A stretch of DNA of 39,763 bases from a virus, in the IMG/VR virus record IMGVR_UViG_3300046703_000051, positions 1 to 39,763 of that record. One strand, 5' to 3'. Shown here one piece after another: positions 1 through 39,763 of this stretch (within the stretch, counting starts at the first letter, position 1; each line of letters starts with the position of its first letter). The notes beneath the pieces are model-generated. The model made no database searches. It had not been told where the DNA came from and saw only the letters and a list, made by a program, of their open reading frames with translations. The position numbers and the translations under genes were made by a program.

Positions 1-262
1 GATTGGCGTCCTGGAGATTGGCGTCCCGGAGATCGGCGCCCTGGAGATCGGCGCCCTGGAGATCGGCGCCCCGGAGATTGGCGTCCCGGAGATCGGCGCC
101 CTGGAGATCGGCGCCCCGGAGATTGGCGTCCCGGAGATCGGCGTCCCGGAGATCGGCGTCCTGGAGATCGGCGTCCCGGAGATTGGCGTCCTGGAGATTG
201 GCGTCCCGGAGATCGGCGCCCTGGAGATCGGCGCCCTGGAGATCGGCGCCCCGGAGATTGGC
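1..262. repeat. 15-bp tandem repeats inside the pentapeptide-repeat gene
   Basis: The units follow GATYGGCGYCCYGGA on the plus strand, with only a few C/T alternations. Each 15 bp unit encodes one five-residue coil on the minus strand. DNA identity between units is much higher than the protein fold requires, which points to recent expansion or slippage. Confidence 0.9.
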
Positions 263-352
263 GCGCCGAGCAACCACCGCATCCGCAATCGTCTGCGCCG
301 TCTCGGAGTGATAAACCACTGCGCGACTCCAGCGATTGAATATGTCGATCAT
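1..352 (-). CDS. Pentapeptide-repeat protein, N-terminal part (runs off left edge)
   Basis: The minus strand from ATG 352-350 stays open to the window edge. A leader of about 30 residues starting [17 protein letters not shown] is followed by back-to-back A(D/N)LxG-type pentapeptides ([20 protein letters not shown]), the signature of right-handed quadrilateral beta-helix proteins. About 17 repeats are present before the edge. The start overlaps the stop of the upstream gene (ATGA), so translation is probably coupled. Known family members include DNA mimics that protect gyrase, but most phage copies have no assigned role, so function is not inferred. The plus-strand Arg/Ser-rich frame here is only the antisense of the repeats. 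Confidence 0.85.
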
Positions 353-735
353 TCCCCACCTCCCTGTATCTGGTCCAACTCTTGCAACGCCCGCATCGCC
401 CAGTTGGGGCGCGGCGGGTCGCCGGGTTCCAGGCCGACCAGGATATCCTGGTCGTCGTTCAGGACCTTGCGGAAGACGGCCAGCGTCTGCACCGCGTGGC
501 GCATGTTCAGAATCCGCAGTTCGCGCCGCGCGATGGTGGCCTCCAACTCGCGGATCTCCTCCAGGCACTCTGCGACGTGCTCGCGGCTGGCCAGCAACAT
601 CACCGTGCCGGGCGGCCAGACGTTCGCCACGATCCGCTGCGCCTCAGAGATCAGGAGCGTGTGGCGAGATTCCGGGCTTTCCTCGCGCCAGTTGTCGGCG
701 GAGGTGTCTTCGATGTTGGTGTCGGTTATCAGCAT
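349..735 (-). CDS. Unknown phage protein, predicted helical (128 aa)
   Basis: The start at 735 ([12 protein letters not shown]) is chosen because a GAGGAAA ribosome-binding site lies 5-6 nt upstream. The longer open frame further upstream only translates the GCCNN array. The protein is soluble with charged residues and a central helical stretch (about residues 45-95) rich in Glu, Arg and Leu. It overlaps the pentapeptide-repeat gene by 4 bp at its 3' end. I do not recognise the family. Its place in the operon started by the 59-aa HTH gene suggests an early or accessory role. Confidence 0.7.
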
Positions 736-745
736 TCTGGTTTCC

Positions 746-867
746 TCGCCTTGTCTAGCCGCGCCCAATCTTGCCAAGCCTCGCCTTGCCGCGCCGAGCC
801 GAGCCGGGCCAAGCCGAGCCAAGCCCTGCCATGCCCTGCCATGCCACGCCGCGCCACGCCGAGCCCC
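746..867. repeat. GCCNN pentanucleotide array 1
   Basis: GCC recurs every 5 bp for roughly 24 units (plus-strand phase NNGCC) with variable NN and only a few broken units. It fills the gap between the genes at 872 and 735. The stop of the upstream gene is ATGA, and the frame from that ATG (875) stays open for 48 codons through the array, giving GxAxx-like peptides (GVARR, GMAGH, GRAWL, GLARL, GSARQ). It ends at 729, overlapping the start of the next gene. Whether it is translated cannot be told from one sequence. Confidence 0.85.
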
Positions 868-871
868 AAAC

Positions 872-1432
872 TCATTTCCAGTCCACTTTCCCGACAACCT
901 CAAACCGTCCATAGAAACCGTTATTTCTCGGACGAAACCGCCCGATGCCGATGAACTTCCCGGCCTCCGTCAGGTGCTTCGTGAACACCTCTTCGGTCAC
1001 AGTCTCGTCGAGAATGTGGAACGTGACGACGCCTTCCCACTTGTGAATCACCGGGAAGCATTTCGAGACGCGCTTCCCGCTGCCCCGGATGCCGTCGGAC
1101 GGCACGAAGAACCACTCACCGAGCACGTCTTCTTTCTTGACGCCCAGCGGAAGCGTTTCCATAACCAGCACGCCCGCTTCGATATGCTTGGTGTACGTGC
1201 TCTTGCCCTTGCCGGGGATCTGCATCCCGATGTACTTAGCGGCCTCGCTGAGAGCGTTTTTGAACGCCATCGGCGGAATGTAAACCTCACCGTTCTCATC
1301 GGAGTGCAGCCGGTCTCTCCAGGTGCGCTCTTCGTAGTCCCTGGAGTTTTCGCCTTCTAGTTTCGGCGTCTCGTAGTGCTTGGACTGCGAATACGCCGAT
1401 ATTGATTTGAGGTGTACCGTTGCTGTTTTCAT
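872..1432 (-). CDS. Unknown phage protein (186 aa)
   Basis: The start ATG at 1432 gives MKTATVHLKSISAYSQSKHY. It has no strong Shine-Dalgarno and follows directly on GCCNN array 2. The protein is soluble with mixed alpha/beta character. A C-terminal GIGRFRPRNNGFYGRF segment (about residues 160-176) is rich in Gly, Arg and aromatics and could bind nucleic acid. The overall look is of an early phage protein seen in many high-GC phages. I cannot assign a function. It ends in ATGA at the edge of array 1. Confidence 0.75.
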   Translation of the reverse strand: MKTATVHLKSISAYSQSKHYETPKLEGENSRDYEERTWRDRLHSDENGEVYIPPMAFKNALSEAAKYIGMQIPGKGKSTYTKHIEAGVLVMETLPLGVKKEDVLGEWFFVPSDGIRGSGKRVSKCFPVIHKWEGVVTFHILDETVTEEVFTKHLTEAGKFIGIGRFRPRNNGFYGRFEVVGKVDWK

Positions 1433-1436
1433 GTGT

Positions 1437-1547
1437 CGTTGCCTTGCCGTGCCTCACCGGGACTAGCCATGCCGAGCCATGCCCTGCCGCGCCTGGCCAT
1501 GCCAAGCCAAGCCCCGCCAAGCCCAGCCACGCCGCGCCACGCCGTGC
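1437..1547. repeat. GCCNN pentanucleotide array 2
   Basis: This is a second run of about 22 GCCNN units in the gap between the genes at 1552 and 1432. As with array 1, it starts just after an ATGA stop-start of the upstream gene. The coupled frame reads 30 codons of GxAxx-like residues (GVARR, GLAWH, GQARQ, GMARH) before a stop. The same motif in two separate intergenic gaps argues against chance low complexity. Confidence 0.85.
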
Positions 1548-1551
1548 GATC

Positions 1552-2070
1552 TCATTGAACCGTCCCCACATCCTTCGGCTTCAGAAACAGCGCCAGCGCG
1601 TCAGCCGGCGGAAGTGCCCGCGCCGCGCTCTCCGTAGCCACCGCGATCTTCTTCCGCTGTGCCGGTTTCTGCATGTGCGCCAGGATGCCGAGTTGAGAGA
1701 ACTGCTCCGAGTACTTCTTCCGCTCTTCGTTGTTCATCTCGGCCTGCTTCTGGTCGTCTGCCAGCGTCGCCTGCCGGTGCATCGCGCGCTTTGTGGATCG
1801 CCGGATGTGCTTCAGGTCGCGCCCGCCGCGGTTGACTACTTCGCGGGGAACGACGCGTTTCAGTCCCACGTTCGTGATGCACTCCAGAACGCACGCCTGC
1901 TCACGTTCGACCTGCCGGCGGGCGGTCATGACCATTCCGTAACCGCTCGTCTGCGGATTCTTGCCGATAATGACGGCCAGTTCGTCGTAGGTGACGCTCT
2001 CGCCGTCCTTGAGCTTCTGGAGGCGCTGTCTCGCCAGGATCGATTCGATGGACTGCTCCTTCACGCTCAT
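1552..2070 (-). CDS. Unknown early protein with possible DNA-binding N-terminus (172 aa)
   Basis: The start at 2070 (MSVKEQSIESILARQRLQKL) overlaps the stop of the 59-aa HTH gene by 4 bp (ATGA). The N-terminal 70 residues (DGESVTYDELAVIIG, then Gln/Arg-rich) resemble a small helical DNA-binding module seen in phage early genes. The C-terminal half is charged and probably helical, with many Lys, Arg and Glu. No enzyme motif is visible. Its position right after a small HTH regulator suggests an early regulatory or replication-related protein, which is inference only. Confidence 0.7.
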   Translation of the reverse strand: MSVKEQSIESILARQRLQKLKDGESVTYDELAVIIGKNPQTSGYGMVMTARRQVEREQACVLECITNVGLKRVVPREVVNRGGRDLKHIRRSTKRAMHRQATLADDQKQAEMNNEERKKYSEQFSQLGILAHMQKPAQRKKIAVATESAARALPPADALALFLKPKDVGTVQ

Positions 2071-2246
2071 GCCCCCGCCTCCAGTTCGCCCGGCGCGAAC
2101 TCGCGCCGAATCGCTTCTTCCACCTCGGCATGTTTCCGTTGCCCCTTGAGCACCAGGCAGACGGTCACCGCCGAGACCCCACACGCCCGCGCGATTCGCG
2201 CTTGTGCGCCTCGCGGGAGTTTGATTTTCTTCCCTGATGGCCTCAT
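2067..2246 (-). CDS. Small HTH protein (59 aa), first gene of the left operon
   Basis: The ATG at 2246 opens a 59-codon frame starting MRPSGKKIKLPRGAQARIA. Residues 14-38 (AQARIARACGVSAVTVCLVL) look like a Cro/LacI-style helix-turn-helix: small hydrophobics, a central GVSAVTV turn, and a recognition helix. It ends ATGA into the next gene. The promoter-like hexamers lie immediately upstream with the -10 ending 6 nt before ATG, so the mRNA may be leaderless. It is a plausible autoregulator of the left operon, since two TTMCGTAA repeats sit inside the promoter. Confidence 0.75.
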   Translation of the reverse strand: MRPSGKKIKLPRGAQARIARACGVSAVTVCLVLKGQRKHAEVEEAIRREFAPGELEAGA

Positions 2247-2252
2247 GCTTCA

Positions 2253-2280
2253 ATCTTACGGAAGATTACGTAAAAGTCAA
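2253..2280 (-). promoter_or_regulatory. Promoter with candidate operator for the left operon
   Basis: On the minus strand TTGACT (2280-2275) and TAAGAT (2258-2253) are separated by 16 bp. The spacer holds TTACGTAA, a perfect palindrome, and TTCCGTAA 10 bp further on, one helical turn apart. That placement suits a small HTH repressor blocking RNA polymerase. The start codon lies 6 nt beyond the -10. Confidence 0.6.
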
Positions 2281-2939
2281 TACCCCACGAACATTTATTT
2301 TTGGGGCCGGCTTGGCGGGGTAGCGGAGGATCATTCTGCCCATAGAGCGCCTTTCCCTTGACGTTTTAGCCTTTGCGGGGCTGTCCGTCCGAGATCGTTC
2401 GCTCTTCGTCAGTTCCAGTTCAGAGGTCTGGAATCAGATCATGCAGGCTTAGTATGGTTTGCACGTCGCGACCGAGACGTAAGGCGCATGTTGGATCTAT
2501 TACCAACCCGTTGCTCGGATTTCGCCTGTGAATCATCATCATCGGGGCCAATGTCCGTACCTCTTTACAGCAAGCAGCCGTTTTTTCTCGGGAAAGGAGC
2601 CGCAAGAGCCAACCGTCCCACCTGTGCGGGATAACCGGAACTTCAGCGCGCAGGGAGGGCGTCGTACTTCGCGGATCAGATTGTTTGGTGGTTTGCGTTC
2701 CACCCTCCCCGACTAAAGGGTTGCGGTGGGGCGGCTGAGTCGGCAACCGCCCGCGCCCGCATTCTCTACAACCGTGTATGCTCACTTAAAGGATACGCCA
2801 GGTTGCAAGAGAAAAGCAAGGGTAAAGTTTGGCCATGGCGGCAGGTGAGTCTATCCGCATCCCCGCTTGCCCCTGGTCGCGCCAAACGCCGCAAGCGTCG
2901 TCAAAGGTCAGGTTTTTTTGACTGATTGTGCAGGATAAA

Positions 2940-2985
2940 ACGCCAGCGACCGACGCCTCACTCCACGTCCGAACGCCGCTGGCGT
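2940..2985. repeat. Inverted repeat, 9-bp arms
   Basis: ACGCCAGCG at 2940-2948 pairs perfectly with CGCTGGCGT at 2977-2985 across a 28-nt loop. It is one of four inverted repeats within about 260 bp. Confidence 0.7.
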
Positions 2986-3000
2986 GACCGGTCCTTGTGT

Positions 3001-3041
3001 CGGAGCGCCGATGGCGGCAGAAGGCGGCAGGTGACGCTCCG
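3001..3041. repeat. Inverted repeat CGGAGCG...CGCTCCG
   Basis: Arms of 7 bp at 3001-3007 and 3035-3041 enclose a loop with two GGCGGCAG copies. Its ends match the outer arms of the element at 3150-3200, so the two may be versions of one element. Confidence 0.65.
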
Positions 3042-3102
3042 TACGGATCGTCCTGTCAGGATGCCCCCATTCTACTACCGCCGGACCCGACAGGCAATGT
3101 TG

Positions 3103-3127
3103 AACTGTCAAGTAATCCTTGACAGTT
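3103..3127. promoter_or_regulatory. Perfect 10-bp inverted repeat, candidate operator
   Basis: AACTGTCAAG (3103-3112) and CTTGACAGTT (3118-3127) flank a 5-bp centre, TAATC. Each arm contains TTGACA on one strand, so the site could overlap two divergent -35 boxes, but I see no good -10 on either side. The symmetry and spacing suit a dimeric regulator. No T-tract follows, so it is not a standard terminator. Confidence 0.6.
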
Positions 3128-3149
3128 GGATTTAGCGCTTGAAGGGGAA

Positions 3150-3200
3150 CGGAGCGCCGCGTCCGGCAATTGGACGCCTAGCCGCTGGCCTGGCGCTCCG
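3150..3200. repeat. Nested hairpin CGGAGCGCC...GGCGCTCCG
   Basis: The outer 9-bp arms are at 3150-3158 and 3192-3200. An inner 6-bp stem (GCGTCC at 3159-3164, GGACGC at 3172-3177) stacks directly on the outer left arm. On the minus strand it is followed by TTCCCCTT, so it could terminate the late operon that ends at 3263, although the T-tract is poor. Confidence 0.6.
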
Positions 3201-3262
3201 CTTCCGCCATGGGTGATCAGCACCAACCCCAGTCTACACCCGACGACTGGTACGGTCAAACG

Positions 3263-3583
3263 TCACTCGTCCAGCAGCGGAGCGAATCGGCCGGCCAACT
3301 CGGCGGATTTGCGTAGACTGTAGAGCGTGCGAGCGGCAGCGATAGCGTCCCTGAACGCCTCGCGCATCTGCTGGCAGGTGTAAGGATCGTCGCCTTCCTG
3401 TAGGCAGAGAGTGGCGAAATTCACGCCGTCCGCGCCCTCAGATAGCGCCTCAAGGTGTCGATCACCCACGAACCCACCCCCGTTGGGGCGATGCTCGCGG
3501 CGGCCGGCCTCCCACCGCAGGCGGCAGAGGTCATGGGTGGACAGCGCCCACACGTCGATGTTGGCCAGCGCGGCGAGGCTCAT
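3263..3583 (-). CDS. Unknown small protein (106 aa), last gene of the late operon
   Basis: The start at 3583 (MSLAALANIDVWALSTHDL) has a strong GAAGGGGAAA ribosome site and overlaps the preceding stop by 4 bp. The earlier in-frame Met at 3673 lies inside the upstream gene. The protein is soluble with helical segments and has no recognised motif. Past its stop comes the inverted-repeat region. Confidence 0.7.
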   Translation of the reverse strand: MSLAALANIDVWALSTHDLCRLRWEAGRREHRPNGGGFVGDRHLEALSEGADGVNFATLCLQEGDDPYTCQQMREAFRDAIAAARTLYSLRKSAELAGRFAPLLDE

Positions 3584-3834
3584 GGTTTCCCCTTCAGGTG
3601 GAACGCTCGCTCGGCAGTCGTCCGGTGGATCTTGAGGATGTTTCGTTTGGGTATTGTGAGCCACATTCGACACTTCGTTTCCGCCATGATCGGCTCCAGG
3701 GATAGGGTTATGTCGTCGGGTGTCTCGCGAATCACGAAGCCAGCGGCCGGAAGCGTCATGGGGTTCATGTCCTCAAGGGCGTGCTCTTCGGCTGACTTGG
3801 AGGCGTCGATCCACAGCACGTACGCGAACCTCAC
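3580..3834 (-). CDS. Unknown small protein (84 aa), GTG start
   Basis: GTG at 3834 overlaps the upstream stop (GTGA) and gives VRFAYVLWIDASKSAEEHAL. The longer open frame upstream has shadow-like composition. The protein has beta-strand-like stretches and no membrane segment. Short phage proteins beginning with a similar LWIDAS motif are familiar, but I know of no function. It overlaps the next gene by 4 bp. Confidence 0.7.
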   Translation of the reverse strand: MRFAYVLWIDASKSAEEHALEDMNPMTLPAAGFVIRETPDDITLSLEPIMAETKCRMWLTIPKRNILKIHRTTAERAFHLKGKP

Positions 3835-4316
3835 CGGGCTACTCCGTAGATTCTCAGTTTTCTTCGCCGCCCGCCAACCATGCAATCCGTAAACGCCGCG
3901 TTCAATTTGCCGGCCTGCGCCTTGCGCTGTAGGAAACTCTGCGTGGCGTAGAACGTGATGCCTGGGTGCGCCTGGCGATATTCCTCCGCGGTGAACCACC
4001 CCGGGGGCTTCTCGGGTAGCACGTCGGGGTCGGAAAGGGCAGAATCGACCGCAGCCCATAGTTCGTCTATGGTTATCGACGGAGAGTGTTCAGTTTTCGA
4101 CGGCAACCGTCCGGAATCTCCGGATAGTTCGGTCGGAGACGGCGCGCGCTTTCCGCGCGGTCTATCCAACTGTTCTGTTGCACAACGCAACTGTTGTCTT
4201 TTTTGCGACAGTTCGATTTTCTCGAACGGTCCGAGGGCTTCCGCGAAAACCCGGCGGCCGATGCTGAGTTTCCCGCGCGGTCCGGTGGTTCCCTGGCAGT
4301 CGAGGGGTGGTTTCAT
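3831..4316 (-). CDS. Protein with C-terminal winged-helix-like domain (161 aa)
   Basis: The ATG at 4316 is preceded by GAGGT 10 nt upstream. The N-terminal 80 residues are polar and probably disordered. From about residue 104 the sequence GWFTAEEYRQAHPGITFYAT followed by a Lys/Arg-rich helix and a closing beta hairpin (GGRRRKLRIY) fits a small HTH/winged-helix DNA-binding domain. It may regulate late genes. It ends in a GTGA overlap. Confidence 0.7.
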   Translation of the reverse strand: MKPPLDCQGTTGPRGKLSIGRRVFAEALGPFEKIELSQKRQQLRCATEQLDRPRGKRAPSPTELSGDSGRLPSKTEHSPSITIDELWAAVDSALSDPDVLPEKPPGWFTAEEYRQAHPGITFYATQSFLQRKAQAGKLNAAFTDCMVGGRRRKLRIYGVAR

Positions 4317-4323
4317 GGTTTGT

Positions 4324-5187
4324 CTACCTCATAGTTACTTCCCAATGTCCGTTCCTTTCCAAAATCACCCGCGCCATCATTGTGTCTGATGGGCTCATTG
4401 CGGATACCTCCGCATACGAACTCCAGTACTTCAAAAAGCTGGTAGACATCACGCCGGCTATCTTCTGGAGCTTGATGTGGTTTCCCGCGCGGATCTGCCG
4501 CCAGTCGAACAGGACTATCGCATCGTGCAGGTGCCCAACCATGTACAAATGAGAGTCGGCCTGTTGCATGAAACGATGAACCATCTGAGCCTTTGCGCCC
4601 TTCGTCCGCGCCCCACCCACGCCATGCCACAGTGAGACCTTAAACGGCTTGTGCTCTCCGAAATGCACGTCGATCAACTGTACGCCGCGCGAGTAGGGCA
4701 CCCGGAGGTTCTTCGCAATCAGGCGGCCGCAGTCTCCAAACGTCTTGATGGTGCGACGTTCATGGTTCCCGCCGACGTACCCGAGTAGGCGACCGCGCGT
4801 TGCGAGCGGCTCAAGCAGGCTGCACAGGCCGTCTACCTGGTCGATTGGCTCACCGGTATTCTCGTAGGGACTGGCGATGCTCAGAACCGTGGCCGCGTCG
4901 ATTAGGTCACCACCCAGGAATGCGAAGCGGTTGGGGCTGGCCAGCATCCAATCGCGGTACTTGATGAAGCGGTCCCGCTGGAAACCCTTGCTGCCATACT
5001 GAAGGTCAGTGAGGTGGGTCAGTTCTACTTGAGACGGCTCGCGCGGAAATCTCTTTCGGTCGTTGAAGTCGTACTCAACGAACTTGACTTCATTGTCCTC
5101 CGACTGGTTCACTTGACGGCGCGGGACAGGCATGGCAGCGCAAGCCGCGTCGATCTTGGCCCAGTCGATTCCAGGAACTTCAGTCAT
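4324..5187 (-). CDS. Calcineurin-like metallophosphoesterase (287 aa)
   Basis: The family motifs appear in order: THLTDLQYG (motif I, usually DxH, here DLQ), FLGGDLID (GD motif), GYVGGNHE (GNHE motif), LWHGVGG (His motif) and MVGHLHD (GHxH-like). These bind two metal ions and hydrolyse phosphoesters; the substrate is unknown. The start at 5187 (MTEVPGIDWAKID) is preferred over the upstream in-frame start because it forms ATGA with the 27-aa gene and has GGGAGG upstream. Phage homologues are common and some act on nucleic acids. Replacement of the first-motif His by Gln may alter metal binding. Confidence 0.88.
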   Translation of the reverse strand: MTEVPGIDWAKIDAACAAMPVPRRQVNQSEDNEVKFVEYDFNDRKRFPREPSQVELTHLTDLQYGSKGFQRDRFIKYRDWMLASPNRFAFLGGDLIDAATVLSIASPYENTGEPIDQVDGLCSLLEPLATRGRLLGYVGGNHERRTIKTFGDCGRLIAKNLRVPYSRGVQLIDVHFGEHKPFKVSLWHGVGGARTKGAKAQMVHRFMQQADSHLYMVGHLHDAIVLFDWRQIRAGNHIKLQKIAGVMSTSFLKYWSSYAEVSAMSPSDTMMARVILERNGHWEVTMR

Positions 5188-5267
5188 ACAGGTGGCCGCC
5201 TCCCGACGGCCAGGCAAACGATGAGAACCCCGACGAACAGCATCAGCCCCACTACGGTCCACATCAT
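5184..5267 (-). CDS. 27-aa single-span membrane microprotein
   Basis: ATG ATG at 5267/5264 follows a near-ideal TAGGAG ribosome site with 7-nt spacing. The product begins MMWTVVGLMLFVGVLIVCLA: one hydrophobic helix (residues 3-20), then a short GRRPPV tail. It overlaps genes on both sides (TGATG upstream, ATGA downstream), which supports real translation. The role is unknown; tiny membrane proteins near tail and lysis genes may act as holin or antiholin partners. Confidence 0.7.
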   Translation of the reverse strand: MMWTVVGLMLFVGVLIVCLAVGRRPPV

Positions 5268-5347
5268 TGTTCACTCCTACTCTGAAGCATCCGCGCGTCG
5301 CTGTGCTTCTGAGTGAGAATTCTAAACCGCTGGTTGAGAATACTCAT
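5264..5347 (-). CDS. 27-aa charged microprotein
   Basis: The frame from ATG 5347 (MSILNQRFRILTQKHSDARM) is linked by ATGA to the gene upstream and overlaps the start of the membrane microprotein downstream. It has no clear ribosome site of its own, so it would depend on coupling. It may serve mainly to carry the ribosome to the strong site of the next gene. Confidence 0.45.
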   Translation of the reverse strand: MSILNQRFRILTQKHSDARMLQSRSEQ

Positions 5348-5730
5348 GTCTTAGCCAGCGCCGCTTCAATCCGCGAGATGCGCTGACTCTGATCGTCGCG
5401 CAAATCGCGGGCGGCCTCCGCAGCTTCTACCACCAGCGTGTGGGCGGCCCGTGCCGCATCAGCGGCCACGGTCACCGCCGCGTGTGTGGCTTCAGCGGCC
5501 ACCGCGCCGGATGCCTGTTTGGCCCGGAAGGCATCGCACAACTCCGACCGCCTGTAGATGCCGTTCAACTTCAGCAACAATACTCCTATCTCGGTGCGAA
5601 TCACGCTGCGGACGTAATAGGCCAGCGCGGCACAGAGAACCAGCACGGCGGCGCAGATTGCTGTAACGGCTTCCCAAGTTATAATCATGAGGTTGAGCCT
5701 TTCGGGTTGGAGCAGGAGTGCGAACATCAC
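5344..5730 (-). CDS. Membrane protein with coiled-coil tail (128 aa)
   Basis: One membrane span (about residues 18-40, AVTAICAAVLVLCAALAYYV) is followed by a long Ala/Glu-rich helix (residues 68-125) likely to form a coiled coil. Start 5730 overlaps the previous stop (ATGA) and has GGAGG close by; 5688 (MIITWEA) is the alternative. The arrangement resembles holin or spanin-like proteins, but no specific family is recognised. Confidence 0.7.
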   Translation of the reverse strand: MMFALLLQPERLNLMIITWEAVTAICAAVLVLCAALAYYVRSVIRTEIGVLLLKLNGIYRRSELCDAFRAKQASGAVAAEATHAAVTVAADAARAAHTLVVEAAEAARDLRDDQSQRISRIEAALAKT

Positions 5731-6017
5731 GCCTCCGGGGACGGGTCTTTCGGTACTTCGGCAACCGGCTCTGCCGGGGTCTTGATAATCTCATGCACGC
5801 TGCTGGTGGCGTCCCGCGTACTGCCCGGTAGCGGTTGCGTTTTGTCGGGCAACAGGCAAGTCAGTAGGCCACCGGCAAAGCCACCGGCCCAGCCTGAGAA
5901 GAACTGAAACAGCGTCCCATCGTCAGGCCGAGTGAACGCCACAAACAGCGCGAGGCCCATGAAAATCATCGTGAAAACGCCCAGAATGATGAGCCGCTTG
6001 TCTTCGCGCCAGGTCAT
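5727..6017 (-). CDS. Two-span membrane protein, holin-like (96 aa)
   Basis: Residues 8-28 (RLIILGVFTMIFMGLALFVA) and about 40-58 (SGWAGGFAGGLLTCLL) are hydrophobic. The C-terminus is polar and Pro-rich. Small size, two spans and clustering with other small membrane genes fit a holin or another lysis factor, but the sequence alone does not prove it. Confidence 0.7.
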   Translation of the reverse strand: MTWREDKRLIILGVFTMIFMGLALFVAFTRPDDGTLFQFFSGWAGGFAGGLLTCLLPDKTQPLPGSTRDATSSVHEIIKTPAEPVAEVPKDPSPEA

Positions 6018-6018
6018 C

Positions 6019-6327
6019 TCACGCCGCCTTTCGCTTCACCGCTGGCCGGGTCTTGGGGCCGTCAGTCGCGTACCAATGCCCAAAGTGCTTCCCCTGTAGC
6101 TGCTCCGGGGGCTTCGGCGTCGGTCGCGTCTTGATCGTCGGTCGGATCAGCTTCTTGCCCAGCCCGCCCGGCTTGTGCCCCGCGCGCTGCGCCTGGAGGT
6201 CGATCCACTCACTCAGCCGACGCAACTCCGCACCGCAGGCGCAGTCGTACTTTCCGTCGCGCAGCATCCGCCGGATCTTGTCCTGGATCGCGGCTCTCGT
6301 CTCGCTCGCTCCACGGTTTGCGGTCAC
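6019..6327 (-). CDS. Unknown basic protein with CxC motif (102 aa)
   Basis: GTG at 6327 overlaps the upstream stop (GTGA) and opens with VTANRGASETRAAIQDKIRR. It has a helical N-terminus, a KYDCACGAELRRLSEW segment that could hold a metal, and a long basic Pro/Lys-rich C-terminus. The longer open frame to 6537 is largely a shadow of the neighbouring gene. The high positive charge suggests nucleic acid contact. Confidence 0.6.
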   Translation of the reverse strand: MTANRGASETRAAIQDKIRRMLRDGKYDCACGAELRRLSEWIDLQAQRAGHKPGGLGKKLIRPTIKTRPTPKPPEQLQGKHFGHWYATDGPKTRPAVKRKAA

Positions 6328-6449
6328 GTTTTCACCTTCGCCTTCACCTTCACCGGATGGCGCGAGAACGGCGCCGACCGCGTCCGGGTCTCCCAGAGCA
6401 CCCGCTCGCACGTAGCGCGGAGTAGCAGCCGTTCTCGCGCTATGGTCAC
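6324..6449 (-). CDS. Possible 41-aa basic peptide gene
   Basis: GTG at 6449 overlaps the stop of the 70-aa gene, and the stop overlaps the GTG of the 102-aa gene, so the frame fits exactly between two GTGA junctions. The peptide starts MTIARERLLLRATCERVLWE and ends in alternating Val/Lys (VKVKAKVK). Evidence is positional only. Confidence 0.45.
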   Translation of the reverse strand: MTIARERLLLRATCERVLWETRTRSAPFSRHPVKVKAKVKT

Positions 6450-6658
6450 GGCACCACCGGATGCGCCGCCTGGTCGGCCAGGATCTGCGCCAGCACCCCG
6501 TCAAGCGTGGCGTTGGACTGCCCGGCGATCTCCGCAACGAGTTGCTGAGTCATCTCCGGCGTCATGGCCGGGTATTTTGTGCGGAGCGCGCCAATGGCCG
6601 AGATGAGTTTCCCGACCTCTGGAATGAGCACGGCCAGGAGCGGAATCCATGCGATCAC
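6446..6658 (-). CDS. Small membrane-anchored protein (70 aa), GTG start
   Basis: GTG at 6658 overlaps the lipoprotein stop (GTGA) and gives VIAWIPLLAVLIPEVGKLIS, a hydrophobic N-terminal helix. A soluble helical tail follows (MTPEMTQQLVAEIAGQSNAT). The longer open frame upstream is a shadow of the lipoprotein gene. It may act with the lipoprotein in the envelope. Confidence 0.6.
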   Translation of the reverse strand: MIAWIPLLAVLIPEVGKLISAIGALRTKYPAMTPEMTQQLVAEIAGQSNATLDGVLAQILADQAAHPVVP

Positions 6659-7095
6659 GATGCACCTCCTACCGCTGCCAGGATCTGCTGTAGCAGCGCC
6701 GTGCTGGACGACAGGATGGCCCCAGCGGCGGGCGGAAGGGCCTTGGCTGCCTCCTGTACCCCGCTGGTGACGACCAGGGCCAGGATGGCCGCGCGTTTCG
6801 TCTCCCATGCGTCAGGTGACAGCAGCACGGCGTTGACCTGTTTCCCGATTCGGGCGAGCGAGACAATAACCCCCTGCGCCGCGCGGGTGTGCTGAGGCGT
6901 CAGCGCGCCCTGATCCCGCGCCACGATGATGCTCGTTGACGCCACGGACAGCGACTGCGCCAATAGATTCACCGCGTTTGCCACGGTGACCTGTGGCGGC
7001 GTGGGCGCTACCGGAACGGTCGGGTTGGCCTTGGGGCACGCCGTCAGCAGCAGCGCCAGCAGGACGACGGGGATGAGCTTCGGTGAGGGGCGCAT
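6655..7095 (-). CDS. Predicted lipoprotein (146 aa)
   Basis: MRPSPKLIPVVLLALLLTAC is a signal peptide with an LTAC lipobox (Cys20). The mature part is helical and Ala-rich, with a short Pro-rich linker after the Cys. An AGGTGA ribosome site precedes the ATG. Phage lipoproteins of this size may be outer-membrane spanins, superinfection factors or unknown. The adjacent membrane genes make a lysis or envelope module plausible. Confidence 0.75.
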   Translation of the reverse strand: MRPSPKLIPVVLLALLLTACPKANPTVPVAPTPPQVTVANAVNLLAQSLSVASTSIIVARDQGALTPQHTRAAQGVIVSLARIGKQVNAVLLSPDAWETKRAAILALVVTSGVQEAAKALPPAAGAILSSSTALLQQILAAVGGAS

Positions 7096-7098
7096 GGG

Positions 7099-7293
7099 TC
7101 ACCTATGCAATCGCGGCATCGGCGCGCTGTTCAGATAATCCCACACGCCCAAGATGTTCAACAGCCAGACGCACACAACGACGGCCACAAAGATGTTGAG
7201 GAGCGCCTTGATATTGTCAGCCATGGGAATGGAGCGGTTGACGAGGTACAGCGCAAAGCCTATGACGATCAGCGTGATGACAACTTGTAGCAT
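7099..7293 (-). CDS. Two-span membrane protein, Thivi_2564-like (64 aa)
   Basis: MLQVVITLIVIGFALYLVNR is followed by SIPMADNIKALLNIFVAVVV and a final WLLNILGVWDYL. This matches the small Thivi_2564 membrane family found in many prophages (from memory of the family; function unknown). The start has TAAGGAG 6 nt upstream. Confidence 0.8.
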   Translation of the reverse strand: MLQVVITLIVIGFALYLVNRSIPMADNIKALLNIFVAVVVCVWLLNILGVWDYLNSAPMPRLHR

Positions 7294-7302
7294 TGAGTCT
7301 CC

Positions 7303-7812
7303 TTACGCCACTTGCCTGTAAAACACAATCATGCGATCCGGCGGCGGCCCGAATGCTGATTCGCAACCGACCTTGACGTACTTCTTCCCGTTGATCTCGA
7401 CCGTGATGCCCGGCTCTCCGTCGCGATTGTACGGCATCGTGTCATCTGGGCCGCACGCGAACATACGGAAGCCGACCTGGATGCCAAGTTGCGCCACATT
7501 GGCGGGCTTCGGCGGAGGCGGCGGCGGGATAGGCAATTCTACAGTCGGGTCCGCAACCAGTCCGGCGCCCTCGTAGAGCGTCTCGACAGATCGCGGCTCC
7601 GCGCGGTGCGCGACCACGGTGATAACCGAGCGCGGCACCGGCTTGGCTTCCTGCGGCAGCCCCAGGGCCACCCTGATTGGAGCGTTTTCCAACCAACTAT
7701 CCTTGCGGCTGAGAAAATCCAGCAGCGCTTGTTGGTTCAAGTGATTTGCGCCCTTGAGTTGGGATTGATATTCCATCTCAAAAAGTTGTTCAGGACTTGG
7801 TAACTCGTTCAT
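7303..7812 (-). CDS. Unknown phage protein with Pro linker (169 aa)
   Basis: The start at 7812 (MNELPSPEQLFEMEYQSQL) is set by a strong GGTAGGAG site. An N-terminal helical part is joined by a run of Pro (about residue 94-101) to a beta-rich C-terminal domain (VEINGKKYVKVGCESAFGPP). No known family is recognised. It lies between the DGR-linked gene and the membrane genes. Confidence 0.7.
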   Translation of the reverse strand: MNELPSPEQLFEMEYQSQLKGANHLNQQALLDFLSRKDSWLENAPIRVALGLPQEAKPVPRSVITVVAHRAEPRSVETLYEGAGLVADPTVELPIPPPPPPKPANVAQLGIQVGFRMFACGPDDTMPYNRDGEPGITVEINGKKYVKVGCESAFGPPPDRMIVFYRQVA

Positions 7813-7882
7813 TTTGTCTCCTACCTTTCTTCCCTCATCGCGCACTCGATCTCGAAGCATCGAGGCGCGTAAAACCGTCTGC

Positions 7883-8224
7883 TCACGTTGCCACCTTCAC
7901 CGCCGTAGCCGCCGCCGTAGTCAGCTCCTTCAGAGCCTTCGCCGGGCTCGCTGCGATCTTAGCCTCGTCGTAGCCCAGCGCCACGGGTTTCGCATCCCGC
8001 TCCAACTTTCCAGCGCGGACGCGATACTTATCCTTGCTCGCGGCAAGATCCGCCAGCACGGCCTGATCCATCTGGGCTTCGTTCACTTCGATGTAAGCCG
8101 ACTCGGACTTACCCTTGGCAACTTCTCCCGCGAGCCACTTATCGACTTCGCCGGGACTGGAAAGCTTGTCGAGGGTGATAATCTGGCCCTCGAAGTCTTT
8201 GTTGGTGCGGTAAATAATCAGCAT
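7883..8224 (-). CDS. Unknown protein co-transcribed with the DGR (113 aa)
   Basis: The ATG at 8224 lies inside the 3' end of the reverse transcriptase gene (7-bp overlap) and its TAGGAG ribosome site is within RT codons, so both are on one transcript. The protein (MLIIYRTNKDFEGQIITLDK) is Ala/Lys-rich and soluble, with a mixed N-terminal part. I do not recognise it. The tight link makes it a candidate DGR passenger, or simply the next tail-region gene. Confidence 0.75.
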   Translation of the reverse strand: MLIIYRTNKDFEGQIITLDKLSSPGEVDKWLAGEVAKGKSESAYIEVNEAQMDQAVLADLAASKDKYRVRAGKLERDAKPVALGYDEAKIAASPAKALKELTTAAATAVKVAT

Positions 8225-9267
8225 ACGAATTCTCCTAATGTCGGCTTGGCTTCACGCCACAGTTTCAAACGCAGGCGGTAGGTGTCGGCGTGCGCCAGAT
8301 GCGCAAACCAACTCCTCAAGCACTCGACCGCCTTCTCTCCAGGCAACAGGCCCGCTCTCACCAGTGCGAGCATCTTCCATAGCCGCCCGCGCCCCGCGAC
8401 GACGTTTGAGCGAAGGACGCGCCGATGGTTGTGCCAGATCCGATACCCAAGAAACGGAACCCCAGTCTTCACCGGGAAGATCCTGGTTTTGGGGTTCACG
8501 ACCAAGCCCATCTCCGCGATGTGTCTCTCCAACTTCTCGCGCCACTCCCAAACCGTCTCCCGATCTTCTCCAAGCAAAAGGACATCGTCCATGTACCTGG
8601 TGGCATGTCGGCATTTCAAAACGTGCTTGACGTGATAGTCGAGTCGCGAGCCAACGATGTTTGCGAACCACTGGCTTGTAAGGTTTCCAATCGGAAGACC
8701 GCGCGCGCCGAAGCCGCCCGGAAACAATCCAGCGTCCGACGTGTAGCTCCCCAATATCCTCCGGCACAGTTCCAGAACGCGAGTATCCGCGATCCGCCAT
8801 TCCAATTCTCGCATCACCAGACCGTGCGGGATGGAATCAAAGAACTTTCGCAAGTCGAGCTTGAGAGCGTAGGTGATTCCCGGTTTCCGAAGGTAGCCCG
8901 TAACTCGGTCGATGGCCTTGTGTGTTCCCTTGCCCACTCGGCAGGCATACGTATCGTGAATGAACGTCTCCTCAAACAGCGGAGCGATGACGGAACAAAG
9001 CGCTTGATGCACGATCCGGTCGGAGAATGGCGCGATACGGATGATCCGCTCCTTTGGCTCGTAAATTACCTTCTCTCGGTAAACTCCAGGACGCCATTCG
9101 AGAGATTGAATCCGGTCACGCAACGCGGCCAGATTCTCACCCAAGTTGGCCGTGAACCGCACCACGTCGGGGCGTGTGCGCTTGCCCTTTCTCGCGCGTT
9201 CATACGCGCGGTAAAGATTCCCGAAGTCGTGGACTTTGGCGAACAGATGTTTGTACGTGTGGGGCAT
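8218..9267 (-). CDS. DGR reverse transcriptase (349 aa)
   Basis: An RNA-directed DNA polymerase with the order expected for DGR enzymes: KLDLRKFFDSIPH (first catalytic Asp), GLPIGNLTSQWFANI (the DGR-type IGxxxSQ motif), TRYMDDVLLLG (YMDD active site), and a thumb region after GVPFLGYRIWH. It copies the TR RNA into cDNA with errors at adenines, which then replaces VR. The start at 9267 (MPHTYKHLFAKVHDF) matches the usual N-terminus. The open frame continues upstream to 9528 but that part is TR and spacer. It overlaps the 113-aa gene by 7 bp. Confidence 0.95.
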   Translation of the reverse strand: MPHTYKHLFAKVHDFGNLYRAYERARKGKRTRPDVVRFTANLGENLAALRDRIQSLEWRPGVYREKVIYEPKERIIRIAPFSDRIVHQALCSVIAPLFEETFIHDTYACRVGKGTHKAIDRVTGYLRKPGITYALKLDLRKFFDSIPHGLVMRELEWRIADTRVLELCRRILGSYTSDAGLFPGGFGARGLPIGNLTSQWFANIVGSRLDYHVKHVLKCRHATRYMDDVLLLGEDRETVWEWREKLERHIAEMGLVVNPKTRIFPVKTGVPFLGYRIWHNHRRVLRSNVVAGRGRLWKMLALVRAGLLPGEKAVECLRSWFAHLAHADTYRLRLKLWREAKPTLGEFVC

Positions 9268-9416
9268 GAAGGGTTCCGGCTTCAGATTTCGCTGGGCTAC
9301 TCTCTGTCGCCGGATGGTTTTATGTTTGATCCCAACTTCGGGATACAGGACTTGGGCGTGGTGTGCGCGCACTATGACCGCGATCCGTGGATCGCAAGTT
9401 GCTACGAGCGCACAAT

Positions 9417-9528
9417 TGACCGGGCGAAACCCGATATTGTTGTTGGAGTTCTCTGGCGAGTTGTTGGCGTTTGCGTTACGCACTCCTGCGTTCGACTCGT
9501 TGTTCCAGTTCCCACTCACGATGAGCAT
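9417..9528 (-). other. DGR template repeat (TR)
   Basis: A 112-bp segment aligns without gaps to 9947-10058. Counting from 9421 (108 bp), 24 positions differ and every one is A in TR (T on the plus strand). 24 of 34 adenines are changed and none of the 74 other positions. On the coding strand it is dense in AAC codons (11 AAC, 1 AAT), the usual design for maximising residue choice. It lies between avd and RT; its 5' end overlaps the last codons of avd. Confidence 0.97.
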
Positions 9529-9896
9529 TTATCGCCCTCATCCTTTTTCGCCGATCCTATCCAGCCGCCAAGTTGCCTACCCACTTCCCCAACTAACCCG
9601 GAGACGTGTTCAAACTGCTTGACGCTAGTCAGGTGCAACGAAACCGACAACCGCAACAATAAACGCAGGCCGTCAAGTTCTACGCTTGCCTGTTGCAGGT
9701 TGTGTAATCTTTGCTGCTTCGGGGCGGCGTAAGCCGACACACAAAATCGGAATACTCGAAGCAGGCAATCCAGAGTCTGTTGCCCACATGTCGGTCGTAT
9801 CCACTTCGGCCACTTTCCAACGTGAGGGATAAGCCACAATCCTAAATCGTGGATAGCTTGACAGATCGACTGTTCTTCAAACCTCTGGTAACTCAT
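9516..9896 (-). CDS. avd: DGR accessory variability determinant Avd (126 aa)
   Basis: A small helical protein whose C-terminal half matches the Avd four-helix bundle: DGLRLLLRLSVSLHLTSVKQ, FEHVSGLVGEVGRQLGGWIG, as in other DGRs where Avd forms a basic pentameric barrel that binds RT and RNA. The start at 9896 (MSYQRFEEQSICQAIHDLGL) is preferred; a TTG at 9920 would add eight residues. Its stop lies within TR. The order VR, avd, TR, RT is that of many phage DGRs. Confidence 0.88.
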   Translation of the reverse strand: MSYQRFEEQSICQAIHDLGLWLIPHVGKWPKWIRPTCGQQTLDCLLRVFRFCVSAYAAPKQQRLHNLQQASVELDGLRLLLRLSVSLHLTSVKQFEHVSGLVGEVGRQLGGWIGSAKKDEGDKCSS

Positions 9897-9946
9897 AAAG
9901 TCAAAACCGCCAAAGTCCAAACATCAAAAGTCAAAAGCTTTTCACC
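9897..9946 (-). promoter_or_regulatory. Spacer between VR and avd with AAAGTCAAA repeats and AAAAGCTTTT palindrome
   Basis: The plus strand carries AAAGTCAAA, AAAGTCCAA and AAAAGTCAAA in close succession, then the 10-bp palindrome AAAAGCTTTT at 9933-9942 touching the stop of the variable protein gene. In some DGRs a hairpin just past VR helps target replacement. This short palindrome has no loop and is only a candidate. Confidence 0.4.
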
Positions 9947-12065
9947 TGACCGGGCGAAACCCGAGACTGCTGCCGGAGGACCCCGGCGAGTAGTAGGCGG
10001 GCGCGCTACGCACCCCTGCGAGCGACCCGTCGTCCCAGTCCCCACCCACGAAGAGCATAGCCGGAAGACCTTCCGTATACCCGCCGGTTGCGGGGTTGTA
10101 CGATTGCCCCTGAAAATTGTACGCGTAGTCGCCTTCGGTGCCCCACGCGACGCCAGTTCCCGGAGAAGCCGTTTTCAACCCGCCGAAGAACTGCGCCGTC
10201 CACTCCCAGGCATTCCCGACGGCGTCGGAAATCCCAGCCGGACTGTACCAGGACCTCGTCGCGGCAGTGGCCCATCCCGACGTGCGCGGCCCGGTGCCTG
10301 TGAGCGTTCTCCCACTAACGGTCGGATCGGCTGTGGCTTGTTGCGCTCCGGTGGTGTTCCAGGACGGCGGCGCGGCGTTGCCTGCGATTGTGGCGTCGGC
10401 GATGTTGTCCTCGTAAGTCGTGGTGGAGTTGTTGCCAATTGTGACCAGAAACTTGTAGGCCGTCCCGCCAACCAAGGTCCGATAAACATCGCGCGCCGTC
10501 GTTCCTACCGCGCCGACGGGAATTGCGGAGAGCGCCACCTTGCCATTGGTGGTGTAGTCCACCACCGTGACAGCCGTGCTGGCCGCCCCACCCAGCGTTT
10601 TCCCGTAGAAATTCACCAGAGTTACCTTGTACAGGTAAGCGCCGTTGCCCAGAACGCCCGCGCCCGTCCCCGCGAGTGCGGTCGTAGCAGCTGCGGGATC
10701 GGCTTGATACCCCGCGCCGTCGCTGCTCGATCCGCTCCCCGTGTTTCCGTTCATGACGGCGGGAGTGACCGAGCCCGGATTGAATTGCACGGCCATTAGC
10801 CACTCGGCCCAAGTGGGCAGGCGCAACCCGCTCTGCGCGGCAACCTGCATCGTGGACCAGCCGTCGATGGAAACCCACGGCACCACACCGTAGCGCGAAG
10901 CGGGGTATGCGCTCGACCCGGCGGCGCTCGCCGTTGCGTCTTCGTGTGACGCCTCGTAGATCCCGAACGCCACGCCGCCGACTCGCACCATTCCGGGCAA
11001 CGGGACACCGGCAGGCAGATCCTGCATCGCGCGAAACGGCGCGACCATGTTCAGTTTGTCATTGCTGGTGATCGAGTACTGGAAGATCCCACCCGTCGCG
11101 GCCATCGTCGTGTTCACGGCCGGAGCCAGCGTTACCAGCGCCGTGTCCGCCACATCGACGGTGTATGTCGTCGCGGTGTTGTTTGAGATGGTGGCGATGT
11201 AATATTGGAGCACCCCATTCGCCACGCTTCCATAGATTTTCCGCGACGTGGTGCCGGTTTCTCCGAGCGGGATGGCCGTCAAGTTGATCTTCCCGTTGGC
11301 AGTTTTGTCAACCACCGTCGCGGCGGCGCTCAGTATGCCCCGTTGCGTTTCTCCGAGTGCGTTCACAAAAGTGACACTGTAGATGTGCACGCCATTGTCC
11401 ACGCTGCCAGCACCGGAACCAAGAGCCGTGGTTGGGGCTGTGGCCATGGAGATCCTAACCGCCACGCCATTGTGGAAATAGCCGATAAGGCAGACGTTCG
11501 CGGCGGTGTACCCGCTCGGAACGAGTCCGCTCGGATGACTGATCCCGATGGCCGTCAGTTTCGGTCCGGCGGCGGTCAGGAACATCGCGTAGTCGGTTCC
11601 GATAGCGCGCGTGCCCGTGTCGAGCGCCGTGAAGGTAACATTCCCGCCGGCATAGGATAGCGACGCTCCACCAGATGGTACACAGCCTCCGGCAGATACG
11701 GAAACCGTGTCGGCGTCAACCCAGCCAAGCATCAGGCCGACGCGAGCGCCAAGAAATGCCGCCCCGGACAGCCCGCTATCCCCCAGCGTCCCCGCCCCCG
11801 TCCACTTGGGCAGGTAGTTCGGGGTGCCGGTGCCGGTGACGCTTGCGCCCGGCCCCGTGAGGGTCCAAGTATTCAGCGCCGTGCAGACGTAGAGGCCCGC
11901 GCCCGTCCCACTCTTGTAAAATTCATCGGCCTCCGGTGACGGCCGACAGGTGCTCGGCAGCGTCGCGCCCTGCCACACACTCGACGATCCCGGAGTACGG
12001 TTGCGGCCGGCTTGTGCGAATGCAAGGCCGGCGAACACGGCGATGGCCAGCAGTAGTTTTCTCAT
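9942..12065 (-). CDS. DGR variable protein with signal peptide and C-type-lectin-like VR domain (707 aa)
   Basis: Residues 1-19 (MRKLLLAIAVFAGLAFAQA) form a clear Sec signal peptide. Residues 80-100 (NYLPKWTGAGTLGDSG) resemble phage tail-fibre repeats. Two homologous domains of about 100 aa (213-315 and 462-565; shared NGxxxYxVTxVN, NGKxxLxAIPxG, TTxRxxYxxxxxG, NNxTTTY) look like Ig/FN3 folds. The second interrupts an FGE-sulfatase/C-type-lectin-like domain (about 350-450 plus 570-707; RLPTWAEWLMAVQF, GISDAVGNAWEWTAQ). Residues about 670-707 are the VR, ending SLGFRPVR. It probably displays a diversified ligand-binding surface, either on the virion tail or, given the signal peptide, on the lysogen. 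Confidence 0.92.
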   Translation of the reverse strand: MRKLLLAIAVFAGLAFAQAGRNRTPGSSSVWQGATLPSTCRPSPEADEFYKSGTGAGLYVCTALNTWTLTGPGASVTGTGTPNYLPKWTGAGTLGDSGLSGAAFLGARVGLMLGWVDADTVSVSAGGCVPSGGASLSYAGGNVTFTALDTGTRAIGTDYAMFLTAAGPKLTAIGISHPSGLVPSGYTAANVCLIGYFHNGVAVRISMATAPTTALGSGAGSVDNGVHIYSVTFVNALGETQRGILSAAATVVDKTANGKINLTAIPLGETGTTSRKIYGSVANGVLQYYIATISNNTATTYTVDVADTALVTLAPAVNTTMAATGGIFQYSITSNDKLNMVAPFRAMQDLPAGVPLPGMVRVGGVAFGIYEASHEDATASAAGSSAYPASRYGVVPWVSIDGWSTMQVAAQSGLRLPTWAEWLMAVQFNPGSVTPAVMNGNTGSGSSSDGAGYQADPAAATTALAGTGAGVLGNGAYLYKVTLVNFYGKTLGGAASTAVTVVDYTTNGKVALSAIPVGAVGTTARDVYRTLVGGTAYKFLVTIGNNSTTTYEDNIADATIAGNAAPPSWNTTGAQQATADPTVSGRTLTGTGPRTSGWATAATRSWYSPAGISDAVGNAWEWTAQFFGGLKTASPGTGVAWGTEGDYAYNFQGQSYNPATGGYTEGLPAMLFVGGDWDDGSLAGVRSAPAYYSPGSSGSSLGFRPVR
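9947..10058 (-). other. DGR variable repeat (VR)
   Basis: It forms the 3' end of the variable protein gene and matches TR except at TR adenines. The invariant GGGTTTCGCCCGGTCA at its 3' end is the candidate initiation-of-mutagenic-homing stretch. TR Asn codons become Asp, Leu, Ser, Pro, Tyr or Gly in VR, so this copy has been diversified at least once. Confidence 0.97.
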
Positions 12066-12088
12066 GGGTTTCTCCTATCAGTGCAGTA

Positions 12089-12313
12089 TTAGTCGAAACA
12101 GTCGTGCCAGTCAGGCCCGATCAGTAGTTGCTCCATGTCCTCGGGGCCGGGCACGCCGCCCAACAATGGGCACGGTTCCGGCTTTCTCCGCCGGCAGGCC
12201 CGCTGTACCGGCCCGCCGTGTGCCTGTCGCTTGCGCGCCCGGTATCGCTGCGTCCGCGCACGACTCCAGCACTTCTCGCAGTGGCCGCAGTAGCAGGTAG
12301 CCCGTACCGGCAC
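12089..12313 (-). CDS. Small Cys-rich basic protein (74 aa), GTG start
   Basis: GTG at 12313, one base past the upstream stop, opens VPVRATCYCGHCEKCWSRAR. The CxCxxCxxC cluster and Arg-rich stretch (RTQRYRARKRQ) suggest a zinc-binding nucleic-acid protein, like the short zinc-ribbon proteins common in phage genomes. The alternative ATGA frame (to 12121) has poorer composition. It lies just upstream of the DGR variable protein. Confidence 0.55.
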   Translation of the reverse strand: MPVRATCYCGHCEKCWSRARTQRYRARKRQAHGGPVQRACRRRKPEPCPLLGGVPGPEDMEQLLIGPDWHDCFD

Positions 12314-12314
12314 G

Positions 12315-12803
12315 TCATCCCTCGCACGGCTCCCACGCAATCTCGCTGTCTGGCAACCCGCACCTATCCTCCCGCGCGCAACAGGCCAGTAGCACGCCCG
12401 CAAACTGCTGAGTGCAGGTGTCCAGGCGTGCCGACCACGACACCGGGAATATGGTCGGGTTGCTCGCGGTCAGATCCAACCGCGTGATCGAGAACGTCGC
12501 GGTTGCCACGCCGCCCCCAATCAGCACCGATGCCGGGCCGGTGAATCCAGTCGGCAGAGTCACCGTCACGGTGACACCCGGAGCCTTCGCCGGCGCGGTC
12601 AGGGTGATGGTGCAAGCGGTCGTGTCGCCCGGCTCCATCTCCGTCGCGGCACAGGCGAACGCGGACAGGGCAACCTTGGGCTTCAGGAGGATACTCCAGA
12701 CTTTCTCGGTGATGCCCTGCTTCACGACCACTTGTACGGTTTGCGCCGGCAACGCGCTGGCGAACAGCGCGGCGGCGAGTAGGAACAGCGTTGCGAGTCT
12801 CAT
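12315..12803 (-). CDS. Exported Ig-like protein (162 aa)
   Basis: MRLATLFLLAAALFASALPA is a signal peptide. The mature part is beta-rich with a pattern like bacterial Ig/BACON-type domains (CTITLTAPAKAPGVTVTVTL). Six or more Cys near the C-terminus (CTQQF, LACCARED, CGLP, EPCEG) suggest disulfides outside the cytoplasm. The AAGGAG site 7 nt before ATG 12803 sets the start. It is next to the exported DGR target, so the two may act at the same place. Confidence 0.75.
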   Translation of the reverse strand: MRLATLFLLAAALFASALPAQTVQVVVKQGITEKVWSILLKPKVALSAFACAATEMEPGDTTACTITLTAPAKAPGVTVTVTLPTGFTGPASVLIGGGVATATFSITRLDLTASNPTIFPVSWSARLDTCTQQFAGVLLACCAREDRCGLPDSEIAWEPCEG

Positions 12804-12814
12804 ACAAATTCTCC

Positions 12815-12844
12815 TTGACGTGCCATCAGCGCCCATGGTATAAA
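12815..12844 (+). promoter_or_regulatory. Promoter of the plus-strand metalloprotease gene
   Basis: TTGACG (12815-12820) and TATAAA (12839-12844) are 18 bp apart on the plus strand. The start codon follows 5 nt after the -10, so the transcript would be nearly leaderless. It lies in the 46-bp gap between two divergent genes. Confidence 0.55.
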
Positions 12845-12849
12845 CGGGC

Positions 12850-13524
12850 ATGGTTAAAAACAAAGCAGCGGTAGCGCTCGGACGCCTCGGCGGCAAGGCT
12901 AAGGCCAAACTCCCCAGGGGATTCGCCGCGATGGACCCGAAACGCCTCAGCGGGATCGCGCGTAAGGCGGCGGCGAAGCGGTGGAAGAAGCCCCTGGCCG
13001 TCCTGGCGCTGGCAGTTCTTCTGCCCGCGCTCATGGCGGCCCAAGGCGAGCCGGCCTTCATTCCGCGGTGGCCGGGCAACGGCCCTATCCGCTACGTCAT
13101 CGACTCCAGCGCGGAAGCGTACCGCCCGGAGATCCTGACCGCGCTCAACGTCTGGGGTAGAGAGTTGCTTGCCGGATCTTTTGTCGAGGTCCAAGACCCT
13201 TCCTGGAATCGAACCATCGTGTTTCGCGTAGCGCCCTTCGGCCCCGGAAACACATTCCTGGCCATGAGCATGTACCCGGCGCCCCTGATCGTCGAGCCGT
13301 GGGCTGGTGACGTGACGCTCAACTCCGATGCCGGCTGGAACCGTGCCGAGATGCGCTCGCTTCTGGTCCCGCTGCTCATCCATGAAATCGGTCACGCACT
13401 GGGCATGGGCCATTCGTGGCAATCCGATTCCGTGATGTTTCCGAATATCGACCCGAGGAACGTGCAGTTGGGCACCGCGGACCGCCGCCTGTTTTGGTGC
13501 CTCTATAACGGCGTGTGCAGATAG
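12850..13524 (+). CDS. Matrixin-like secreted zinc metalloprotease (224 aa), opposite strand
   Basis: HEIGHALGMGHSW (about residues 177-189) is the HExxHxxGxxH zinc site of metzincins and SVMFPN provides the Met-turn expected in matrixins. The N-terminus (KAAVALGRLGGKAKAK and IARKAAAKRW) resembles a small stand-alone phage protein. It is followed by a hydrophobic KPLAVLALAVLLPALMAAQG export segment, so the gene looks like a fusion. It is the only plus-strand gene in the late region, has its own promoter, and ends 2 bp from the convergent gene. This is typical of a moron expressed in the lysogen. The substrate is unknown. Confidence 0.88.
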   Translation: MVKNKAAVALGRLGGKAKAKLPRGFAAMDPKRLSGIARKAAAKRWKKPLAVLALAVLLPALMAAQGEPAFIPRWPGNGPIRYVIDSSAEAYRPEILTALNVWGRELLAGSFVEVQDPSWNRTIVFRVAPFGPGNTFLAMSMYPAPLIVEPWAGDVTLNSDAGWNRAEMRSLLVPLLIHEIGHALGMGHSWQSDSVMFPNIDPRNVQLGTADRRLFWCLYNGVCR

Positions 13525-13526
13525 CC

Positions 13527-13877
13527 TCATCGGACCGCACTCCTCAGGTTCCGTCCCCCGTCGATGCACCCAATCCCGGCCATGCCAAGGTTCGTCCAGG
13601 TGACGGCGCGCTGAAGCGATGGCCGCTTCCGCATTGCAATCTCGCTCCCCGCTAGCCACCCGCCGCGGATTCCAATCGACAGCGCCAAGCCCCGCGTTCC
13701 GAATCGTCCATCACGGCTCCGCATGATCGGGTTTGACTCGCCACCACCCCAAGACGTGCTAATCGCAAACGCGCCGGAGGCAACAAGGGCGGCCTGACTC
13801 GCGCGGAATAGCCAACGCGGGGCGGCCTGCACAGCGGATGCCACAAACAGAAATGCGCAGATGGTCAGCAGTCTCAC
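13527..13877 (-). CDS. Exported unknown protein (116 aa), GTG start
   Basis: GTG at 13877 overlaps the previous stop (GTGA) and begins VRLLTICAFLFVASAVQAAP, a signal peptide. The remainder is Gly/Arg-rich with short hydrophobic stretches (WLFRASQAALVASGAFAIST, LALSIGIRGGWLAGSEIAMR). It may be anchored in, or attached to, the envelope. It is the third predicted exported product in the DGR neighbourhood on this strand. Confidence 0.65.
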   Translation of the reverse strand: MRLLTICAFLFVASAVQAAPRWLFRASQAALVASGAFAISTSWGGGESNPIMRSRDGRFGTRGLALSIGIRGGWLAGSEIAMRKRPSLQRAVTWTNLGMAGIGCIDGGRNLRSAVR

Positions 13878-14221
13878 TTCAGCGGATTCCTCATTCGGAG
13901 ATCCTGCCGCAACCCTGGATGCTGTCCCCATGCCGCGTTGAAGACGCCACGGAGTCCCTGCCACAGCATCGGCTGATCGTCTGCGTCGAGAGCGGCGAGC
14001 ACCATCGTGGTCATCTGAAATAGATTCGTCGGACCCGCTGGTGATTGTAGGTTCGCCTTCAGCGCGTCCCACTGCTTTTTGTCGAGCGTCGGCATCGACA
14101 CCATGCCCGCGTCATTTTCCGCAACCTGCTTCTCGTCCATCACCGCGCGGAGGGCTTGCTTGATGTCTGATTCGGTGATGCCCGCATCGATCAGTGCTTT
14201 TACTTGGTCTTTGAGCGCCAT
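13874..14221 (-). CDS. Unknown helical protein (115 aa)
   Basis: The start at 14221 (MALKDQVKALIDAGITESDI) has GAGGGAT just upstream. Helical, soluble, no known motif. It sits directly after the large tail gene and before the exported cluster. Confidence 0.7.
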   Translation of the reverse strand: MALKDQVKALIDAGITESDIKQALRAVMDEKQVAENDAGMVSMPTLDKKQWDALKANLQSPAGPTNLFQMTTMVLAALDADDQPMLWQGLRGVFNAAWGQHPGLRQDLRMRNPLK

Positions 14222-14228
14222 GATCCCT

Positions 14229-17200
14229 CTATGAAGTTGCTAGCAGTCCGTGCGTCTCTAGCGCCGCAAGAATTGAGTTAATCGCCGTACGAGCTTGCGA
14301 GTCTACGGTTGCGCCGCCGCTCGGGTTGGCGATGTGTGCGCCCCTAGAATTGACAACGATGTTTCCATTGATATCCAACCGTCCACCGCTGCCGTCAGCA
14401 TACAGACCTATGTAATGCGTAGCATCAAAAAATAGGTAGAATGACGATAGCGCCAAATTGGTGACTAGTCTAGGATAGTTACTCGCGTCGTCCGAGGCGA
14501 GAAATAAATATCCCAAATCCGGGGTACTATCGGTGCCCCCCAATATCGCCACCGTCCGGCCAGAAGGACATTTCACCTCAAAGTAATCGTCCCGCTGCTC
14601 AGTTGACCATCCCGTTGACCGTTTGACTCCTACGCCAACGAACTGAGATACCGGGTTCAGGTGCTGCCCCAACGTCACCACCGTGGTCACGCCCGCTCCA
14701 TATACATCCTGCTGCACCGTGATGGGGCTCACTTGTACGCGATCAGCCCAGTAAAACTTCCCTCCGGTTTCACCCGACACGAACAGACAGGCGGCGATGT
14801 AATACGGGACATAACCGTATTCCGCCGCCGTCTTGATTTTGTACGTGTACCCTTGCGTCTCCCAGGCTGTGTCCGGTCGGAAACCGGGATAGTAACTCTC
14901 GATGAACGTGCCGTCCGCCCTGTACACGTTGATCGTCAAAAAGATGTAGCCGTTCGCGCCGCTTTCACCCTTAGTGCGAAGCGTGATGTTGTACTGCTCG
15001 CCCGGAGCGACGCGGATCTTCTCGCCGGTGATTGATCCGCCGTTGGCGAACTTGAGCATGTAATCGCCGCTCTCAGCGCTCGTCTCGCGGGTCACCGTTC
15101 CGGTCTTCGTCCACTTATCTGGCCATGATGCGGTGGTCGGGGATGCCAACTGGAAATCCGAGTTCGAGGCTAGGTTCGTCGGCACAGTGTTCGCCAGCCG
15201 AAGCAGCGAAGTCCCGCCGGCCTTCTCAAGCCCTACGGAGAAATTAGGCCCAAGCACCAGCGGGTCCGCACGCTGCACCTGGAGCGTGCCGGCCTGCTCG
15301 GTCGGAACCACGTCGATGTAGTCCGCGCCGGCGGCCGCGCCGAGAATCTGCGTTTCGACGCCCGCCCGGTTGATGCCGTAGAGTTTCAGTCGGTGATGGT
15401 GGTAAATGTCCGATGCCGCTTTGACCTGCCAACCCTTGACTCCGGTTGAGGTGAACACCGCTCCAAACGACGAAGAACCGTCAACCTCCCGGTTGGCACC
15501 ATCCCAGTAGGGTGAAGCATTGCCAGAACCATCCACTACCTGCACCCGGTACAGGATGCGGAGCAAGTTCGGATCAGCCGCCATCGTGGGCATCGTCCAA
15601 CGAACATACGTCAGCCCCCAAGTCTTATTTCCGTCTTGGTCGGGCGCGGAATATGTAAGCGTCCCCACGGCGAAGTCGGAGACCGTATTACTTGCTGGAG
15701 CAGCCACCTTGCCCACGGAAAAAGCTGCGCTGACTACGGCGGTGCTCTCAAGGTTGGACGCCTGAACCGACCCGGTCGTAACCTTAACCTTCCAGTCCGT
15801 TTGGTCCGTGGCCGGAACGCGCATCGGGAAATCAAACGTCAAGCCAGCGGCAACAGCCCAGTTGGGAGTAACCAGCGTCCAGTTCGTTCCGTTATCCTCG
15901 GAAACCCACAGCATGAGCCATTCCGCACGATGGTTCGCAGGGAGCGTGACCGTGGCGCGAATCAGGGTGTATGGCTCAGCGTTCCCGAGCAACATCCGCG
16001 ACACGGTATCTGCTCCGGCCACGGTCGCTGGAAGCAGCGGCGCGATGAGGTCCGGTACAACGCCGGCCGCGCTCACCGCGATTATATCCGTGGGCGCGGG
16101 AGCGGACAGGTTATTGCCATCTTGCGCCGCGTTGATCGTCACCACAGAAAATGTCCAATTCTCGGCTATGAACGGAATATCGCTGCTGTTGATGGTGACG
16201 ATGTGCGCCACAGCAAGACCGGCCGCAAATGCAGGATACGGAAGAATCCCCGTGACCGGCTGCCCGCCGGGAATCCCCGGCGTCGCGATGCGGATCTGGA
16301 ACCCGAAGACATTCGACATGTCCGACGGGTTCGTCCAGGCGACGCGGAAACCCTGCGTTTTCTGAACGGGATCAATGCCCCAATTGGTGACATCAAGCGA
16401 GGTCACGGGTGGAATCGTGAGCGTGGTCGCTGTCGTGTCATGCCGAACGATCAAGCCCGTTACTTCTGGTGCGGCAGCGGTGGCAACTCCATCAGCATTG
16501 AGCGACCTGAACGCCAACTTCCAGGTATCGTCAGCCCCGACAGGCAACGGCCAGAGATCGGTGAACCACGTCACATCGAGGTTGCCGCCGCCAGCGGCCG
16601 GTGGCGTGAGATACCCGAGAATGCGCTCGGCGGCATCTCCCGAGGTCAGGATAGCCGCGATCTCAACCGTCGCCAGATCGGCATAAGTTGCCGCGCTGGT
16701 GGCAAACGTCACTGCGCCCGCGAACTGCCAGACGGTCTGGACCCCGCGCGCGGAATAGGCCACGCGGCAAGCGGTCCCGCCAGCGGTGACAGGCGTCTGG
16801 TTGGGGGCTTCACCGGCGGGCACGGCGCCGCTGTAAGCGTTGCGCTTGTGCGCGGCGCTGGTGGTCCAAGCGGAGACGCGGTTGTCGGCTCCCACCCCAC
16901 GCACGCGCGCCTTGATCCAGGTATCGTACGCAACGCGGGGCCAGCGGTCGGTGTCCGACGAAACCACGCCCGCCTCATAGGGTATCTGGCCGAGCGGAAT
17001 CCAAGCGCTGTCAGGCGTCGTGCAGCCGCTATCGGTGTAGTACTGTACTTCCCGATCCCAGGCGACCGTGCCGCCTATCGGGCTGGCCGGAGTCCATCCC
17101 ACCGTCAGGGAGAAATCGACCGTTCCTTCGTCAACGTCGATTGTCACTGCCGATGGGGCGGTTGGGGCGGGGGTGTAAACGGCAAGGTGCAATTCATCGA

Positions 17201-19430
17201 AATAGGCCAACAGGGTATCATTGCGGTATGCCGGCTTCGATGAATAAATTATAACCCGTAGAGTAGTAACTCCAGACCCGACCGGGACCGTAACATCCTG
17301 CACTATCTCCTGCCATTGGTTCGCCGTCGGAGGTTTTGTGTCAACCTCGCCTAATACGAGTGGGTCTGCCGGCCCGTATCCACCTACCAGCGCGAAACAA
17401 ATAGTTCCCGCTGTCACTGACGACGCGCGGCGAGAATACGTGAACCTATACGTCTCACCTTCAGTAGCGACAATGGCATCACTGTAAGCTACCCCGTAGC
17501 CAGCGCCGGAGACATTATTTGTCAAGCAGAAACAGTAAGAACCAGAGACTCGCTGACTCGAATCTGCGGTCAACACTGCGCAGTCGCCAAGGTTTGCCCA
17601 GTGGTTTAAACCGTCCTCGGCCCCAGGATTGAGAACCAGGGACAAGCCACCCGGAATACCCTCATCCCTCGGAGCCACTGCAACCGTAGGTAACGGAGCG
17701 GCGCTATCTATCCATGCTGACTTCTCGTCCGCTGAGTTGATACCCCGCACCCGGAACTGAATATACTGGACAGTGATCGGCCGCGGCCACGGACCAGAGT
17801 CAGCAGTCACAACTAGACCAACAGCCCCCAGCGGAATCCAATCCGACACAGGAGACGCTCCGGCGTTGTCGGACGAGTAGCGGACTTCTCGGTCGTAGCC
17901 AACCGTGCTACCGATTGGGGACGGTGCGGTCCAGGCGGTTGTCAGGGAGAAATTCGAGGCCTGGTCGTTTACCGTGATTGTGGGAGATGTTGGAGCCGAG
18001 GGCGCAGCAGGGGGCACGTATCCGGTAATGTCACTGGCGGCAGCGCCGGTCACACCTGACGCGCTGATCCCGCCTCCACCGCCACCACCGAGCGCCTGGT
18101 TCCACACCGCCACCCAGTCATCGTAGGCCGTTGTGCTCGCGTGGAACGTGTACCGCAGCGCGCCGCCCAGCGGCGTAGCATCCACGGTGTCGATCAGCAC
18201 CGCCGCCGCCGCATTCGGGACGCCGAGGGCCACCGTCATGACCTGGCCGGGCCGCAATCCGGGCTCATCGGTCACGCCGGAGATCTCGACCGGGATGATG
18301 CTTTTCGCATCAAGGATCGCCTGGGCCTTAGCTAGCTCGCTGGTCGCGTCCGCTGCCCCGCTGTCGTCGATCAGGTGGTCATAGATGCCCGTTCCGCCGT
18401 TCTCCGCGATAACCCGGTACGCTTGCGCCGTGCTGTCGTACACGTCCATCACGTCAGCACCAAGCGCGCGCCAGGTGACCCGGAGGGTTTGGCTGGCGTC
18501 GAGCGGCGCGCCGGCTGCGTCCTGCCAGATTGTGGATTCGCCGGGGGAGTAGTAGAAATCCCGGTCGGTGTCGATGCCATGCACACCGAAGGTTTTAGCG
18601 GTTTCCGCGCCGGCCGGAGAACCCTCCAGGACCGTGACCGACTCCAGGTAATTCACCAGCGAGTCGGATAGCGGTGAACCGGCCTGTAGCGTCCACTGCT
18701 GCGTCACCCCGTCGCCCGGGATGTCCTGCGTGGGCGCGGTGAACGCGGCGTAACTGATGCGGATGTACTGCCAGTTCCGGTACCCGTCGAGCATCCGTTC
18801 CACCGAGACCTCGCGGCAGTTCGGATCTGCGTCCGAGATAGAGAACGGCGCCGGGATCAGAACCGGCGAGGAAGTGCGCGGGATGAAATACAGATCCTGG
18901 GTCACCGGCTCGACAAACCAGCAGTACCCGGAACGGGCCGCCAGGTCGTCGAGCACGTCGCTGAACCGCGCGTGGTCGATCACGTACCGGTCGATGGTCG
19001 CGCCGTCGAGCACCTGGTCGAGATCGCCGACTAGTTCGGTCACCGCAGGCGAGCCGGAAGCCAGTTTCACCCAGAGACAGTCGGTTATGATTTCCTTGCA
19101 GGTTTTGTTGACGTATACCGCGAGCGGCACAATACGTTTGTCGAGCCGCGACTCAAGGGTGATCGCTTCGCACGCGCTCATCGACGGCGTGCCGGGCTCG
19201 GTCGAGCCGTACATCGCGGTCGTCTTGACGCGCGCCAGGTTGCCCGACCAAATCACCGCGCCATCCATGCGGAGATCGACCCCGGCGCCAAGCGCGGGCT
19301 CATAGCTGCCGTCGAGCGAGAACGTCGAGAATGAGAGCGTGCCACGGCCGCCAAGCCGCCAGGAGAGACGGAAGCTGGTCTCCCTGTGGATCGGCTTCAC
19401 TTCGTTGTTGATGCGGAGTTCAAAGCTCAT
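14229..19430 (-). CDS. Tail hub / fibre protein with FN3 and jelly-roll domains (1733 aa)
   Basis: The N-terminal 250 residues (MSFELRINNEVKPIHRETSF; FSDVLDDLAARSGYCWFVEP) look like a phage tail hub domain. A Gly-rich linker (GGGGGG, about residue 448) follows. Two FN3-like domains (about 475-590 and 752-873) share SPIGxTVxxDREVxY and WIPLG. Jelly-roll, carbohydrate-binding-like domains lie at about 595-750 (LVLNPGAEDGLNHW) and 1420-1570 (NLASNSDFQLASP). The last 30 residues (GGATVDSQARTAINSILAAL) form a motif common at the C-terminus of tail fibres. It begins with an ATGA overlap after the tape measure gene, as expected for the tail tip. Confidence 0.88.
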   Translation of the reverse strand: MSFELRINNEVKPIHRETSFRLSWRLGGRGTLSFSTFSLDGSYEPALGAGVDLRMDGAVIWSGNLARVKTTAMYGSTEPGTPSMSACEAITLESRLDKRIVPLAVYVNKTCKEIITDCLWVKLASGSPAVTELVGDLDQVLDGATIDRYVIDHARFSDVLDDLAARSGYCWFVEPVTQDLYFIPRTSSPVLIPAPFSISDADPNCREVSVERMLDGYRNWQYIRISYAAFTAPTQDIPGDGVTQQWTLQAGSPLSDSLVNYLESVTVLEGSPAGAETAKTFGVHGIDTDRDFYYSPGESTIWQDAAGAPLDASQTLRVTWRALGADVMDVYDSTAQAYRVIAENGGTGIYDHLIDDSGAADATSELAKAQAILDAKSIIPVEISGVTDEPGLRPGQVMTVALGVPNAAAAVLIDTVDATPLGGALRYTFHASTTAYDDWVAVWNQALGGGGGGGISASGVTGAAASDITGYVPPAAPSAPTSPTITVNDQASNFSLTTAWTAPSPIGSTVGYDREVRYSSDNAGASPVSDWIPLGAVGLVVTADSGPWPRPITVQYIQFRVRGINSADEKSAWIDSAAPLPTVAVAPRDEGIPGGLSLVLNPGAEDGLNHWANLGDCAVLTADSSQRVSGSYCFCLTNNVSGAGYGVAYSDAIVATEGETYRFTYSRRASSVTAGTICFALVGGYGPADPLVLGEVDTKPPTANQWQEIVQDVTVPVGSGVTTLRVIIYSSKPAYRNDTLLAYFDELHLAVYTPAPTAPSAVTIDVDEGTVDFSLTVGWTPASPIGGTVAWDREVQYYTDSGCTTPDSAWIPLGQIPYEAGVVSSDTDRWPRVAYDTWIKARVRGVGADNRVSAWTTSAAHKRNAYSGAVPAGEAPNQTPVTAGGTACRVAYSARGVQTVWQFAGAVTFATSAATYADLATVEIAAILTSGDAAERILGYLTPPAAGGGNLDVTWFTDLWPLPVGADDTWKLAFRSLNADGVATAAAPEVTGLIVRHDTTATTLTIPPVTSLDVTNWGIDPVQKTQGFRVAWTNPSDMSNVFGFQIRIATPGIPGGQPVTGILPYPAFAAGLAVAHIVTINSSDIPFIAENWTFSVVTINAAQDGNNLSAPAPTDIIAVSAAGVVPDLIAPLLPATVAGADTVSRMLLGNAEPYTLIRATVTLPANHRAEWLMLWVSEDNGTNWTLVTPNWAVAAGLTFDFPMRVPATDQTDWKVKVTTGSVQASNLESTAVVSAAFSVGKVAAPASNTVSDFAVGTLTYSAPDQDGNKTWGLTYVRWTMPTMAADPNLLRILYRVQVVDGSGNASPYWDGANREVDGSSSFGAVFTSTGVKGWQVKAASDIYHHHRLKLYGINRAGVETQILGAAAGADYIDVVPTEQAGTLQVQRADPLVLGPNFSVGLEKAGGTSLLRLANTVPTNLASNSDFQLASPTTASWPDKWTKTGTVTRETSAESGDYMLKFANGGSITGEKIRVAPGEQYNITLRTKGESGANGYIFLTINVYRADGTFIESYYPGFRPDTAWETQGYTYKIKTAAEYGYVPYYIAACLFVSGETGGKFYWADRVQVSPITVQQDVYGAGVTTVVTLGQHLNPVSQFVGVGVKRSTGWSTEQRDDYFEVKCPSGRTVAILGGTDSTPDLGYLFLASDDASNYPRLVTNLALSSFYLFFDATHYIGLYADGSGGRLDINGNIVVNSRGAHIANPSGGATVDSQARTAINSILAALETHGLLATS

Positions 19431-22099
19431 GCGAATGCCGCCGCCGGAACTTGCAGCCGAAGCGCCCGGGCCACCTCTTGCGCGACCGCTCGCGGGTCGC
19501 CGGCTCCGTTGATGTTGATTGTCGTGCCTCCGCTTTGACCCGCCTCTAGGGCTGAGGTCATCTTCAGCAGCAGCGGATATTGCGCATCCCAGCCGTAGGA
19601 CCAGATATCGGCCAACTTCGGTAGGAAGGCGTTCATCTTTTCGAGGATGTTGAGCAGGTGGATCTGGGCATAGCGGGTTTCGTGCTCGATCAGGTCGAGG
19701 GATTTATTCATCCCATACATCTGGAAATTGCCAATGACGCCGGAGACGGCGGAGACCACAGACCCGACCGCGCCAACAATCCCGGTGATTCCACCGCCGA
19801 CCGCGCCTCCGATTCCTCCAGCCGCACTACCGGCGCTTCCCGCTCCAGATGCCGCTCCGCCGGTTGCCTTCCCGCCAATGCCGAGAGCGTCCATCAGTTT
19901 TCCGGTGATACTCTTGACGACGCGCGCCACCGCATCTTCCAGCGGAGTCAGGAATCCCTTGATGACCGCAGTAAGCATCCCCTCCGCGAAGTCCTTAGCG
20001 ACATTCTTGAGTGCTGCGCCCCAACCCTTCCACTCAATCAGGCTCTTTGCCATACCCTGCGCCATGCTGTCAAAGGTCCGGCGAGTGGCCTGTTCTACGT
20101 CTTTCTCGGCTTGCTGGCGAATGGTCAAAACCTTGTGCGTCCCGGCGCTTATTCCCTCAAGGCCCTGCTTCACTGCCTCGGCTTCCTTGAGGATCGCGGG
20201 GGATATATCGACGCCCGCGGAACGCATTGTCTCGACCAACTTCAGCCAGGTTTTCAGGTAAGCCATCACCTCGGCTTCCCCCGCCTCTAAAGCATCTCCG
20301 ACAATCCGTAAATCCTCTTCCGCCTGCTTGATTGATTCGTTGAATTTACTGGCGCCGGCCCGCTGAAGTGCGGCATCAAGTTCCCGCACATGATCAGCCG
20401 CCTCGATAAGCCCATAATTTACCGGAGCTTGGAGTTCCTTCAACTTCCGGTGCTCATTGGCGAGCCGCATCATGTTTTCGGACGTCGGATCTATCGCGGC
20501 GGTCATCGCCACCAGGAGTCGCTGTGTATCGTTCAGCGGGGCCTTGCCCTCAATCATCACGGCGGACCAGTCGGCCCACGCCTGTCGCGTGATCGGGATT
20601 TCCTTCTTCAGGTCCTTGTGCCGCTGAATGATAGCGTCGATCTCAAACTTGATCTCGGGGTCGAAGAAATCCTTTGCCGTTGCCGTGCGGTCGCTTTTCT
20701 CATACTCAATCGCCAGAGCCTTCACGGCGGCCTGAAGCAGGGTTTGCGCCCTGATTACATCCTCGGTAGCAGCCTGCCCGCGCTTCGATGCCGCAACTAC
20801 GATGTCATAATTCGTTTGCGCTGCCGCGGCCATTTCCTTCAGCTCGGATTGAGAGCGGAGACCGAGGCCGGCGAAGGCTGCGGAGAGTTCGGCGGCGGCG
20901 GATGATGCGCCAGTCGGGCGCCACTTTGCCGGCACTCCGGGAGGCGTCGCCTTCGGGACCGTCAGTGGTCCCTCAATCTCCAGGTTAAGCGCCATTCGCT
21001 TATAGCTGTCCGATTCCTTGCCCGAAAAGAAGTCCCGCCTCTCTTTCGATGCATCGTTGAACGCTTTCGCTAATTGGGTTAGCGGCCCCAGCGCAATAGC
21101 TCCCAGCGGCGCAGAAGCGAGTTCCACCTCGTGCATCATCGCTTTCCAGCGAGAACCGAAAGTTTTCGTCTCGTTAGCTGTCTCGTCTAGGGATTGCCTG
21201 ACCTTAAACGCCTGGCCGGAAATAAATTCGTCCCAGCGGTTCTCGATGATGGATCGGTAGAGATCCACAGCGGCCCGCCGGCCGAATGCCTTAAAGGATA
21301 ACTCCAGTCCCTCGGCTTCGGTCTTTGCATCCTTCATCTGCCGGATGAGTTCCCCAAACGCGCTCGCCGTGTCATACTTTCCGGATTGCAACAACTTACC
21401 GAGGGCGAGTCGGAGTGACGTAAGGACCGTTTCGGAGTTGACGCCTTCCGCCTCGAATCGGCCAATCAGAACCGCCGCCTGCTCGAACTGGAAGCCGACT
21501 TGACGGAGCGGGGCGCCGAAGAACGTCATCCGCTCGGCCAGGTTGCTGAGGGTGACGCCGGTCTTTTGGGTGACCTGCGCGAGCACGTCCATCGCGTAGC
21601 CCTGCCGCTCGGCCGCGACTCCCCAATCCGCAAACACGCGCGTGACCGTGGGCGCGATGGCGACGATGTCGCTATTGGTCACCTTCGCCAGCTTCAGCAT
21701 CTTCGAGGTGGTAGCTTCGAGCGCGGTCCCCGCCAATCCGGAGCGAATCGAGATCATGCTGAGGGCTTTCGCTACTTCCTCGGAACTAGCCGAAGTCCCT
21801 GCGTACACCGCCTTGAACGATTTCTCCAGTCCCTCCAGTTTCTCGCCGGTCGCGCCGGTCGAGCGCTGGATGATGAAGTTTGCCTCTTCGATCTTCTGGG
21901 CCGCATGGAAGGCAAACGCGCCGAGCGCGGCAAGGCCCATTCCGGATGCCCACTTAGTAGCCAACGCTCCCAGCTTCTCTCCGAGCGCTTCACCGGCCGC
22001 CCCGAAGTCGCCCATATCCTTCTTGGCGTCCTTCAGCGGACCCTTGAAGCCAGAAACGTCAGCAGAGAGCTTGACGAATAACTCGTAAAGTGAGGCCAT
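19427..22099 (-). CDS. Tape measure protein (890 aa)
   Basis: The start at 22099 (MASLYELFVKLSADVSGFKG) fits the family better than the upstream in-frame ATG. The order is an N-terminal helical segment, a TMP-type core (residues about 60-330), long coiled coils (400-700), a Gly/Ala-rich hydrophobic stretch (about 755-815), and a typical end (TTININGAGDPRAVAQEVAR). It sets tail length and lies between the tail chaperone and hub genes, as in other siphoviruses. About 890 aa would suggest a tail of roughly 130 nm by the usual scaling. Confidence 0.93.
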   Translation of the reverse strand: MASLYELFVKLSADVSGFKGPLKDAKKDMGDFGAAGEALGEKLGALATKWASGMGLAALGAFAFHAAQKIEEANFIIQRSTGATGEKLEGLEKSFKAVYAGTSASSEEVAKALSMISIRSGLAGTALEATTSKMLKLAKVTNSDIVAIAPTVTRVFADWGVAAERQGYAMDVLAQVTQKTGVTLSNLAERMTFFGAPLRQVGFQFEQAAVLIGRFEAEGVNSETVLTSLRLALGKLLQSGKYDTASAFGELIRQMKDAKTEAEGLELSFKAFGRRAAVDLYRSIIENRWDEFISGQAFKVRQSLDETANETKTFGSRWKAMMHEVELASAPLGAIALGPLTQLAKAFNDASKERRDFFSGKESDSYKRMALNLEIEGPLTVPKATPPGVPAKWRPTGASSAAAELSAAFAGLGLRSQSELKEMAAAAQTNYDIVVAASKRGQAATEDVIRAQTLLQAAVKALAIEYEKSDRTATAKDFFDPEIKFEIDAIIQRHKDLKKEIPITRQAWADWSAVMIEGKAPLNDTQRLLVAMTAAIDPTSENMMRLANEHRKLKELQAPVNYGLIEAADHVRELDAALQRAGASKFNESIKQAEEDLRIVGDALEAGEAEVMAYLKTWLKLVETMRSAGVDISPAILKEAEAVKQGLEGISAGTHKVLTIRQQAEKDVEQATRRTFDSMAQGMAKSLIEWKGWGAALKNVAKDFAEGMLTAVIKGFLTPLEDAVARVVKSITGKLMDALGIGGKATGGAASGAGSAGSAAGGIGGAVGGGITGIVGAVGSVVSAVSGVIGNFQMYGMNKSLDLIEHETRYAQIHLLNILEKMNAFLPKLADIWSYGWDAQYPLLLKMTSALEAGQSGGTTININGAGDPRAVAQEVARALRLQVPAAAFA

Positions 22100-22100
22100 G

Positions 22101-22637
22101 TTATCCGATCCACCCCGTATCTGTCGGAGTCGCGCCCTTGTCACTCGCCATCAGGAAACGCTTGATGCCGTCTTTTATCATGACGCGCACCGCTGAGCGG
22201 GTTTTCTCGACGGCATCCGCAAAAATTGGAAATGCCGCAGTGCGCCTTCCGGTGTCGCGGGGGCCGCCAAATAAGCCCTTCAGGAAACTCTTTCGCTTGC
22301 GGCCTACGATTCGATGGCCCCGCTCAAGCCAGAGACCCTGCGGAGCCAACTTGTGCATTACTTTCGCCCAGGCTTTCGCGTAAGTTAGGCTTTTCCCCGA
22401 CTGTGCCACGATGGCGGCGTCCAGATGTTCCCATTTTCCGCCGCCCTTCAATGTCCTGGTTCTAGTTGTAACATGACCGCCGCCCCGGACGTTATCGAGA
22501 TATTTCTGCTTTATCATCTCAGCGCCAGCGAGCATCAAACCCCGCATGTTCGCCGCCGAGACGGAATCCTCCATCTCACGCAGTTTCGCGTTGACCTCCG
22601 CGAGGCCCTTAACCGTGATTTTGAGTGGTCGCGCCAT
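22101..22637 (-). CDS. HK97 gp10-like tail protein (178 aa)
   Basis: MARPLKITVKGLAEVNAKLR followed by an Ala-rich helical region resembles HK97 gp10-type minor tail or tail-completion proteins (a lambda gpZ-like role). It overlaps the end of the frameshifted chaperone by 29 bp and has GGAG 5 nt upstream of its ATG. In most phages this gene lies before the tail tube gene, so its place between chaperone and tape measure is a little unusual. Confidence 0.6.
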   Translation of the reverse strand: MARPLKITVKGLAEVNAKLREMEDSVSAANMRGLMLAGAEMIKQKYLDNVRGGGHVTTRTRTLKGGGKWEHLDAAIVAQSGKSLTYAKAWAKVMHKLAPQGLWLERGHRIVGRKRKSFLKGLFGGPRDTGRRTAAFPIFADAVEKTRSAVRVMIKDGIKRFLMASDKGATPTDTGWIG

Positions 22638-23291
22638 GTTGCTCCGCGAATCGCTTCCAATTCAATTCCTCAATCTCCGGCGGTACGCCACCCGGCCCCT
22701 GCTCGCCCGGCACGAAGTCAGCGGGCGTCACCTTCTGCCCCGCCGGCAAATGCGCATTGCAGTACAGCGCCGCGAGTGTGGCTGTGGTTCGGAATTGCAT
22801 CTTAACCGCCTCCGCGTGCCGATCCAGGAGCGCAGAGAACGAACGCGGGTCCGTATCCCAGAAGTCCCGCTCCGACAGCCGGAGGTCGTAGCGCCCGATA
22901 GCCCAGACCTCAATCCAGTCCGGGCCGTCAGGCGCTACACGTTTCCCGGTTCGGCTTCAGCCTTGGCGCCAGAGGCCGCTCCGATGGCCGCGACGATGGC
23001 GCCGAAAGCGTCGCCATCCAGGAGATCGAGCACGCGGTCCAAGTCCCACGCTTCAGCGGCTGCCGCGTCTCCGGGCTCACCCAGGCGCCGGACAAGCGCT
23101 TGGTAGCCCGTCAGGCCCGCTAAGACCCAGCGCGCCGCCCATTCCGGATCGAGCGCGTTCAGGAACTCCTGGACGTCGGCCGGCTTAAGTGGGTTCACCT
23201 GGAGGGAATGCCAGGCCCGAAAAGAGAAGTACATCTTCTCGGGCCGGCCTCCGAGCGTGATGTCAACGATTGTCGCTGTAGTGGGGAGCAT
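22609..23291 (-). CDS. Tail assembly chaperone, -1 frameshift product (G-T type, about 227 aa)
   Basis: A -1 slip at GGGAAAC (22947-22941) joins the short chaperone to a second frame (RVAPDGPDWIEVWAIGRYDL) with a phage tail chaperone domain (DFWDTDPRSFSALLDRHAEA). That frame has no good start before an internal ATG at 22800, so a fusion is the best explanation. This is the arrangement of lambda gpG/gpGT, where both forms guide tail tube assembly around the tape measure. Confidence 0.82.
22935..23291 (-). CDS. Tail assembly chaperone, short form (G type, 118 aa)
   Basis: MLPTTATIVDITLGGRPEKM starts 1 nt after the stop of the tail tube gene. It is a helical acidic protein ending EAEPGNV at a TAG just past the slippery site. 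It lies between the tail tube and tape measure genes, the usual position. It should be made in excess over the frameshift product. Confidence 0.82.
   Translation of the reverse strand: MLPTTATIVDITLGGRPEKMYFSFRAWHSLQVNPLKPADVQEFLNALDPEWAARWVLAGLTGYQALVRRLGEPGDAAAAEAWDLDRVLDLLDGDAFGAIVAAIGAASGAKAEAEPGNV
22941..22947 (-). promoter_or_regulatory. Programmed -1 frameshift site GGGAAAC
   Basis: In the zero frame it reads G GGA AAC, a canonical X XXY YYZ heptamer, and lies two codons before the TAG of the short chaperone. After slippage the -1 frame stays open for 110 codons. Lambda uses GGGAAAG at the same place in its G-T gene. Confidence 0.85.
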
Positions 23292-23292
23292 A

Positions 23293-23694
23293 TTAGCTGG
23301 TGACCAGAGCACCTGTGGGGCGGAAGCTGATGCGCCGCTGGCTGGACTGGCCCTTCCCGCCCGCCATCGACCAGGACAGCGGCAGGAACGATCCGGTCAG
23401 GATCTCCCCGTCTCCCATGGTCAACTGACCAGCCACCGCGGTTTTACCCGTGAACGCGCTGGCTAGCGCCATGTGCTGCGTGTTGTCCTTGTCGTAGGCG
23501 ACCAAAAGATCAAACGCGCCGAACTCCGTCAGCGGATCGGCGATGAACTGACTGGTGATGTCGTCAATCGCGGTCACGTCGATTTCTTTGTGGGTTTGAG
23601 GAATTGCGGGCAGCTCCAAAACGCCGGGCACCGCCACCAGCGGCGACCCGACCTTAAAGCTAGTTCCCTGAAATGCACTGGCAGCGTAGGCCAT
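23293..23694 (-). CDS. Major tail tube protein (133 aa)
   Basis: MAYAASAFQGTSFKVGSPLV begins a beta-rich protein with the length and pattern of siphovirus tail tube proteins (PQTHKEIDVTAIDD; GEILTGSFLPLSW). AAGGAG precedes the ATG with ideal spacing, indicating high expression. It follows the tail completion gene and precedes the chaperone pair. Confidence 0.83.
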   Translation of the reverse strand: MAYAASAFQGTSFKVGSPLVAVPGVLELPAIPQTHKEIDVTAIDDITSQFIADPLTEFGAFDLLVAYDKDNTQHMALASAFTGKTAVAGQLTMGDGEILTGSFLPLSWSMAGGKGQSSQRRISFRPTGALVTS

Positions 23695-23705
23695 GTGGTT
23701 CTCCT

Positions 23706-23771
23706 TCCGTCGTCACGACGGTAGTTATCACCAAAAGTGCGGGGCTGCCTATCTCTCGACCGTCAGCCCCG
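23706..23771 (-). promoter_or_regulatory. Two stem-loops ahead of the tail tube gene
   Basis: CGGGGCTG/CAGCCCCG (23740-23747 and 23764-23771) forms an 8-bp stem followed on the minus strand by CACTTTTGG, a weak terminator-like pattern. CCGTCGT/ACGACGG (about 23707-23721) lies just before the ribosome site. Together they could act as a processing or stability element for tail tube mRNA. Confidence 0.45.
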
Positions 23772-23800
23772 ATCCGCACGCCGAAGCGCGCGGAATGTCG

Positions 23801-24211
23801 TTACGTCTCGGTGTACATCAGTTCAAAATCGAGATACTTCGCCACGATTTCTACATCGGGGTCATAGGCGGCCGACTGACCCACGAAGTCGCAGCACCAC
23901 ACATTCGCCCCGCCAGATCCGCCCATGGGCGAATTGATCCAGGATTCGAGGGCGTCCCGGCACGCCTCGCGTAGCGCGTCGCCAGTCGTCGAATCGGCGG
24001 CGAAACATTCTAGGCGAATTCCGATGCGCGCTAGTCCGATGGGCACGCCGGAAATGTCCTGGAAACTCTCCGCGTCCCCGCTCTCATCGAACGCCAGCGC
24101 GGGCAGAGCCGAATCCTGGGGTCGCTGGCCGCGATAAACGCGCGTTCCAACGATGGCGGATACCGCCAAGGTCGCGGCGAGTTGCGCGCGGATGCTTTCA
24201 AATATGGTCAC
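23801..24211 (-). CDS. Tail completion protein, DUF3168-like (136 aa)
   Basis: MTIFESIRAQLAATLAVSAI with VGTRVYRGQRPQDSALPALA is the familiar pattern of DUF3168 tail-terminator-like proteins that cap the tail or join it to the head. It overlaps the head closure gene by 4 bp and precedes the tail tube gene. Confidence 0.8.
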   Translation of the reverse strand: MTIFESIRAQLAATLAVSAIVGTRVYRGQRPQDSALPALAFDESGDAESFQDISGVPIGLARIGIRLECFAADSTTGDALREACRDALESWINSPMGGSGGANVWCCDFVGQSAAYDPDVEIVAKYLDFELMYTET

Positions 24212-24543
24212 TCGACGAACTCCCGCGCGATAATCAACACTTCGCGGCGTGTCCCGAATGGGTCTCCGGCGTCGAGGATGTTTAAAAATCCGCCATCCTT
24301 TATGGCCCTCCAGGCGCGCTCAATGGTCACCGGTGGACGGAATGTCCGGATGACATACTTTGCTTCGGCAAATGTCTGCCTGGCGCTATTCAATTCGCGG
24401 CCGCCGCCCTCCTCGACCTTGCACCAGAGGGTAAATCGGTTCGTCCACGTGCCGACGTTCTGGCCTTGCGAGTCCTGCGAGGTGGAAACAAATTCCTGGA
24501 AGGTGACCTGATTCCGGCACTCACCAACCTGAAGCGGCATCAT
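24208..24543 (-). CDS. Head closure protein, SPP1 gp16-like (111 aa)
   Basis: MMPLQVGECRNQVTFQEFVS with FTLWCKVEEGGGRELNSARQ and a final beta hairpin fits the phage head-tail joining family (gp16/gpFII type). The start at 24543 overlaps the connector stop (ATGA). It closes the neck after DNA packaging. Confidence 0.8.
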   Translation of the reverse strand: MMPLQVGECRNQVTFQEFVSTSQDSQGQNVGTWTNRFTLWCKVEEGGGRELNSARQTFAEAKYVIRTFRPPVTIERAWRAIKDGGFLNILDAGDPFGTRREVLIIAREFVE

Positions 24544-25124
24544 GCGAAGTGGCTCCTGCCCCAACTTCCGAGCATGTGCTGCGCAGCGAACGCCGCTTGC
24601 TCTTTCGGAACCTGCCCGGAGTGCCATCCCATGATGAGCAACCGCATCCCGACGAGGACCGATTGGGTGACCGCGACGGCCGTCGTCGTGAATCGAATTG
24701 TGACGGCAGATGATGGCCAGGCCACGAACGCGGGCCAGGTCTCGCCGTAGGGTGGCATGATGAGCGCACGCGCGAGGTCCACAATGTAGTCAGTGCCCTC
24801 CGCGAGCGCGTGCGTCGCGCCGTCCGAATCCTTGTAGGTGATGAGGTCTACGGACTTCAGTGGCTCGCGGAGTCGGATCTCCCAGCCGTGGAAGTAGTCC
24901 AGCGAAAGATCCCATTGCTTTTCGACCAAGTCGCGGCCCTGGTACATCTCGGCTTGCTCGCGCGCGGCTGTAATGAAATCCGAGACCATGGCATCAGCCG
25001 CGGCATCGGTTGGCGAATACTCCGGCAACCGAAGGAACGCCTTCGCCTCGGAGAGCGTGATCGGCTCGACGAACGACTGCGCCGGGCTGGTTACCGTCAG
25101 AACGATTGATCCGTGTCTACACAT
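24540..25124 (-). CDS. Head-tail connector, gp6/gp15-like (194 aa)
   Basis: FVEPITLSEAKAFLRLPEYS followed by the helical core MVSDFITAAREQAEMYQGRD is the hallmark of connector proteins that bind under the portal. A beta-rich central part (LREPLKSVDLITYKDSDGAT) and a C-terminal helix follow. It starts by overlapping the glycosyltransferase gene by 8 bp, showing that the sugar cassette is embedded in the head-to-tail operon. Confidence 0.85.
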   Translation of the reverse strand: MCRHGSIVLTVTSPAQSFVEPITLSEAKAFLRLPEYSPTDAAADAMVSDFITAAREQAEMYQGRDLVEKQWDLSLDYFHGWEIRLREPLKSVDLITYKDSDGATHALAEGTDYIVDLARALIMPPYGETWPAFVAWPSSAVTIRFTTTAVAVTQSVLVGMRLLIMGWHSGQVPKEQAAFAAQHMLGSWGRSHFA

Positions 25125-25980
25125 TGGCCACCCCGTAGAGATTCAGGCCGTTGAAATATGCCGCGCCATGTTCCGCCCGCAGCCGCCGGCACTCCGCTTC
25201 CTGCCAAGGTTCGTGATTGAGTTTCAGGTGCGGCAGCAAGTCGCGGTAAGGCTTCCACCAATCCGGCTGTATTGCCCGCGTGGCGATATTGGCTTCGTCG
25301 AGCGCCTGGGAATAGGTGTGGTCGATGAATGCTACAGACTTCTCCGGCCAGCGAATCCGCTCGGTCATTTTATAGAGGGCGTGTTTTGCTACCAGCCGAC
25401 GCCAACTCGCAAACTGTAGGTGCATCACCCCACCGGGCACCGGCAGCAACGTGCCGATGGGAAGCACGCCATAAGGAGTCCTGTGGTGGTGGTCATAGTC
25501 CCCATTCATCCGCCATGCGAGATTAGGGGTTACCGGAAATGCCAGCGCCAGATCGGTGCGGTTACTCCACACGCTCCGGTCGTCGCGGTAGGCGTCGATG
25601 CCGCGCCACATAGCCAGCATTCGCGTTCGCAGAAACCGCCCATAGGCCACAGCCTCGATTTGCGGGCGGATACAGCCCAGCAGGTTGCCCGTCAGAACCT
25701 CATCCGCGTCTACGATGGCGCAATGGGTCGCGCCGCGAGCGCGGGCGGCATCGAGCAGCCGTTGCCTGTGCGCCATCTCGCGCCAGACGCCATCTGGCTC
25801 CGTCAGGATCGCAACGCGCCCCGGATGCTCGGCTGCGATCTCGGCAAGGATAGCCGGCGTCTCGTCGGTGGAGGCGTGGTCCAATGCGATCAGGTCATCG
25901 CAGTATCTCAGTGCCGCGCGGGCGCTCAAACCGAGTACCCAGCTTTCATTCCGGCACGGCATCAATGCTACGAGTTTCAT
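25117..25980 (-). CDS. Glycosyltransferase family 2 (287 aa)
   Basis: MKLVALMPCRNESWVLGLSA, DDLIALDHASTDETPAILAE and AIVDADEVL (DxD metal/nucleotide-sugar motif) define a GT-A fold of family 2. The C-terminal half carries a conserved HHHRTPYG-type segment. It would transfer a sugar in the cytoplasm to a glycan, lipid carrier or protein; the acceptor is unknown. It is the last gene of the cassette before the connector. Confidence 0.85.
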   Translation of the reverse strand: MKLVALMPCRNESWVLGLSARAALRYCDDLIALDHASTDETPAILAEIAAEHPGRVAILTEPDGVWREMAHRQRLLDAARARGATHCAIVDADEVLTGNLLGCIRPQIEAVAYGRFLRTRMLAMWRGIDAYRDDRSVWSNRTDLALAFPVTPNLAWRMNGDYDHHHRTPYGVLPIGTLLPVPGGVMHLQFASWRRLVAKHALYKMTERIRWPEKSVAFIDHTYSQALDEANIATRAIQPDWWKPYRDLLPHLKLNHEPWQEAECRRLRAEHGAAYFNGLNLYGVANV

Positions 25981-26153
25981 ACTGCCTTCAGATGCACACA
26001 GGAGTCGTCATAGCTGGCGTGCAGATTTATTTCGCTACCGTCAGTAAACCTGATAAGCCATTGTTCTGCATAGCAATATATCCCCTCGATAACTGATTCT
26101 CCGTCGGGCTCTATGGCCGCTATCGTTTTCCCGATGAGTTTTGATGGTTGCAT
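25977..26153 (-). CDS. Small unknown protein (58 aa)
   Basis: ATG at 26153, 1 nt past the upstream stop, starts MQPSKLIGKTIAAIEPDGES and ends in ATGA with the GT2 gene. The fold is probably small and beta-rich (SVIEGIYCYAEQWLIRFTDG, EINLHAS). The tight junctions at both ends support it as real. Confidence 0.65.
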   Translation of the reverse strand: MQPSKLIGKTIAAIEPDGESVIEGIYCYAEQWLIRFTDGSEINLHASYDDSCVHLKAV

Positions 26154-26154
26154 G

Positions 26155-26811
26155 TCAGTAAGCCGCGTCCGCTACAAGCACCGTCTCTTGCGTCTCCCCG
26201 CCCCTGTAGGCGAACCATGCTGGCGGATCGGTCAGAACCATGCCGAGCCGTGCCGCGATGACACTGGCGGCCGTCTGATCGTGCCGATGCCCCGTCACGC
26301 GCGGGTCCGCGCTGGCTTCGCCGTCTTTGTTCGTCCACGGCCCCCGGAAACTGCCGTTTTGTGCCAGCCGCAGATACTCAGCGGCGAACGTCGCGCCGAT
26401 CTCGGAGCGGAGGTTCAGGCCGAACGTGGTCGCCACAACGTGATCTTGCTGAAACGCCTCTTCGCGCGTGATGCCAAGCAGTGGGAGCGCCGCGTCGCTA
26501 CACCACTGGCCGTTCTTAAACCCGTAGTTCCGACTGAACCAGTAGCCCTTCGACTCGATCAGATCCCAGAGCGGTTCCATGGACCGGATCGGCAGGATAC
26601 AGGCGTCCGCCCAGAGGACCAGATCCGCGCCGGCCAGTCGGCCCGCCTCGACGGCAAACGCTTTGAACGAGTACGGCATCCGCTTATGAGTCAGCGCGCC
26701 GGGCGGCATCTGGTCGGCCCAGCACATCGACGGATCGCTCAGCGCGAGCTTCAGTCGCCGCTGGCCGGCGACGTAAGCCCCGGTAGCCACGTTCACGACA
26801 AGCCGCCTCAT
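26155..26811 (-). CDS. Glycosyltransferase-like protein A (218 aa)
   Basis: The start at 26811 (MRRLVVNVATGAYVAGQRRL) forms ATGA with the FkbM gene. Motifs shared with the gene at 27913: VLWADA (DxD-like), SMEPLWDLIESKGYW, WCSDAAL, FGLNL and GHRHDQTAAS. The pattern suits a GT-A enzyme using a nucleotide sugar, though I cannot name the family. The two copies arose by duplication. Confidence 0.7.
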   Translation of the reverse strand: MRRLVVNVATGAYVAGQRRLKLALSDPSMCWADQMPPGALTHKRMPYSFKAFAVEAGRLAGADLVLWADACILPIRSMEPLWDLIESKGYWFSRNYGFKNGQWCSDAALPLLGITREEAFQQDHVVATTFGLNLRSEIGATFAAEYLRLAQNGSFRGPWTNKDGEASADPRVTGHRHDQTAASVIAARLGMVLTDPPAWFAYRGGETQETVLVADAAY

Positions 26812-27386
26812 TTCCGCACCAGGACTATGTTTTCGCCGCTGAAATACACGCAAGCATACCCCTGGCAGGCGGCCTGAATCTCTCCGGGCCGGCCATCGTG
26901 CTCAACGCAAATGCACAGAGGCCGTTGGCCAAGCTCCCACAGCCGTCGGAGTAGTAATTCGCTCGTGCCCTCTGTGTCGATGCTCACAAAGTCCGGGTCG
27001 CCGTCAACCAGAAGCGATTCCAGGGTGATTCCGCGAACCAGAACCTTTTCCGGCTGATACGCTACGATGCCGCGCCATTTCTCCCATGTATCTGGATCAG
27101 AAGTCGAAACGGCGTCGGCTGTGATCCACATCTCGACGGGCTCTCCCGTGAGAGTGACGGCGGCATTCACCAGTACAATGCCATTCCCTGGCGGATAGGC
27201 GGCCAGCAGGCCGGCGAACGGACCAGGGGACGGCTCTACCATCACCCCGGACCAGCCGCGCTCCCACAGCGCGCGCGTGTTCGATTTGTCCGTGGCGTGC
27301 CAGGCGCCGATGTCGAGGAAGCGGCCGGTTGGCTCTGGGCAGGCCCGTAGGATATGCTCCTGCTCGAAATTCTGGCTAAAATTCAT
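26808..27386 (-). CDS. FkbM-family methyltransferase (192 aa)
   Basis: The start at 27386 (MNFSQNFEQEHILRACPEPT) overlaps the previous stop. GRFLDIGAWHA is the SAM-binding motif I and MVEPSPGPFAGL fits the acidic motif II. PDFVSIDTEGTSELLLRRLW is the FkbM signature (DxEGxE-like). FkbM enzymes O-methylate sugars and natural products, consistent with glycosyltransferases next door. Confidence 0.85.
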   Translation of the reverse strand: MNFSQNFEQEHILRACPEPTGRFLDIGAWHATDKSNTRALWERGWSGVMVEPSPGPFAGLLAAYPPGNGIVLVNAAVTLTGEPVEMWITADAVSTSDPDTWEKWRGIVAYQPEKVLVRGITLESLLVDGDPDFVSIDTEGTSELLLRRLWELGQRPLCICVEHDGRPGEIQAACQGYACVYFSGENIVLVRK

Positions 27387-27913
27387 GCAGCCCCCGGAAT
27401 CGATACGGCGAGGCACATGCCCCGGTGAAGTTGCCGCACGCCGGGGAACTGGTCGAACTCACGACCTTGGAAAGTGGTTCGGTGGCATTCGTACTCGTTG
27501 CCGAACGTCGCGCCCTGATCCATCCGACCCAAAGGCACCGAGACTATGACGTGGGAGTTTTGGCGTACCAGATCGGACAGAAAATAGCTACCCCGCGCCG
27601 GCGCCAGATGCTCCAGGGAATCCACCATTAGGACCAGCGGCCAGCCCGCCGGCGACGGATCAGTGAAATCGCGGATCTCCCACTCGTCGTAGCAGCCCCA
27701 CGCCGGGTTTTCATATCCGGCGAATCCCTCAACCCCATGAATCTTCCGCTCCCACTGATCCGGGTTACAGCGTCCATACATCGCGTCGAGAACCTCGCGG
27801 CAGAGCACTCCGAATTTACCGAAGCCGATCCCTAGTTCGATCATGCGCGCCGGCTGAAGCCGGTACACCTCGGCCACAATGGCGGGCACGGCGGCCATGT
27901 CAGAAATCGGCAT
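27383..27913 (-). CDS. Class I SAM-dependent methyltransferase (176 aa)
   Basis: The start at 27913 (MPISDMAAVPAIVAEVYRLQ) overlaps the previous stop by 1 nt. ARMIELGIGFGKFG is motif I, HGVEGFAGY provides the acidic residue after strand 2, and LMVDSLEHLAPARG lies at motif IV/post-IV. A sugar or protein acceptor is likely from context. It overlaps the FkbM gene by 4 bp. Confidence 0.8.
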   Translation of the reverse strand: MPISDMAAVPAIVAEVYRLQPARMIELGIGFGKFGVLCREVLDAMYGRCNPDQWERKIHGVEGFAGYENPAWGCYDEWEIRDFTDPSPAGWPLVLMVDSLEHLAPARGSYFLSDLVRQNSHVIVSVPLGRMDQGATFGNEYECHRTTFQGREFDQFPGVRQLHRGMCLAVSIPGAA

Positions 27914-28602
27914 CAGACATTCCTCTCGATGAACCCGCCGGGGTCTTCGATGGTCGTGAACTTCGTCCACTTCGGCTTCAACCCCAACTTCCAGAGCACG
28001 AACGAGAGCGCCGCCTCATCGTGCCGATGGCCCTGTACGCCCTTGTCGTCCGAGCAGAAGCCCTCGGTTTTGTCTCCCCAAGCTCGAATCGGTCCACCCG
28101 TGGCCTTATGCGGCCCATCGAAAGCTCCGGCGATGTAGAGGCGGTTCCACTCAGCCCAGATCTCGCGGCCATGGCAGTGGTCGAGATTGATACCTGTCAG
28201 CCCCGACAGGACCAGCGGAATCGTGCGCGCCGTCGCGCGGCCGATGCCGTAAATCTCAAGCGCCCGGTCGGTACACCAGTCGCCAAGAACCGAGTCGCCT
28301 TGCGGCGCAACATACCAGCCCTCGCGCTCGATATGCTCCCAGAGTGGCTCCATGCTCGCGCGCGGGCGGAAGGTCGAGTCCATCCACAGCACTTGATTGT
28401 AGCCGGTCGAGAACGCAGCGCCCATGGCGTAGAGCTTAAATGCGTACTGGTGGGTCAGGTCATGCGGGGGGCAGCCGGGCGGCAGCGCGCCGGCCCAGGT
28501 TATCAGGTCGGACCCATCCGGGAATTTGCAGCACCGCGCCCGTAGGACGCCCGTCTTGCGCGGGTAGTCCCCGCCGATACCGACGTTTACGATGGCTCGC
28601 AC
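27913..28602 (-). CDS. Glycosyltransferase-like protein B (229 aa), GTG start
   Basis: Paralogue of the 26155 gene, with VLWMDSTFRPRASMEPLWEH, WCTDRAL, GINLDHCHG and GHRHDEAALS. The N-terminus MRAIVNVGIGGDY parallels MRRLVVNVATGAY of copy A. The GTG start overlaps the 68-aa gene by 16 bp. Divergence between the copies is large, so the duplication is old or the genes were acquired separately. Confidence 0.7.
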   Translation of the reverse strand: MRAIVNVGIGGDYPRKTGVLRARCCKFPDGSDLITWAGALPPGCPPHDLTHQYAFKLYAMGAAFSTGYNQVLWMDSTFRPRASMEPLWEHIEREGWYVAPQGDSVLGDWCTDRALEIYGIGRATARTIPLVLSGLTGINLDHCHGREIWAEWNRLYIAGAFDGPHKATGGPIRAWGDKTEGFCSDDKGVQGHRHDEAALSFVLWKLGLKPKWTKFTTIEDPGGFIERNV

Positions 28603-28793
28603 GTCTTAACCTCAACCATACAACTCGGGCGGATGACTTCCAGTAGCCGCTCATCCCCGATGCACTCGTAGTACAGCGTGACGATGCTTCGAGAATTGCA
28701 GTCGATGACAAACCGCCGGCAATTCTCAGGGAGCAAGCCGGCCTCTTTCATGGCGCTACATAGCGCCGTTCCGTCGATGATTTTGTTTTTCAT
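28587..28793 (-). CDS. Small unknown protein (68 aa)
   Basis: ATG at 28793 (MKNKIIDGTALCSAMKEAGL) overlaps the upstream stop (ATGA). A helical N-terminus is followed by a beta hairpin region (RRFVIDCNSRSIVTLYYECI). Its length and pattern recall small phage regulatory proteins but no family is recognised. Confidence 0.65.
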   Translation of the reverse strand: MKNKIIDGTALCSAMKEAGLLPENCRRFVIDCNSRSIVTLYYECIGDERLLEVIRPSCMVEVKTCEPS

Positions 28794-29479
28794 AACGCAC
28801 ACGGTTGGTGGCCAGGGAAGTCAGCCGCTTTCCGCTGTGAAAATATCAGGCCCGTCCTGCTGAAATCAGCATTCGCCTGCCTGAGATACTCCGGCATTCG
28901 GCCCGTGGTGCGGCCCCAATGGTTGTGATATTGAGTCAGGTCGCGGCGCTGCCACAGCACTCCGAGACGCGTTGCAACTTCCTGCAATTCTTCGTCAACC
29001 CACATATGTGGATAGCCAGACCAGAGTGGCCCCGCTCCGCCATACATCCGCCGGCAGAATTCCGCGCCGCACCAGGCCGAGCCGCAGACGCGATCCGCGT
29101 AAGCCGAGCCGCAGAAGTTCTTATCGTTCCGATCCGCTCCCCAGCGGTCCCCGGTGGGCTGCATAACGCCGAAAGTCCCGCCGAAGTACTCTCGGCACTC
29201 TCGCGCAATATCCTCCGGCGCGTGCGTCGGGTCCGGGTCGATGTCATCGCCCGCGAGGATGCACCACTCCGCACCGCGCTTCAGCGCCTCGGCCACCAGC
29301 GCGTTCACCGAGGCGGCGTAGCCGGGGTATTCGCCAGTGAGCAGCAGGTCGCACTGGACCTCATCGTCGCCGGTGTCTCGCCAGATCGCGGCTTTGTAGC
29401 CGCGCGCGCGCCAGCGGTCGATGACGGCTTGCGCTTCGGCGGTGGGCTTCCTTGATGGGATGCAAAGCCAGGCGCTCAT
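28790..29479 (-). CDS. Glycosyltransferase-like protein C (229 aa)
   Basis: The start at 29479 (MSAWLCIPSRKPTAEAQAVI) overlaps the 26-aa microprotein stop. CILAGDDIDPDPTHA is an acidic DD motif like the DxD of GT-A enzymes, and a WxDEELQEVA segment follows where family 2-like enzymes have the catalytic base. CGSAWCGAEFCRRM is Cys-rich. Family uncertain; GT-A fold is the best reading. Confidence 0.7.
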   Translation of the reverse strand: MSAWLCIPSRKPTAEAQAVIDRWRARGYKAAIWRDTGDDEVQCDLLLTGEYPGYAASVNALVAEALKRGAEWCILAGDDIDPDPTHAPEDIARECREYFGGTFGVMQPTGDRWGADRNDKNFCGSAYADRVCGSAWCGAEFCRRMYGGAGPLWSGYPHMWVDEELQEVATRLGVLWQRRDLTQYHNHWGRTTGRMPEYLRQANADFSRTGLIFSQRKAADFPGHQPCAL

Positions 29480-29556
29480 AACCAGTTCCATCGCAAATAT
29501 ACAATCAGCACTGCTACGATCACAGCAAAAATCAGGCAGTACGCAAACGGAGTCAT
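29476..29556 (-). CDS. 26-aa single-span membrane microprotein
   Basis: MTPFAYCLIFAVIVAVLIVY then LRWNWL: one hydrophobic helix with a basic/aromatic C-terminus. ATGA overlaps link it to both neighbours, with no spare base, which is hard to explain unless it is translated. It could anchor a glycosyltransferase to the membrane. Confidence 0.65.
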   Translation of the reverse strand: MTPFAYCLIFAVIVAVLIVYLRWNWL

Positions 29557-30149
29557 AATTTCACCCAACTCGACCCGGTCGGATTCCCGCGCGGCGACGT
29601 GTTGCCTGGGTGGGTCGTCGCCCACATCATCTCCCCAGCTGGAACGCTCACGAGACCACCGCGCGCCGCGGCTTGCGCGACGAAACCGTTATCCTCTCCG
29701 ACCATGACCTCCGGGAAATGGTGAAGCCGCCACCACTCGCGCCGGTAGACGAGCGAAGTCCCGAGGGCATACTTAGCCGGGCCATCGTAGAGCCACCAGC
29801 GGGCGCCGTCCGAGAACCGCATCGCCCGATAGCCGGTGACTTGACATCCTGGGTTCGCCAGCAGCCTGCCGACTTGATCCGCGAGGCGATCCGGGTGGGA
29901 GAAGTCGTCATCATCGAAGTGCGCAATGATCTCGCCGCGTGCCGCTTCACAGCCGGCGTTGCGAAGTGTGCCGATTGGCGGCTTACCGGGCAAGTGGAGG
30001 TTGCGCTCATTTGGCCTTAGGAGGTCTGCCACGTTTTCGCCGCTCGACACTACCAGAATTTCCAGGGGACTGTACTTCTGATACCGCGCGCACTGCAACG
30101 CGTAGGGCAGCCAGGGCCGGCGGTTCCGTGTCAGTAGCAGGCACGTCAC
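29553..30149 (-). CDS. Glycosyltransferase family 2 (198 aa), GTG start
   Basis: VTCLLLTRNRRPWLPYALQC and YSPLEILVVSSGEN form the GT2 N-terminus; AHFDDDDFSHPDRL carries the DxD; SLVYRREWWRLHHFPEVMVG and EDNGFV suit the acceptor loop and catalytic Asp. The only in-frame start after a stop is GTG 30149, with an AAAGGAGGGG site about 20 nt upstream separated by a small hairpin. Its first 143 bp overlap the gene at 30007 in another frame. Confidence 0.82.
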   Translation of the reverse strand: MTCLLLTRNRRPWLPYALQCARYQKYSPLEILVVSSGENVADLLRPNERNLHLPGKPPIGTLRNAGCEAARGEIIAHFDDDDFSHPDRLADQVGRLLANPGCQVTGYRAMRFSDGARWWLYDGPAKYALGTSLVYRREWWRLHHFPEVMVGEDNGFVAQAAARGGLVSVPAGEMMWATTHPGNTSPRGNPTGSSWVKL

Positions 30150-30357
30150 GAAAGGGGAGCGCCGTGGTCCCCTCCTTTACTTCGTAACGCAACGGCTGCG
30201 CGGCGGTAATCACCTTGGTGTCGTAAGTCTGCGAGCGAGCATAGCCGCGCTCAAGGAGTTCTTGCGCTATGCGGTCGTTTACCTCGAACCGGTCGCCTGC
30301 CGCGACGCGGCCGTACTCGCGCGGGTTGTAGAGGGAGCGGGTGGCGGTTAGGGTCAT
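30007..30357 (-). CDS. Unknown head/neck-region protein with basic tail (116 aa)
   Basis: The start at 30357 (MTLTATRSLYNPREYGRVAA) overlaps the HNH stop (ATGA). The N-terminal domain (GDRFEVNDRIAQELLERGYA) resembles small phage structural proteins found after the capsid gene. The end is basic (VERRKRGRPPKAK). The last 143 bp are also the start of the GT2 gene. Confidence 0.65.
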   Translation of the reverse strand: MTLTATRSLYNPREYGRVAAGDRFEVNDRIAQELLERGYARSQTYDTKVITAAQPLRYEVKEGTTALPFRDVPATDTEPPALAALRVAVRAVSEVQSPGNSGSVERRKRGRPPKAK

Positions 30358-31136
30358 ACGAATAACTTCCCGATCTTGGCGGCCCATTCTTCCGGGAGCG
30401 TGGCGCGCTTGCTACGATTGCACGCCACGCAGAGCAATTGGATATTGTCGATGGTGTTCACTCCGCCCCTCGATACCGGCATGACGTGATCGTGTTCGTA
30501 TCCTTCGGCCAGAGACTTAGCGCACCCGGCACACTTTCCGTCTTGTATAAGATAGAGTTGCTTGGCTTCGGCCTGGGTGAACGATCCGACAAGGCCCTTC
30601 TGGCGCGCACGCGCTCGGCTTATGTAGGTCGCGCGATTCTCAGCGTAATTCCGCTTGAGGTTTTCTTTGTGACGTTCCAGGTTCGCATCGTGCCAGGTCT
30701 TTGCGCGTGCGATACACCGCTCTCTCGTTCGTTGGTACTCTAAGCGCTTGCGCTCTGCCACTTCCTGTTTGTGGAGTTTGTTCCATTCTCTGCGGAGAGC
30801 GTTGGCGCGGCCTTTGTTCGCCTTTGCATATTCGAGCCGCTGCTCTCGGTGCTCGAGATAGGACTTAGCCTGCCTATCCCGTATCAGTTCGGGGTTATCT
30901 TCCCTGTATTTCTTGTGCCAAGCTAGGCGCGCTTCCCGATTCTTATGATAATCCCTCTTCCGTTTTTCCATCGCCGCGGGGACATCACGATAGTATTTTA
31001 CCTTTTCGGCAGCTCTGAACCGCTCTGGATCTGCCGCCCTAGCCGCGCGCCGCTGCGCGCTGATTCTGTCCACGTTCTTGCGGTTCCACTCACGCATGTA
31101 AGCAGCTCGCTTAGCTAACTCTTGTTGTCTGTCCAT
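30354..31136 (-). CDS. HNH endonuclease with long basic N-terminus (260 aa)
   Basis: The C-terminal HNH domain shows CAGCAKSLAEGYEHDHVMPV, SRGGVNTIDNIQLLCVACNR: two CxxC pairs for zinc and the His-His-Asn core. The first 180 residues are charged, Arg/Lys/Glu-rich and helical, likely DNA binding. It sits between capsid and neck genes like a free-standing homing endonuclease. It follows a strong stem-loop after the capsid gene. Confidence 0.88.
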   Translation of the reverse strand: MDRQQELAKRAAYMREWNRKNVDRISAQRRAARAADPERFRAAEKVKYYRDVPAAMEKRKRDYHKNREARLAWHKKYREDNPELIRDRQAKSYLEHREQRLEYAKANKGRANALRREWNKLHKQEVAERKRLEYQRTRERCIARAKTWHDANLERHKENLKRNYAENRATYISRARARQKGLVGSFTQAEAKQLYLIQDGKCAGCAKSLAEGYEHDHVMPVSRGGVNTIDNIQLLCVACNRSKRATLPEEWAAKIGKLFV

Positions 31137-31148
31137 GTAAGCCAGGGC

Positions 31149-31176
31149 ACTGCGGGCGAGTTGCCCCGCCCGCAGT
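31149..31176 (-). terminator. Stem-loop after the major capsid gene (partial terminator or attenuator)
   Basis: ACTGCGGGCG (31149-31158) pairs perfectly with CGCCCGCAGT (31167-31176) over an 8-nt loop. No T-tract follows on the minus strand, so full termination is unlikely. It may protect the abundant capsid mRNA 3' end. Confidence 0.55.
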
Positions 31177-31201
31177 AAGTCAATCTGTACTACTTGGTCA
31201 G

Positions 31202-32440
31202 CTAGGCCGGCGATTGTGAAAAACTTCCGTAAACAAACGCATTTGGCCGTTTCACGATTAAAACTACGCGCTCTTCAAACCTGACAGTGACCAGGTTATA
31301 TTGGAAGTTGTCGCCATCCTCGGTTGACAAATCGATTGCGACCCCGGTCCGCTCCCGAATCACGGCCGCGCGCGGGTCGCCGCTGCCGAGCAGGAAGTAA
31401 CCCTTGGTCATGATGGTGGTATCCACGATGGGAGCGCCCCACAGGTTGTTAGGCGTCGGGCTCTGCGGATCACCGAGGATGTAGCGGCCGTCCGCATCCT
31501 TGGTCCGCTTCATCTTTCTCAAGTCGCCGGGATTCACCACGAAGAACTGACGCTCTGACAACTCGTCGTCCTCGGCAACCTGTTGCTGCGCGCCGTTGAG
31601 TACGTCGATGTACTCGTAGCCATCCGACGCCGTGAGCAGCGACAGATCCCACGCCTGCGCCTGGTGGGTCAGCCCGTGAAGGTTCTGGCCGCTGCCATCA
31701 CCGAACAAGACCTGGCGATCCTCTTCCTCTCGAATGCGCGAGCTGAACTCGTCGCGGAGGAAGCCTTCCAGTTCCGACCAGTCTGAAAGGATCTGAGTCG
31801 AAGCCTTCACCAGAAGAGCGATAGTCCGCACCGACTCGTAGTGAGTGGTGAACGTGACATCGGAGAGCGGCTTCAGGCCCGCTTCCGCGACCGGTGACGC
31901 CTTGGTGGGTCGGACGGATTCCTCTACCCACATGATCTGAGCGGCGCTGGTGGGCACCACCGGAACGACATTCCGCATGTGCGGCGTCGGGCGAGCGGCG
32001 AAGACAATACCCGACTCCCGCTCCTGAGGCAAGACGCCGGCAGTCGCAAAGCCGGCACCGGATTCAGTAATTGTCTTGCGCTCCAGGAACGTACTCAGGT
32101 TTTTCTCGCCGAACTCCACGCGGGCGCGGCCCTTGTGGGACGAGACGAGGTGCTGGATGTCCCGGTCTTCCTTCATGGCGCCCAGGAATCCCTCGATGCC
32201 GTGAGACAGCCCGGACTGGGTTCGCGCTCCGGCTTCGGCGACCTTTATGTCCAGCGCGTCGAGTTGCGTCTGGGCTTTCACGACAGTCGCTTTCAACTCG
32301 GTGGTGGTGGTGACATTGGCGAGGGCCTGGGTGACATCGCGCTTGAGTCCGTCGATGTCCGCTTTGGCTGCGCCCTTAAACGTGTCGATGGCCCCCATGA
32401 TCTCGTCACGGACGGCCTTTACTTCGGTAGTTAGTTCCAC
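31202..32440 (-). CDS. Major capsid protein, HK97 fold (412 aa)
   Basis: The N-terminal about 105 residues form a coiled delta domain (VKAVRDEIMGAIDTFKGAAK) normally removed by the protease. The HK97-fold body follows: QERESGIVFAARPTPHMRNV, ETVRTIALLVKA-like strand, FGDGSGQNLHGL and RERTGVAIDLSTEDGDNFQY. It builds the icosahedral shell. It overlaps the protease gene by 10 bp in the usual order portal, protease, capsid. Confidence 0.95.
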   Translation of the reverse strand: MELTTEVKAVRDEIMGAIDTFKGAAKADIDGLKRDVTQALANVTTTTELKATVVKAQTQLDALDIKVAEAGARTQSGLSHGIEGFLGAMKEDRDIQHLVSSHKGRARVEFGEKNLSTFLERKTITESGAGFATAGVLPQERESGIVFAARPTPHMRNVVPVVPTSAAQIMWVEESVRPTKASPVAEAGLKPLSDVTFTTHYESVRTIALLVKASTQILSDWSELEGFLRDEFSSRIREEEDRQVLFGDGSGQNLHGLTHQAQAWDLSLLTASDGYEYIDVLNGAQQQVAEDDELSERQFFVVNPGDLRKMKRTKDADGRYILGDPQSPTPNNLWGAPIVDTTIMTKGYFLLGSGDPRAAVIRERTGVAIDLSTEDGDNFQYNLVTVRFEERVVLIVKRPNAFVYGSFSQSPA

Positions 32441-33426
32441 TGGATTTCTCCTTTAAGCGAAATCAGAGTCTCCAGCGCCGCGTGGAGGTCATCCGGCCCG
32501 GCGTGGTCTTGCTTTGCGGCTCCTGCCTTGGGTTTCCCCGCTTCCAGGAGTGCTTGAAACTTTTCCATCAGGCCGGTGTGATCTCCGATCAGCTTTTCGT
32601 GGGATGCGAGCATGTCGCGCATCTGGCGCATGTTGGCATCGGAGAACATCCGGCCTTCCTTGATTTCGATGAGTAAGCGTGAGATGTCGTCTTCGGCAGA
32701 CTTCACCGCCGTTACGCGCGCGAGTTGGTTCATGGGGAACAGGGTGATTGAGTTCTCCCAGATCCGCACTTCGGTCAGGTGGCGGATCATGTCGTTCGCT
32801 TTGTCCTGCGCCGCGTTGATAACTTGGTAGCCGATGGACATGCCCATCTTGATCCCGCGTTCGCTGTAGAACTTGAGATCGGCATAGGCGTCGCGCGCTA
32901 TCGACTTGGCCAGGTTGAGGGAATTACTGGAGTATAGTCCCTCCGGGCGGTCTTGCAGATCCGACATGCCGATGGCCTCGCGATGCTCAGCGAGCAGAGG
33001 AAGCCTCGCGCCATGCTCCGCGATAGTCTTCGAGAATGCGCCCGGCTCCATGATGTCTCCACCCAGGTCCGTATTCCCGTAAGTGGAGCACAACCCCTCA
33101 AAGTGCCCGTCCTCGTTGAGCGACTTTATCTCCAGCGGCGCATACAGGCGCTTGACTTCCTTTTGCTCGGCCATGTTGATCTCCTTCTTCACTACGTCGA
33201 TGTGTTCCTTAACCCATGCCTTCGCCGTCTCCACGGTCCATCCATCACCCAGCGGGAAGCGCAACGCCTGAAGGGTCATCGTCTTTTGGCCCTTCAGCTT
33301 TCCGACAATGCCGCCGACGCGCGGCTTAGTTTTCTGAATCTCGATCCGGCGAAATGAGCCATCCTCAAACTTGGCCGGATCTATCAGTCGGTGGCGGATC
33401 TCGTCGCCCACGGATTCCCATGGCAT
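32431..33426 (-). CDS. Prohead protease, HK97 family, with N-terminal extension (331 aa)
   Basis: The protease domain (from about residue 85, MAEQKEVKRLYAPLEIKSLN; AEHREAIGMSDLQDRPEG with the active-site His; KMGMSIGYQVINA with the Ser) belongs to the U35 herpes-type fold and cleaves scaffold and capsid termini. The start at 33426 (MPWESVGDEIRHRLIDPAKF) adds an 80-residue domain with FPLGDGWTVETAKAWVKEHI, a motif often found beside phage proteases. A C-terminal helical stretch may act as scaffold. Confidence 0.9.
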   Translation of the reverse strand: MPWESVGDEIRHRLIDPAKFEDGSFRRIEIQKTKPRVGGIVGKLKGQKTMTLQALRFPLGDGWTVETAKAWVKEHIDVVKKEINMAEQKEVKRLYAPLEIKSLNEDGHFEGLCSTYGNTDLGGDIMEPGAFSKTIAEHGARLPLLAEHREAIGMSDLQDRPEGLYSSNSLNLAKSIARDAYADLKFYSERGIKMGMSIGYQVINAAQDKANDMIRHLTEVRIWENSITLFPMNQLARVTAVKSAEDDISRLLIEIKEGRMFSDANMRQMRDMLASHEKLIGDHTGLMEKFQALLEAGKPKAGAAKQDHAGPDDLHAALETLISLKGEIQWN

Positions 33427-33427
33427 C

Positions 33428-34816
33428 TCAGCCCGTCGCTCCTGTCGCGGGTGGGGCAGGCGGGGCCGGTGGAACGGCTGCCGGGCGCGATGCAAGCGCG
33501 GCCGCCGTAGCTTTCGCTCGGGCATCTGCCGCAATCTCGGACGGCAGCGGCGGACCGCTCAACCGCTGCATATTCAACTGCACGATATGGCGCGTGCCTT
33601 CACCGTTCGGAAGCGGGTTCTCATCTTCCAGTTCGCGTATCTCGTCGATGCTCTTGAACCCGTTCTGGTGCGCCGTAGAGAAGCCTGTCATCCGACTGAC
33701 GAAGTCGCCACGCAGCAGCGCGTTGACGTTGTGCTTAGCGTAGACGCCGGCGGCCTTCTCTGCCGGCGTCAGAAGACACCGGAAAATCGCCTGCTCCCAG
33801 CGGATTAACCACGCCATTTCGGTGCGCGTCAGAAACTCGAGAAATAACTGCTCAATGTTACTGAACGTCGCTCGGCTCAGGTCGCCAACCATGTGCGGAG
33901 AGATCAGGAACCAGCGGCACAACTCCGGTATCTCAAATTGCCGCGTCTCCAGGAATTGCGAATCCTCGGGACTCAGGCCGATCTGCTCATACGTGATGCC
34001 GGGTTCAAGGATCGGCGCGCGGTTCGGCTGCGAGTATATCTTCTCCCAGTCTTGACGGAACTTCTCAAACTGCTGATCGTCCTTGAATTTCTTGTCGAGC
34101 TTCAGCAGGTACGGCGTGCGGCCGCCGTTTGCGTGGAACGTACCAGCATGCTTTTCCACGGCGAGTGCGGTCCCAAAGGACTGCCGAGCAGTCCCGACCA
34201 CCGATTGTCCCCGCAAGCCGTCGAACCCTAATCCGCGAAGATGGAAAATTCGATGCGGCTTCCCGCGCTCGACCGTGTATGTGTCGTCCTTCCCAACGCG
34301 GTTGACCACGTACACCAGCCGACCATCCTTGTCGTTGTCTGGGGTAACCGCGCCGGCCGGCAACGGCCTGAGATCCACGACCTCATCAGTTCCTGAGCGC
34401 CGGAAAATCTCGGAGTAGGCGTTACCTCTCAATACGCATTTAGCCGTCTCAGACTCGCGCATTTCCATGGCCGTCTGGCGGTCGTTCGGCTCATCGTGGA
34501 GAACTGCCTGCAACGGGTGGCCATCCACCGGATACCGCCCGCCGTCGCGCCGCTGCATGAGGTTGAGCGGCAGCATCGCCTCGCATTCGGAGATCACGCG
34601 CGTACACGCCCACACCACGGAGTGATTGAGCGCCGTCGTTTCCGAAACGCTCTCGCCAGACCACGCCGGCTGGCCGCCGCCAAGTAGTGAGTACAATCCG
34701 TTGTAGCCGTGCCGCGCGTACCATTCGAGATTTCGCGCATCGAAAGACATGCCCAAGGTCTTGAGCGAGCGCATAACAACGCGCTGGAGGAACGGCGGCT
34801 GGGTGGCGGCCTTCAT
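33428..34816 (-). CDS. Portal protein, HK97 type (462 aa)
   Basis: SVSETTALNHSVVWACTRVI and LPLNLMQRRDGGRYPVDGHP are typical of the HK97 portal N-terminus; RGNAYSEIFR, FHLRGLGFDGLRGQSV and RWFLISPHMVGDLSRATFSN follow in order. The Pro/Ala-rich C-terminus (PPAPPAPPATGATG) is disordered. The dodecameric portal sits at one vertex and passes DNA. It overlaps terminase by 4 bp. Confidence 0.95.
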   Translation of the reverse strand: MKAATQPPFLQRVVMRSLKTLGMSFDARNLEWYARHGYNGLYSLLGGGQPAWSGESVSETTALNHSVVWACTRVISECEAMLPLNLMQRRDGGRYPVDGHPLQAVLHDEPNDRQTAMEMRESETAKCVLRGNAYSEIFRRSGTDEVVDLRPLPAGAVTPDNDKDGRLVYVVNRVGKDDTYTVERGKPHRIFHLRGLGFDGLRGQSVVGTARQSFGTALAVEKHAGTFHANGGRTPYLLKLDKKFKDDQQFEKFRQDWEKIYSQPNRAPILEPGITYEQIGLSPEDSQFLETRQFEIPELCRWFLISPHMVGDLSRATFSNIEQLFLEFLTRTEMAWLIRWEQAIFRCLLTPAEKAAGVYAKHNVNALLRGDFVSRMTGFSTAHQNGFKSIDEIRELEDENPLPNGEGTRHIVQLNMQRLSGPPLPSEIAADARAKATAAALASRPAAVPPAPPAPPATGATG

Positions 34817-36414
34817 GCGCCTACGGCCCTCATGCCGGTGTATTCCATGGTCGCCTCCTCGGCGACGATGGCGCGGGATAGCGCGTCAATGGTCGCTGCG
34901 ATAAGATCGATGCGCGCGGTTTCGCGCTCACGATCAGGCTTGATCGGGCGGACGAGGTCGTTGTCGTCAGATTTCAGGCAGAGGCACGAAGCGTTCCACC
35001 CAAGCACCGGGTGCCCGCCGTGGTGTAACTGCGCCCCGACTACCAGCTTGAGCAGCTTCTTCGTGCCCTCATTTAGCCCGGTAAAGTTTTGCGGGATCTC
35101 GACGCAGGTAAGGCCAGCCTCCACAAGTTGAGTGCTCATCTCGCGCGAGTTGCAGCGGTCGAAGCAGAACTCCTGAACATCGAACATCTCCGCGCCCCAC
35201 TTCAGCCGCGCCCGGATCGAAGCGTAGTCGATGAGCGGGCCGGGCGATAGCTCAAGCCAGCCCTCCTCTGCCCAACGCCGGTAGGGCATCCCGTCGTGGA
35301 TCTCGCGCTCTCGGATCTTCGCATCCGGCAACCAGCAGAACGGCAACACGTCATATCCGCCATCGTCGCGCGGGAACACGAACGAGACCGCCGAGAAGTC
35401 GGTCGTCAGTGAGAGATCGATACCGACCCAGCACTTACGGTCAACGAATAGCTTCAGGACTTCATGCTCGAAGGGCCAACCGGAAGCCTGCCAATCGCGC
35501 GGGCAGGCGTGCCAGAGTTTCATGTCGATGGCGCGGTGTTCCTTCTGATCCCAGAGGTTGAGGAAGTAGCGCCGGAAGGATGTCTCGCCATCGGGCTCAC
35601 TTAGTGTGTCCTGGTAATACTTGCGGAGCTTCGATAGTTCCAGGAAACCACCGTTCTCCTTGAGCGATGGGTTCGCAGCGATCCACGTTTTCTCGTCGCG
35701 CCAGTCAGCCTTGGGGTCGGCGCCCCACAGTTGCCCGTAGAAATGCTCGTCGGTTACAACGCCGTCTAGAATGCGCTTTGTCTTCTCATGCAGACGCCAG
35801 GCGAGCGGGCTTTCGTTCTGCACTCCGGCCGTGGTAATAGCCAGCATCAAGGTTTGCCGGCGCGTTATACCACCCAGAGCAAGCACATCCCAGTTCTCTA
35901 TTTGCTTTCGCGTCTTCCAGCGATGGACCTCATCGGCTACCACAAAGTTGGGGTTCACCCCGTCCGTGATATCGCCGTCTGCCGCGATAGCCGCATAGAA
36001 GCTCTCCGGGTCCGAGCGCTTCATGATCCGATTTGTCCCGCGCAAGATCCGCAACTCGCGCTTTAGGATCGGAGACTGCTCGGTCATCTTGCAGGCGGCG
36101 CGGTACACGTTGCCGGCCTGACGCTGAGCAGATGCCGCGCCGTAGACCTGACAGCCGGGCATCGGGTCAAGAATTAAGGCCAGCAACACCAGGCCGGCCG
36201 CGAATTCAGTCTTTCCCGATTTCTTAGGCCACTCTAGATATGCCATTTCGATCAGTCGATTACCGTGCTCGTCGAGGTTTCCGAAGATCGCGCGCACCGC
36301 ATCTTCTTCGGCGGGGTAGAGTATGAACGGCTTCCCGTACCAATCATCCGCTGTGTGCTTGAGCACCAACTCGAAGAAATTGCAGGCGGCATTGGCGTGG
36401 GCTTCACTGAACAC
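34813..36414 (-). CDS. terL: Terminase large subunit (533 aa)
   Basis: The ATPase domain has LEWPKKSGKTEFAAG (Walker A-like), FVVADEVHRW (Walker B with catalytic Glu) and LMLAITTAG (coupling motif). The nuclease half has CWVGIDLSLTTDFSAVSFVF and later acidic residues (CFDRCNSREM, LKSDDNDLVRP) for metal binding. It packages and cuts DNA using ATP. It starts within the small subunit gene (11-bp overlap). Confidence 0.96.
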   Translation of the reverse strand: MFSEAHANAACNFFELVLKHTADDWYGKPFILYPAEEDAVRAIFGNLDEHGNRLIEMAYLEWPKKSGKTEFAAGLVLLALILDPMPGCQVYGAASAQRQAGNVYRAACKMTEQSPILKRELRILRGTNRIMKRSDPESFYAAIAADGDITDGVNPNFVVADEVHRWKTRKQIENWDVLALGGITRRQTLMLAITTAGVQNESPLAWRLHEKTKRILDGVVTDEHFYGQLWGADPKADWRDEKTWIAANPSLKENGGFLELSKLRKYYQDTLSEPDGETSFRRYFLNLWDQKEHRAIDMKLWHACPRDWQASGWPFEHEVLKLFVDRKCWVGIDLSLTTDFSAVSFVFPRDDGGYDVLPFCWLPDAKIREREIHDGMPYRRWAEEGWLELSPGPLIDYASIRARLKWGAEMFDVQEFCFDRCNSREMSTQLVEAGLTCVEIPQNFTGLNEGTKKLLKLVVGAQLHHGGHPVLGWNASCLCLKSDDNDLVRPIKPDRERETARIDLIAATIDALSRAIVAEEATMEYTGMRAVGA

Positions 36415-36841
36415 TCTCGACCAGCTTCTCGGCGCGCTTCTCGCGCGGCTTACTCAGCAGCGTCGCCAGATCCTCGCCGGCATCTTTCGCCCTCACGGTA
36501 GCCAGCCGGGTGCGCGCCACGGGAGACAGCGGGAACTCGCCGGCGATCAGCCGAAACGCAGTCCACGCCTGCGGGGTATCCTCTTCCACGGCCGTCGCGT
36601 AGGTGCGGCAAACGCCGGCCATCATGAGCGCGTCCGGGCGGAAATCTAGGTCCATCGCCTCCAGGTCAGCCTTGATGCTGTGCCAGACTTCACGTGCCAG
36701 GCCGGTGATATATCGCGGGCATTCCGGGATGCCGCGCTCGGGATGCGGCTCAGCTTCCAGACGCTCTTGCAATTTGCGCTTGCCGATCTTGCGGGGGTCC
36801 CCGGCTGCAATGGCTTCGGATGTCGGAACGCGCTTCCTCAT
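36404..36841 (-). CDS. terS: Terminase small subunit, P27 family (145 aa)
   Basis: CPRYITGLAREVWHSIKADL and MMAGVCRTYATAVEEDTPQA, with the end segment SPVARTRLATVRAKDAGEDL, fit the P27-type small terminases that recognise packaging DNA. It precedes the large subunit. The ATGA start overlaps the HTH/zinc gene. Confidence 0.88.
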   Translation of the reverse strand: MRKRVPTSEAIAAGDPRKIGKRKLQERLEAEPHPERGIPECPRYITGLAREVWHSIKADLEAMDLDFRPDALMMAGVCRTYATAVEEDTPQAWTAFRLIAGEFPLSPVARTRLATVRAKDAGEDLATLLSKPREKRAEKLVESVQ

Positions 36842-37374
36842 GCCGTGGCCCTCATTTCTTCGCGGACGATGCGGCGGACTTTCATCTCAGAAGTACAGGA
36901 CCGACACCAGCCGGTATTCATGAGGCCGCGGGCCGGCTTGTGGCACTTGCCGCAAATCAATAGCGGCTTCGCTAGCCGGGCCGGAGCGGACGGAACTGGT
37001 TGAGCCGCCAATCTACACCGGGCTTGCAGAATTCGGTACGGTTGGACCTGGTGCTCTGGCGGGCCGGCCGGCTCAAGTAACCCGACCCCGACTAGATCCC
37101 GGAGACAGCGCAGCACCTGGGCGCGGGAACTACCACACGCCTCCGCTATGGCGTGGTGGCTCATCGCAACCCGGTTGGACCCGAGCGAGTGCATGAGCAT
37201 CGCGCACCAAACCCACTTGGCCGTGGGGGAAACATCCCGGCGCCTCATGAACTCGGCCGGCGCGATTGCGAACCAATCTTGGACCTTCTGACCTGTTGCA
37301 ATTTGCGATACTTGACTTTTCTCTACCTGTAACATTTCCGACAGGGTTTCTTTATATAGAGAAGTCTTAGGCAA
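36838..37374 (-). CDS. Helix-turn-helix protein with C-terminal zinc ribbon (178 aa)
   Basis: Residues 33-110 (WFAIAPAEFMRRRDVSPTAK ... MSHHAIAEACGSSRAQVLRC) are a winged-helix domain as in phage replication or regulatory proteins. The C-terminus has CGKCHKP and CRSCTS, a Cys4 zinc ribbon. Its position before the terminase genes hints at a late regulator or a packaging DNA-recognition role. Confidence 0.75.
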   Translation of the reverse strand: MPKTSLYKETLSEMLQVEKSQVSQIATGQKVQDWFAIAPAEFMRRRDVSPTAKWVWCAMLMHSLGSNRVAMSHHAIAEACGSSRAQVLRCLRDLVGVGLLEPAGPPEHQVQPYRILQARCRLAAQPVPSAPARLAKPLLICGKCHKPARGLMNTGWCRSCTSEMKVRRIVREEMRATA

Positions 37375-37573
37375 GTTGGCTGAACTCCCGCCACCGCCGC
37401 ATCGTCCGCATCGTGATCGGGTTAGGATAGGTGGGCCATTGGAAGCCGCGCCGCTGGACCGGGCACCGCTCTTCGGCTGACGCTACCCGCAACTCCGCCC
37501 TCGTCGCCAGGCGCACCGGGGACGGGTTGACGTGCGCTAGACTCAGTTTTCGGGGCTGGTTGATCAGCGGCAT
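37367..37573 (-). CDS. Possible small DNA-binding protein (68 aa)
   Basis: MPLINQPRKLSLAHVNPSPV begins a basic protein whose end (TYPNPITMRTMRRWREFSQL) could be a short helix pair. It overlaps the HTH/zinc gene by 8 bp. Evidence is mainly its place in the overlap chain. Confidence 0.5.
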   Translation of the reverse strand: MPLINQPRKLSLAHVNPSPVRLATRAELRVASAEERCPVQRRGFQWPTYPNPITMRTMRRWREFSQLA

Positions 37574-37686
37574 ATGGCGCTCGGAGTAGTTTTGTACAAT
37601 TGCGGATTTTTGCGCTCTCTACCCACTCGGTCTACGGCACCCACTCCCCAGCGATCCGACCCACCCTGCCATCTCATTGATTCCAT
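37564..37686 (-). CDS. Possible 40-aa peptide gene
   Basis: ATG at 37686 opens 40 codons (MESMRWQGGSDRWGVGAVDR) and ends overlapping the start of the next gene. It fills the only gap between the HNH stop and that gene. No motif, weak composition support. Confidence 0.3.
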   Translation of the reverse strand: MESMRWQGGSDRWGVGAVDRVGRERKNPQLYKTTPSAICR

Positions 37687-37691
37687 TACAC

Positions 37692-38063
37692 CTAGCCGTT
37701 ATCGCGTTGCGTCTTGGCGTTGTGGCATGAGTGACATAACGTCCGGCCATTCTCCAGATCCAGCGCCGCTCCGCCGGAGGTCAGAGGCACGATGTGATCA
37801 GCCTCCAGCTCGCTCATGTCCAGCGGCAGTGCGCCGCACTTGACGCACGTATACAGGTCACGTTGCAGCACCAGCGCGCGCCAGCGCTGATGCGCCCTGC
37901 CGTAGCCGCGGCGGGCAGCCGATCCACGATACTGCTCGACTTGCCGCCGATGCGCTGGACATCGCCCGCCGTCCGTAAGGGCGCGACAACCGGGGGCGGA
38001 GCAGATCTGCTTCGGCTTATTCGTCTGCCGCTCCCGCGTACACAACCCGTCCCGCCAGCACAT
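37692..38063 (-). CDS. HNH endonuclease next to terminase (123 aa)
   Basis: CSAPGCRALTDGGRCPAHRR is a zinc knuckle; CVKCGALPLDMSELEADHIV and PLTSGGAALDLENGRTLCHS CH complete the HNH core with two CxxC pairs. HNH enzymes beside terminase assist cutting at cos sites in HK97-like phages, which suggests a cos-type genome. Confidence 0.9.
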   Translation of the reverse strand: MCWRDGLCTRERQTNKPKQICSAPGCRALTDGGRCPAHRRQVEQYRGSAARRGYGRAHQRWRALVLQRDLYTCVKCGALPLDMSELEADHIVPLTSGGAALDLENGRTLCHSCHNAKTQRDNG

Positions 38064-38226
38064 CAGCCCGTCGCGCTTCGTCTGGGCATCCCGCCCGCCT
38101 GTACTGCTCTGCTATTTCCAGGAGTCGTAGCGGGTTCACGTCCTCGACCCAGCCGCGGCCGATTGCATCTTCGGCATCGTCCAACTCTGCGAGCACGCGG
38201 CTGTCTACTGCGATTACCTGGAGCAT
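38017..38226 (-). CDS. Unknown small acidic protein (69 aa)
   Basis: MLQVIAVDSRVLAELDDAED with LLEIAEQYRRAGCPDEARRA has helical TPR-like periodicity. It overlaps the HNH start by 47 bp in another frame. Its composition is protein-like, so I favour a real gene. Confidence 0.6.
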   Translation of the reverse strand: MLQVIAVDSRVLAELDDAEDAIGRGWVEDVNPLRLLEIAEQYRRAGCPDEARRADVLAGRVVYAGAADE

Positions 38227-38227
38227 G

Positions 38228-38317
38228 TTACAGGGGCCCGCCGCTCATCTGCCCGGCCGAAAGGCCCAAGGCATCTACGCGAGGCAGCGAGTACTCGACA
38301 GGCCCAAGGTCTACCAT
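38228..38317 (-). CDS. Possible 29-aa peptide gene
   Basis: ATG at 38317 overlaps the stop of the 100-aa gene and the frame ends 1 nt before the next ATG. Peptide MVDLGPVEYSLPRVDALGLS then AGQMSGGPL. Positional support only. Confidence 0.4.
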   Translation of the reverse strand: MVDLGPVEYSLPRVDALGLSAGQMSGGPL

Positions 38318-38613
38318 CGCTTAAACTCTCCCGATGGCGTAAGCCGTTTGAGCATGTGTAGGTGGCTCGGCACCATAAGTTGCTCAATATACGTGTACTT
38401 AACCGCGCCAATATATGATGCACACGCCTGTCGCTTTGCCGCGCCCCGTAGCGGAGCATCCTCAACCGGGCGCTCATACAGGCGCCTGGTGTTGCCGGCT
38501 CGGTCGCGTACCAGGGTGTGGGTGTTGGCTGCCAGCATGGCGCGGGCTTCATGGTCTTGCACCATGCGAACGAAATGTTGGTCGATGCTGAAAATCGGGA
38601 TAGTGGTGGTCAC
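38311..38613 (-). CDS. First gene of the late operon, unknown (100 aa)
   Basis: GTG at 38613 begins MTTTIPIFSIDQHFVRMVQD. The protein is basic and helical (LERPVEDAPLRGAAKRQ-like region) and ends KRLTPSGEFKRW. It lies about 110 bp after the promoter at 38731-38759. No family recognised. Confidence 0.6.
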   Translation of the reverse strand: MTTTIPIFSIDQHFVRMVQDHEARAMLAANTHTLVRDRAGNTRRLYERPVEDAPLRGAAKRQACASYIGAVKYTYIEQLMVPSHLHMLKRLTPSGEFKRW

Positions 38614-38730
38614 GGTTAAGGCGCGGGGAGGACTGTCAAGCGCCCCGGCGCTCGCCTCCGCTTGGGAGGGCGGTAGGACCGGAAAGCCTGCCGCCCCATC
38701 GTTCGGAGGAAACGATCAAATCTGCTGCCC

Positions 38731-38759
38731 ACTATAAACGTTATTTATGGGCGTGTCAA
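38731..38759 (-). promoter_or_regulatory. Strong sigma70-type promoter of the leftward operon with palindromic spacer
   Basis: TTGACA (38759-38754) and TATAGT (38736-38731) are 17 bp apart, 11 of 12 consensus bases. The spacer and -10 contain ATAAA-TAACG-TTTAT, a near-palindrome suited to a repressor. Confidence 0.8.
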
Positions 38760-38979
38760 GGATTATTGTAACAGACTTGCAACAGTCTACACGGAAGTGT
38801 GTCTTTTCAGCCACAAGGCGCGACCGCCTAGCGCATCCGGCCCCCGTTTTCGATTCGAGAATGGCGAACGGCGCGCGCAACTCCTATCTTTTCAACGCAA
38901 CGGCGCTAGCCGGGGCTCATTGCGGATAACCATCTTCGTCTTTTCTTCATTCTTTCTTTTGTACAGATTAACTTTTCCC

Positions 38980-39008
38980 TTGCATCCTTAGCGGCAAGGG
39001 TGTAATAT
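38980..39008 (+). promoter_or_regulatory. Rightward promoter with inverted-repeat operator
   Basis: TTGCAT (38980-38985) and TAATAT (39003-39008) are 17 bp apart. CCCTTGC (38977-38983) and GCAAGGG (38994-39000) form an inverted repeat covering the -35 and spacer. The ATG follows 6 nt after the -10, so the mRNA may be leaderless. Confidence 0.55.
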
Positions 39009-39014
39009 TAGATT

Positions 39015-39290
39015 ATGGAAACGAACACAGCAGCCAGCGGGATGAGCGGAAAGATCGGGATTCGGAGAAGTTACGATGTTCGCATTGACCCCAAGACCGG
39101 GCAAAAAAGCGAAGTATCCCCTGCAACCTGCATGTGTTGCCAAAGGAGCATCTTCCGGGTTTCAGAACTTGTCAATGGCGACTTGGTCGGCTCTGAATGT
39201 GACGGGCTGATAGCCTACCCGGTTTACCGGATTGGACGCACGCTCAACCGGAAACAGGCCGCCTATGCGACGTCTCGCGGTCTGCTGTAA
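39015..39290 (+). CDS. Unknown early protein with CxC/C motif (91 aa)
   Basis: METNTAASGMSGKIGIRRSY then CMCCQRSIF (about residues 54-62) could bind zinc. The protein is soluble. It is first in the rightward operon and has no ribosome site, consistent with a leaderless start. No family recognised. Confidence 0.65.
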   Translation: METNTAASGMSGKIGIRRSYDVRIDPKTGQKSEVSPATCMCCQRSIFRVSELVNGDLVGSECDGLIAYPVYRIGRTLNRKQAAYATSRGLL

Positions 39291-39352
39291 CCACCCGCCG
39301 CGTACGCGGCCCGAACGGCCGGAAGCCGGAGCAGGGGACGGAGGGGGAGACA

Positions 39353-39637
39353 ATGACACAAGCACAGCATCAAGCGCAACAAATCGACGATCTAATAGGA
39401 CGCGCGCGGGTTTTGCGCGAGCAATACGCTCCGCAGCTAGCGTGGATTAGCCGCGAGTTGAGCCAGAACTTCGACGCGCCGGCACAGAGAATTATCAACG
39501 CCGGCTTCAATCGCATAGGACAGAACCGCTTCACTCGCGCCGGAGACGATCTCTGGGAGATGATCACCGCCCTGGAGAACGACTGGGAGTATCAGCGCCC
39601 AGCCCGGCATCTGGTGGATAGGTGGGCAACCGCATGA
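39353..39637 (+). CDS. Unknown early helical protein (94 aa)
   Basis: GGAGGGGGAGA precedes the ATG. MTQAQHQAQQIDDLIGRARV begins an all-helical Gln/Arg-rich protein ending DRWATA. It overlaps the next gene by 4 bp (ATGA). Function unknown. Confidence 0.7.
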   Translation: MTQAQHQAQQIDDLIGRARVLREQYAPQLAWISRELSQNFDAPAQRIINAGFNRIGQNRFTRAGDDLWEMITALENDWEYQRPARHLVDRWATA

Positions 39638-39763
39638 CCGCCCCAACCCCTAACCCGCTGCCCTCGGGAACTGATTGGCAATGGGAATACCACAACCTGG
39701 CGATCTTCGCCAACGACCTGGAGGCGCAGCGAGACGCCCTCAAGGCCCGCTTGCCGGATCTTG
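39634..39763 (+). CDS. Unknown early protein, N-terminal part (runs off right edge)
   Basis: ATG at 39634 overlaps the previous stop. The first residues are MTAPTPNPLPSGTDWQWEYH, followed by a predicted helix (NLAIFANDLEAQRDALKARL). Truncated by the window after 43 codons. Confidence 0.6.
   Translation, partial: MTAPTPNPLPSGTDWQWEYHNLAIFANDLEAQRDALKARLPDL

Follow-up and report, generated by a model that had tools for sequence, protein, structure and literature searches.

The window analysed here, that is, the whole 39,763-nt stretch of IMG/VR virus record IMGVR_UViG_3300046703_000051, carries a diversity-generating retroelement (DGR) in which the target gene with its variable repeat (VR), the avd gene, the template repeat (TR), a spacer and the reverse transcriptase (RT) gene follow one another in the order of BPP-1 (Table 1). 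Its earlier description as phage-borne holds because the record contains terminase, portal, major head and tape-measure genes. An Rfam search of positions 8000–12300 gave no match.

Table 1. Features of the DGR cassette and its target gene (positions in the window).
Feature	Position	Strand	Description
Signal-peptide-like N-terminus	12009..12065	-	MRKLLLAIAVFAGLAFAQA; hydrophobic core, AXA site; rule-based
Target gene, 707 aa	9942..12065	-	signal-peptide-like start, Mtd second domain, two beta-rich modules, C-type-lectin domain of FGE-sulfatase type with VR at its end
Mtd second-domain homology, residues 117-211	11433..11717	-	Pfam match
Beta-rich module copy 1, residues 212-324	11094..11432	-	absent in 6/6 relatives
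Beta-rich module copy 2, residues 461-572	10350..10685	-	inside lectin domain; copy present in L004, L005, L019, L118 and L120, absent in L002
Variable repeat (VR)	9947..10058	-	3' end of target gene; repeat search; GGTCAGGTGA at VR, IMH-like
YTG array	9902..9934	-	TTG at 9932-9934, 9925-9927, 9918-9920 and 9911-9913 (7-nt spacing); fifth 9 nt further on
Avd, accessory variability determinant	9516..9896	-	bAvd PF22296 (3.4e-14); PHROG 3206; Bbp7 4dwl
Template repeat (TR)	9417..9528	-	repeat search; 3' end GGTCAATTGTG, IMH*-like
TR-RT spacer, 149 nt	9268..9416	-	where priming and RT-Avd binding on the DGR RNA are expected (function by BPP-1, PMC12875486)
DGR reverse transcriptase, 349 aa	8218..9267	-	IGNLTSQ and YMDD intact; RVT_1; PHROG 1423; BPP-1 RT

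In profile searches, the RT matches RVT_1 and PHROG 1423 'Reverse transcriptase' (2.9e-128), and its profile matches the BPP-1 RT structure 8ub7 at 8.3e-64. Both motifs of the DGR clade, (I/V/L)GxxxSQ and YxDD, are found, and the catalytic Asp pair, where an inactivating lesion had been contemplated, is intact. A longer ORF at 8218–9528 reads in frame across the TR; the true RT begins at the ATG at 9267, a start that aligns with those of relatives and of BPP-1 brt. The Avd ORF of 134 aa is open from 9920; Avd itself starts at the ATG at 9896, and its stop codon overlaps the first 13 nt of the TR; its family profile matches Bbp7, and PHROG 3206 is annotated 'Avd protein of DGR'. The claim that every core DGR part is present, including an RT, Avd and a lectin-like target, is borne out.

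The repeat search recovered one gap-free direct repeat pair of 112 nt, and no further TR or VR copy besides these two exists in the whole window. Read on the coding (minus) strand, all 24 mismatches fall at TR adenines, of which there are 35, and the other 77 of 77 positions are identical (hypergeometric P 2.4e-16); the changes comprise 14 A>G, 5 A>T and 5 A>C. When the count is restricted to the 108 nt from 9421, with 34 adenines, it reproduces exactly the gapless alignment, the 24 adenine-only changes and the 74/74 matching remainder given in the original prediction. That this pair arose by chance, or by an ordinary duplication with no DGR activity involved, has a negligible probability, given the P value and the same pattern in every related element having both repeats, and was excluded by that comparison. 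The shared stretch closes with GGTCA, after which IMH and IMH* differ, with GGTGA following the VR and ATTGTG following the TR, a distinction kept in relatives. As the TR is read, no stop codon can arise by adenine changes, and about 10^17 different proteins could be made.

Relatives were found in four IMG/VR contigs (L002, L004, L005 and L006) and in a contig of a Chloroflexi MAG (L019). Their RTs are 60–72% identical to that of the window, and homologous target, Avd and TR are present where the contig covers them; the L006 contig ends short of the target. They also differ in part: structural genes are not the same (L002 gave no portal match), L002 is without both beta-rich modules, the targets of L004, L005 and L019 are without a signal-like start, and the L005 RT has YMDN in place of YMDD. 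The TRs of the window, L002, L004, L005 and L019 differ pairwise at 9–21 non-adenine sites, and for every pair of these five elements each VR agrees with its own TR at all of these sites. This tracking supports the view that homing probably went on after the lineages of the five elements had separated. L207, a related contig that has no RT gene alongside, shows 10 non-adenine TR/VR mismatches in 90 nt, as expected when homing stops. The earlier statement that the system 'acted recently' is supported by concerted TR/VR evolution but cannot be deduced from the perfect bias, since homing copies every non-adenine TR base into the VR and adenine bias alone does not show recency.

The target protein matches Pfam mtd_2nd (7.6e-10) and FGE-sulfatase (4.3e-05), and its family profile matches the Thermus DGR variable protein 5vf4 and Mtd-I1 1yu3; by sequence profiles, the gene whose 3' end holds the VR encodes a protein of C-type-lectin fold. 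This fold is assigned from the profiles, as AlphaFold modelling of the 707-aa target from seven sequences gave a mean pLDDT of 38 and was not used. The beta-rich module occurs in more than 400 viral-contig stretches, and AlphaFold predicts seven strands for the inserted module; an 'Ig-like' assignment is not confirmed, as pLDDT was 63 and comparison with the PDB gave no match (best E 2.3, TM <0.35). Neither the target protein nor the DNA had a match among 50,697 phage records. From these domains, the target is probably a Mtd-like receptor-binding protein.

Tail fibres would not be expected to carry a signal peptide. By the same rule-based prediction, L002 also has a signal-like target start, and so does the product of the gene upstream of the target (start 12803). 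It is possible, though unlikely, that the target is exported via a signal peptide to the lysogen surface, instead of or in addition to serving as a virion tail protein. The signal-like N-termini of the window, where AGGAG precedes the target ATG at 12065, and of L002 come with good ribosome sites, the upstream gene shares the feature, and phage DGR targets are reported to have no signal peptides (PMC6199706), all of which would fit export. However, the target has a Mtd-type architecture, its gene sits behind that of a 1733-aa tail-like protein, four relatives (L004, L005, L019 and L118) have no signal-like start, and the prediction is rule-based only.

It has been reported that a GC-rich hairpin with a GRNA loop, 4–34 nt past the VR, is usual but not universal, and that its loss impairs homing without abolishing it (PMC3240598, PMC12875486); the hairpin is an auxiliary, not a defining, feature of a BPP-1-type DGR. 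No GC-rich stem of 7–10 bp was found after the VR in the window or in six relatives, while the BPP-1 control gave its 8-bp stem. Where the hairpin usually stands, 3' of the VR, lies the four-TTG array with 7-nt spacing, and the 39.8-kb record has no second array of this kind. Under a strict rule of at least four YTG triplets at 7–8 nt, arrays occur on 67 of 127 VR sides and on 0 of 127 TR sides among 127 DGRs, with a background of 25 in 20,110 windows, and a second set of loci has them in 38 of 51. They are present in 65 of 109 Avd-carrying loci and in none of 15 Avd-less ones, in a survey whose loci share ancestry and in which clade confounds the link with Avd. Chains of 4 and 5 are commonest, CTG, read on the sense strand, accounts for 81% of the triplets, the strand bias is 28:1 in the second set, and the 7–8 nt spacing is held across distant phyla. 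The notion of a family-specific YTTTGR heptamer gave way, on the survey's results, to the general YTG rule. An origin as an Avd translation leader was rejected, as the array is carried by 16 of the 25 VRs that were scored as having no avd after them, about 3 of the 16 being misclassified (in L004, avd does follow).

No description of the array was found in the literature searched. We know of no role assigned to Avd at the target site. We tentatively propose, at somewhat less than an even chance and on statistical grounds, that the YTG array is a general cis-element of Avd-dependent DGRs that would mark the recipient repeat, be recognised by the RT-Avd machinery, perhaps with one unit per Avd subunit, and work without a hairpin in this phage family. 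The conserved triplets stand among unconserved spacers (0.377 against 0.357 expected), which argues for recognition rather than slippage.

As to what might read it, Avd is a pentamer, and TRAP offers an analogy as a protein that reads spaced triplets in RNA. The Avd pentamer could engage 4–5 YTG units on the sense strand, one per subunit, and tether the RT-Avd-cDNA complex beside the VR, a possibility that is real but doubtful. The restriction to Avd-carrying loci, the commonest chain lengths, the conservation of triplet and spacing only and the bare TR side are consistent with it; against it, 44 Avd-carrying loci are without a chain of four by the strict rule, including BPP-1 with a chain of two, and the Avd-less loci form separate clades. 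RT-Avd-RNA complexes are available in the PDB (8ub7 series).

Primase offers another reader. E. coli DnaG favours CTG, the prevailing triplet on the sense strand, which is complementary to the cDNA, and the array could represent primase or replication start triplets on a lagging-strand template that keep the VR single-stranded or prime repair across it. DGR editing in E. coli works best when the cDNA-complementary strand is the lagging-strand template, but changes in DnaG level or recruitment left editing unaltered, a result its authors call inconclusive (PMC12875486). As primase start triplets vary between phyla while YTG is kept, and the array's absence from Avd-less DGRs is left unexplained, this origin appears improbable.

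It is likewise quite unlikely that the array is a functionless by-product, namely short repeats that arose by slippage as cDNA integrated again and again. It does sit exactly where 3' cDNA integration ends, and it is like heptamer repeats in some bacterial intergenic DNA. The TAACTGA heptamers of Beggiatoaceae resemble it; a word search of the paper describing them turned up neither reverse transcriptases nor retroelements (PMC4679880). A slippage origin is nevertheless disfavoured by the pattern of the repeats, since neighbouring units outside YTG are no more alike than composition predicts, the strand bias is strong, the spacing is fixed across distant phyla, and conserved triplets with freely evolving spacers have already been seen.

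Taken as a whole, the cassette is very probably a complete BPP-1-type DGR of a tailed phage, and probably a functional one. RT and Avd would reverse-transcribe the TR RNA, erring at adenines, and the resulting cDNA would replace the VR at the 3' end of the Mtd-like tail protein gene, yielding variants of the host-binding lectin domain; the array just 3' of the VR would mark the VR, not the TR, as recipient in place of the absent hairpin. By the account of PMC12875486, it is not yet understood how DGR cDNA comes to the VR and not to the TR. If the array is a true recipient mark, it is a strand-specific, countable motif at the VR and not the TR, seen in this sample only in Avd-carrying elements; the choice between the repeats becomes testable by mutation, and DGR target sites become easier to find. 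The array matters more than the cassette, which adds one more phage diversifying its host-binding protein.

Among known systems, the DGRs on record by 2021 numbered more than 30,000, and the catalogue of Roux and co-workers includes phage DGRs targeting C-type-lectin-fold tail proteins (PMC8144416). Tentaclins have an N-terminal lectin followed by Ig domains, whereas the window target has its lectin at the C-terminus and a module inside it, and is not a Tentaclin. The Thermus aquaticus protein 5vf4 shares the FGE-sulfatase-type lectin motif LTGTGPRT...PAGIxDxVGNxWEW, but no Mtd second domain was matched in it. The BPP-1 DGR (mtd-avd-TR-brt) is like the window in gene order, in a tropism gene whose 3' end holds the VR, in Avd, in TR length class, in AAC codons at the same places of the TR, in a target with Mtd second domain and C-type lectin, and in the length of the TR-RT spacer, 149 nt in the window and 144 nt in BPP-1. 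The two differ in that the RTs are about 35% identical, the window target exceeds that of BPP-1 in length and has two inserted modules as well as a signal-like start, and BPP-1 has a hairpin and two YTG after the VR where the window has four TTG at exactly 7 nt. The cassette is an ordinary, well-preserved BPP-1-type DGR of an already known kind, and two of its features are not ordinary, the missing post-VR hairpin and the YTG array in its place.

As listed in the table, the diversity-generating retroelement (DGR) of the window comprises a template repeat (TR), a variable repeat (VR), a reverse transcriptase (RT), the accessory variability determinant (Avd) and a target gene. The repeat pair of the original prediction was recovered by repeat search at unchanged positions, and its adenine-only pattern held: all 24 mismatches lie at TR adenines (14 A>G, 5 A>T and 5 A>C), with none at the 77 non-adenine positions (P 2.4e-16 for the adenine bias). 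Whichever adenines of the TR are changed, no stop codon arises; the number of possible protein variants is about 10^17. The expected RT, Avd and lectin-like target are all present by PHROG, Pfam and structure-profile matches; comparison of the RT with DGR RT profiles, suggested at that stage, led to the solved RT structure of Bordetella phage BPP-1, the reference DGR (8.3e-64), the Avd family profile matches the solved BPP-1 Avd structure, and the target family profile matches those of Mtd-I1 and a Thermus DGR variable protein. The lectin domain scores barely over Pfam's cut-off. The element is also phage-borne as proposed, in an IMG/VR virus record of 39,763 bases with terminase, portal, head and tape-measure genes.

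Features of the DGR cassette in the window
Feature	Position	Strand	Evidence or remark
TR	9528-9417	minus	repeat search
VR	10058-9947	minus	repeat search; in frame with target gene
Target-gene stop	9942-9944	minus	follows VR
RT ORF, 436 aa	8218-9528	minus	PHROG 1423 (2.9e-128), RVT_1
Avd	9896 to 9516	minus	stop overlaps first 13 nt of TR
Target	9942-12065	minus	Mtd second-domain homology (7.6e-10); FGE-sulfatase-type lectin domain

The RT ORF begins within the TR, and the start agreeing with relatives in the alignment is the ATG at 9267, 149 nt after the TR, compared with 144 nt in BPP-1. The PHROG 1423 family matches the ORF from residue 5, as also seen in L002, a related IMG/VR contig, and L019, a Chloroflexi MAG contig; annotated phage RTs apparently take in the TR by in-frame read-through, probably as an annotation artefact. 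Directly downstream of the RT, a small protein is encoded at 7883-8224 (minus; MLIIYRTNKDFEGQI...), and counterparts can be recognised in the same position in L002 and the related contig L004. The cassette is a known kind of element, and the DGR itself is not new in type.

Activity was compared across five related elements, that of the window and four with RTs 60-72% identical to its own. Mismatches within the compared blocks fall at adenines in 23/23, 17/18, 10/10, 11/11 and 15/15 cases. Any two of the TRs differ at 9-21 non-adenine positions, and there each VR agrees with its own TR without exception; point mutation of the VR is very unlikely to give this pattern, so homing must, from these sequences, have continued after the lineages separated, which supports the predicted recent action. 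L207, a further relative, has 10 non-adenine mismatches in 90 nt, with avd present and no RT gene adjoining the repeat in TR position; this repeat (reverse complement 590-720) has a VR-like ending (GCCAGATAA, in-frame stop) and VR-like codons in its 3' half, and the sequence suggests that TR and VR have recombined and that the element is decaying. In the related contig L005, the RT (6001-7047) has YMDN in place of YMDD and the TR/VR pattern is still cleanly adenine-only; the change may be a recent inactivation, a sequencing error or a tolerated substitution. The L002 TR (2764-2880) and VR both read CTC TGG AGC GAC where the TRs of the window, L004, L005, L006, L019 and BPP-1 read AAC/AAT TGG AAC AAC/AAT; the changes, four in a cluster at conserved adenines, would fit transfer of VR sequence back into the TR, homing after a mutation of the TR, or a chimeric assembly.

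Target residues 1-19 resemble a cleaved signal peptide, with AGGAG preceding the ATG, and such a start is shared by the closest relative, L002, and absent from the others. A published survey describes phage DGR targets without signal peptides (PMC6199706). A beta-rich module of 110 residues occurs twice in the target, once before the lectin domain and once inside it; the inner copy alone is found in L004, L005, L019, L118 and L120, and L002 has neither. This module is common among viral contigs (>400 stretches), and attempted fold assignment gave none. Upstream of the target, gene 12315-12803 (minus) has a signal-peptide-like start (MRLATLFLLAAALFASALPA) after a good ribosome site, with a similar neighbour in L002 (38-442). 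A Matrixin-type protease gene (12850-13524, plus; Peptidase_M10, 7.1e-13), also just upstream, lies on the strand opposite to the structural genes and has a hydrophobic, signal-like segment close to its start. Judged by translations, a glycosyltransferase- and methyltransferase-like cluster (25117-30149, minus) lies between head and tail genes.

The interest of the element rests on an array beside the VR, not on the cassette. As described by Guo and co-workers (PMC3240598), a GC-rich hairpin with a 7-10 bp stem and GRNA loop lies 4-34 nt after the VR; none was found in the window or six relatives by a scan that recovers that of BPP-1. Directly after the target stop lie four TTG triplets at exact 7-nt spacing (starts 9934, 9927, 9920 and 9913), and nowhere else in the window, on either strand, are four YTG spaced by 7-8 nt.

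Among the first 90 DGR targets, the set that gave rise to the array idea, 46% have a 7/8-nt period in the first 42 nt downstream of the stop, compared with 11% for intergenic stretches that follow non-target genes of these loci (P 6e-11). A second set, of viral contigs retrieved later, gave 20/55 vs 7/144 (P 7e-8), with YTG favoured over its complement 28:1 in periodic cases; the RT profiles used to gather it were related to part of the first-set loci, so it is held out but lacks phylogenetic independence. When 127 deduplicated TR/VR pairs were aligned where TR/VR homology ends, VR-side YTG triplets followed one another at 7 nt (n=156) or 8 nt (n=80), other distances being rare, and TR-side spacing had no peak. 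By a rule fixed after both sets had been viewed for periodicity, chains of at least four YTG occur on 67/127 VR sides vs 0/127 TR sides (38/51 in the second set alone), in 3/2,540 shuffled windows and in 25/20,110 background windows; such chains of the complementary triplet number 0/127. Chain lengths are two-humped, at 1-2 and 4-5. Since it requires exact YTG at 7-8 nt, the rule is likely to overlook variant tracts, for example CTTAACT or CTTGG.

Slippage was weighed as a source of the repeats; from one unit to the next, the 4-nt spacers are no more similar than composition predicts (0.377 vs 0.357 expected, P 0.38). Motif and spacing persist against a drifting remainder, as in a recognised array and unlike slippage.

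In BPP-1, RT-Avd bound to the spacer RNA is reported to make adenine-mutagenised cDNA, primed within the RNA, which is taken up at the VR with the aid of the IMH and stem-loop; the same report describes how cDNA enters the VR as not understood (PMC12875486). The YTG array would mark the VR as recipient. One candidate reader is the Avd ring: with Avd scored by iterated profile, the array occurs in 65/109 Avd-carrying loci vs 0/15 Avd-less loci (P 5e-6), the latter forming separate clades; the array is also found at VRs without avd following, some of them in second targets at other places in the locus. The other candidate reader would be replication proteins on the lagging-strand template. For the window's element, the repeat pattern, parts and order are established, and continuing homing is supported by the TR/VR comparison; the array is a strong statistical finding with a putative function. 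Word searches of open-access papers found no description of it, and the pattern could have gone unremarked because the laboratory model, BPP-1, carries just two YTG 7 nt apart, compared with four TTG at 7 nt in the window.
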